A stretch of 37,048 nt of DNA from NCBI RefSeq assembly GCF_000747095.1, contig NZ_JQGL01000116.1:1-37048 (forward strand), written 5' to 3'. A program made the translations under genes and the position numbers. Position 1 is the first letter of the stretch, and each line of letters starts with the position of its first letter. The notes beneath the pieces are model-generated. The model saw only the letters and a program-made list of their open reading frames with translations. It was not told the DNA's origin and did not search any database. Positions 1 to 37,048 of this stretch are shown in pieces. The DNA is from Sulfuricurvum sp. MLSB (GTDB lineage: Bacteria; Campylobacterota; Campylobacteria; Campylobacterales; Sulfurimonadaceae).

Positions 1-27
1 CAATTTTATGACAAGTGTGAGTAACCC

Positions 28-2583
28 ATGATGGATGTCCGCGAAGCCTTTTTGGCCTTTTTCGAATCAAAACAACATGAGCGCGTAGCGAGTTCACCCC
101 TCGTTCCTGATGATGCGACGCTTCTCTTTACCAATGCGGGGATGGTTCCGTTCAAGTCGATCTTCACGGGAGACATCCCTATTCCTGCGAACCCGCGCGC
201 GACCAGCGCTCAGACCTGTGTCCGTGCCGGCGGAAAACATAACGACTTGGAAAACGTCGGCCATACGGCGCGTCACCATACGTTCTTCGAGATGCTCGGA
301 AACTTCAGTTTTGGCGACTATTTCAAAGAAGAGGCGATTGCCTATGCGTGGGAATTCGTCACCGAAGTGATGAAGCTCCCTGTTGATAAACTGTGGGTCA
401 CCGTCCATGAAAGCGACGACGAGGCCGAAGAAATTTGGAAAAAGCACATTGCCGCCGATCGCATTATGCGTCTGGGGGACAAGGACAACTTCTGGCAGAT
501 GGGCGATACGGGACCGTGCGGTCCGTGTTCGGAAATCTTCGTCGATCAGGGCGCCGAGCACTTCAACGGTCCCGAGGACTACATGGGAGGAGACGGTGAC
601 CGATTCCTGGAAATCTGGAACCTCGTTTTCATGCAATACGAGCGCAACGCCAAAGGGGAACTTAAACCGCTTCCGAAGCCTTCTATCGATACGGGTATGG
701 GGCTGGAGCGGGCAACCGCAGTCCTCGAAGGGGTGACGAGCAACTACGACAGTTCGCTGTTCATGCCGATCATTCGCAAAGTTGAAGCCCTCATCGGCAA
801 GCCGTACGTCTATGCGACGGGGGCCTCGTATCGCGTTATCGCCGACCACATCCGTACGGTATTGTTCCTTCTGGCACAGGGGACGAACTTCAGCAATGAA
901 GGGCGCGGCTATGTACTGCGCCGTATCCTTCGCCGCGCGGTACGCCACGGATACCTTCTGGGCTTTACGAAGCCGTTTATGTTTGAAGTCGCGGACACCG
1001 TCGCCGAAGTGATGGGGAAACAGTACCCTTACATTGTCGAAAAGCTCTCCGTCGTTAAAGAGCAAATCATGCTCGAAGAGGAGCGGTTTTTCAAAACCAT
1101 CGCGTCGGGAATCGAACTGTTCAACGAAGAACTCAAAAACACCAAGGATGTCTTCAGCGGCGAAGTAGCCTTCAAACTCTACGACACGTTCGGATTCCCG
1201 CTTGATTTGACCGAAGATATGCTTCGCGAGAAAGCTATGGGCCTTGACGTCGATACGTTCGAACGGCTTATGAGCCTTCAGCGCGAGCGGGCCAAAGCGG
1301 CATGGAAAGGCTCGGGCGACGCCCATGTTGAAGGGGACTTCAAAACCCTTCTCGAAACGTTCGGCGTCAACACCTTCATCGGATACGGTTACACCAAAGC
1401 GCCGGTCAAAGTGCAGGCGCTTCTGGGCGAAAACTTTGAACGCATCGATCAGCTTCACGCACACCAAAAAGGGTGGGTATTGCTCGAAGAAACTCCGTTT
1501 TATGCGGAGAGCGGCGGACAATGCGGCGACAGCGGCGTATTGGGTGACAAAGCGGTTGTGCTGGACACGAAAAAATTCCACGGTCTGAACCTCTCGCACA
1601 TCGAAACGAAAGAAACGCTCAGTGTCGGCGAGACGGTAGAGGCGATTGTGGACCCTTCACGCAACGAGATTGCCAAACACCACTCGGCGACGCACCTGCT
1701 TCATGCGGCACTGTACGAAATTCTGGGAGAGCACATCTCTCAAGCCGGTTCACTGGTCGAACATAACCGCCTCCGTTTCGACTTCTCGCATCCCAAAGCG
1801 ATGAGCCACGAAGAGATTGCTCTCGTCGAAGAACGGGTCAACTACCATATCTTCCATGCGTTGGAAGGTACAACGCGCGAAATGAGCATCGACGAGGCCA
1901 AAAAGAGCGGCGCCAAAGCGCAATTCGGCGAAAAGTACGGCGATACGGTTCGTGTCGTCAATTTCGGGTCGGCATCGGTCGAGTTTTGCGGCGGTATCCA
2001 CGTTGATAATACTGCAACCATCGGAACATTCGCAATCGTCAAAGAGAGCGGAGTGAGTGCGGGTGTGCGCCGTATCGAAGCGGTGTGCGGCAACGCGGCC
2101 TACAATCTGTTCAAATCGCAGCGCCATCTTCTCGAAGAGGTTGAAGCTTCCGTCAAAAACCGGGATGTATTGGCAGGAATCGAGCGCCTTAAAGAGCAGG
2201 TGAAAACCCTCAAAACCGACATGGCGGCACTGGCTTCAAGCGCCAAAGAAGAACTCGGTGTCACGATGATGGGCAGCACGGCTGTGGTTGTCGCCGAGTT
2301 GGGCGCCGGAGATATTAAAGAGCGGATTGACGAACTCAAAAATACTCATGAATCGGTCGCGGTAATGCTATTCCAAATCAAAGACGACAAAGTTCTTCTC
2401 GCCGCAGGCGCGAAGAACACGACTCTCAAAGCGGGAGACTGGATCAAAGCGATTGCGCCGATCCTCGGCGGAGGCGGAGGCGGACGTCCCGACTTCGCCC
2501 AGGCGGGCGGTAAAGACGCTTCCAAGATGGGTGAAGCCAAAGAGGCGGCAGTGGCCTATGTCACGCAGGAACTTAGCAAATGA
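28..2583 (+). CDS. alaS: Alanine-tRNA ligase (AlaRS)
   Basis: Class II aminoacyl-tRNA synthetase that charges tRNA-Ala in the cytosol and hydrolyses mis-charged Ser/Gly-tRNA-Ala. The 851-residue product has the family architecture: an N-terminal catalytic domain beginning FLAFFESK with [13 protein letters not shown], then the editing domain with HHSATHLLH from residue 551 and the zinc-binding CGGIH at 654-658, then a coiled coil and the C-terminal Gly-rich domain ([15 protein letters not shown], about 814). An in-frame TAA at 22-24 limits the start. ATG 28 and ATG 31 are adjacent, and relatives usually begin Met-Asp, so ATG 31 is the likelier true start. The stop overlaps the next start as ATGA, so this appears to be the first gene of a seven-gene operon. 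The upstream promoter lies outside the window. Confidence 0.98.
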
Positions 2584-3116
2584 AGCAATTTATTGTCGAA
2601 ACGTTTGCCGATCACCGCAATCTGATCGTTTTTTTGCACGTTCTCAGTGCCGTTATCTGGGTCGGAGGGATGATTGCGATCCGTTTTGCGACGCATCAGT
2701 CTCTTAGCCTGATTACCGATCCGAAGCTGCGTTTGGAACGTGCGGCGCACACTCTCAAGCGTCTTTTTGGCATCGTATGGCCGTTTGTCGTTATTTTGCT
2801 GGTAACGGCGATTTTCATGGCGGTCGGGCTTGGATTCCGTGCTGCGGCACTGGATGCGTCCGGCAACGTGATCGACGATTATGCCATGAGCCTCTACAAC
2901 ACGGTTCATATCAAAGAAGCGATCTGGCTTGTTATGGCATTGAATCTCGGCGCGATGATGTTTCGCCGCTCAAAAGCCGAAAAAGCTCTCAAACTGGGTA
3001 ATGTCGACGAGGCCAAAAAGATGCTCGGCGTGATTGCCCAATACATGGTCCCCGTCAATATCGGCCTCGGGGTAATCGCGATTTTTATCGGCGTCGTTCT
3101 TAGAAACGCGTACTAA
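2580..3116 (+). CDS. Four-helix integral membrane protein, HemJ/CopD-like
   Basis: The 178-residue protein has about four hydrophobic segments (roughly 15-35, 65-85, 110-130 and 150-175). A His sits in the first ([14 protein letters not shown]) and an HIKEAIW motif in the third. This layout, with membrane His and a following Lys, resembles the HemJ (protoporphyrinogen oxidase) and CopD membrane families, but the similarity is by eye only and no cofactor role is proven. The start ATG overlaps the alaS stop (ATGA), implying translational coupling. maf follows after 3 bases. A conserved small membrane protein of unknown role carried with alaS is equally possible. Confidence 0.75.
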
Positions 3117-3119
3117 CCA

Positions 3120-3674
3120 ATGCTGCGTCTCGCTTCTGGATCGGTTACCCGTGCCGAACTGCTCCGGAATGCAAATATCCCTTTTATTCAGGAATCCATC
3201 GATTTCGATGAGGACTCCATACGTGCATCTTCTCCCAAAAATTTCGTTTATCAGGCTACGCTGGGAAAATACAAAGTGAATCTGGAACGGTTCGGATGTG
3301 CCGATTACCCTCTCTTGGTAGCCGATACGGTCGTAACGGCACAGGGGAAAATCCTGCGCAAGGCCAAAGACGAAACCGATGCGAGAGACATTCTTCGTAC
3401 CCAAAGCGGTTCGGAAACCGATATCATTACCTGTATGATCTACAAAACGCCCCGCTTGGAGTTGGTGGATATCTCCGTGACACGCTATTTTTTTGACCCG
3501 TTCGATCCTGCGGACGTGGAGCGTTATCTGCACAGCGGGCAATGGCGCGGAAAAGCCGGAGCGTGCATGGTGGAGGGGTTTTGCAAACCTTATATCCGGG
3601 AAGTGCGGGGATTCGAGAGCACCGCGATGGGACTCTCCGTCGAAATCCTCAGAATGTTCATGGAGGAGGCCTGA
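3120..3674 (+). CDS. maf: Maf-family nucleotide pyrophosphatase
   Basis: Maf proteins hydrolyse non-canonical or modified NTPs to NMP and pyrophosphate and have been linked to septum formation. The 184-residue product opens with the family signature LRLASGSVTRAELLRNA and carries the central LLVADTVV motif with its catalytic Asp, then RDILRTQSG and the C-terminal GKAGACMVEGF and STAMGLSVE segments. Length matches the family. It starts 3 bases after the membrane-protein gene and ends 1 base before the protease gene, so it is internal to the operon. The alaS-maf-pbp order is recalled as conserved in Campylobacter. Confidence 0.92.
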   Translation: MLRLASGSVTRAELLRNANIPFIQESIDFDEDSIRASSPKNFVYQATLGKYKVNLERFGCADYPLLVADTVVTAQGKILRKAKDETDARDILRTQSGSETDIITCMIYKTPRLELVDISVTRYFFDPFDPADVERYLHSGQWRGKAGACMVEGFCKPYIREVRGFESTAMGLSVEILRMFMEEA

Positions 3675-3675
3675 T

Positions 3676-4428
3676 ATGACGTTACGTGTGTTGATCCTTG
3701 CGGCGGCACTGATAAGCGGATGCGCTACGACTCCGGTGACGAACCGGACGCAGTTTATGATGATCTCGACCGATCAGGAGATGAATCTGGGAGCGAGCGA
3801 AGCGCAAAAAGTGCTTCAAAGCTCCAAGCTGAGTCAGGACAGGGCACTTCAGGAGCGGGTCAGACGGATCGGACAGCGGATTGCCGCGGTCAGCGGACGG
3901 AGCGATTTTGCGTGGGAGTTTCACGTCATCGACGATGCCACGCCAAACGCTTTTTGTCTTCCCGGCGGAAAGGTCTTTTTCTATACGGGGATTTTGAAAA
4001 TCGCCGAAAACGATGATCAGATTGCCACCGTCATGGGACACGAGATCGCGCATGCGCTTGCGCGGCACGGTGCCGAGCGCCTTTCGATGCAGACGGCGAG
4101 CAACATCGGTGCGCAGGTGCTGGCAACCGCTCTCAATATCCCCTCGCAGTACCAGAATCTTTATTCTCAGGCATACGGGATCACCTCAAAGATAGGATTG
4201 ATCCTCCCTTACAGCCGCAAATTCGAACACGAAGCCGATCAGATCGGTATCTATCTGATGTGGAAAGCGGGATATAACCCTTTGCAGGCTCTGCGTTTCT
4301 GGGAAAATATGGCGCGTCTGTCGAAAAGTTCTCAAAAACCTCCCGCCTTTTTATCCACCCACCCGGCGGATGAGGAGCGGATCAGCGAAATCCGCGAATA
4401 CATAGCGCAGCTTCCCCTCCAGCGATGA
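3676..4428 (+). CDS. M48-family metalloprotease, predicted lipoprotein
   Basis: Zinc endopeptidase of the M48 (Oma1/LoiP/BepA-like) family, probably periplasmic and involved in envelope quality control. The 250-residue protein begins with a lipoprotein signal ending in the lipobox ISGC (Cys about 16), so it is expected to be lipid-anchored. The zinc motif HEIAH is at residues 122-126, and the third ligand lies in FEHEADQIG at about 183-191. A much longer reading from 3493 is open, but ATG 3676 is preferred: GGAGGAGG lies a few bases upstream and the signal peptide starts exactly there. No TPR repeats follow, unlike BepA. The stop overlaps the bioF start by 4 bases. Confidence 0.93.
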   Translation: MTLRVLILAAALISGCATTPVTNRTQFMMISTDQEMNLGASEAQKVLQSSKLSQDRALQERVRRIGQRIAAVSGRSDFAWEFHVIDDATPNAFCLPGGKVFFYTGILKIAENDDQIATVMGHEIAHALARHGAERLSMQTASNIGAQVLATALNIPSQYQNLYSQAYGITSKIGLILPYSRKFEHEADQIGIYLMWKAGYNPLQALRFWENMARLSKSSQKPPAFLSTHPADEERISEIREYIAQLPLQR

Positions 4429-5540
4429 TGCATCCTTACGAAAACGAACTCAAGGCGCTTAAACGTTCCGGTCGTTACCGGGAACGGCTCGTTGCCGATG
4501 ACGCGCTGATTGATGCGGCATCCAACGATTATCTGGGGCTTGCGCACCTCAAAGAGCTGCATCTCAAAGCCTGCGAGACGTTATCGCGTTACCCGTATCA
4601 TGCCCCTAAAGCGTCGATGCTGGTGGGAGGATACCATCCGATACATGCCGCGTTTGAGAAAGCGCTGTGCGAAGCAAACGGGTTCGAGACGGGGATTGTT
4701 ATGGGGAGCGGTTTCAACGCCAACATCGGCCTGATCGAAGCGCTTGTGCGCAAGGGGGATGTGCTCTTGATGGACGAGGATTACCATGCGAGCGGCATTA
4801 TCGCCTCCAGATTGTGCGAAGGGGAAGTGCATTTTTTCCCGCACAACGACACGGAGTTTGTGCAAACCGCACTGGAACGTTACAGGGACCGTCGGGTTAT
4901 CGTCGCGGTAGAGGGGATATACTCCATGGGGGGTGATACGGTCCGCCGCGAGATACTCGAACTGGCAATTTCCCATAATACGATATTGATTCTTGACGAA
5001 GCCCACAGCAGCGGCGTCATCGGGGAAAACTTGATGGGTATTTTGGATTACTATCAGATAGCACCGACACCGCTGATGGTCAAGATGGGGACGCTGGGGA
5101 AGGCATACGGGAGCTTCGGCGCGTATGCATTGTGCTCTGCGCACATCGGCGAATATCTGATTAACCGCGCCAAAAATGTCATCTACGCTACCGCCCCTTC
5201 GCTGTACGATACGGCCTTGGCCTATCATGCTCTGGAATACATTCTAGCCCATGCGGCACAGCTCAGAAAGAAAATTTCAATCCGCCAAAAGATTGTGTAT
5301 GATGTGCTTGGAATCAGCGTTCCCGGCTTGATCGTTCCTCTCGAAATCGGCGACAACCGCGAAGTGATGCGCCTTCAGGAGGACTTGAAAAACGAGTTCG
5401 GAATTCATGTCGGGGCGATTCGGCAGCCGACGGTGAAAAAAGCGATCATCCGTCTTATCGCCAGACTCGATATCGATGAAAGCCTTTTGCGTCAGGTATG
5501 TGAGCGTTTTGGGCCGATATTGGATAAAATATCGCGATGA
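4425..5540 (+). CDS. bioF: 8-amino-7-oxononanoate synthase-like PLP enzyme
   Basis: Member of the alpha-oxoamine synthase family. BioF condenses pimeloyl-ACP/CoA with alanine in biotin synthesis. The 371-residue product has the fold-type I PLP signatures: SNDYLGL near the N-terminus, DEAHSSG with PLP-binding Asp191, and the Schiff-base Lys226 in TLGKAYGSFGA. The N-terminus is shorter than in E. coli BioF, as I recall for epsilonproteobacterial versions. Glycine C-acetyltransferase (Kbl) is the main alternative; no other bio gene lies nearby to decide. It overlaps both neighbours by ATGA, so expression is coupled to the envelope genes. ATG 4428 is an alternative start one codon on. Confidence 0.82.
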   Translation: MMHPYENELKALKRSGRYRERLVADDALIDAASNDYLGLAHLKELHLKACETLSRYPYHAPKASMLVGGYHPIHAAFEKALCEANGFETGIVMGSGFNANIGLIEALVRKGDVLLMDEDYHASGIIASRLCEGEVHFFPHNDTEFVQTALERYRDRRVIVAVEGIYSMGGDTVRREILELAISHNTILILDEAHSSGVIGENLMGILDYYQIAPTPLMVKMGTLGKAYGSFGAYALCSAHIGEYLINRAKNVIYATAPSLYDTALAYHALEYILAHAAQLRKKISIRQKIVYDVLGISVPGLIVPLEIGDNREVMRLQEDLKNEFGIHVGAIRQPTVKKAIIRLIARLDIDESLLRQVCERFGPILDKISR

Positions 5541-6235
5541 ATACCGTCCTGATTGATCGGCTGAAAATCACGCATGACCAGAACGTGCTCGTCGATATTG
5601 CCCTGGAGATTCGGCGCTCTCTGGCACTGGTGGGGGAGAGCGGCAGCGGCAAGTCGCTTACCCTGAAATCGTTGCTCGGTTTGCTGGAACCGACGCTGGA
5701 GGTAATGCTTGAAAAACAATGCGGATTTGAATGGCAATCCGGAAAGAGCGTTGCTCTGGTTCCTCAAAACCCGTTTACGGCTCTTTCGCCGTTGACAAAA
5801 ATCAAGAATCAGCTTTTTGTTCCGCAGGAGCGGAGCGAAGAGCTTTTTGAATTGCTGGGGCTGGAGAAAGAACTGCTGGAGCGTTATCCGCCGGAACTCT
5901 CGGGCGGTCAGCTTCAGCGTGTGGTTGTCGCCATTGCGCTCTGCGGTGATCCGAAACTGCTGTTGCTGGATGAGCCGACGACGGCACTTGATGCCGTGTC
6001 GAAAGAGGCAATGATCGTTTTATTAAAAGAGCTACAGGAAAAAATGAATTTTTCAATGCTGTTTGTAACCCATGACATGGCGGTTGCATCGGCATTGTGC
6101 GATGATATGTGCGTCATTCGCCACGGGCGGATCGTCGAGACGGGGAAAACGGCGCAGGTCGTGGCAAACCCCAAAGAGAGCTACACCCAAGCGTTGATTG
6201 ACGCCGAGTTTAAAACCAGAGGATTTAGAATTTGA
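5537..6235 (+). CDS. ABC transporter ATP-binding protein, Opp/Dpp type, orphan
   Basis: Cytosolic ATPase subunit of an ABC transporter. In its 232 residues are Walker A GESGSGKS (33-40), a Q-loop in VPQNPFTALSP, the signature LSGGQLQRV (121-129), Walker B LLLLDEPT, a D-loop and the switch His in FVTHDMAVA. The PQNPFTALSP stretch is typical of DppD/OppD (peptide or nickel) importers. It is shorter than those (about 320 residues) and lacks their C-terminal Cys-containing extension. No permease or binding protein is nearby, so partner and substrate are unknown. It overlaps bioF by ATGA and the PBP gene by one base. Confidence 0.88.
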   Translation: MNTVLIDRLKITHDQNVLVDIALEIRRSLALVGESGSGKSLTLKSLLGLLEPTLEVMLEKQCGFEWQSGKSVALVPQNPFTALSPLTKIKNQLFVPQERSEELFELLGLEKELLERYPPELSGGQLQRVVVAIALCGDPKLLLLDEPTTALDAVSKEAMIVLLKELQEKMNFSMLFVTHDMAVASALCDDMCVIRHGRIVETGKTAQVVANPKESYTQALIDAEFKTRGFRI

Positions 6236-8244
6236 TGAACCTTTATGAACCTGAACAATTATCTCTAAAAGCCCGAATGAAAAAATATTTTTTGATTTTA
6301 ATCGGAATCATGATTATGATTCCCGTCGGCTTTTTGGGTTATCTTATTTACACGTTTGAATACGAAACCCAACGCTTGATCAACTATCAGCCGCGTCTGA
6401 CGACAGAAGTGTACGACCGCAACGGCAATAAAATTGCCAACCTGTTCAGCGATCAACACCGTTATTACGTTTCGTACGAAAATATCCCTCCGCGTCTGAT
6501 CGAAGCGCTTCTGGCAATCGAAGATACGATGTTTTTCGAACACCACGGCGTTAATCCCGATGCCATTATGCGGGCGATCATTAAAGACGTTACTGCCGGA
6601 AAACTGAAAGAGGGGGCGAGTACGATCACACAGCAGCTGGTCAAAAATACCCTTCTCACCCGCGAGAAAAAATTCTCGCGCAAGTTCAAGGAGGTGCTGT
6701 ATGCGATCCGAATTGAGCAGGAATTGACCAAAGAGCAGATTCTGGAACGCTATTTCAACGAAATTTATTTGGGGCACGGCTACTACGGGATCAAAACGGC
6801 TTCGGACGGATATTTTCGAAAGCCGCTTAAAGATTTGACCCTCAAAGAATCGGCGATGCTTGTAGGGCTTCCGAAAGCACCGAACTTTTATTCGCCGACC
6901 CGAAATTACGAGCTTTCTTTGGGACGTGCAAATCGTGTCATCGGACGGATGTATGAGCTGGGATGGATCGATCAGGCGACGTATGAGAAAGCGACTCAGG
7001 AACGTCCGAAAGTCTACAACGACACCCTCAGCAAAAACTCCGGTCCCTATATCATCGATGAAGTTATGCGCCAGCTCGGCGATGCGTTTCCCGACATCCG
7101 AAGCGGCGGGTACAAAGTCTATACGACGATCGATATGAGGCTTCAGGAAGCCGGATATAAAGCGCTTCAATCGGGGCGTGACGAGATTCTCAAACGGGCT
7201 CAGGAAGCGGGGGATCTGGATGAGAACATGCAGCGTCAGCTCAACGGTGCGCTTGTCAGTCTTGATCCTTATACCGGAGAGATTCTGGCAATGGTCGGGG
7301 GGTATGATTATTCACTCAGCCCTTTTAACCGTGTAACACAGGCCAAACGTCAGCCCGGATCGGCGTTCAAGCCGTTCATTTATCAAGTAGCGCTCGACAG
7401 CGGGATGTCTCCCGCATCATTGGTTCCCGACATCGCCCGTACCTATACGTATGCGGGTGAAGGGGGCGAAGAGAAGACGTGGCAGCCTAAAAACTACAAA
7501 AACGAATACAAAGGGATGGTAACCATCCGCGACGCGCTGACCCATTCACGGAACCTTGCTACGATCAACATGGTCAGCGATATGGGATTTCAGAAAGTGG
7601 TTGAGGGGCTTCGTCGATACGGCATCGTCGAAAATCTCCCGCCGGATTTATCGCTGGCTCTGGGGACGATGATGATCTCTCCGCTGGATCTGGCAAAATA
7701 CTATACGATGTTCGCAAGCGGCGGCGGACTGACCAATCCGATTTTGGTACGTGAAGTGGTGACGCCGAGCGGAGAGCGGATTCGCTATGAAAACAAACGC
7801 CGTCAGGTCAACACCCCCGAACAGATCTATCTGATGACGTCGATTTTGAAAAATGTCGTCAGCTACGGAACGGGTACGTCGGCACGGGTAGCGGGAATCG
7901 AGATCGCCGGGAAAACCGGGACGACGAATAAAAACGTCGATGCGTGGTTCGCCGGGTATTCTCCGAGCGTCGAGACGGTCGTGTGGTTCGGTAATGACAA
8001 CAATACGCCGATGCGCCGCAGTGAGACCGGGGGGCGGGCTGCCGGACAGGTTTTCCGTTATTTTTACGAAGATATGCTTCGCATCTATCCGAATACCAAG
8101 CGCTATTTTGACCGCCCAGCCGGAGTATACGACATGACGACCGGCGGAGACGGAAATGTAACCGAAGCATTCACCGATACCTCAAAAGCTCCTGACGTGA
8201 CGCAGGAAGAAGCGCCGAAAACCGACGAAAAGTTATTGTTTTAA
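6235..8244 (+). CDS. Penicillin-binding protein 1A (bifunctional transglycosylase/transpeptidase)
   Basis: Class A PBP that polymerises and cross-links peptidoglycan at the outer face of the inner membrane. It has a cytoplasmic N-tail, one membrane anchor (about 20-42), and a GT51 domain with Glu96 in IEDTMFFEHHG and ASTITQQLVKN. The transpeptidase domain has Ser376-x-x-Lys379 in GSAFKP, SRN at 438-440 and KTGTT from 560. The 669-residue product ends in a polar tail. ATG 6235, overlapping the previous stop as TGATG, is chosen over the TTG codon immediately upstream. It is the last gene of the operon; the convergent DedA gene ends 17 bases further on. It corresponds to pbpA (Cj0508) of C. jejuni by position, from memory. 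Confidence 0.96.
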   Translation: MNLYEPEQLSLKARMKKYFLILIGIMIMIPVGFLGYLIYTFEYETQRLINYQPRLTTEVYDRNGNKIANLFSDQHRYYVSYENIPPRLIEALLAIEDTMFFEHHGVNPDAIMRAIIKDVTAGKLKEGASTITQQLVKNTLLTREKKFSRKFKEVLYAIRIEQELTKEQILERYFNEIYLGHGYYGIKTASDGYFRKPLKDLTLKESAMLVGLPKAPNFYSPTRNYELSLGRANRVIGRMYELGWIDQATYEKATQERPKVYNDTLSKNSGPYIIDEVMRQLGDAFPDIRSGGYKVYTTIDMRLQEAGYKALQSGRDEILKRAQEAGDLDENMQRQLNGALVSLDPYTGEILAMVGGYDYSLSPFNRVTQAKRQPGSAFKPFIYQVALDSGMSPASLVPDIARTYTYAGEGGEEKTWQPKNYKNEYKGMVTIRDALTHSRNLATINMVSDMGFQKVVEGLRRYGIVENLPPDLSLALGTMMISPLDLAKYYTMFASGGGLTNPILVREVVTPSGERIRYENKRRQVNTPEQIYLMTSILKNVVSYGTGTSARVAGIEIAGKTGTTNKNVDAWFAGYSPSVETVVWFGNDNNTPMRRSETGGRAAGQVFRYFYEDMLRIYPNTKRYFDRPAGVYDMTTGGDGNVTEAFTDTSKAPDVTQEEAPKTDEKLLF

Positions 8245-8261
8245 CCGATAGCTTTTTATTT

Positions 8262-8822
8262 TTATCTCTTTTTGGTGGCCTGTGAAAAATAGATCCACAG
8301 GCTCCCTCCGACAACGACCAGCATGACGGGTGCAAGATAGGGTTTGTCGGCAACCAGCTCATACCCTTCGAGCAAAGCACCTCCGCCCAAATAGCTTCCC
8401 CCTCCGATAACGACCGCCCAGATGGCGGCACCGAGCGCGTTATAGCCGCTGAATTTCCAAAAATCGTATTTCGTCAAGCCGATGGCAAGAGGTACCAGCG
8501 TCTTGAGTCCGTAGATGAATTTTTTGATGATGATAATCCAGGCGCCGTGCTTTTTGATCAACAGATGCGAAAACGCAAGTTTGCGGCGGTGTTTTTTGAA
8601 ATATTCCATCATCTCCGTTTTGTGATAGCGGGACATGTAAAACAGCAGCGCGTCGCCGATAAAATTGGCGGCGAAGGCAATGGCAATCGAGAGGGAAAGA
8701 TCCATTTTACCCATGAAGCTGAGTACTCCCGCTCCCAGCAAGGCGACAAAACCGCCTCCCAGCGAGTAGAGAAACAAGACGACATATCCGTATGTCGACA
8801 GGTTGCTGAGCATATTATCCAT
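8262..8822 (-). CDS. DedA-family (VTT domain) membrane protein
   Basis: Polytopic inner-membrane protein of 186 residues. DedA proteins are implicated in flipping undecaprenyl phosphate or phospholipids and in membrane homeostasis. Visible features are GGGFVALLGAGVLSFMGK, FIGDALLFYMSRYHK and the re-entrant-loop-like KKFIYGLKTLVPLAIG carrying the basic residues typical of the family (usually F-x-x-R-x-x-P; here Gly-Leu-Lys replaces the usual Arg), then hydrophobic C-terminal helices. The ATG lies one base after the uvrB stop, so it is the second gene of a uvrB operon. It ends 17 bases from the convergent PBP gene, with no clear terminator hairpin between. Confidence 0.9.
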   Translation of the reverse strand: MDNMLSNLSTYGYVVLFLYSLGGGFVALLGAGVLSFMGKMDLSLSIAIAFAANFIGDALLFYMSRYHKTEMMEYFKKHRRKLAFSHLLIKKHGAWIIIIKKFIYGLKTLVPLAIGLTKYDFWKFSGYNALGAAIWAVVIGGGSYLGGGALLEGYELVADKPYLAPVMLVVVGGSLWIYFSQATKKR

Positions 8823-8823
8823 T

Positions 8824-10797
8824 TTACAATTTCCTTATTTTTGCTATTTCGTCGCGGAGACGCGCCGCTTCTTCAAATTCCAGTTTTTTCGCCGCCTCTT
8901 TCATTTTGGCGGTGAGCTCGTCAACGAGTTTTTTTCGTTCGGCGGCGGGAAGCGTTTTGGCTTTTTTAGAACGGTTGTACAGTTCGGCGGGGTCTTCGAG
9001 TTTGAGGTTTTCATCGAGGGAGCGTTTCGTCGTTGTCGGGGTGATGCCGTGTTCTTTATTATAGGCATCTTGTCTGGCACGCCGTTCCGTCGTCGTTTTG
9101 ATCGCCCGCTCCATCGATCCCGTCATTTTGTCGGCATAGAGCAATACCCGTCCGCGTTCGTTTCTTGCCGCCCGTCCGATTGTTTGGATCAACGACGTTT
9201 CGGAGCGTAAAAAACCTTCTTTGTCGGCGTCGAGAATGGCTACCAAACTTACTTCGGGGAGATCAAGACCTTCGCGCAGGAGGTTAATTCCGACGAGCAC
9301 GTCAAAATCGCCCACGCGCAAACCCCGAATGATCTGATTGCGTTCGATCGCATCGATCTCCGAGTGCATGTACTGCACTTTGATCCCCAAATCGGCGAGG
9401 TATTTGGTAAGGGCTTCGGCCATCTTTTTGGTCAATACCGTAACCAGGACACGGTCGCCGAGGGCGACCGTTTTTTTGATCTCATCGTGGAGGTCTTCGA
9501 CCTGATTGGTGCTGGGTTTGATCGTGATCTCGGGGTCGAGCAGACCGGTCGGACGGATGATTTGATGGGCAAGCGTCGTGCTCAAATTCAGTTCCTGCGC
9601 GGCAGGGGTAGCGGAGACGAACATGTAGTGAGGCGCTTTTTCGATGAATTCATCGATCATCAGCGGCCGGTTGTCCAGAGCGCTTGGGAGGCGGAAGCCG
9701 TAGTCGACCAGAACCTCTTTGCGGCTTCGGTCGCCCGCAAACATACCTCGAAACTGCGGGAGACTGACATGCGACTCATCCACGATGATGAGGTATTTGT
9801 CATGGTGCAGAGCAAAATAATCGAGCAGGGTGTAGGGGGCTTCTCCGGGTTTTTTGTCGGTCAGGTGGCGGGAGTAGTTCTCGATTCCCTTACACATTCC
9901 CGTTGCCTGCAACATTTCAAGGTCGAATTCGCAGCGCTGTTTGAGCCGCTGGGCTTCGACGATTTTTCCCTGTTTATTCAATTCGGCAAGCCGCTCTCCC
10001 AGTTCGTCTTCGATCCGTTTGATGGCGCGGGAGAGTTTTTCCTGCCCGACGGCGAACTGGCTGGTGGCATAGATCGTGATCGTCTCGATCGTCTGCACGA
10101 CGCTGTTGTTCAGCGGTTCGAACAGCGCCAGCCGTTCCACTTCGTCGCCGAAAAACTCGATCCGCAGCGCCTGATCCTGCCAGTACGGCGGGAAGATGTC
10201 GACGACTTCGCCGTTGACGCGAAAATGCCCCCCCTCGAAATAGCTGTCGTTGCGCGCATACCCCATCTCGACAAGGCGCAGCAGAAGCTTTTTTTGGTTC
10301 ATCTCATCGCCCAGCGCGATGACCTGTACCATCTTCTCGTACTCTTCCGGGTCACCAAGCCCGTAGTTGGCGGAGACGGAAGCGACGACGATGACGTCAT
10401 CGTAGCTGAGCAGGTTTGCGGTGGCCGAGAGACGGAGACGTTCAAGTTCGTCGTTGATCGAACTGTCTTTTTCGATAAACAGATCTTGACGGGGGATGTA
10501 GGCCTCGGGCTGATAGTAGTCGTAGTAGCTGATGAAATACTCGACGTGGTTTTCGGGGAAAAACGAGCGAAACTCGCTGTAGAGCTGCGCCGCGAGGGTC
10601 TTGTTGTGGGTCATGATGATGGTCGGCAGCTGGACGCTCTCGATCACCTTGGCCATCGTGAACGTTTTGCCCGATCCCGTCACCCCCTCGAGGGCGACGT
10701 AACGTTCGCCCCGCTTGATACCGCTGCTGAGTGCTTCGATGGCGACAGGCTGGTCGCCGGCACTTTGGTAGGGGGTATGAACTTTAAAAATCGGCAA
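8824..10797 (-). CDS. uvrB: UvrABC system protein B, TTG start
   Basis: Damage-verification helicase-like ATPase of nucleotide excision repair, acting with UvrA and UvrC. The 657-residue product has Walker A GVTGSGKT (38-45), the beta-hairpin region [25 protein letters not shown], helicase motifs including [13 protein letters not shown], and a C-terminal UVR domain ([12 protein letters not shown]) that binds UvrC. The only plausible start is TTG 10797: an in-frame TGA lies four codons upstream, and GAGGG sits 6 bases before the TTG. A TATAAT box lies 26 bases further up. It is followed one base later by the DedA gene. It forms the left border of the AT-rich island. Confidence 0.97.
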
Positions 10798-10823
10798 AAG
10801 AAACCCTCAAAAATAGATGTGAA

Positions 10824-10829
10824 ATTATA
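10824..10829 (-). promoter_or_regulatory. Predicted -10 box of the uvrB operon
   Basis: TATAAT on the minus strand preceded by GC. The predicted transcript start is about 20 bases upstream of the TTG codon. No clear -35 is seen, which is usual for Campylobacterota sigma-70 promoters. Inferred from position and sequence only. Confidence 0.5.
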
Positions 10830-10971
10830 GCGCAAATGCTGTTTTCTCTTTGGATTTTAGGGCAGATTAGATGTGGAGTCTCTACCTATACGCTGCCGAG
10901 AATCTAAGTAAAAAACTATTATGCTATTGCTAGTGAGTTTTACTAAAATGTAAATTATTGAAAGAGAAAAA

Positions 10972-11559
10972 ATGTGTAATACGTATGAGATTTATGTAAA
11001 TGTGAAATCAACAGTTAAAAATGCTGATAAATGGGAATCCATAATAATGCAATGGATTGAAAACAATAAGCAATATTTAGAAGCGAATGGTTTTAATGAT
11101 TCTGCTTATTGGCATAATGAAATGGCTAATATAAGTTGTTTAGTTGGTGCAATTTGGAAAGTAGGTGGAGTAGCAATATCCGAATATACAACAACTAAAG
11201 GTGGTGGGCAAAAAGACTATAGCCGTGCTGATCTTTATTTTTCAATCGATGGTATTAAGTATCTTGTTGAATCAAAATATCTTAGAGATCATGAGACTAA
11301 GAATGTAAATAAAAACAATATTGAGTCAGAAATGGAGCAAGCAGTTGGTGAGTGTAAAAGCATTAAAGATGGATATGTCCACAATAGAATGGCATTAGTT
11401 TTTGCAGTTCCAACCGATAAAGTGCAAATTAAACTCAATGATTATAAGTATGACATTCAAGTGATGCTAAAAATTAATGGACGTAAGAACCTTCAATATG
11501 ATGGGAAAAATTACAATACTGTTTATCTTTTTGGGACATATGTAAATACTATGAAATAA
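10972..11559 (+). CDS. Hypothetical protein, candidate PD-(D/E)XK nuclease
   Basis: The 195-residue product matches nothing I can name. Its centre reads SRADLYFSIDG followed by YLVESKYL: an Asp, then after about 12 residues an E-x-K, with beta-strand-like surroundings. This spacing is that of the PD-(D/E)XK (restriction-endonuclease-like) core, seen in restriction enzymes and many defence nucleases. A preceding GGGQKDY segment could be a loop by the active site. The start ATG follows AAAGAG. Base composition is clearly AT-richer than the flanking housekeeping genes, so it is probably acquired. It is divergent from uvrB and convergent with the metallo-beta-lactamase gene. Nuclease function is inferred from the motif only. 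Confidence 0.6.
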   Translation: MCNTYEIYVNVKSTVKNADKWESIIMQWIENNKQYLEANGFNDSAYWHNEMANISCLVGAIWKVGGVAISEYTTTKGGGQKDYSRADLYFSIDGIKYLVESKYLRDHETKNVNKNNIESEMEQAVGECKSIKDGYVHNRMALVFAVPTDKVQIKLNDYKYDIQVMLKINGRKNLQYDGKNYNTVYLFGTYVNTMK

Positions 11560-11616
11560 CTATTCATAAGCTGTCAAGAATGTGTGTGAGGTATATGGGT
11601 GAGGTTTTAGTGGAAA

Positions 11617-12771
11617 TCATATTGTTTTGGAACTATATTTACACCTTTCAATATCAATTGAAGAATGATGAATATAAGCATGTATACAACCATCGTTGTA
11701 TGTATCTAATTTATTAGTAATGTGTTTTAAATCAGGATTTTTCACATAGCCTTTGTATAAGCTACCAACAGAAGATAAAGCAATTTTTATTGAGAGAAGT
11801 TTCATACCTCCTCCTTTGTGTGTTCCATGGTGAGGAGTGATAAAAACATCAAATTGTTTTCTAGATAAAGATTGGCACACCCGATTAATTTGATTTGTTT
11901 CTAAATCACCTAAAAAAAGTATTTTGTTATTTTCTGATTTAAAAGCTAAACTAAGATCATTAGCTGCTGTACGTAAAGCATCATTTGCTGTTTTTACTAA
12001 AGGAGGTAGTTCACTTACGCCCGTTGGCTCATTTGTGAATGGTTCTTTGTCTAGTTTTATATCAGTGCTATTCATATTGGCATTAGGATAGTTATATTTT
12101 TCTTCATGTGTGGGATTTTCATGCTTGTATTTTTCAGTTATAGCTTTGGAATATTTTTCAGCTAATTCGTCTAATTCTGGATGTTCGACTTTTGCTTTTT
12201 CAAAAGCTCCAATCGCTTTTTTTATTTTTGTAATAATCACTTTATCTTCTGAATCTAAAGTCTTTCCATTCGTATGAGATTTTATATTTATAATTCTTGG
12301 AGGCCATAATACTTCATACTTTGTACCATTATGATTGAATGTATCTCCCTTAAATAAAGGTGCATATTGAAAAGCCGTTGTGCTGACTTGACGTAATTGT
12401 TCAATCAAGTCAGCAGCAGCGGAACCACTACTGGTTCCGAGTGTAATATAATGATTCATTGCCATTAGATAAGAAAAAAAAGTAATTCCAATATTCTTAC
12501 CATTTTTATCGATGATAGTAGGTATTCCCGGGTAATAAACCTGTTTCAAATTAAACAACGAATGATTTAAAAAAAAGAGACCATTGTAGTGATCTTCATG
12601 AAAGTGTGACAATACAAATGTTTCAATATGATGAACAGGATAGCATCTACAACATCGATGGTAATGATAGTTTGAAATCTTGTCTATATCACCACCAAAA
12701 TCAATCATCATTTTGTGATTGACGAAAAGATTAAGACCATTTCCAACATCATGCATACAAACATTCATCAT
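11617..12771 (-). CDS. ComEC-type metallo-beta-lactamase-fold hydrolase
   Basis: Predicted metal-dependent hydrolase of 384 residues. It opens with MHDVGNGLNLFVN and MMIDFGG, the layout of the ComEC/Rec2 soluble beta-lactamase domain, followed by the metal motif His56-x-His58-x-Asp60-His61 in LSHFHEDHYNG, a later metal Asp in ILFLGDLE, and FITPHHGTHKGG. A charged Lys/Glu/Asn-rich stretch of roughly 80 residues (about 175-255) interrupts the fold and is unusual. ComEC membrane helices are absent, so it should be soluble. AAGG lies 4-7 bases before the paired ATG codons. It starts 29 bases after the stop of the membrane-anchored gene at 12801-13451, suggesting co-transcription. Substrate unknown; stand-alone members of this group may act on nucleic acids or nucleotides. 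Confidence 0.75.
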   Translation of the reverse strand: MMNVCMHDVGNGLNLFVNHKMMIDFGGDIDKISNYHYHRCCRCYPVHHIETFVLSHFHEDHYNGLFFLNHSLFNLKQVYYPGIPTIIDKNGKNIGITFFSYLMAMNHYITLGTSSGSAAADLIEQLRQVSTTAFQYAPLFKGDTFNHNGTKYEVLWPPRIINIKSHTNGKTLDSEDKVIITKIKKAIGAFEKAKVEHPELDELAEKYSKAITEKYKHENPTHEEKYNYPNANMNSTDIKLDKEPFTNEPTGVSELPPLVKTANDALRTAANDLSLAFKSENNKILFLGDLETNQINRVCQSLSRKQFDVFITPHHGTHKGGGMKLLSIKIALSSVGSLYKGYVKNPDLKHITNKLDTYNDGCIHAYIHHSSIDIERCKYSSKTI

Positions 12772-12800
12772 TACGCCTTAGTTTTTATTAAATCAATATT

Positions 12801-13451
12801 TTAAATTTTTTGACTTTTTTGAATAGTACGGAATAATTCAAAATATTCCATTTGAAGATTCTGAATATTAATTTCGGAATCAGATGATAAATCAGAAAGA
12901 CTTAGATTGATATTGGCATTTTTCATATCTTTTTGTAAATCATTGTGGAATTTTTGAATAGTACCATATGCAGGGTTATTGCTATATACAGTTTTTAAAA
13001 GAACTTCTAAGTCTACTCCAGTTTTATAAGCTGATAAAAGTATTGGAGTCGTTTCGAGATGAGCTTCTAATTGAGTTCTCATTCGTACATAGTCTTGAAA
13101 TTTATCAACTTTTGGTATTGTCATATCTCGAAGATGATCAAACATTAATTTATCGGTAAATCCACAAACTTTCGCTTTTGCTTCTAATTGATCAATGGTT
13201 GAAAGAAAAGATCTTCCATCGTTATAAATGTTGGTGTCTATAATTTGATCTGAACCTTCAACGGCTATGAAACCTGCAAGAAAAGCTGTTTTCTTTTTTG
13301 CATTTTCAACATTTTCATCTTGATTAGTAGGTTTATTAATTTCGATTGATAGTAGTTTGTCAATTTTGAAAAAATTATTCTCAATAGGTGTGAAAGCAAT
13401 TAATGTAATAGATATAATGGATAACAATGATAGGGAATATTTTTTTTGCAT
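12801..13451 (-). CDS. Hypothetical membrane-anchored or exported protein
   Basis: Unrecognised 216-residue protein. The N-terminus is a Lys-rich start followed by a hydrophobic run (SLLSIISITLIAF, about 7-20), i.e. an uncleaved anchor or signal peptide with no lipobox. The rest is polar and mostly helix-like, with AFLAGFIAVEGSDQII at about 56-71 and one Cys (VCGF). AGGAGG lies 11 bases before the ATG, longer than optimal spacing. It lies directly upstream of the metallo-beta-lactamase gene (29-base gap) on the same strand and shares its low GC. It may be an extracytoplasmic partner, but nothing in the sequence shows a function. Confidence 0.6.
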   Translation of the reverse strand: MQKKYSLSLLSIISITLIAFTPIENNFFKIDKLLSIEINKPTNQDENVENAKKKTAFLAGFIAVEGSDQIIDTNIYNDGRSFLSTIDQLEAKAKVCGFTDKLMFDHLRDMTIPKVDKFQDYVRMRTQLEAHLETTPILLSAYKTGVDLEVLLKTVYSNNPAYGTIQKFHNDLQKDMKNANINLSLSDLSSDSEINIQNLQMEYFELFRTIQKSQKI

Positions 13452-13580
13452 ATCTTATTCAACCTCCTGATCTATGAAATGCAGTCAATAACTTGTTTAG
13501 GACATTGCAGAGCAAATGAATTGGTCATTTTTTCGAAAGATGTCCATTTTTAATGGCTTTCAAACTTTCTCGAAAGAGAG

Positions 13581-14030
13581 CTATAGTCTTTTTATTAATT
13601 TTTCTCCCCACCCTTCACTAATATTAAAGTTTTCTTTTTCGAGATCAGAGAGTAATCTACAATTTTCTAAATTTACTTGTTGCCCATCTTTAATGATGTT
13701 CAAATTTGGTGATTGAAAATTTGAAGCCTCATAACTGTTTAAACTAATTATATAATTAGCATTTTCTGAAATGCAAATTAATCTTTCATTAGGGTTGTTC
13801 ATCAGTGGCTCTATATTTGATAGTAAACCAGTTGCATTATATGTTGCATTTTCTAAAGGTATGACATCTGCTTTGTAAACTTTTGCTGCCATTTTGAATT
13901 GTGTGGGAATGAATGGTAAATCTGAAAAATTTACAATAATGCCAACTAAAAAACCAATGATGAAAATGATGGAAGCTGCAATAGCATAGATTTTTTTTTC
14001 GTTATCTAGGAAATCCCAAAACAGTTTCAT
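13581..14030 (-). CDS. Hypothetical single-pass membrane protein
   Basis: Unrecognised 149-residue protein with a short cytoplasmic N-terminus (MKLFWDFLDNEKK), one strong membrane helix (about 15-34, AIAASIIFIIGFLVGIIVNF) and a polar, probably periplasmic domain of about 110 residues. That domain has two cysteines (LICISEN and ENCRLL) that could pair. It is AT-rich like the rest of the island. It lies 129 bases upstream of the other membrane-anchored gene on the same strand. The ribosome-binding site is weak (AGATAA). The bitopic layout with a small outer domain would fit a sensor, anchor or small pore-like effector, but this is speculation. Confidence 0.6.
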   Translation of the reverse strand: MKLFWDFLDNEKKIYAIAASIIFIIGFLVGIIVNFSDLPFIPTQFKMAAKVYKADVIPLENATYNATGLLSNIEPLMNNPNERLICISENANYIISLNSYEASNFQSPNLNIIKDGQQVNLENCRLLSDLEKENFNISEGWGEKLIKRL

Positions 14031-14088
14031 TTATCTGCTATCTCTATATTTCTAAGCTCTGCTGCACTTTAGTTTCGGAAATAGTCAA

Positions 14089-14457
14089 TTAAAAATATCT
14101 CTCCCAAAATTCTGTTTTTGGTTTAGCTTCTGTGATGGTATTTAACCATTCTTCGACAGCATGCAATTCCTGATCGACGGACTCATCCTTCAAATAACCA
14201 TTACGCCAAGCTTCCCATACATGTTCGAGTAAATCATTTAAAATGGCAGGAGGGTATATTGCATCATTTCGCAAGATGTCTTCTAGATTATTACCAGACC
14301 ATACAGGGTCTAAATTATCTCTCCATGTACAAATAGCACTACTTATATTATGTGTGATTGTCATTTTATCTTTAGCAAGTTCAATTTCGTATATATCATG
14401 GTGTCCCCATCTAGGGCTATAAATTTTTAATTCAACTATACGCATTTGATTTTTCAT
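14089..14457 (-). CDS. Hypothetical protein, Trp-rich C-terminus
   Basis: Unrecognised soluble protein of up to 122 residues. The C-terminal half has a distinctive pattern of aromatic residues: DPVWSG, then HVWEAWRNGYL, EEWLNTI and the terminal KTEFWERYF. I have an impression of similar small proteins carried on mobile elements and integron cassettes, but cannot confirm it. Start choice is uncertain: AAGG abuts ATG 14457 directly, which is too close, so the next in-frame ATG at 14445 (MRIVELKIY), with about 10 bases of spacing, may be used. It lies 58 bases upstream of the single-pass membrane gene, same strand. Confidence 0.55.
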   Translation of the reverse strand: MKNQMRIVELKIYSPRWGHHDIYEIELAKDKMTITHNISSAICTWRDNLDPVWSGNNLEDILRNDAIYPPAILNDLLEHVWEAWRNGYLKDESVDQELHAVEEWLNTITEAKPKTEFWERYF

Positions 14458-14502
14458 CCTTGTTTTTAGTGACTTATAAGTTTACTATAATTTTCACCTA
14501 GT

Positions 14503-14697
14503 TCAATAAATCTTCTCCACCGCCGAAACCTTATTGGCTTGGGCAAGCTTCGCGTATCTCAATGTCATATTGATATCCCGGTGGTTCATCCATTTTTTGA
14601 TCGCGAATAGAGGAACTTGGTTAATCGCTAAATGGGAAGTGAAAGTATGCCGAAGCGTATGGTTGTAAACCCGATTCTTCCAATCGTTTCTTTGCAA
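14503..14697 (-). pseudogene. Truncated tyrosine recombinase (integrase) C-terminal remnant
   Basis: The 64 residues correspond only to the C-terminal catalytic part of a phage-type tyrosine recombinase: HTLRHTFTSHLA (the H-x-x-R box), then KKWMNHRDINMTLRYAKLA, carrying the second His and the Tyr nucleophile. Intact integrases run to 300-400 residues with an arm-binding and a core-binding domain, both missing. The only start is a TTG right at the truncation, and an in-frame TAA lies three codons further upstream, so it is almost certainly not a working gene. The break lies within about 25 bases of the yceI 3' end and marks the right edge of the AT-rich island. Confidence 0.8.
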
Positions 14698-14724
14698 TAG
14701 GAGTTAATTATTCCTGATTCCGGC

Positions 14725-15297
14725 TTATTTAGCCAGAATTCCTTCGAGCTGAATGTCGAGCTTGACCGTCTCTCCTACCGCTACGCCGCCGGCTTCAATC
14801 GCTTTGTTCCAAGTGATTCCGTAGTCTTTACGGTTGATCTTCCCGCTGAGCCCTAAACCGATCCGTTGATTTCCCCATGGATCTTTGATGAGGCCGTTGT
14901 GTTCATAATCGAGAACGACGTTTTTGGTGACGCCGTGCATTGTCAGTTTTCCATAGGCTTTATCTCCTTTGACTTTATCCAGAGCAAAGGTGATAAGGGG
15001 GTATTTTTGGGCGTCGAACATGTCGGGCGCTTTGAGGTGGGCATCGCGCTTTTCATTGGCGGTATTGATCGAATGGACATCGACTTTTCCGTTCAGTTCT
15101 TTGAGCGTTTTCGTTTTTTCGTCGTAGTGGATCACTCCGCTGAAGGTGTCGAATTTCCCGCTCACGTCGGAGATCATCATGTGTTTGACTTTGAAGCCGA
15201 CGGTAGAGTGCTCGGGATCGACGTTATAGGTTCCCGCGAACAGCGATGCAGAGCCCAGAAGGGCGAAGGCTAAGAGTGAAGAGAATGTTTTTTTCAT
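14725..15297 (-). CDS. YceI-family periplasmic protein
   Basis: Periplasmic lipocalin-like beta-barrel protein of 190 residues. YceI proteins bind isoprenoid-type lipids and are often stress-inducible. A clear signal peptide (KKTFSSLLAFALLGSASLFA) precedes the mature sequence starting GTYNVDPEHSTVGFKVKH, the family hallmark. Further YceI segments are GKFDTFSGVIHYD, PLITFALDKV, GKLTMHGVTKNV and RKDYGITWNKA. The pirin gene is 35 bases upstream on the same strand, so the two may be co-transcribed. The 3' end borders the integrase remnant. Confidence 0.93.
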   Translation of the reverse strand: MKKTFSSLLAFALLGSASLFAGTYNVDPEHSTVGFKVKHMMISDVSGKFDTFSGVIHYDEKTKTLKELNGKVDVHSINTANEKRDAHLKAPDMFDAQKYPLITFALDKVKGDKAYGKLTMHGVTKNVVLDYEHNGLIKDPWGNQRIGLGLSGKINRKDYGITWNKAIEAGGVAVGETVKLDIQLEGILAK

Positions 15298-15332
15298 GGT
15301 GTTTCTTTTGTGTTTGATTGATTTTTAAACGG

Positions 15333-16040
15333 TTAGTGCATCGGTACGTCAAATAACAAGACTTTGGACTCACTTAGTGCTTTCAGAGCGTATTCCTTCT
15401 CATCCGTGATTTGTAGTTCATCGCGCGCATTGAGAATATGGCCGGCAATCTCTATCGAGCCTTCCATCACGAAAATAAGCCGTCCATGGGAGGATTTGAC
15501 GGGTGCAACGCTGATCTGCGCATCTTTATCCAGATGGGTTGAACAGATCACCGCATCCTGCCGGATCAGGATTGAATGATCTCTCCCGTCTCCGGATACG
15601 AGCGCGGCCCAGCGGTTGTGTTGATCGACGGTGGTAAAGTCGCGGTTGTCGTACAAAGGGGGTGCCCCTTTGCGATCGGGATGAATCCAGATTTGAAAGA
15701 GTGCCGCATCCTCTTCATCGGTCGCGAATTCCGAATGCAACACTCCGCTTCCGGCGCTCATGTACTGAACCTGACCCGCATGGATAATACCGTGGTTTCC
15801 TTCGGAGTCTTTGTGCTCCAGTGCGCCTTTGGTGACGATCGAGACAATCTCCATATCGCGATGAGGATGCATGCCGAATCCCTTTTCCGCTTCGATTACA
15901 TCGTCGTTTATGACCCGTAACACTCCAAAACCCATGCGGTTTCGGTTGTGATACTCCGCAAACGAAAAACTAAACCGGCTGTGAAGCCATCCATGCTCGG
16001 CAATACCGCGCTCGTGGGCTCTGTGAATGACGGTAGACAT
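15333..16040 (-). CDS. Pirin-family bicupin protein
   Basis: Pirins are metal-binding cupins. The closest characterised type is E. coli YhhW, a quercetin 2,3-dioxygenase in vitro with no settled in vivo role. The 235-residue protein keeps the four metal ligands of the N-terminal cupin: His58 and His60 in GFGMHPHRDMEIV, and His102 and Glu104 in GSGVLHSEF. The second cupin is degenerate, as in the family. AAGGAG lies 7 bases before the ATG. Two TATACT boxes sit upstream. It is followed by yceI in the same direction. Confidence 0.92.
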   Translation of the reverse strand: MSTVIHRAHERGIAEHGWLHSRFSFSFAEYHNRNRMGFGVLRVINDDVIEAEKGFGMHPHRDMEIVSIVTKGALEHKDSEGNHGIIHAGQVQYMSAGSGVLHSEFATDEEDAALFQIWIHPDRKGAPPLYDNRDFTTVDQHNRWAALVSGDGRDHSILIRQDAVICSTHLDKDAQISVAPVKSSHGRLIFVMEGSIEIAGHILNARDELQITDEKEYALKALSESKVLLFDVPMH

Positions 16041-16086
16041 TTTTTTCTCCTTCGATTGGGCTAATACTGCAAAAGGAAATTCGAAT

Positions 16087-16092
16087 AGTATA
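16087..16092 (-). promoter_or_regulatory. Predicted -10 box upstream of the pirin gene
   Basis: TATACT on the minus strand, about 47 bases before the pirin ATG. A second TATACT lies at 16115-16120 on the same strand, so two transcript starts or one misread box are possible. Confidence 0.4.
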
Positions 16093-16143
16093 AGCGTAAG
16101 CAGGCCTTTGTGTCAGTATAGCGTGTCCTGAGGCAGATTGTGT

Positions 16144-16149
16144 TAGAAT
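16144..16149 (+). promoter_or_regulatory. Predicted -10 box for the coiled-coil gene pair
   Basis: TAGAAT lies 45 bases upstream of ATG 16195, which also has GAGG at 16185-16188 as ribosome-binding site. It is divergent from the pirin promoter. Prediction only. Confidence 0.4.
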
Positions 16150-16194
16150 TATGACTACTAGAACTATTGAAAAAATTACTATCCGAGGCTAATT

Positions 16195-16467
16195 ATGCTC
16201 TTTAATCCGACACCGATGGAAAAACTCGAAACCCTGACAAACGATTTGGTCGCCAAGTACGCTACCGTGAAAGAAGAACTCGAAACGCTGCGTCAGGAAA
16301 TGGTCGCAATCCGCGCTCACGGAAGCGGAAAAGACGACGAGATCGAGCGTCTTGTCGGCGAACTGCGTGCCAAAGACGCGGAATTGACGGCCAAAAATGC
16401 CGAGTTGGCTGAAAAAGATGCCGAGATCGAAGCCATTGTCGCGAAAATCGAAAGCATGCTGGGCTGA
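16195..16467 (+). CDS. Small coiled-coil protein (possible ZapB-like)
   Basis: The 90-residue protein is nearly all coiled coil. After a short N-terminus (MLFNPTPMEKL), heptads run to the end, with a nearly exact seven-residue repeat KDAELTA / KNAELAE / KDAEIEA in the C-terminal third. No signal peptide or membrane segment. Size and all-helix nature resemble ZapB, a cell-division coiled coil, but sequence cannot prove that. GAGG is 6 bases before the ATG. The next gene starts 2 bases after its stop, so the two are coupled. Confidence 0.75.
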   Translation: MLFNPTPMEKLETLTNDLVAKYATVKEELETLRQEMVAIRAHGSGKDDEIERLVGELRAKDAELTAKNAELAEKDAEIEAIVAKIESMLG

Positions 16468-16469
16468 GC

Positions 16470-16691
16470 GTGAAAACCAAAGTCTCTTTGACGATCAACG
16501 CCAAACGCTACGATATCGACGTAGAGGATGATTTCGCCAAATTTCTGGTGAACGGTATGAAAGAGGATTTCCATTTTGAGGGAAACAACGACCTCAAAGT
16601 CCTCCTTCAAGCGTATGTCCGAAAAAGCTTCGCTTTGTATGAACAGGAAAAACAGATTACCCTCTTGCTCGATCGTCTTCAAACTCTCTAA
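16470..16691 (+). CDS. Small conserved-looking protein, possibly ZapA-like, GTG start
   Basis: The 73-residue protein starts with a beta-strand pair pattern (VSLTINAKRYDIDVEDD) followed by helices (LKVLLQAYVRKSFALYEQEKQI). This order resembles the N-terminal beta-hairpin and helix of ZapA, which bridges FtsZ filaments and partners with the coiled-coil ZapB. The resemblance is weak, and the coiled coil of ZapA would be very short here. The GTG start lies 2 bases after the preceding stop, with no strong ribosome-binding site, so translation is probably coupled. The two-gene pairing is the main reason for the suggestion. Confidence 0.65.
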   Translation: MKTKVSLTINAKRYDIDVEDDFAKFLVNGMKEDFHFEGNNDLKVLLQAYVRKSFALYEQEKQITLLLDRLQTL

Positions 16692-16692
16692 A

Positions 16693-16712
16693 CGCTTCAC
16701 ATTCGCTTCACA
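16693..16712 (+). repeat. 9-base direct repeat, 11-base period, upstream of cytochrome genes
   Basis: CGCTTCACA occurs at 16693-16701 and again at 16704-16712, i.e. once per helical turn. It starts right after the previous stop codon and ends 19 bases before the predicted -10. This arrangement is the type bound by OmpR/PhoB-family response regulators. Its role is inferred. Confidence 0.5.
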
Positions 16713-16731
16713 ATCATTTTTTATACTGCTC

Positions 16732-16737
16732 CTATCC
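16732..16737 (+). promoter_or_regulatory. Predicted -10 box of the exported protein/cytochrome c operon
   Basis: TATACT follows a T-rich run, 42 bases before ATG 16780. The direct repeat of CGCTTCACA lies just upstream at about -51 to -32 of the expected start. Confidence 0.5.
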
Positions 16738-16779
16738 AAAGAGAAATTCGAAAGAGCTTCTCGAAACAAGGAGTCGAAA

Positions 16780-17112
16780 ATGAAAAAGCTGATTATGTTA
16801 GTGGTCGCAGCCGCTCTGACTGCTTCAATGGCGCAAGCCGATGCCAAAACGGGTCAAAAAGTCTATCTTAAAACGCTGAAAGCGAAATTCGGCAATATGA
16901 ACGGGACAAAATTTGCTGCCGAACATACGGTAGCCGAATGGGAGGAACTTTTTGCCAACGATGCAGCCGGATTTGTCAAAGAATACGGCGAGCGGTTTCC
17001 CGCAGCGGTTCCGGTTCTGAGCAACCCTTCAATGAAGGAAAAGCTTCAGGATGTCGGCGATTTTGCCAAAGAGTACGGAAGTGATTCGGGGAATGTCCCC
17101 TCTTGCGGCTAA
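16780..17112 (+). CDS. Exported protein of epsilonproteobacterial cytochrome-associated type
   Basis: The 110-residue product has a signal peptide (KKLIMLVVAAALTASMAQA) and a mature domain of about 90 residues with GQKVYLKTLKAKFG, NGTKFAAEHTVAEWEELF and a C-terminal YGSDSGNVPSCG. I recall this C-terminal motif in small periplasmic proteins of this phylum often annotated as cytochrome-like. There is no C-x-x-C-H, so it cannot bind a c-type heme covalently. The start is ATG 16780, with AAGGAG 6 bases upstream; a longer open frame from 16576 overlaps the previous gene and is rejected. The cytochrome c gene follows after about 70 bases. Confidence 0.78.
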   Translation: MKKLIMLVVAAALTASMAQADAKTGQKVYLKTLKAKFGNMNGTKFAAEHTVAEWEELFANDAAGFVKEYGERFPAAVPVLSNPSMKEKLQDVGDFAKEYGSDSGNVPSCG

Positions 17113-17184
17113 TACGCTATCGGTTCCAAGGCCGGCGCATGGGTGCGCCTGACTCAAACACATACATATCGTAAAGGATTTATG

Positions 17185-17478
17185 ATGAAAACATTGATTG
17201 CACTTCTCGGACTTACTGTTATGTTGAGCGCGGCGGATGCCGGCGCTTTGTATCAAAAATGTGCCGCCTGTCACGGGGCTAAAGCCGAAAAAGCGGCTTT
17301 GGGAAAATCCGAAGTGATTGCCGGATGGAGTTCGGACAAAACCTTCGATGCCCTGAAAGGGTACAAAGCCGGAACCCGTAACACGAAAGGGATGGGCGCT
17401 CTGATGAAAGGGCAAACCGCCGCTTTGAGCGACGCGGATATGAAAGCGTTGGCCGATTATATCGCCAAACTAAAATAA
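17185..17478 (+). CDS. Single-heme class I cytochrome c
   Basis: Periplasmic electron carrier. The 97-residue precursor has a signal peptide (about 1-18, ending LSAADA) and one heme site Cys26-x-x-Cys29-His30 in KCAACHGAK. The distal Met is probably in GMGALMKGQ, and the C-terminal helix is LSDADMKALADYIAKLK. Size and layout match cytochrome c553-type shuttles that pass electrons between bc1-type complexes and cbb3 oxidase or peroxidase; the di-heme peroxidase at 22940-23959 is a possible acceptor. ATG 17185 is preferred over ATG 17182 because AAGGA then lies 6 bases upstream. A hairpin terminator follows. Confidence 0.93.
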   Translation: MKTLIALLGLTVMLSAADAGALYQKCAACHGAKAEKAALGKSEVIAGWSSDKTFDALKGYKAGTRNTKGMGALMKGQTAALSDADMKALADYIAKLK

Positions 17479-17481
17479 AGC

Positions 17482-17500
17482 AGGGGGACGGCTTCCCCCT
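17482..17500. terminator. Bidirectional hairpin between cytochrome c and outer-membrane protein genes
   Basis: A perfect 7-base stem (AGGGGGA / TCCCCCT) with loop CGGCT lies in the 32-base gap between two convergent genes. Both flanks are T-rich in the reading direction (TTCACTCTTCTT on plus, GCTTTATTTTAG on minus), so it can serve either gene. Confidence 0.7.
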
Positions 17501-17510
17501 TTCACTCTTC

Positions 17511-18317
17511 TTATTCTCTCCACGGAACTTTCATGTAAACACGCAAAAGCGTATCGCTGTCCCACGGCAAAACAGAGGCAAGCCCTGCTTTTTGATAGGG
17601 GTCAAGATTGTATCGGGTGTATTCAGCGCTCATATACACGGTACTGCCTTTAATCCATTCGGTCGAATCATAGCTTACCGTTAGCTCGCATTGATTTTCA
17701 AGCCATTGATCGTTGTCTCTGTATTGCTGGAGGCGAATGTATCCGTCCGTCTTTGTATTCAGTTTGAGTTGGCCGTCTGCTAAGACGGTGTAGGCTGCCG
17801 TGTCGTGTTTCAGATCGTTTGTCGGATACCCGCGTGATCGGGGTACGTCATCGTCAATTTCCAGATTATAATACCCGCCCAATGCTTTGAGACCGAGACT
17901 GAAAGCGGATGCCTCGTATTGCGCTCCGATTCCGGCAAAGAGTTTAAACTGCTTTTCAACCCCACTGACGGTATTTTGCTTCCCGTCAAATCGTGCCAGC
18001 CAGTCTAACCCGATGGCGGGGGTGAACTGATAAAGATCTCCTTGTATATGAGCATCGGCTTCATGCCAATAGGGACTATAATCGGGATCCAGTTCGTCAT
18101 GGTCATAATCGGCAAAAAAGGTCAAACTGCCGCCCATCATGATTCCCGAATCGGTGAGGGCACTGAGGGAAATACCGATATCCGCCCCGACCGTATGGGA
18201 ATCTTCGTCGCTGACGAACGTATCGTGCATCCCATACATCAGCGCCCAGTCTGCGGCATTGGCGGCAGGATGGAACATGCTTAATCCCACTACTAGAAAG
18301 GTCAACGGTTTGTTCAT
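17511..18317 (-). CDS. Outer-membrane beta-barrel-like protein
   Basis: The 268-residue product has a signal peptide (NKPLTFLVVGLSMFHPAANA) and a mature sequence of alternating hydrophobic/polar strands rich in Tyr, Gly, Asp and Trp (ADIGISLSAL, GGSLTFFADYDHD, LFAGIGAQYEASAFSLGLKALGGYYN). It ends in a strand (LLRVYMKVPW) of the kind that closes outer-membrane barrels. No specific family recognised; porin or autotransporter domains are not evident. ATG 18317, with GGA 5 bases upstream, is chosen; a longer frame would overlap the kinase gene. It starts 35 bases after the kinase stop on the same strand and may belong to that operon, possibly as a regulated target. Confidence 0.7.
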   Translation of the reverse strand: MNKPLTFLVVGLSMFHPAANAADWALMYGMHDTFVSDEDSHTVGADIGISLSALTDSGIMMGGSLTFFADYDHDELDPDYSPYWHEADAHIQGDLYQFTPAIGLDWLARFDGKQNTVSGVEKQFKLFAGIGAQYEASAFSLGLKALGGYYNLEIDDDVPRSRGYPTNDLKHDTAAYTVLADGQLKLNTKTDGYIRLQQYRDNDQWLENQCELTVSYDSTEWIKGSTVYMSAEYTRYNLDPYQKAGLASVLPWDSDTLLRVYMKVPWRE

Positions 18318-18352
18318 CTTTTTCCGATCAAAATGATTTTTATACGTAGCAC

Positions 18353-19546
18353 TTAATTTATACCATACCAGCTTACGCAAATCTTTGTCCCTTTATTCTC
18401 CTCTGATTCGACGGTAATCTTTAAGTGATAATCCTTGGCGATCATCGCGACGATGTTCAGTCCGATTCCGAATCCTCCGACGCTTTTGTCGGCCCGTGTA
18501 TAGCGCTCGAAAATCCGCTCGATCATCGCATCGGGAATACCGATCCCGTTGTCTTCGATGCACAGCAGCCCGGGACGAAGCGTAATATTGATCGTTCCTC
18601 CCATCCGATTATACTTGATCGCATTCGAGAGAAGGTTGTCGATGAGACGGGTGGCTTTGGTCGCATCGATGAGATACGAGATATGCGGGGCAATGTCGAG
18701 GGTAAGTAAAATCTGTTTTTGTTCGATCCGATGGCGAAAATACTCCAGTCGTTCGTGCAGCAGCATACTCAAATCCAGAAGGGTGTCGCGGACGGCAAGA
18801 TCGTGATTGAGAATCAAGTAGGTGAGATCATCATACAGCGTCGAAATGGTGCGGGAAGCGATTTCGATCCGGCCAAGTTTCTTCTGCACCGAAGGGGGCA
18901 ATTCGGATTCTTTGAGGGCTTCGATGTTGGTCAGTATTGCGCTCACCGGCGTATTCAGTTCATGGGTTGTGTCTTTGATAAAATCATCCAGCAGGGTAAT
19001 GGCGTCGTTCATCGGCCGTAGAAACATGCGAGAGAGAGTAAACCCGATGAGGGCGAAGAGGATAAAAAGCCCCGTACCGAAGAGAAGCGCGTTGATAAGC
19101 GTTTGTTCCCGCCACAGTTCGTCGTCGCGGGTTTCGAATACGAGATAATATTCTCCAAGCCCATAGGGGGATAGGGGAATCACGAGATGGATGAAGCCGT
19201 TATGCAGGGCGATATTTTCATCGAAACGCTGATGAGTTTGGCGAAGATTTCCGACAAGCAAATCTTTGTCATACCCGTACAGTGCCGTTCTGTAGGCGAG
19301 ATCTTTCGGAAATGTTTGGAGGTCGTGTCCGCTTTCGAGCCATGTTTTAAGGCGGGGAACATAGCTTTCAGATTGGAGCTGCATTGCCAGACGATGGGAG
19401 GAGAGCATCTGTCCTTTCATCGATTCGTAATACAGCGTCCCGATAAGGGTGAGGATCAAGACGCTCATTACCCCATACAGGGCTAAAAACGATCGGAGAG
19501 TGCGGTATTTAGCGAAATTGATACCCGAGGCGTTTGTGGCTGACAA
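18353..19546 (-). CDS. Sensor histidine kinase, TTG start
   Basis: Membrane sensor kinase of 397 residues. It has two membrane helices (FLALYGVMSVLILTLIG near 20-40 and LLFGTGLFILFALIGF near 155-175) with a periplasmic sensor of about 110 residues between them. Then come the H-box TTHELNTPV with phospho-acceptor His195, N-box DNLLSNAIKYN, DNGIGIP and GGFGIGLNIV. No ATG exists near the expected N-terminus. TTG 19546, with AAAGGA 5 bases upstream, is the best start and lies 38 bases inside the regulator gene. It pairs with that regulator. The sensed signal is unknown; the co-encoded NhaC suggests Na+ or pH as one option. Confidence 0.93.
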   Translation of the reverse strand: MSATNASGINFAKYRTLRSFLALYGVMSVLILTLIGTLYYESMKGQMLSSHRLAMQLQSESYVPRLKTWLESGHDLQTFPKDLAYRTALYGYDKDLLVGNLRQTHQRFDENIALHNGFIHLVIPLSPYGLGEYYLVFETRDDELWREQTLINALLFGTGLFILFALIGFTLSRMFLRPMNDAITLLDDFIKDTTHELNTPVSAILTNIEALKESELPPSVQKKLGRIEIASRTISTLYDDLTYLILNHDLAVRDTLLDLSMLLHERLEYFRHRIEQKQILLTLDIAPHISYLIDATKATRLIDNLLSNAIKYNRMGGTINITLRPGLLCIEDNGIGIPDAMIERIFERYTRADKSVGGFGIGLNIVAMIAKDYHLKITVESEENKGTKICVSWYGIN

Positions 19547-20174
19547 TTCGATCCTTTCCGAGCAATTTGCGCAGCGTTTTGATGTAGGTGCGCAGGCTTC
19601 CGTCGCTGGGAGTTTCGTCATAGTCCCAGAGATGTTCCATGATCACTTCATGTGGCAGCAGTTCGTTTTTGTGCTGGATGAAGAGTTTGAGCAGCTTATG
19701 CTCTTTGAGCTGAAGGCTCTGTTCAACCCCGTCGCTAAGGAGGAGTTGATTGTCGACATCGTAGGTAATTCCTCCGCCTAGATCGATCGTTTCGGTCGGA
19801 TTGTGAAAGAAATTGCGTTTGAGAATCGTCTGAACCCGCAGCAGAAGCTCTTTGAGTTCGAACGGTTTGCGCAGATAGTCGTCTCCGCCGCTTTCAAACC
19901 CCTTTTCCAGATCGTTCATCGCGTTGCGGGACGTGATAAAAACGGCCGGCGTCGCGTTACCGCCGTTTCGGGCTTCTTTCAGGAGTGAAAAACCGTCTCC
20001 GCCGGGAACGTTCACATCCAGAAGCAGCAGGTCGAATTTTTGTTCGAACAGAGCGTCTTCGGCACTTGCCGCATCGTAAACGCGGACGACCTCAAAGCCG
20101 TGTTCTTCAAGGTACTCACTGACACTCTCCGAGAGGTTCGGATCGTCTTCGAGCAGCAGCAATCTGGCTTTCAT
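19509..20174 (-). CDS. OmpR/PhoB-family response regulator
   Basis: DNA-binding response regulator of 221 residues. The receiver domain has acidic residues EDD at 9-11, phospho-acceptor Asp53 in LLLLDVNVPGGDG, the switch Ser/Thr in FITSRN and Lys in LRKPF. The C-terminal winged-helix domain has EHKLLKLFIQHK and SDGSLRTYIKTLRKLLG. The start ATG 20174 overlaps the nhaC stop as ATGA, and its 3' end overlaps the kinase start, so translation of antiporter, regulator and kinase is linked. Members of this family bind direct repeats with 11-base period; one such repeat is in this window at 16693-16712. Confidence 0.95.
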   Translation of the reverse strand: MKARLLLLEDDPNLSESVSEYLEEHGFEVVRVYDAASAEDALFEQKFDLLLLDVNVPGGDGFSLLKEARNGGNATPAVFITSRNAMNDLEKGFESGGDDYLRKPFELKELLLRVQTILKRNFFHNPTETIDLGGGITYDVDNQLLLSDGVEQSLQLKEHKLLKLFIQHKNELLPHEVIMEHLWDYDETPSDGSLRTYIKTLRKLLGKDRIVSHKRLGYQFR

Positions 20175-21541
20175 GAGAAGATTCCGACAAGGATAAACAG
20201 CAGCAACGCCATCGCGGCGGAAATCAGGGCATACGGGAGCTGCGTTTTGGTGTGCTCGGCTACGTCGCATCCCGATGCCATCGCCGAGATGATCGTCGTA
20301 TCGGAGATCGGAGAGCAGTGGTCTCCGAACACGCCGCCCGAGATGACCGCCCCCATTACGAGCGCGACCGGCGCGTCGAGTGCGACGGCCAGCGGTACGG
20401 CAATCGGGAGCATAATACTGAATGTTCCCCAGCTTGTCCCCGTAGCAAAAGCGATGATGCCCCCGAGAACGAAGATCGCTGCGGCAAGATATTGGGGCGG
20501 GAGATAGTCACCGACGAACGATGCGAGGTAGTTGCCTACTTCCATATCCGAACATACCCCCCCGATGGCAAAGGCAAACAGGAGGATCGAGGCGATCGGA
20601 ACCATTGATCGCGCTCCGGAGAGCGCAGCTTTGAAAAACTCGCTCGTGCTCATGGCATTTTTGGAGCGGTAGTAGATCCACATCAGTATGAGCGTCAGGG
20701 AGAGGGTATAAAAAATCGAGCTTGATCCCGATCCTTTGAGAATGTTGCCGCCGCCGGTGAGGATCATAAAGAGGATCACTCCGCCGATCATCCACACAAT
20801 CGGCCAGACAAAAAAGCCCACGGAACCGTTGGCATCGGCAAACGCTTCGGAAGGCTTATGGACGATAGCGCTGCGCATGGGGCCGATATCAATTTCGTAC
20901 CACACCGCCAGGAAGGTGACGATCAAAGCCATATAGGCGTAAAAATTAAAAGCGATCGACTGAAGAAGCCAGACGGCGCTCTCGCCGCTGATGAGACCCG
21001 CGGCAATCTGCCCCCCGATGAGACCCAGCAGCAGTGCTCCCCATCCGTTAAGCGTGATGATCGAGCATACCGGTGCCGAGGTCGAATCGCATACGAAAGC
21101 GAGTTTGGCGCGGCTGATGCCGTAACGGTCGCAAAAGGGCCTTCCGATAGCACCGGCTACGAGCGACGTGATGGAAGACTCTATGAAAATAACGGTGCCC
21201 GCGATAAAACTGGGAATCAGTGCCCCCCTTTTCGATTTCACCCATGTCCGTTTGATGCTCAGCTCGTGTACCAGTCCGTTGACGCCGCCGCTACGCTCGA
21301 TTAGGAGCATGACCGATCCCACCATAACGGCAAATGCGAGCGTTTTAAGGACCCATGCCTCCTGCAAAAGGGTACTGAAACGCTCCGTTGCGAGTATGAG
21401 TGCGTCAAGAGGTTGGAAATCGGCGATGATCACTTCTCCTACGAACACGGCGGCCGCAAGCGCGAGAAAAACAGAACGGCTTAAAAGCGCCAGTACAATA
21501 GCTACAAACGGGGGGAGAAGCCCTAAAATTCCGTATTCGAT
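20171..21541 (-). CDS. nhaC: NhaC-family Na+/H+ antiporter, apparent non-canonical start
   Basis: Polytopic inner-membrane antiporter expected to exchange Na+ (or another solute) for H+. Motifs include IPSFIAGTVIFIESSITSL, CDSTSAPVCSIITLNGWG, FATGTSWGTFSIMLPI and GGVFGDHCSPISDTTIIS, all typical of NhaC. The first usual start codon is GTG 21448, but recognisable family sequence continues upstream in frame (EYGILGLLPPFVAIVLAL), which would supply the first helix. No ATG, GTG or TTG exists in that stretch. The coordinate uses ATC 21541, which aligns with the usual Met-Glu/Asp-Tyr-Gly start and has AAAGGA 5 bases upstream; ATT 21547 is another option. The GNAT stop overlaps this ribosome-binding site. 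Product 456 residues from ATC. Confidence 0.85.
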   Translation of the reverse strand: MEYGILGLLPPFVAIVLALLSRSVFLALAAAVFVGEVIIADFQPLDALILATERFSTLLQEAWVLKTLAFAVMVGSVMLLIERSGGVNGLVHELSIKRTWVKSKRGALIPSFIAGTVIFIESSITSLVAGAIGRPFCDRYGISRAKLAFVCDSTSAPVCSIITLNGWGALLLGLIGGQIAAGLISGESAVWLLQSIAFNFYAYMALIVTFLAVWYEIDIGPMRSAIVHKPSEAFADANGSVGFFVWPIVWMIGGVILFMILTGGGNILKGSGSSSIFYTLSLTLILMWIYYRSKNAMSTSEFFKAALSGARSMVPIASILLFAFAIGGVCSDMEVGNYLASFVGDYLPPQYLAAAIFVLGGIIAFATGTSWGTFSIMLPIAVPLAVALDAPVALVMGAVISGGVFGDHCSPISDTTIISAMASGCDVAEHTKTQLPYALISAAMALLLFILVGIFS

Positions 21542-21550
21542 GAAAATCCT

Positions 21551-22174
21551 TTAGAGTGCCAGCTGCAGCCGCATGATTCCGACTCGTTCAAACTGTTCTT
21601 TGTAATATTCGCTCCGTTTTTCGTCGATGATATCGAAGCCCAGTTTTTTGTAGATCATTTCGGCCTCAACTGAGCCGATTTCGATGGAGGTCTGTACTTT
21701 GCGGTACCCTTTGAGACGGGCCGTAAGCATACTTTTTCCGATTAGTTCTTTGTAAACGTCAATGGTTTTGAAATCGGGTTTGACCATCAAAAAATCGAGA
21801 ACGTAGGTTTTATTGTCGACGTCCCCCTCGCACAGTAGATACGCGGCAATCCGTTCATGATAGCTTTCGTCAAAGCCGATCTCTTCGAGTGCTTTGGAAA
21901 AAATTTCATGTGTTGCAATTCGCGGTTCGTAACCGCAGATTACCCCGACCTTTTCAGAACCGGAGAGGGCAATGAAAAAATTGGAGATGTGGCAATAGCA
22001 TTTTGTGGGCGTAAGAGCCAGCTCCCTGAGATGTTCAAGAAGTGTTTTTTCGTCTGAAGTATTGAATACCAAATCGAAAAGGCCTATTTTTTTCCCTGCC
22101 CTGGAACTCTCCAGAAGCGCTTGGGCAACAATCTCAATATCTGCCTCGGACGCTTTACGAACGGTAACCGCCAT
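21551..22174 (-). CDS. GNAT-family N-acetyltransferase
   Basis: The 207-residue protein has the GNAT layout: VTVRKASEADIEIVAQALLE at the start, a middle sheet (FFIALSGSEKVGVICGYEP), and a C-terminal acetyl-CoA-binding half with YVLDFLMVKPDF, GIGK-like LIGKSMLTARLKGYRKVQTSIEIG and YKKLGFDIIDEKRSEYYK. The usual Q/RxxGxG/A loop is replaced by ELIGKSM. Substrate unknown. AGGAG is 8 bases before the ATG. It heads the operon with nhaC and the two-component genes; its TAA stop is part of the ribosome-binding site region of nhaC. Divergent from the L,D-transpeptidase-like gene. Confidence 0.85.
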   Translation of the reverse strand: MAVTVRKASEADIEIVAQALLESSRAGKKIGLFDLVFNTSDEKTLLEHLRELALTPTKCYCHISNFFIALSGSEKVGVICGYEPRIATHEIFSKALEEIGFDESYHERIAAYLLCEGDVDNKTYVLDFLMVKPDFKTIDVYKELIGKSMLTARLKGYRKVQTSIEIGSVEAEMIYKKLGFDIIDEKRSEYYKEQFERVGIMRLQLAL

Positions 22175-22204
22175 TTGTCCACGCTCCTGGATTTTTCAAT
22201 ATGC

Positions 22205-22210
22205 TATACT
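22205..22210 (+). promoter_or_regulatory. Predicted extended -10 box of the L,D-transpeptidase-like gene
   Basis: TGCTATACT, an extended -10, lies about 34 bases before ATG 22244 in the divergent gap. Confidence 0.45.
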
Positions 22211-22243
22211 ACCTAACTTTAAAAAATCCTAAGATAAGAATTA

Positions 22244-22906
22244 ATGTTTAAAAGTTTTCTAAGTTTTATTGCTTCTCTGATTTTTCCGTCCGAACAGCTT
22301 GTGGTCGTCGTATCGGAAGACCTCAATGCCACAACTGCACGGCTGCAGCGGTATGAAAAACAGGAACAGTGGGAAAAAATCGGTACTCCCGTCGTGGTAA
22401 CACTGGGACGAAACGGCATGGGATTCAGTTCGGGAAAAGAACCTTTAAAGTTCGAAGGAGACGGACGTACGCCATCAGGAGTGTTTCCGATCACAGCGAG
22501 TTTCGGATACGGCCCGGTTCCCAATTCGGCACTTCCCTACCTGCATGCCGATGAAAAACTGATCTGCGTCGATGACACGGAAGACGAGCGCTATAACCGC
22601 ATCATTTCCAATGAGGGCCCGGCGCCCAAAAGCTTTGAATGGATGCGCCGAGACGATGAGGTATACCGCCACGGTGCCGTGATCGGGTATAACACCGATC
22701 ACGTGAAGGGGAGAGGTTCGTGTATTTTTCTCCATCTTAACCATTCCGACAACCATCCGACCTCTGGATGCACGGCGATGGATGAAGCGGCGCTGGTTGA
22801 ATTGCTCGGCTGGCTGGATCCGGAGAAAAAACCGCAGATTTTACAGATGCCCAAAAGTGAATGTGAAGAGTATAAAAAAGAGTTTGAGGGGATTGAATGT
22901 GAATGA
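22244..22906 (+). CDS. L,D-transpeptidase (YkuD) family protein
   Basis: Periplasmic peptidoglycan-modifying enzyme type: YkuD-domain proteins make 3-3 cross-links, attach proteins or cleave peptides. The 220-residue product has an N-terminal hydrophobic stretch (FKSFLSFIASLIFPSEQLVVV) that can act as a signal, then GDGRTPSGVFPI, the YkuD substrate-loop motif, and the catalytic region with His164 in IFLHLN and Cys176 in TSGCTAMDE. The N-terminal segment QLVVVVSEDLNATTARLQRYE is typical of the standalone subgroup in proteobacteria. The ribosome-binding site is weak (TAAGAA). A hairpin follows the stop. Confidence 0.88.
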   Translation: MFKSFLSFIASLIFPSEQLVVVVSEDLNATTARLQRYEKQEQWEKIGTPVVVTLGRNGMGFSSGKEPLKFEGDGRTPSGVFPITASFGYGPVPNSALPYLHADEKLICVDDTEDERYNRIISNEGPAPKSFEWMRRDDEVYRHGAVIGYNTDHVKGRGSCIFLHLNHSDNHPTSGCTAMDEAALVELLGWLDPEKKPQILQMPKSECEEYKKEFEGIECE

Positions 22907-22907
22907 A

Positions 22908-22929
22908 TATTCCCGCGAATGCGGGAATA
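22908..22929. terminator. Hairpin between convergent L,D-transpeptidase-like and peroxidase genes
   Basis: A perfect 9-base stem (TATTCCCGC / GCGGGAATA) with loop GAAT fills the 33-base gap. No long T-run follows on either strand, so intrinsic termination may be weak. Confidence 0.5.
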
Positions 22930-22939
22930 AAATAGGCGG

Positions 22940-23959
22940 TTAGTCGTTAATGACATCCACTTTAGGTGTTGTGGCTGTTGATGCGGGAAGCATCGGATAG
23001 ATGATCGTCGGTTTTTTCCCTTCGAGGGCTTTGAGGAACGTTTCGATCTCCGCGGTCTCTTTGTCGCTCAGATCGACACCCAGCTGGATGCGTCCCATCT
23101 CTTTGATCGCTTCGGAAAGTGTCGCGATCTGGCCGTTGTGGAAATACGGCGCCGTTTCGGTCACGTTGCGCAGTGTCGGTACACGTACCAATCCGTTGGC
23201 ATCTCCTTTGAAATCACCTACATTCATATGCTTGTATTGACCCGTAACACCAAACGCCTGCATCGTTCCGCCCAGCGCAATGTCGTTGTGACATGTTGTG
23301 CACCCTTTGTCGATAAAGGTTTTGAGCCCTTTTTGCTCGGCGGCAGTGAGGGCTTTTTTGTTCCCGTTCAGGAAATCGTCATAGCGAGACGGCGTGATAA
23401 GAGTCCGTTCAAAAACGGCGATGGTATCGGCAATTTTTTCGAAGGTGATTTTCACATCGTTACCGTAGGCTTTTTTAAACGTGTTGACGTATGCCGGCAT
23501 CGAGTTGACGACGTTTGCGACATGATCTTTCGGAGCAGCCATCTCAGGCGCTGCCTGCATCGGCCCTTGCGCTTGATCTTCGAGATGTGGGCTGCGTCCG
23601 TCCCAGAACTGCTGGCTGTAGAATACGGCATTATAGACCGTCGGCGAGCTTAGGTGGTGAGGATTGGCTTTCCATTTGTGGCCGATGGCTGCAGCCATCC
23701 CGTCAACTCCTCCTGTAGCAAGGTTGTGGCAGGTGTTACAGCTAACCAGTCCGCTTTTGGAGAGGCGAGGCTCAAAATAGAGCATTTTCCCCAGTTCCAC
23801 TTTCGCGGCAGTGGTAGGGTTTTTAGGATTGGAGGTCAACTTTTCGACTGCTTTTTTATTAGCCGGAATCGGTTTGAGACCGGCGTTTTTGGCTTCATCG
23901 ATCAGTGAAGCGTCCATGACGGCGGTGGCAACGACGGCTGAAATCATCAATGCTTTCAT
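22940..23959 (-). CDS. Di-heme cytochrome c peroxidase
   Basis: Periplasmic enzyme reducing H2O2 to water with electrons from a small cytochrome c. The 339-residue protein has two heme sites, CNTCH at 74-78 and CTTCH at 220-224, plus SSPTVYNAVF, FWDGRSPHLEDQA and the C-terminal VPTLRNVTETAPYFHNGQ region, all hallmarks of bacterial CCP/MauG-type peroxidases. The N-terminal signal peptide is short (KALMISAVVATAVM). AGGA lies 7 bases before the ATG. An extended -10 and a long near-palindrome lie upstream. The cytochrome c at 17185-17478 is a plausible donor. Confidence 0.95.
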   Translation of the reverse strand: MKALMISAVVATAVMDASLIDEAKNAGLKPIPANKKAVEKLTSNPKNPTTAAKVELGKMLYFEPRLSKSGLVSCNTCHNLATGGVDGMAAAIGHKWKANPHHLSSPTVYNAVFYSQQFWDGRSPHLEDQAQGPMQAAPEMAAPKDHVANVVNSMPAYVNTFKKAYGNDVKITFEKIADTIAVFERTLITPSRYDDFLNGNKKALTAAEQKGLKTFIDKGCTTCHNDIALGGTMQAFGVTGQYKHMNVGDFKGDANGLVRVPTLRNVTETAPYFHNGQIATLSEAIKEMGRIQLGVDLSDKETAEIETFLKALEGKKPTIIYPMLPASTATTPKVDVIND

Positions 23960-23994
23960 ATTAAGATCCTTTGGACGAATTTATCTATGAAAAG

Positions 23995-24000
23995 AGTATA
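23995..24000 (-). promoter_or_regulatory. Predicted extended -10 box of the peroxidase gene
   Basis: TGTTATACT on the minus strand, about 36 bases before the ATG. The near-palindrome at 24008-24040 covers the expected -20 to -52 zone. Confidence 0.5.
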
Positions 24001-24007
24001 ACACAAG

Positions 24008-24040
24008 TTATCTAAATGATAAAAATTATCCTTTAGATAA
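24008..24040. promoter_or_regulatory. 15-base near-palindrome upstream of the peroxidase promoter
   Basis: The arms 24008-24022 (TTATCTAAATGATAA) and 24026-24040 (TTATCCTTTAGATAA) are reverse complements except for one base, with an AAA spacer. The right arm contains the RecD2 stop codon. It could be an operator for the peroxidase gene or a hairpin ending the helicase transcript; no T-run follows on the minus strand, which favours the former. Confidence 0.5.
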
Positions 24041-26266
24041 TTCCTGAATAACTGTGGAGCGCTTTGTATGTTCGAGACGTCGACATGCCGATTCGAAGGC
24101 TCCGCTTTCGCCGATCAGAATACAATGGCGTTTGGCACGGGTGAGGGCGGTATAAAGGAGTTTGGTGTTGAGCATGATATGATGCGAAAAACTCATGACG
24201 ATGACAACCCGCTCATATTCCATTCCCTGAACTTTATGAATGCTTAGTGCGTAGGAAAGGTTAAGCAGCTCTCCGATCCCCTCAAATTTATATTGGACGA
24301 TCAGCTCTTCGTTGGGATAGTAGACGTAGGCGAGTTCTTCTTCATCGTCGATGCGAAACACCAATCCGCACATGCCGTTGAATATCCGCCGTTCGCTTGG
24401 TTCGCTTCCTTCTTTAAACTCTTCGGGAGTATAGGAGAGGATATTTTCATTTTTGACATGGACGACTTTATCCATCAGCCGCAATTCGCCGCGACGGGTC
24501 GTAATCTTCTTTTTCGGATTGGGATTAAAATAGTCTTGAAGGACCGTATTGAGGTTATCGACTCCGAGCGTATTGGCCCGCATCGGAGAGAGGACTTGAA
24601 ATGCGCTGAGGTATTCGCGGATCTGTTTGGAATGGAGTTTTTCCCGCGATTCGCCGAGATGTTCCAGTGTTACTTCGGCAATTTTGGCAAGAATATTTTG
24701 GGCGTGCATCTGCACCGCTTCACTGAACGCATCGGCATTGAGGCTGTTTTTAAGGGCATGGCGGTTGGGAATGTCGATAGGGATGAAGGCAAAATCATCG
24801 TAGGGCTCTTTGTAGGAGGGGATGATACCGCGGCGGACGTCGTTGGCGATCAGCGCAATCGCCTGATCGTCGCGCTGGCGGTAAATCTGCGTCAGCATGA
24901 CGGTTGGAGCCAGATTCAGGGCAATTGCATCGCTGAGGGGATTGCCTGCTCCGATGGGGGGGAGCTGCGCGTCGTCGCCGACGATAATCACGGTCGCATC
25001 GGGATCGATTTTGGCCATAAGGCGCGCGAAAAGGGCCGAATTGATCATCGACGCTTCATCTATCAAAATTACTTGATAGGGCATGGTGTCGTGCGATTCA
25101 AACCGTACCAGCAGGCTTTGGATGGTCGAGCTTTGATAGCCGCTGCGTTCCCGTATCCGTTGGGATGCGATGCCGCTGAGGGCGCAGGTCATGATGAAAT
25201 TCGGGTCGTGGCGGGTAGCCAAAAGATCGAGCAATGCTTTGGCGGTCGTACTTTTTCCCGTCCCGGCATACCCCACAAGTAGTATCAGCCCCGCCCCGCC
25301 GTTGATCAGGCGAAGTGCTTCGTACTGCTGTTCTCCGAGGTTCAGTGTGTGTTCTTTTAAAAACGTCTCCAGAGTGTCGCAGAGCGGCGGATGGGAGATT
25401 TTGCCCCGTTTTTCAAACTGCTCCAGGAGAAATGTTTCGGCTTCGTAGATTCGGGTAGGGGAGAGTTTGCCGCTGCGCAGCCGGATAATGTTTCCCTCGC
25501 GGACCCGGTCTTCGAGCGCTTCGTTGTAGCGGTCGTGATCTCCGAGTTCGAGTAGCATATCGAGTTTGTCGTAGAGGGTATTGCGCTCGATGCAGCTGTT
25601 TCCTTCCTGCTCGCAGTGTTCGCCGAGAGTGTATTCCATGGCTGACTGGATGCGTCGGGGATCGTCAGGTATAATGCCCATATTCCGTGCGATTTCGTCG
25701 GCTTTTTTGAACCCGATGCCGTTGATGCGCATCAGTCCGTAGGGATTGGAGCGGATCGCTTCGATAGGGTCGCCGACATTTTTCATCGCTTCGGCGATAA
25801 GGCGCAGCAAAGAGGGGGTGACGCCGTAGGGGGCTAGATATTCCCCGAGCAGCCGCATCGAGCGAAACTGTTTCCATCCGGATGAGAGTTTGGCAAGCCG
25901 TTTGGCGCTCATCCCTTTGATCTCCATCAAACGCTGGCAGTCGTTGTCAAGGATATCGATCAGCCCCTCGGTACTGTAGCGCTCGATCAGTTCGGCGGTG
26001 AGTTTTTTTGTAAATCCCTTGACGACCCGGTTGAGAAAAAAGAAGAGTTCGTGCTGATTGACGAGGAGCGATTCGGCCTTGAAACTCCTTCCGTACTGGC
26101 GGTGTTCTTCCCAGTTTCCTTTGAGGGTGACGGCAGCCCCGACAAGGTGTGCGACGTCGCTCTCGTAATAGTGGGCGCTGATTTTTTCGCCGCTGCGGAG
26201 AAGAGCGATGAAAAAGCCGCCGTTTTCATAGATGATTTTGTCGATTTGGCCGATCAGGGTTTGCAT
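24026..26266 (-). CDS. RecD2-like superfamily 1B DNA helicase
   Basis: ATP-dependent 5'-3' DNA helicase of 746 residues, of the RecD2 type that acts without RecBC in DNA repair. The N-terminal part has an OB-like segment and helix-hairpin-helix repeats (LMEIKGMSAKRLAKL, LMRINGIGFKKADEIA). The motor has Walker A GYAGTGKS (332-339), Walker B VILIDEASM, VGDDAQLPPIG, an inserted SH3-like region, and the late motifs YALSIHKVQGMEYERVVIV and YTALTRAKRHCILIG. ATG 26266 has no ribosome-binding site, and a TACAAT box ends only 6 bases upstream. glyQ lies 75 bases upstream on the same strand. Confidence 0.9.
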   Translation of the reverse strand: MQTLIGQIDKIIYENGGFFIALLRSGEKISAHYYESDVAHLVGAAVTLKGNWEEHRQYGRSFKAESLLVNQHELFFFLNRVVKGFTKKLTAELIERYSTEGLIDILDNDCQRLMEIKGMSAKRLAKLSSGWKQFRSMRLLGEYLAPYGVTPSLLRLIAEAMKNVGDPIEAIRSNPYGLMRINGIGFKKADEIARNMGIIPDDPRRIQSAMEYTLGEHCEQEGNSCIERNTLYDKLDMLLELGDHDRYNEALEDRVREGNIIRLRSGKLSPTRIYEAETFLLEQFEKRGKISHPPLCDTLETFLKEHTLNLGEQQYEALRLINGGAGLILLVGYAGTGKSTTAKALLDLLATRHDPNFIMTCALSGIASQRIRERSGYQSSTIQSLLVRFESHDTMPYQVILIDEASMINSALFARLMAKIDPDATVIIVGDDAQLPPIGAGNPLSDAIALNLAPTVMLTQIYRQRDDQAIALIANDVRRGIIPSYKEPYDDFAFIPIDIPNRHALKNSLNADAFSEAVQMHAQNILAKIAEVTLEHLGESREKLHSKQIREYLSAFQVLSPMRANTLGVDNLNTVLQDYFNPNPKKKITTRRGELRLMDKVVHVKNENILSYTPEEFKEGSEPSERRIFNGMCGLVFRIDDEEELAYVYYPNEELIVQYKFEGIGELLNLSYALSIHKVQGMEYERVVIVMSFSHHIMLNTKLLYTALTRAKRHCILIGESGAFESACRRLEHTKRSTVIQELSKG

Positions 26267-26272
26267 GGGGCG

Positions 26273-26278
26273 ATTGTA
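26273..26278 (-). promoter_or_regulatory. Predicted -10 box that would give a leaderless RecD2 transcript
   Basis: TACAAT is followed by CGCCCC and then ATG. Transcription would start at or next to the start codon. Single-motif prediction. Confidence 0.35.
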
Positions 26279-26341
26279 GCGAAAATTCGGCAGTAGGGAG
26301 ATTTATCGGGCAATATGCGGGAGAAGCGGGGAAAATTCAGA

Positions 26342-27223
26342 TCAAGCCTTCACGCGCTTGACCCGTTCCTCTTCCTGCTCTTTGTACAGCTCCGCACACC
26401 CTTTGGCGAGTTCGCGGATTTTGAGGATGTAGTTGGCCCGTTCGGTGACCGAGATCGCTTTGCGTGCATCGAGGGTGTTGAAGGTGTGGGAGGCCATCAT
26501 GCACAGGTCGTACGCAGGGAGCGGGAGACCGGCTTCGAGGCACCGTTTGCACTCGGCCGCTTTGGCTTCAAATTCGGCAAAAAGCATCGCGGTGTCGGCG
26601 ATTTCGAAGTTGTATTTGCTAAACTCGATCTCCCCTTCTTTGTGGATATCGCGGTAGAGGGTTTTGCCGTATTTGTTTTCGCTCCAGACGATATCGAATA
26701 CCGTATCAACGCCTTGGAGGTACATGGCCAGCCGCTCGGTTCCGTAGGTGATCTCGACGGCGACGGGATCGCAGGTGACCCCTCCGACTTGCTGGAAGTA
26801 GGTGAACTGCGTCACTTCCATCCCGTTAAGCCATACTTCCCAACCCAGACCCCAGGCACCGAGGGTCGGAGACTCCCAGTTGTCCTCGACGAAACGGATG
26901 TCGTGATCGGCAAGGTTGAGTCCCAGGTATTCGAGACTTTTGAGGTAAAGCTCCTGAATGTTTTCGGGACTCGGTTTGATCAATACCTGAAACTGGTAGT
27001 AGCTTCCCAGACGGTTCGGGTTTTCGCCGTAGCGCCCGTCCGTAGGGCGACGGCTTGGGGCGACGTAGGCTACCGACCAGGGCTGAGAATCCAACGAACG
27101 CAAAAAAGTAGCCGGATGGAACGTCCCCGCACCGGCCGCGACATCGTAAGGTTGTACGATGGCGCACCCTTGTTCATTCCAAAATTGTTGCAGTTTCAAT
27201 AGCAAATCACCAAACGTTATCAT
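26342..27223 (-). CDS. glyQ: Glycine-tRNA ligase alpha subunit
   Basis: Catalytic subunit of the bacterial alpha2beta2 glycyl-tRNA synthetase. The 293-residue product is nearly invariant in key regions: [78 protein letters not shown] and [14 protein letters not shown]. The beta subunit gene glyS is not in the window, as expected in this phylum where the two are often separate. An extended -10 lies upstream. In C. jejuni, as recalled, glyQ follows the DUF3972 gene directly; here two other genes separate them. Confidence 0.98.
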
Positions 27224-27250
27224 AAATCATCCCGCGAAAAAATTTACGCC

Positions 27251-27256
27251 ATTATA
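27251..27256 (-). promoter_or_regulatory. Predicted extended -10 box of glyQ
   Basis: TGGTATAAT on the minus strand, 28 bases before the ATG: a perfect -10 with TG extension. Confidence 0.6.
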
Positions 27257-27353
27257 CCAAAACCGCACGCCATAACTTGTTTGCGCCGCAAAGCGGTTCT
27301 TAATACAATAACATCTATCATAAAGCCACTAAAATCATTAAAAGCAGGCACTT

Positions 27354-29618
27354 ATGGTCCGTTTCTGGATACTTTTCATTGCCGGCATGGCTCTTTTGTA
27401 CGCCCAAAAGCCCCTTGAAAAAGTTTCATTGCAGCTTCAGTGGGCCGATCAATTTCAATTTGCGGGATATTATGTCGCCAAAGAAAAAGGCTTTTATCGA
27501 GATGCCGGGCTTGATGTAGAGATTGTCAAATTCGATCCGAAAAGACTGGTCGTCGATGAAGTAACGGAAGGCCGTTCCGAATACGGAATCGGACGATCTT
27601 CTCTTTTGGTCGATCGGATGAGCGGCAAACCGGTCGTTGCCCTTGCCGCTATTTTTCAAAGTTCCCCGTTTGTCCTTCTCTCAAAAAAATCGGCCAATAT
27701 CCGTACCCCGCGTGATTTGATCGGTAAACGCATCATGATGACCCAGGATTTTCAGGATACTATCGCAATTCGCGCAATGATCAATTCGCAGGGGATGCGG
27801 ATGGAGGAGTTGAAATTCATCGAGCACAGCTATAATCCGCTTGATATCGCCAACGGCAAAACCGATGTCATGGCGTGTTACGTTTCCAATGAACCGTTTG
27901 TGCTTAAAGAAAAAGGGATTGAGACGAATATGATCAATCCCGAACAGTATGGATTCGATTTTTACAGCGATATCCTGTTTACGACGGAGCAAGAGATCCG
28001 AGCTCATCCTGACCGTGTCCGTGCATTTGTGACCGCAACTCTCAAAGGGTGGCGGTATGCGTTTGCCCATATCGACGAGACGGCACGGCTGATCGAAAAG
28101 CATTACAACACTCAGCGTAAATCACACGAAAGTCTGGTGTATGAAGGTCAAATCCTCAAAAGCCTTGCTTATCACGAAAATAAGCCGCTCGGAGCTATGG
28201 ATCTGGATAAATTCCGGCGGATTTCAGACATTTACAAGGTGATGGGGATTCCTCAGGATGAGGAGCGGTTACAAAGCTTTGTATACGAGGATAATTCCCG
28301 AGTCACGATCCCTTTAAGCATAGAAGAGCGTGCTTTTTTGCAGATAAAAAACATACGTTATGTATCGACGTTGAGCTGGCCTCCGTTTAATTTCCGTTCG
28401 GAAACACAGCCGGAGGTCTTAACGGGAATAGCGAACGATTTTTGGTCTTTGATCGTTCAGCGCAGCGGTATGGAAGCCACTTTTGTCCCTGCTCCTACAT
28501 GGAACTGGGTATTGGATGCGATTAAAACCAAAACGGCTGATGTGACACTCGGAACGTCGATTTCTTCGGACAAAGAGCCTTATGCTCTTTTTTCCAAGCC
28601 CTACGCCTCGTTTCCGAATGTCATCGTGACCAATAAAAAGATCGATTTCTTACCGGGGCTTTCGGCTCTGGAAGGGAAAAAGGTAGCTATCGGAAATAGC
28701 TACAGCGTTGCGGATTCGGTGGCAAAACAGTATCCCAAGATTCATATCGTCGGAGTGGACGATACCCGTGAAGGGTTGAAGATGCTCAGCTCCGAAAGAG
28801 TGGATGCGGTGATCGATATCCTGCCCGTAGTGGCGTATCTCATGAATGAATATCATTATGTGGATTTGAAAATATCAGGAACGACAGAGTTTATGTTTGA
28901 TGTTCGGATGATGATTCGAAACGATTATCCCGAGCTGAAATCGATAATTGACAAAGGGATCGATTCGATCACGCCCTCAGAACGACAGAAAATTTTTAAT
29001 CGCTACATTGCCGTGACCTATGAAGATCGTATTGACTATCGTTGGGCTTACGGAATCGGTTTCGGTGCGGTTTTGATTATCGCCATTTTTATGTACCGTC
29101 AATTCGAGTTGGGGAAATATAACCTCAAATTGCTTCAGATGGCATCTACGGATCCGTTGACCAAGCTTCCCAATCGGATCAAGACGGATGAAAAACTGGC
29201 AGAATGCCACGCCTATTATCAGAGAAACCGCAGGCCTTACGCGGTTATTGTTGTCGATATCGACTGGTTTAAGCGGGTGAATGATACCTATGGCCATCTG
29301 GTGGGTGACAAGACGCTTGTCAGTATTGCGCAGATTCTGCGCGGTCATATCCGGGAGACCGACACCGTCGGACGATGGGGAGGAGAAGAATTTATCATTA
29401 TCTGTCCCGAAACCGACGCTGAGGGTGCGCATCAGGTGGCATTGAAAATCCAGTCCATCATCAATACGTTTGACTTTGAGGCAATTCACACGTTGACGTG
29501 CAGTTTCGGCATCAGCGAGTGCCGAGGCGACGATCGGATCGAGAGTGTTGTGGGACGGGCAGATAAGGCATTGTATCAGGCCAAGGAAGAAGGACGTAAC
29601 CGGATCTGCGTTCTTTAG
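27354..29618 (+). CDS. Diguanylate cyclase with two periplasmic substrate-binding domains
   Basis: Inner-membrane sensor of 754 residues predicted to make c-di-GMP. A signal segment (about 1-17) is followed by an NMT1/SsuA-like domain (KVSLQLQWADQFQFAGYYVA to about 250) and a second SBP_bac_3-like domain (about 320-555, IRYVSTLSWPPFNF). Then come one membrane helix (about 565-582) and a GGDEF domain. The active site is Gly676-Gly-Glu-Glu-Phe680, with an inhibitory I-site RETD at 667-670, so it should be active and product-inhibited. DPLTKLPNR and DIDWFKRVNDTYGH are also present. Ligands are unknown; NMT1 domains bind thiamine-precursor or sulfonate-like compounds. Its stop shares bases with the convergent DUF89 gene. 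Confidence 0.94.
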   Translation: MVRFWILFIAGMALLYAQKPLEKVSLQLQWADQFQFAGYYVAKEKGFYRDAGLDVEIVKFDPKRLVVDEVTEGRSEYGIGRSSLLVDRMSGKPVVALAAIFQSSPFVLLSKKSANIRTPRDLIGKRIMMTQDFQDTIAIRAMINSQGMRMEELKFIEHSYNPLDIANGKTDVMACYVSNEPFVLKEKGIETNMINPEQYGFDFYSDILFTTEQEIRAHPDRVRAFVTATLKGWRYAFAHIDETARLIEKHYNTQRKSHESLVYEGQILKSLAYHENKPLGAMDLDKFRRISDIYKVMGIPQDEERLQSFVYEDNSRVTIPLSIEERAFLQIKNIRYVSTLSWPPFNFRSETQPEVLTGIANDFWSLIVQRSGMEATFVPAPTWNWVLDAIKTKTADVTLGTSISSDKEPYALFSKPYASFPNVIVTNKKIDFLPGLSALEGKKVAIGNSYSVADSVAKQYPKIHIVGVDDTREGLKMLSSERVDAVIDILPVVAYLMNEYHYVDLKISGTTEFMFDVRMMIRNDYPELKSIIDKGIDSITPSERQKIFNRYIAVTYEDRIDYRWAYGIGFGAVLIIAIFMYRQFELGKYNLKLLQMASTDPLTKLPNRIKTDEKLAECHAYYQRNRRPYAVIVVDIDWFKRVNDTYGHLVGDKTLVSIAQILRGHIRETDTVGRWGGEEFIIICPETDAEGAHQVALKIQSIINTFDFEAIHTLTCSFGISECRGDDRIESVVGRADKALYQAKEEGRNRICVL

Positions 29619-30472
29619 TCGAAACGGCAGACGATATCGCCGATTGCTCTTCCAAGCGAAGCGGCAACGACGCTGCATTTGACCTTAAGAAGAAAGCATA
29701 TTCCGTTGCGGCGAAGCGGAGTCATACATTCGTAGTTTCCCATACCTTTGGCGATAATCACATCGGCGGTATCGAACAAATGCCGTGCCTCGGACGTTGC
29801 AAGTTCATAGACAAATCCCGGAGTCGGAACACCGCTGTCGCACAGCGTACAGATAGCGTTCATATCGGCTTCAAGCGCTTCTTTCATTGTCACGTCGTTG
29901 ATAATCGGATTGCCTCGAACCGCATAGGTGATCTCTAGGCGGGGATAGAGCTTTTTGAGGGTTTCGATGGCGAGCGCGTCAAAAATGTGTTCCCCCGCAT
30001 TATCCCCGATATAGAGCAGTGTTTTTGCCTTTTCCAATGCCTTTCGCAAAGGTTCTGAATCGTCCGAGGCAAACGGCGTATCAAAGACCGATGCGATAGC
30101 ATCGTGCAGATCGAAACTCACTTCTGCGGCCAGATCGATGACATTGCCGACAACCGCCGTTTTGAGCGTTGCGATCAACGGATCGTTGCTGCGTTCGATC
30201 ATTTCCCGTAAATAGGGGAGGTATTCGCGTGCCTGTTCGGTAGCATGGTTTTTTTGTTCGTCGTAGAGATCGGCTTTTCCCGCTATCTGCGCCATTGCTT
30301 CGTACAGCGGTGCGGCCAGCACAGGCGGCGACAACGTAAAATCGGCGTGTTCAAGCTTGGTGTCGACATAGCCGGTAATCTTGGCATGCAGCGTTTCGTC
30401 TGCCCGGATTGCATCGCATACCCTACGGCTCTGGGCGGCAATGCACCCTATACATTCGGGTTGAATGGTCAC
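29615..30472 (-). CDS. DUF89/ARMT1-like metal-dependent phosphatase, GTG start
   Basis: Members of this family are damage-control phosphatases acting on phospho-metabolites. The 285-residue product has the family's N-terminal CIGC segment (ECIGCIAAQSRR), GNVIDLAAEV, the metal-site YIGDNAGEHIFDALAIE, AVRGNPIINDVT, IIAKGMGNYE and the C-terminal FLLKVKCSVVA. The substrate here is unknown. The GTG start overlaps the DUF3972 stop (GTGA), so the two are coupled. Its TAA overlaps the TAG of the convergent cyclase gene, leaving no space for a terminator. Confidence 0.88.
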   Translation of the reverse strand: MTIQPECIGCIAAQSRRVCDAIRADETLHAKITGYVDTKLEHADFTLSPPVLAAPLYEAMAQIAGKADLYDEQKNHATEQAREYLPYLREMIERSNDPLIATLKTAVVGNVIDLAAEVSFDLHDAIASVFDTPFASDDSEPLRKALEKAKTLLYIGDNAGEHIFDALAIETLKKLYPRLEITYAVRGNPIINDVTMKEALEADMNAICTLCDSGVPTPGFVYELATSEARHLFDTADVIIAKGMGNYECMTPLRRNGICFLLKVKCSVVAASLGRAIGDIVCRFD

Positions 30473-30951
30473 GCTTTTTCCGCACCGTATTCGTCGATGA
30501 CTTTACCCCACATCAGCTTGTACTTGCGGCGCATGAACTCCACTTCTTCCTGAGAAAGGCGAAGCTGCTCGGTGAGGGTGGCGATGGTTTTGCGGTCTTC
30601 TTCATACAGTTCCTGCAAGGATGCCAGTGCTTCCTTGAGAAAGTCATTTTCATTTTTGATCGATTCGATCGTCTCTTCTTTGGCGATAAGCACTTTTTCG
30701 TGGAGGTTGATAATCGTTCCGATTGTTTTTTCGACGAAATTGGCGCCCATCGTCACGTCGGCCTCGGATGCGCTGAGCTCATGCAGCGTGGAGGGGACGA
30801 TACCGGCCATCCCCTGACCCGGATCGATGAAAACTGTTCCGTCTTCGACAACGGTGGTGAGCTTGCCCCGGACGATCAGCGTTTCGACTTCGCTTCGATC
30901 CATTTGTGCCAACCGTGCGTATTCGTCGATACTTATCCAATGCCCCTGCAT
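30469..30951 (-). CDS. DUF3972-type protein (Campylobacterota), HTH plus coiled coil
   Basis: The 160-residue protein starts with a helix-turn-helix-like segment (WISIDEYARLAQMDRSEVET, then LIVRGKLTTVVEDG) resembling excisionase/MerR-type modules. A long coiled coil follows (about 75-145, with KNENDFLKEALASLQELYEED and LTEQLRLSQEEVEFMRRK). I recall this as the DUF3972 family, restricted to Campylobacterota and placed between purE and glyQ in C. jejuni. Function unknown; the layout suggests a DNA- or protein-binding structural role. It overlaps the DUF89 gene by 4 bases, and a structured 211-base gap separates it from purE. Confidence 0.8.
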   Translation of the reverse strand: MQGHWISIDEYARLAQMDRSEVETLIVRGKLTTVVEDGTVFIDPGQGMAGIVPSTLHELSASEADVTMGANFVEKTIGTIINLHEKVLIAKEETIESIKNENDFLKEALASLQELYEEDRKTIATLTEQLRLSQEEVEFMRRKYKLMWGKVIDEYGAEKA

Positions 30952-31162
30952 GCTTAACCGCCTGTTTGTATGTTGTTACGGAAGTTTAGCAAAAAGTGTA
31001 CCGAAAAGCTGATGCGGTTAGCAGAAGGGGAAAAACATAGCGTTAGCGTAGATTTCAAGGACAGTTTTTCTCCCGTATCCGAAAGATATGGGACGTTTCA
31101 GGGGGTTGTAGGGACATTTGCCCCTGCCACTTTCCGGGCTTTGCCCGGAAAGTGCATGACAC
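30952..31162. other. Structured 211-base intergenic region between purE and the DUF3972 gene
   Basis: This is the longest gene-free stretch in the window. It holds the 12-base-stem hairpin at 31128-31154 and a second hairpin at 31072-31092 (CCCGTATC / GATATGGG, loop CGAAA, one G-U pair). A possible pairing of GGGG and CCC lies around 31111-31124. No convincing open frame, ribosome-binding site or clear promoter was found. It could be a 5' leader of the DUF3972 gene, a small RNA, or simply a terminator plus spacer. Confidence 0.45.
31128..31154 (-). terminator. Strong hairpin downstream of purE
   Basis: A perfect 12-base stem (CACTTTCCGGGC / GCCCGGAAAGTG) with a 3-base loop begins 9 bases after the purE stop. 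No T-run follows on the minus strand, so it may protect the RNA 3' end or pause polymerase rather than terminate alone. Confidence 0.6.
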
Positions 31163-31657
31163 TTATAGTATGGTCTCGATTTCGAGAGAATCCATTTCGA
31201 CTTTTTTTGCTTTGGAGATACGGTCTTCCTGAAGCTTCATACGGAGTTCTTCGTTCTCGAGCGCCATGATCTGCATCGCAAGGTACGCTGAATTGATGGC
31301 TCCGGCCTTCCCGATGGCGACGGTTGCAACTGGCATCCCCGCAGGCATCTGTACGGTTGAGAGAAGAGCGTCGATACCGCTCAGCGCCGATGCGCTCATC
31401 GGAACGCCGATAACCGGTTTAATCGTTTTGGACGCAAGCACACCGGCCAAATGGGCTGCCATGCCGGCGGCTGCGATAAAGACCTGTGCCCCTTTGGCTT
31501 CGGCTTTGGCAATGTAATCCTTGGTACGCTCAGGGCTGCGGTGGGCCGATGAGATGATCAGTTCATACTGAACGCCGAACGCTTCAAGCGTCTCCGAACA
31601 CGATTTCATAACGTCGAAATCGCTTTTGCTTCCCATAATGATCGATACAAATTTCAA
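31163..31657 (-). CDS. purE: N5-carboxyaminoimidazole ribonucleotide mutase, TTG start
   Basis: Class I PurE of de novo purine synthesis, converting N5-CAIR to CAIR. The 164-residue product matches the family length, with FVSIIMGSKSDFDVM, SAHRSPERT (active-site His-Arg), IAAAGMAAHLAGVLA and PVIGVPMSASALSGIDAL. A longer frame is open upstream, but TTG 31657 is preferred: AGGAG lies 6 bases upstream and homology begins there. It starts 20 bases after the U32 peptidase stop, so the two are probably co-transcribed. A strong hairpin follows. purK is not in the window. Confidence 0.95.
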   Translation of the reverse strand: MKFVSIIMGSKSDFDVMKSCSETLEAFGVQYELIISSAHRSPERTKDYIAKAEAKGAQVFIAAAGMAAHLAGVLASKTIKPVIGVPMSASALSGIDALLSTVQMPAGMPVATVAIGKAGAINSAYLAMQIMALENEELRMKLQEDRISKAKKVEMDSLEIETIL

Positions 31658-31677
31658 GTAATGCTCCTGTGTTGGTT

Positions 31678-32970
31678 TTAATGTTTTGTAACGGTGCCCA
31701 TATCCTCGGTAGCGGGGATACGGAAAAAGGTAAACGGCGGCAGTTTGGAAGGGAGGGTAAAACGGTTGAGATTGCCGCTGTGAACCTGATCCCACACCTT
31801 ACCGCTTTCAGCCAGGAGCTGTTTGAACGTAATGTTCCATTGGCCGTTTTCTTCCCAAATGGTACCGATTTCGTTGTCGACGGCTTCTATCGCCGAGCCT
31901 TCGGGGAACACTAATTCCATCGAATCACCGGGAAACGTTTTATATTTGCATTCGAAATATTTTCCGGTGTCATCGACAAGCCCGCTCACCTGATGGGAAC
32001 CCATCATCATCGACCAATCAAGATTTTGGGTGTCGTGTTTTTCAAACGGGCGGTTGATCAGATACGCGTCGGTAAAGCCGCGGTTTTGCATGGTGTTCAG
32101 TTCGCGCTGATAGGCATCGCCGTCGAATTGTCCTGCGTAATAATCATCGATTGCCCGGCGATATACTTTTGCGGTAATGGCGGCATAATACGGGGCTTTG
32201 GTCCGCCCTTCGATTTTGAGCGAATCGATGCATCCCGCGTCGAGGATCTCTTTGATGTGCGAAGCGAGATTAAGATCTTTGGAATTCATAATGTAAGTGC
32301 CGATTCCCTCGTCTTCGACGAGTTTGAACAGGGTCCCCGTTTCGGGATTGGCGGCATACATCTCATACGGAAATCGGCAGTCGTTGGCACAGCTTCCGCG
32401 GTTGGGAACCCGCCCGCTTTGCAAGGTCGAGATCAGACACCGTCCGCTGTAGGCAAAACACATTGACCCATGGACAAAAACTTCGATTTCGAGGTCGGGG
32501 AGTTCGGCTTTGATCTGCACCAGGTCTTTGAGCGAAATTTCCCGTGCGGCTATGATTCGGCGTGCTCCCATATCGTAATAGACTTGTGCGTCGAGAACGT
32601 TCATGACGTTGGCCTGAGTCGAGAGATGCAGCGGAATATGGGGCGCGATCTGATGGGCAAGTTTGAGTACCCCCGGCGTTGCAACGATGAATGCATCGGG
32701 CTCGAGCGAAGCCATCTGGGCAATGTGCTCTTTGAGAAGCTTCAACTGCGAATTAAACGGGAATCCGTTGATAGTGACGTAGACTTTTTTTCCGCGCGAA
32801 TGGGCGTAGTCGATCCCCTCTTTGAAACTCTCCATATCGAACTCTTTGCCCGAGCGGATACGGAGCGAAAAATGGCTGACGCCGCCGTATACGGCATCCG
32901 CGCCGTAATCGATCGCGATTTTGAGCTTTTCAAGATTTCCCGCAGGGGAGAGGAGTTCGACTTTTTTCAA
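31678..32970 (-). CDS. U32-family peptidase-like protein (TrhP/YegQ type), TTG start
   Basis: The 430-residue product has the U32 signature region around 160-205 (EVFVHGSMCFAYSGRCL, then SGRVPNRGSCANDCRFPYEM), including the cysteines that could ligate an Fe-S cluster. The N-terminus is typical: VELLSPAGNLEKLKIAIDYG. E. coli U32 members TrhP (YegQ) and RlhA work in tRNA or rRNA hydroxylation rather than proteolysis; by length and full domain this one looks closer to TrhP. That functional transfer is inference. The start is TTG 32970 with GGGA 6 bases upstream; no ATG is available. It precedes purE by 20 bases. Confidence 0.9.
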   Translation of the reverse strand: MKKVELLSPAGNLEKLKIAIDYGADAVYGGVSHFSLRIRSGKEFDMESFKEGIDYAHSRGKKVYVTINGFPFNSQLKLLKEHIAQMASLEPDAFIVATPGVLKLAHQIAPHIPLHLSTQANVMNVLDAQVYYDMGARRIIAAREISLKDLVQIKAELPDLEIEVFVHGSMCFAYSGRCLISTLQSGRVPNRGSCANDCRFPYEMYAANPETGTLFKLVEDEGIGTYIMNSKDLNLASHIKEILDAGCIDSLKIEGRTKAPYYAAITAKVYRRAIDDYYAGQFDGDAYQRELNTMQNRGFTDAYLINRPFEKHDTQNLDWSMMMGSHQVSGLVDDTGKYFECKYKTFPGDSMELVFPEGSAIEAVDNEIGTIWEENGQWNITFKQLLAESGKVWDQVHSGNLNRFTLPSKLPPFTFFRIPATEDMGTVTKH

Positions 32971-33000
32971 TGATTTTCCCGTCTGTAAAATAGTGGGGGA

Positions 33001-33006
33001 ATTTTA
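33001..33006 (-). promoter_or_regulatory. Possible -10 box of the U32-purE transcript
   Basis: TAAAAT on the minus strand, 31 bases before TTG 32970, within an AT-rich stretch. Weak prediction. Confidence 0.3.
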
Positions 33007-33077
33007 TCTTAAAAAAGTTATTCGTAGGATGAAAGTTTGGGGTTACTTTTTTTAGGAGCAAATGGGAAGTGAAACCG

Positions 33078-33093
33078 GCACGGCAAACCGTGC
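33078..33093 (-). terminator. Short hairpin downstream of cheZ
   Basis: A 6-base stem (GCACGG / CCGTGC) with a 4-base loop lies 15 bases after the cheZ stop. There is no T-run on the minus strand, so intrinsic termination is doubtful. Confidence 0.3.
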
Positions 33094-33107
33094 ACGCGCC
33101 AAAAAAT

Positions 33108-33806
33108 TTATTTTTTTCCGAACGACGCCAACAAGGCTTCGATATCATCGCTGCTGACGACTTCTTCCGTCGTTGTATCTCCGGGGAGATGGACTGCGGA
33201 AGTGACCCGTTTGGAATCGTCGATTTTACCGGCAAAAAGGTGGTTCATGTAGGTTGAAAGGGCCCGCATTACGTTGATGACACGCTCGATTTTCTGGCGA
33301 TGGATATCCTGATACTGCATGATGTCCATGACGTTCATGATGGTGTCGCCGCCGTTTTGAAGCATCTCGAGAATCGCATCCGCTTCTTCCACCGCGTCCT
33401 GATTTTTCGTCAGCTGTGTTTTAAATGCTTCCACATGCGGAAATTTAGCGGCAAGCGTTTCGAAAAGTTCGATATTGCTTTGAATAACGGCATTGACTTT
33501 TTTGATCTGTTTTTCACCGTCACTGAGATCATTGCTGATCGTTTCGATCAAATCAAAAATTTCGGTTGCTTTTTGCTCACTCTCTTTGGTAACGTCATCG
33601 AGCTGATGGACCATTTTATTGTCATCCGTCGGCGGCGGCGGGGGCCAGCTGCTCATAGCAGAAACCCGATAACCGTTCGGATCCGGTTCTTCAGAGGGAG
33701 CATCTTCGCTCTCTACGGCATTCGTTTGGGGAAGTTCATGCTCTTCGAACCCTTCGTCCAAATCCATATCGCCGTTCATCAATGCGTCTAGCTCTTCTTG
33801 CGTCAT
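33108..33806 (-). CDS. cheZ: CheZ-like CheY-phosphate phosphatase
   Basis: Predicted to dephosphorylate CheY-P and set flagellar switching. The 232-residue protein is a remote CheZ as known from Helicobacter and Campylobacter. The long four-helix-bundle core carries YQDIHRQKIERV with Asp167 and Gln171, spaced like Asp143/Gln147 of E. coli CheZ. The C-terminus SSDDIEALLASFGKK matches the CheY-binding tail. The N-terminus MTQEELDALMNGD resembles the FliM CheY-binding peptide. An acidic, Pro-rich linker follows (SSWPPPPPTDD). ATG 33806, with GAGG 8 bases upstream, is chosen over GTG 33833, which lies inside the promoter. Position between glnA and the U32 gene matches C. jejuni (recalled). Confidence 0.88.
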   Translation of the reverse strand: MTQEELDALMNGDMDLDEGFEEHELPQTNAVESEDAPSEEPDPNGYRVSAMSSWPPPPPTDDNKMVHQLDDVTKESEQKATEIFDLIETISNDLSDGEKQIKKVNAVIQSNIELFETLAAKFPHVEAFKTQLTKNQDAVEEADAILEMLQNGGDTIMNVMDIMQYQDIHRQKIERVINVMRALSTYMNHLFAGKIDDSKRVTSAVHLPGDTTTEEVVSSDDIEALLASFGKK

Positions 33807-33833
33807 AGCGGTAACCTCAACAAAAAATTGCAC

Positions 33834-33839
33834 TATAAT
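33834..33839 (+). promoter_or_regulatory. Predicted -10 box of hisJ, overlapping a divergent cheZ -10
   Basis: TATAAT on plus, 36 bases before ATG 33875. The same bases read TATTATAG on the minus strand, about 30 bases before cheZ, so both -10 boxes may overlap. Confidence 0.5.
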
Positions 33840-33874
33840 ATCATGATAAATCTTTATTTTTCAGATGAGGGGCC

Positions 33875-34654
33875 ATGAAAGTTGATCTTCACAATCATAC
33901 GGCGTTATGCAACCACGCTACGGGCACCGTAGACGAATACGTAGAGGCCGCTATTGCGTGCGGAACTCAGTATTTCGGCTTTTCCGATCATGCCCCGATG
34001 CATTTTGACCCTCAGTATCGAATGAGCTTTGATGAGATGGCACAATATGAAGCGTGGGTGTATGATGCACAGGAACGCTATAGCGACAAAATTGCCGTTT
34101 TGATGGGATATGAGGTCGATTTCCTTCCGGGCTATATGGATGAGCAGGTGCTGGAACGTTCCTGTGATTATCTCATCGGAAGCGTTCACTTCATCGATGA
34201 ATGGGGATTTGACAATCCTGAGTTTATCGGCCGTTATCAGAGGGCAGATATTGACGCGATCTACCGACGCTATTTTGAATTGGTGGAAACGATGGCCAAG
34301 AGCGGCCGTTTCGATATCGTAGGGCACTTGGACTTGCTAAAAGTGTTCAAATACCTCCCCAAAACGGACATCCGTTTTTTGGCTCGCGATGCCCTCAAAG
34401 CGATCAAGCGGGCGAATATGGTCATCGAAATCAACGTTGCAGGGTGGCGCAAGCCCATTGCGGAAGCCTATCCTTCTCCGTCATTATTGGAAGAAATCGC
34501 CGAATTGGAGATTCCGATCACGTTCGGATCCGATGCTCACCGCCCGGATCAGGTCGGTTTGTACAGCGATGAGGTTGAAGCCGTTGCGAGACAATACGGC
34601 TATACGAAATGTGCGCTCTATCGGGGTCGGGACCGCGAATTGATTAAATTTTAA
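33875..34654 (+). CDS. hisJ: PHP-family histidinol-phosphatase (HisJ type)
   Basis: Predicted to dephosphorylate histidinol phosphate in histidine synthesis. The 259-residue product has the PHP metal motifs in order: VDLHNHTALCNHATG at the N-terminus, YFGFSDHAP, the metal Glu in GYEVDFLPGY, IGSVHFID, IVGHLDLLKVF and the C-terminal FGSDAHRPDQVG. Length matches HisJ/HisK. GAGGGG lies just before the ATG. Another PHP phosphoesterase with different substrate cannot be excluded since no other his gene is near. glnA follows in the same direction with its own -10. Confidence 0.88.
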   Translation: MKVDLHNHTALCNHATGTVDEYVEAAIACGTQYFGFSDHAPMHFDPQYRMSFDEMAQYEAWVYDAQERYSDKIAVLMGYEVDFLPGYMDEQVLERSCDYLIGSVHFIDEWGFDNPEFIGRYQRADIDAIYRRYFELVETMAKSGRFDIVGHLDLLKVFKYLPKTDIRFLARDALKAIKRANMVIEINVAGWRKPIAEAYPSPSLLEEIAELEIPITFGSDAHRPDQVGLYSDEVEAVARQYGYTKCALYRGRDRELIKF

Positions 34655-34689
34655 TCACCTGTTTTTGTCTCATTTAGGGGTTATTTCGG

Positions 34690-34695
34690 TATACT
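34690..34695 (+). promoter_or_regulatory. Predicted -10 box of glnA
   Basis: TATACT lies 31 bases before ATG 34727, followed by a strong AGGAGA ribosome-binding site. Confidence 0.5.
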
Positions 34696-34726
34696 GCGTC
34701 ACTTTAAAATATTTCAGGAGAAATGC

Positions 34727-36157
34727 ATGGGTAAATTCGTAAACAGCGTAGACGAGTTTTTCAGTTTTTGTAAAGAGAACGATGTACAGTTCGTTGATTT
34801 CCGCTTCACCGATATGAAAGGGACATGGCACCATGTGACCTATCGCATGAGTGCGGTTAACGCGGGTCAATTTGAAAACGGTCTTCCGTTTGACGGTTCG
34901 TCAATCGATGCATGGCAGCCGATCAACCGTTCGGATATGCTTTTGAAACCGGACGCTCCTTCAGCATTTATGGATCCGTTCACCGCTGATCCGACCATTG
35001 TCGTATTCTGTGACGTTTACGATATCTACAAAGGTCAAATGTACGAAAAATGCCCGCGTTCTATCGCTAAAAAAGCGCTTGAGCACCTTGCTAATGCCGG
35101 TGTCGGCGATGTTGCGTATTTCGGTCCTGAAAATGAATTCTTCGTATTCGACGATGTCAAAATCCGCGACGAAATCAACTGCTCTTATTATGAAGTTGAC
35201 ACCGAAGAAGGTGAATGGAATCACGGCAAATCGTTCCAAGACGGCTACAACACGGGTCACCGCCCCGGAACAAAAGGGGGATATTTCCCGGTAGCTCCGA
35301 CCGACACAATGGTCGATCTTCGTGCAGAGATGATGATGGTACTTGAGCAAGTAGGTCTCGAAGTTGTCCTCGGTCACCACGAAGTTGCTCAGGGTCAAGG
35401 TGAAATCGGCGTTGTATTCGGCACTCTTGTCGAAGCGGCGGATAATGTTCAAAAACTCAAATACGTTATCAAAATGGTTGCCCACCTGAACGGCAAAACG
35501 GTTACCTTTATGCCGAAACCTCTTTACGGAGATAACGGAAGCGGTATGCACGTTCACCAATCAATCTGGAAAGACGGCAAAAACACGTTCTATAAAGAAG
35601 GCGGTTACAGCAACTTGTCTGAAACGGCACTTCACTATGTCGGCGGTATTTTCCATCACGCGCGTGCGGTTGCAGCATTTACAAACCCGTCAACCAACTC
35701 ATACAAACGTCTTATCCCCGGATTTGAAGCACCGTCAATTCTGACGTACTCAAGCCAAAACCGTTCTGCTTCTTGCCGCGTTCCATACGGTGCGGGTGAA
35801 AAAGCGACACGTATTGAAATGCGTTTCCCGGATTCAACTGCATGTCCGTACCTTGCGTTTACGGCGATGCTTCTTGCCGGTCTTGACGGTATCAAAAACA
35901 AAATGGTACCGGTAGGACCGATGGACGAAGATTTGTTCGAACTCAGCCTTGACGAGATCCGTGAAAAAGGTATCCCGCAGATGCCGCATACGCTCCGCGG
36001 TTCACTCGAAGCATTGATTCGTGACAACGAGTTCCTCAAACCTGTTATGACAGATTTGTTCATTGACACATATCAGCATTACAAATTCGAAACACAAGTA
36101 TGGCCTTACGAAGCTCGTCCGACTGCGTTCGAGTTCAAAACTACCTACTCTTGCTAA
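34727..36157 (+). CDS. glnA: Glutamine synthetase type I, adenylylation Tyr replaced by Phe
   Basis: Makes glutamine from glutamate, ammonia and ATP as a dodecamer. The 476-residue protein has [22 protein letters not shown], the metal/ATP-binding [38 protein letters not shown] and [10 protein letters not shown]. The site that in enteric GSI reads NLYDLP, with the adenylylated Tyr, is DLFELS here (Phe404), so GlnE-type adenylylation cannot occur at this position; I recall the same for Helicobacter. The sequence differs from neighbours in its simpler, highly biased codon use, consistent with strong expression. A terminator follows. Confidence 0.98.
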
Positions 36158-36163
36158 TTTCTC

Positions 36164-36192
36164 GCGCAGGGCTTTGAGGCCCCGCACGTTTT
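36164..36192 (+). terminator. Rho-independent-like terminator of glnA
   Basis: An imperfect 9-base stem (GCGCAGGGC / GCCCCGCAC, two mismatches) with loop TTTGAG is followed by GTTTTCTC. It begins 6 bases after the stop. Confidence 0.65.
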
Positions 36193-36275
36193 CTCGCTCT
36201 TCTTTTATTCTATATCGCTTCTAAAGTTCCAAGCCGATTGATTTTTATTGATTTATTCTGAGAGATATTTTTTCT

Positions 36276-36316
36276 AAAAAAGCGTGCGTACTTTTCTTCG
36301 GGAAAAAGAAAAGTAC
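36276..36316 (-). terminator. Rho-independent terminator of pckA
   Basis: On the minus strand a perfect 11-base stem (GTACTTTTCTT / AAGAAAAGTAC, 7-base loop) is followed by GCACGC and a run of six T. It starts 25 bases after the pckA stop. A good intrinsic terminator. Confidence 0.8.
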
Positions 36317-36341
36317 ACGGATGGAGAGTAAGAAAAAAGAA

Positions 36342-37048
36342 TTAAGGGAGTTGCGGGCCGGCTGTAGAATAATCGAAGTCGCTGTTGGCATTGCCGATGT
36401 ATTTTTTGAAGTTTTCGATGAACATAGCAGCCAGTTTATCGCGCTGGACCAGGTAAGCGTCTTTGTCTTCCCATGCGTTGCGCGGATTGAGAATGACGGG
36501 ATCAATACTGCCAAGTGTTTTTGGAATATGAAAACCGAACGTATTGGTCGTATCAAATTCGCTTTCACGGATAGAACCGTCGAGGATTGCATTGATGCAC
36601 GCACGGGTATCTTTGATGCTCATCCGTTTTCCGACACCATATCCGCCGCCGGTCCAGCCGGTATTTACAAGATAGACGTTAACGCCGTGCTGGTCGATTT
36701 TTTCACCCAAAAGTTTGGCATAGACTGTTGGATGCAGCGGAAGGAACGCTTCACCGAAACATGAGCTGAACGTAGCCACCGGTTCGGTGATCCCGCGCTC
36801 GGTTCCGGCAACTTTGGCAGTGTAACCGCTCATGAAGTAATACATTGCCTGCTCTTTGGTCAGTTTGCTTACCGGAGGGAGTACGCCGAACGCATCGGCA
36901 GATAGGAAAATGATATTTTTCGGGTGCGGAGCCTGAAGGCTGGGCTGATGGTTTTCGATGTGCTCGATCGGGTAGGAAACACGCGTATTTTCGGTTTTTG
37001 ATCCGTCATGGTAATGGACGTTGCCGTCTTCATCAAACACAACGTTCT
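36342..37048 (-). CDS. pckA: Phosphoenolpyruvate carboxykinase (ATP), C-terminal part
   Basis: Interconverts oxaloacetate + ATP and PEP + CO2 + ADP. Only the C-terminal 235 or so codons are in the window; the gene runs off the right edge and the first visible bases continue the frame (ENVVFDEDG-like). Diagnostic segments are [59 protein letters not shown] and [15 protein letters not shown]. The P-loop and the earlier metal-binding region are beyond the edge, so intactness cannot be judged. It is convergent with glnA, each with its own terminator. In an autotroph or amino-acid user the gluconeogenic direction is likely. Confidence 0.96.

Follow-up and report, generated by a model that had tools for sequence, protein, structure and literature searches.

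A conserved AUC/AUA codon as the predicted start of an NhaC-type antiporter gene in Sulfuricurvum and its family

The antiporter locus

The window (the whole stretch of DNA analysed here, 37,048 nt of contig NZ_JQGL01000116.1 of Sulfuricurvum sp. MLSB, from a draft assembly in 148 contigs) carries on its minus strand, at 20171–21541, a coding sequence for a putative Na+/H+ antiporter of 456 amino acids, ending in TGA (20173–20171). The protein passes Pfam PF03553 (Na_H_antiporter) with 172 bits against a cut-off of 23, but stays below the cut-off of the NCBIfam NhaC equivalog TIGR00931 (62.9 vs. 370 bits); the name nhaC, given to the gene in a first-pass annotation of this DNA, is thus approximate, and the protein is called NhaC-type here. 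A search for solved structures of sequence relatives found none at 0.01.

Directly upstream lies a GNAT-like gene (21551–22174, minus strand), whose stop precedes the antiporter start by 9 nt. Its GNAT label, from the same annotation, corresponds to a sub-threshold RimI match (21.7 bits vs. a cut-off of 86.4), and a Pfam search at 0.001 gave no match for this ORF. On the other side is a response regulator gene (19509–20174, minus strand), the ATG of which overlaps the antiporter stop (ATGA); a homolog is found downstream in 20 of the 31 loci with at least 400 nt of downstream sequence. Response regulator and histidine kinase genes together occupy positions 18353–20174 of the window. No RNA element was matched by Rfam between 18000 and 24000 at an E value of 1.

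Read along the minus strand, the GNAT-like ORF ends with CTC TAA (TAA at 21553–21551), followed by AGG ATT TTC and then ATC (21541–21539), all in a single frame. The Shine-Dalgarno (SD) sequence AAAGGA (21552–21547) overlaps the stop of the upstream gene and is separated from the ATC by 5 nt. Between the TAA and a GTG at 21448–21446 (codon 32, counted from the ATC) there are no canonical start codons (ATG, GTG, or TTG) in the antiporter frame. The first-pass annotation had described this arrangement, including the in-frame upstream stop and the spacing of AAAGGA, and was correct throughout. It had offered three readings: that expression is limited by a rare AUC or AUU start, that the antiporter lacks its first helix, or that a single base is wrong.

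The start codon within the genus

The Sulfuricurvum-like genus (g1) is represented by 41 of the 100 genomes searched. Seven had no match and one had a C-terminal fragment only; the remaining 33 genomes yielded 34 antiporter copies whose start could be read. Of these, 23 have ATC and 11 have ATA at the aligned position, while ATG, GTG, TTG, and ATT were found there in none of the 34. This comparison of sister strains, proposed earlier as a check, bears directly on the possibility of a single-base sequencing or assembly error. A draft assembly leaves room for one, but the 32 other genus genomes share an ATC or ATA here, and the chance of such an error seems close to negligible.

The homology claimed upstream of the GTG is real: sister antiporter proteins align from residue 1 counted at the ATC, 31 codons earlier, so that homology extends to this codon. 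The GTG is the earliest codon acceptable to gene finders, and initiation there would produce an antiporter lacking its first helix. However, codons 2–31 evolve as coding sequence, with a mean pairwise diversity among the genus copies of 0.209, 0.074, and 0.549 at the first, second, and third positions, a pattern resembling that of the remainder of the gene. The position of the first downstream canonical codon is moreover not conserved, ranging from codon 5 to codon 73 across the genus. A start at the GTG is accordingly very improbable, and the idea of a protein without its first helix is not borne out.

The SD sequence is also maintained: with few exceptions, the 34 genus copies have AAGG at −11 to −8. 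The conserved codon class, the SD sequence, and the frame leading up to the codon can all be read directly. An alternative ATT (21547–21545) overlaps the SD sequence, and sister species have ATC or other codons at that place, which leaves AUC as the start candidate. In one genus copy an in-frame TTG occurs 8 codons upstream of the start.

Distribution in the Sulfurimonadaceae and beyond

The wider family search covered 151 genomes, of which 125 matched; 121 were tallied, as 122 copies, after G032, G123, G154, and G177 had been set aside as fragmentary, broken, or distantly paralogous, and seven order-level loci (among L048–L057) were kept outside the tally. The start codon was placed by hand in 18 of the 122, never more than 4 codons away from the first aligned one. 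The start codons are ATA in 74 copies, ATC in 33, GTG in 6, ATG in 5, and TTG in 4. AUU, the second of the two codons suggested for the window, occurs in none of the 122, so that the site is best described as AUC/AUA. The 15 copies with canonical starts are found in groups g3, g5, g6, g11, g12, and g2, two of the 15 belonging to g2.

In 63 of the 107 AUA/AUC copies a stop occurs no more than three codons upstream of the start. An in-frame canonical codon lies upstream in 6, and a second AUH codon within two codons upstream in 12, so that a few start assignments are uncertain; the least certain are those of L055, L046, and L296. Outside the family, 80 loci were sampled from the genome collection, of which 13 proved family-like. 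In each of the other 67 a canonical codon falls in the interval from 15 codons before to 3 codons after the aligned site, and 12 have ATG precisely at it, indicating that this site is the ancestral or common start of the protein.

In these sulfur-oxidizing bacteria, a rare candidate start is therefore present in all 34 copies from the genus, and in 107 of the 122 from the family. As a prediction from sequence comparison, the conserved near-cognate initiation site on this transporter gene appears real, and it looks like a retained means of making little antiporter rather than a sequencing error.

The third base of the codon

A quick tree was calculated from 121 family rows and seven outgroups (L035 was excluded for its length). 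On this tree, codon 1 has switched between ATA and ATC at least 14 times, and between the ATA/ATC class and canonical codons at least 7 times. For comparison, ten isoleucine columns of the antiporter gene require 27–46 changes each, and ATT fills 416 of their 1157 cells (36%); it likewise makes up 35% of the other isoleucine codons of the antiporter in the genus. Frequent exchange between ATA and ATC without ATT, set against these ATT-rich columns, implies that codon 1 is not an internal isoleucine codon, and argues that at the antiporter start a third-base U, like G, is probably selected against.

This bears on a further reading, in which the antiporter is an extension of the upstream protein, reached by read-through or frameshift, and the ATC is an internal isoleucine codon. 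In the window the upstream stop does share the antiporter frame. Across the family, however, the frame relation of the two genes varies (the three frames are represented by 62, 34, and 23 copies), and two genus copies (L028 and L032) have a further TAG immediately 5′ of the ATC. Together with the unusual third base, these observations make read-through or frameshift barely credible. All the readings without a rare start (sequencing error, initiation at the GTG, read-through, and frameshift) were thus rejected, on the grounds of the relatives, the constraint on codons 2–31, and the varying frame.

SD strength and RNA structure

SD strength was expressed as the predicted duplex energy with a 12-base 16S rRNA tail. 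The genus antiporter copies have a median of −5.9 kcal/mol, similar to the −5.6 kcal/mol of 399 genes from one genus genome. Over the family, a core SD motif at initiation distance is present in 98 of the 107 AUA/AUC copies and absent in nine. The median for these 107 is −4.2 kcal/mol, vs. −1.7 kcal/mol for the 15 canonical copies (rank test p 1e-6, ignoring kinship; the tree provides three supported independent pairs). Canonical-start lineages thus tend to have weak SD sequences, a tendency that loses significance when relatedness is taken into account. A weak SD sequence beside a canonical start would be expected if low initiation strength is the feature being kept; with three supported independent pairs, such a trade-off was dropped as proof.

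Folding around the start is slightly stronger than usual (median −9.1 vs. −6.4 kcal/mol), and this could also reduce antiporter yield. A search for conserved RNA structure at the start with RNAalifold, over the 34 genus copies, gave a consensus of just −2.1 kcal/mol.

Other candidate rare starts in the clade

Genes with a long run free of canonical codons were sought in 620 kb of one genus genome, where 309 and 198 coding frames were ranked by the coding signal ahead of their first canonical codon; genes of this kind are all that the survey detects, and it is not a full count. The antiporter gene ranked third of 309, and ftsK first.

The conserved start of the genus ftsK (found in L176:14848-17127; L188–L217 and L218) is ATT in 29 of 30 loci and ATA in one; the window's genome has ATT. 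In three of the 30, the frame contains a canonical codon farther 5′. In other groups, an AUH codon occupies the position in 4 of 8, and in 10 of 28 readable loci, while 14 of these 28 have a TTG one codon later. By this comparison ftsK is probably a second conserved AUH start, and near-cognate starts appear to recur in the clade with a third base particular to each gene. The AUU starts of ftsK would make the near-cognate device a wider one, not specific to the antiporter.

A gene resembling those for VWA-domain proteins (L234:10293-11450, minus strand; L238–L253) was also considered, but its start is not uniformly kept: 5 of 16 genus orthologs have ATC or ATT, and 11 have an ATG five codons upstream. 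Autoregulation of infC by an AUH start was sought in the clade and was not found, a TTG candidate being located after the upstream stop and ahead of the conserved region in all 25 loci parsed (of 30 fetched, L058–L087, the window's genome included). In one genome (G030, L177:11679 region) a coding frame is broken at a run of nine Cs, possibly reflecting phase variation or a broken gene.

Proposed initiation at AUC/AUA

The conservation of the codon class and its SD sequence suggests that translation of the antiporter begins with fMet at AUC (AUA in sister species), where the SD sequence overlapping the upstream stop would position the ribosome. The third base would mismatch the CAU anticodon of the initiator tRNA, and discrimination by IF3 would make initiation inefficient. 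A normal SD sequence combined with a poor codon would then give low synthesis of a membrane antiporter whose excess is probably harmful or costly to the cell. We consider it reasonably probable that AUC/AUA is such an SD-supported near-cognate start, presumably discriminated by IF3, and that it keeps antiporter synthesis low. The rare start put forward in the first-pass annotation thus stands as far as the codon is concerned; initiation there, the low yield, the role of IF3 as discriminator, and the need for little protein are what we infer from it. A similar case is pcnB of E. coli, where an inefficient AUU start reportedly limits a protein harmful in excess, as may hold for the antiporter; unlike the latter's, the pcnB start is not known to be conserved throughout a family.

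Termination-reinitiation is an alternative: ribosomes finishing the upstream gene might restart at the nearby AUC or AUA, with no need for AUG. A GNAT-like homolog does lie directly upstream of the antiporter in 119 of the 122 family copies, and in 28 of the 34 genus copies its stop lies 9–11 nt before the start, overlapping the SD sequence. However, the six other genus copies, with gaps of 21–127 nt between stop and start, still have ATC or ATA, and a lineage with a tight arrangement (g11, six copies), in which the start overlaps the upstream stop by 4 nt (GTGA-type), uses GTG with a weak SD sequence. The AUU start of ftsK in G030, moreover, lies by our reading of the sequence downstream of a terminator-like hairpin and a TATAAT box, and excess IF3 is reported to lower reinitiation, though less so with an SD sequence (excerpts of PMC2268962). 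Translational coupling to the upstream gene is plausible, but the rare codon does not require it, and reinitiation as its explanation is rather unlikely.

For an SD-supported start at AUC/AUA, the role proposed for IF3 has a biochemical parallel: in a reconstituted system, non-Watson-Crick third bases, including AUU with the CAU anticodon, are described as disfavored as IF3 rises (excerpts of PMC10158994). By analogy, the antiporter codon may lower initiation in an IF3-dependent manner. Close natural cases are the infC genes, which start with AUU in E. coli, ATC in Streptomyces, and AUA in Staphylococcus aureus (as given in parts of PMC13009471 and PMC5472188). Like the antiporter, they combine an SD sequence with a conserved near-cognate AUH start; in infC, however, this closes an IF3 feedback loop, whereas here infC has TTG and the odd start is on the antiporter.

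In S. aureus, AUA and AUU starts are reported to be conserved, and to give about 10% of the AUG yield in reporters (excerpts of PMC13009471). Those of ccpN (AUA) and cvfC1 (AUU) are likewise backed by SD sequences, but these are extended and the starts experimentally proven, and the genes are different ones, while the antiporter has an ordinary SD sequence and a start predicted from sequence. The sigR gene of Streptomyces has a GTC start described as conserved (32 of 34 GTC, two GTT), repressed by IF3, and missed by annotation (parts of PMC5472188). It resembles the antiporter in having a conserved rare start, but differs from AUG at the first and third bases, the antiporter start at the third only. 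A search of one open-access library found no paper dealing with such a start, whether for Sulfuricurvum, Sulfurimonas, or nhaC.

Two features stand out: the exclusion of AUU at the antiporter start and the parallel case of ftsK. A single AUH start class accounts for 107 of the 122 copies of this transporter gene in the family, with a third base that changes often yet avoids U and G. Conceivably the third base is itself a signal, each gene having its own near-cognate codon (AUA or AUC, never AUU, in the antiporter; AUU in ftsK), such that graded mispairing with the initiator tRNA produces graded IF3-dependent output; the antiporter start might even serve to sense ions, if start discrimination shifted with cytoplasmic Na+ or pH and more were then made of the pump that corrects them. 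We regard this as distinctly improbable.

Gene finders limited to ATG, GTG, and TTG would shorten the antiporter. A single gene here offers a natural series of AUA, AUC, AUG, GUG, and UUG starts together with their respective SD strengths, which makes selection on initiation rate directly testable. In three Sulfurovum-like loci (L105, L107, and L112), a TATAAT box lies 6 nt 5′ of the antiporter ATG, as if the mRNA were leaderless.
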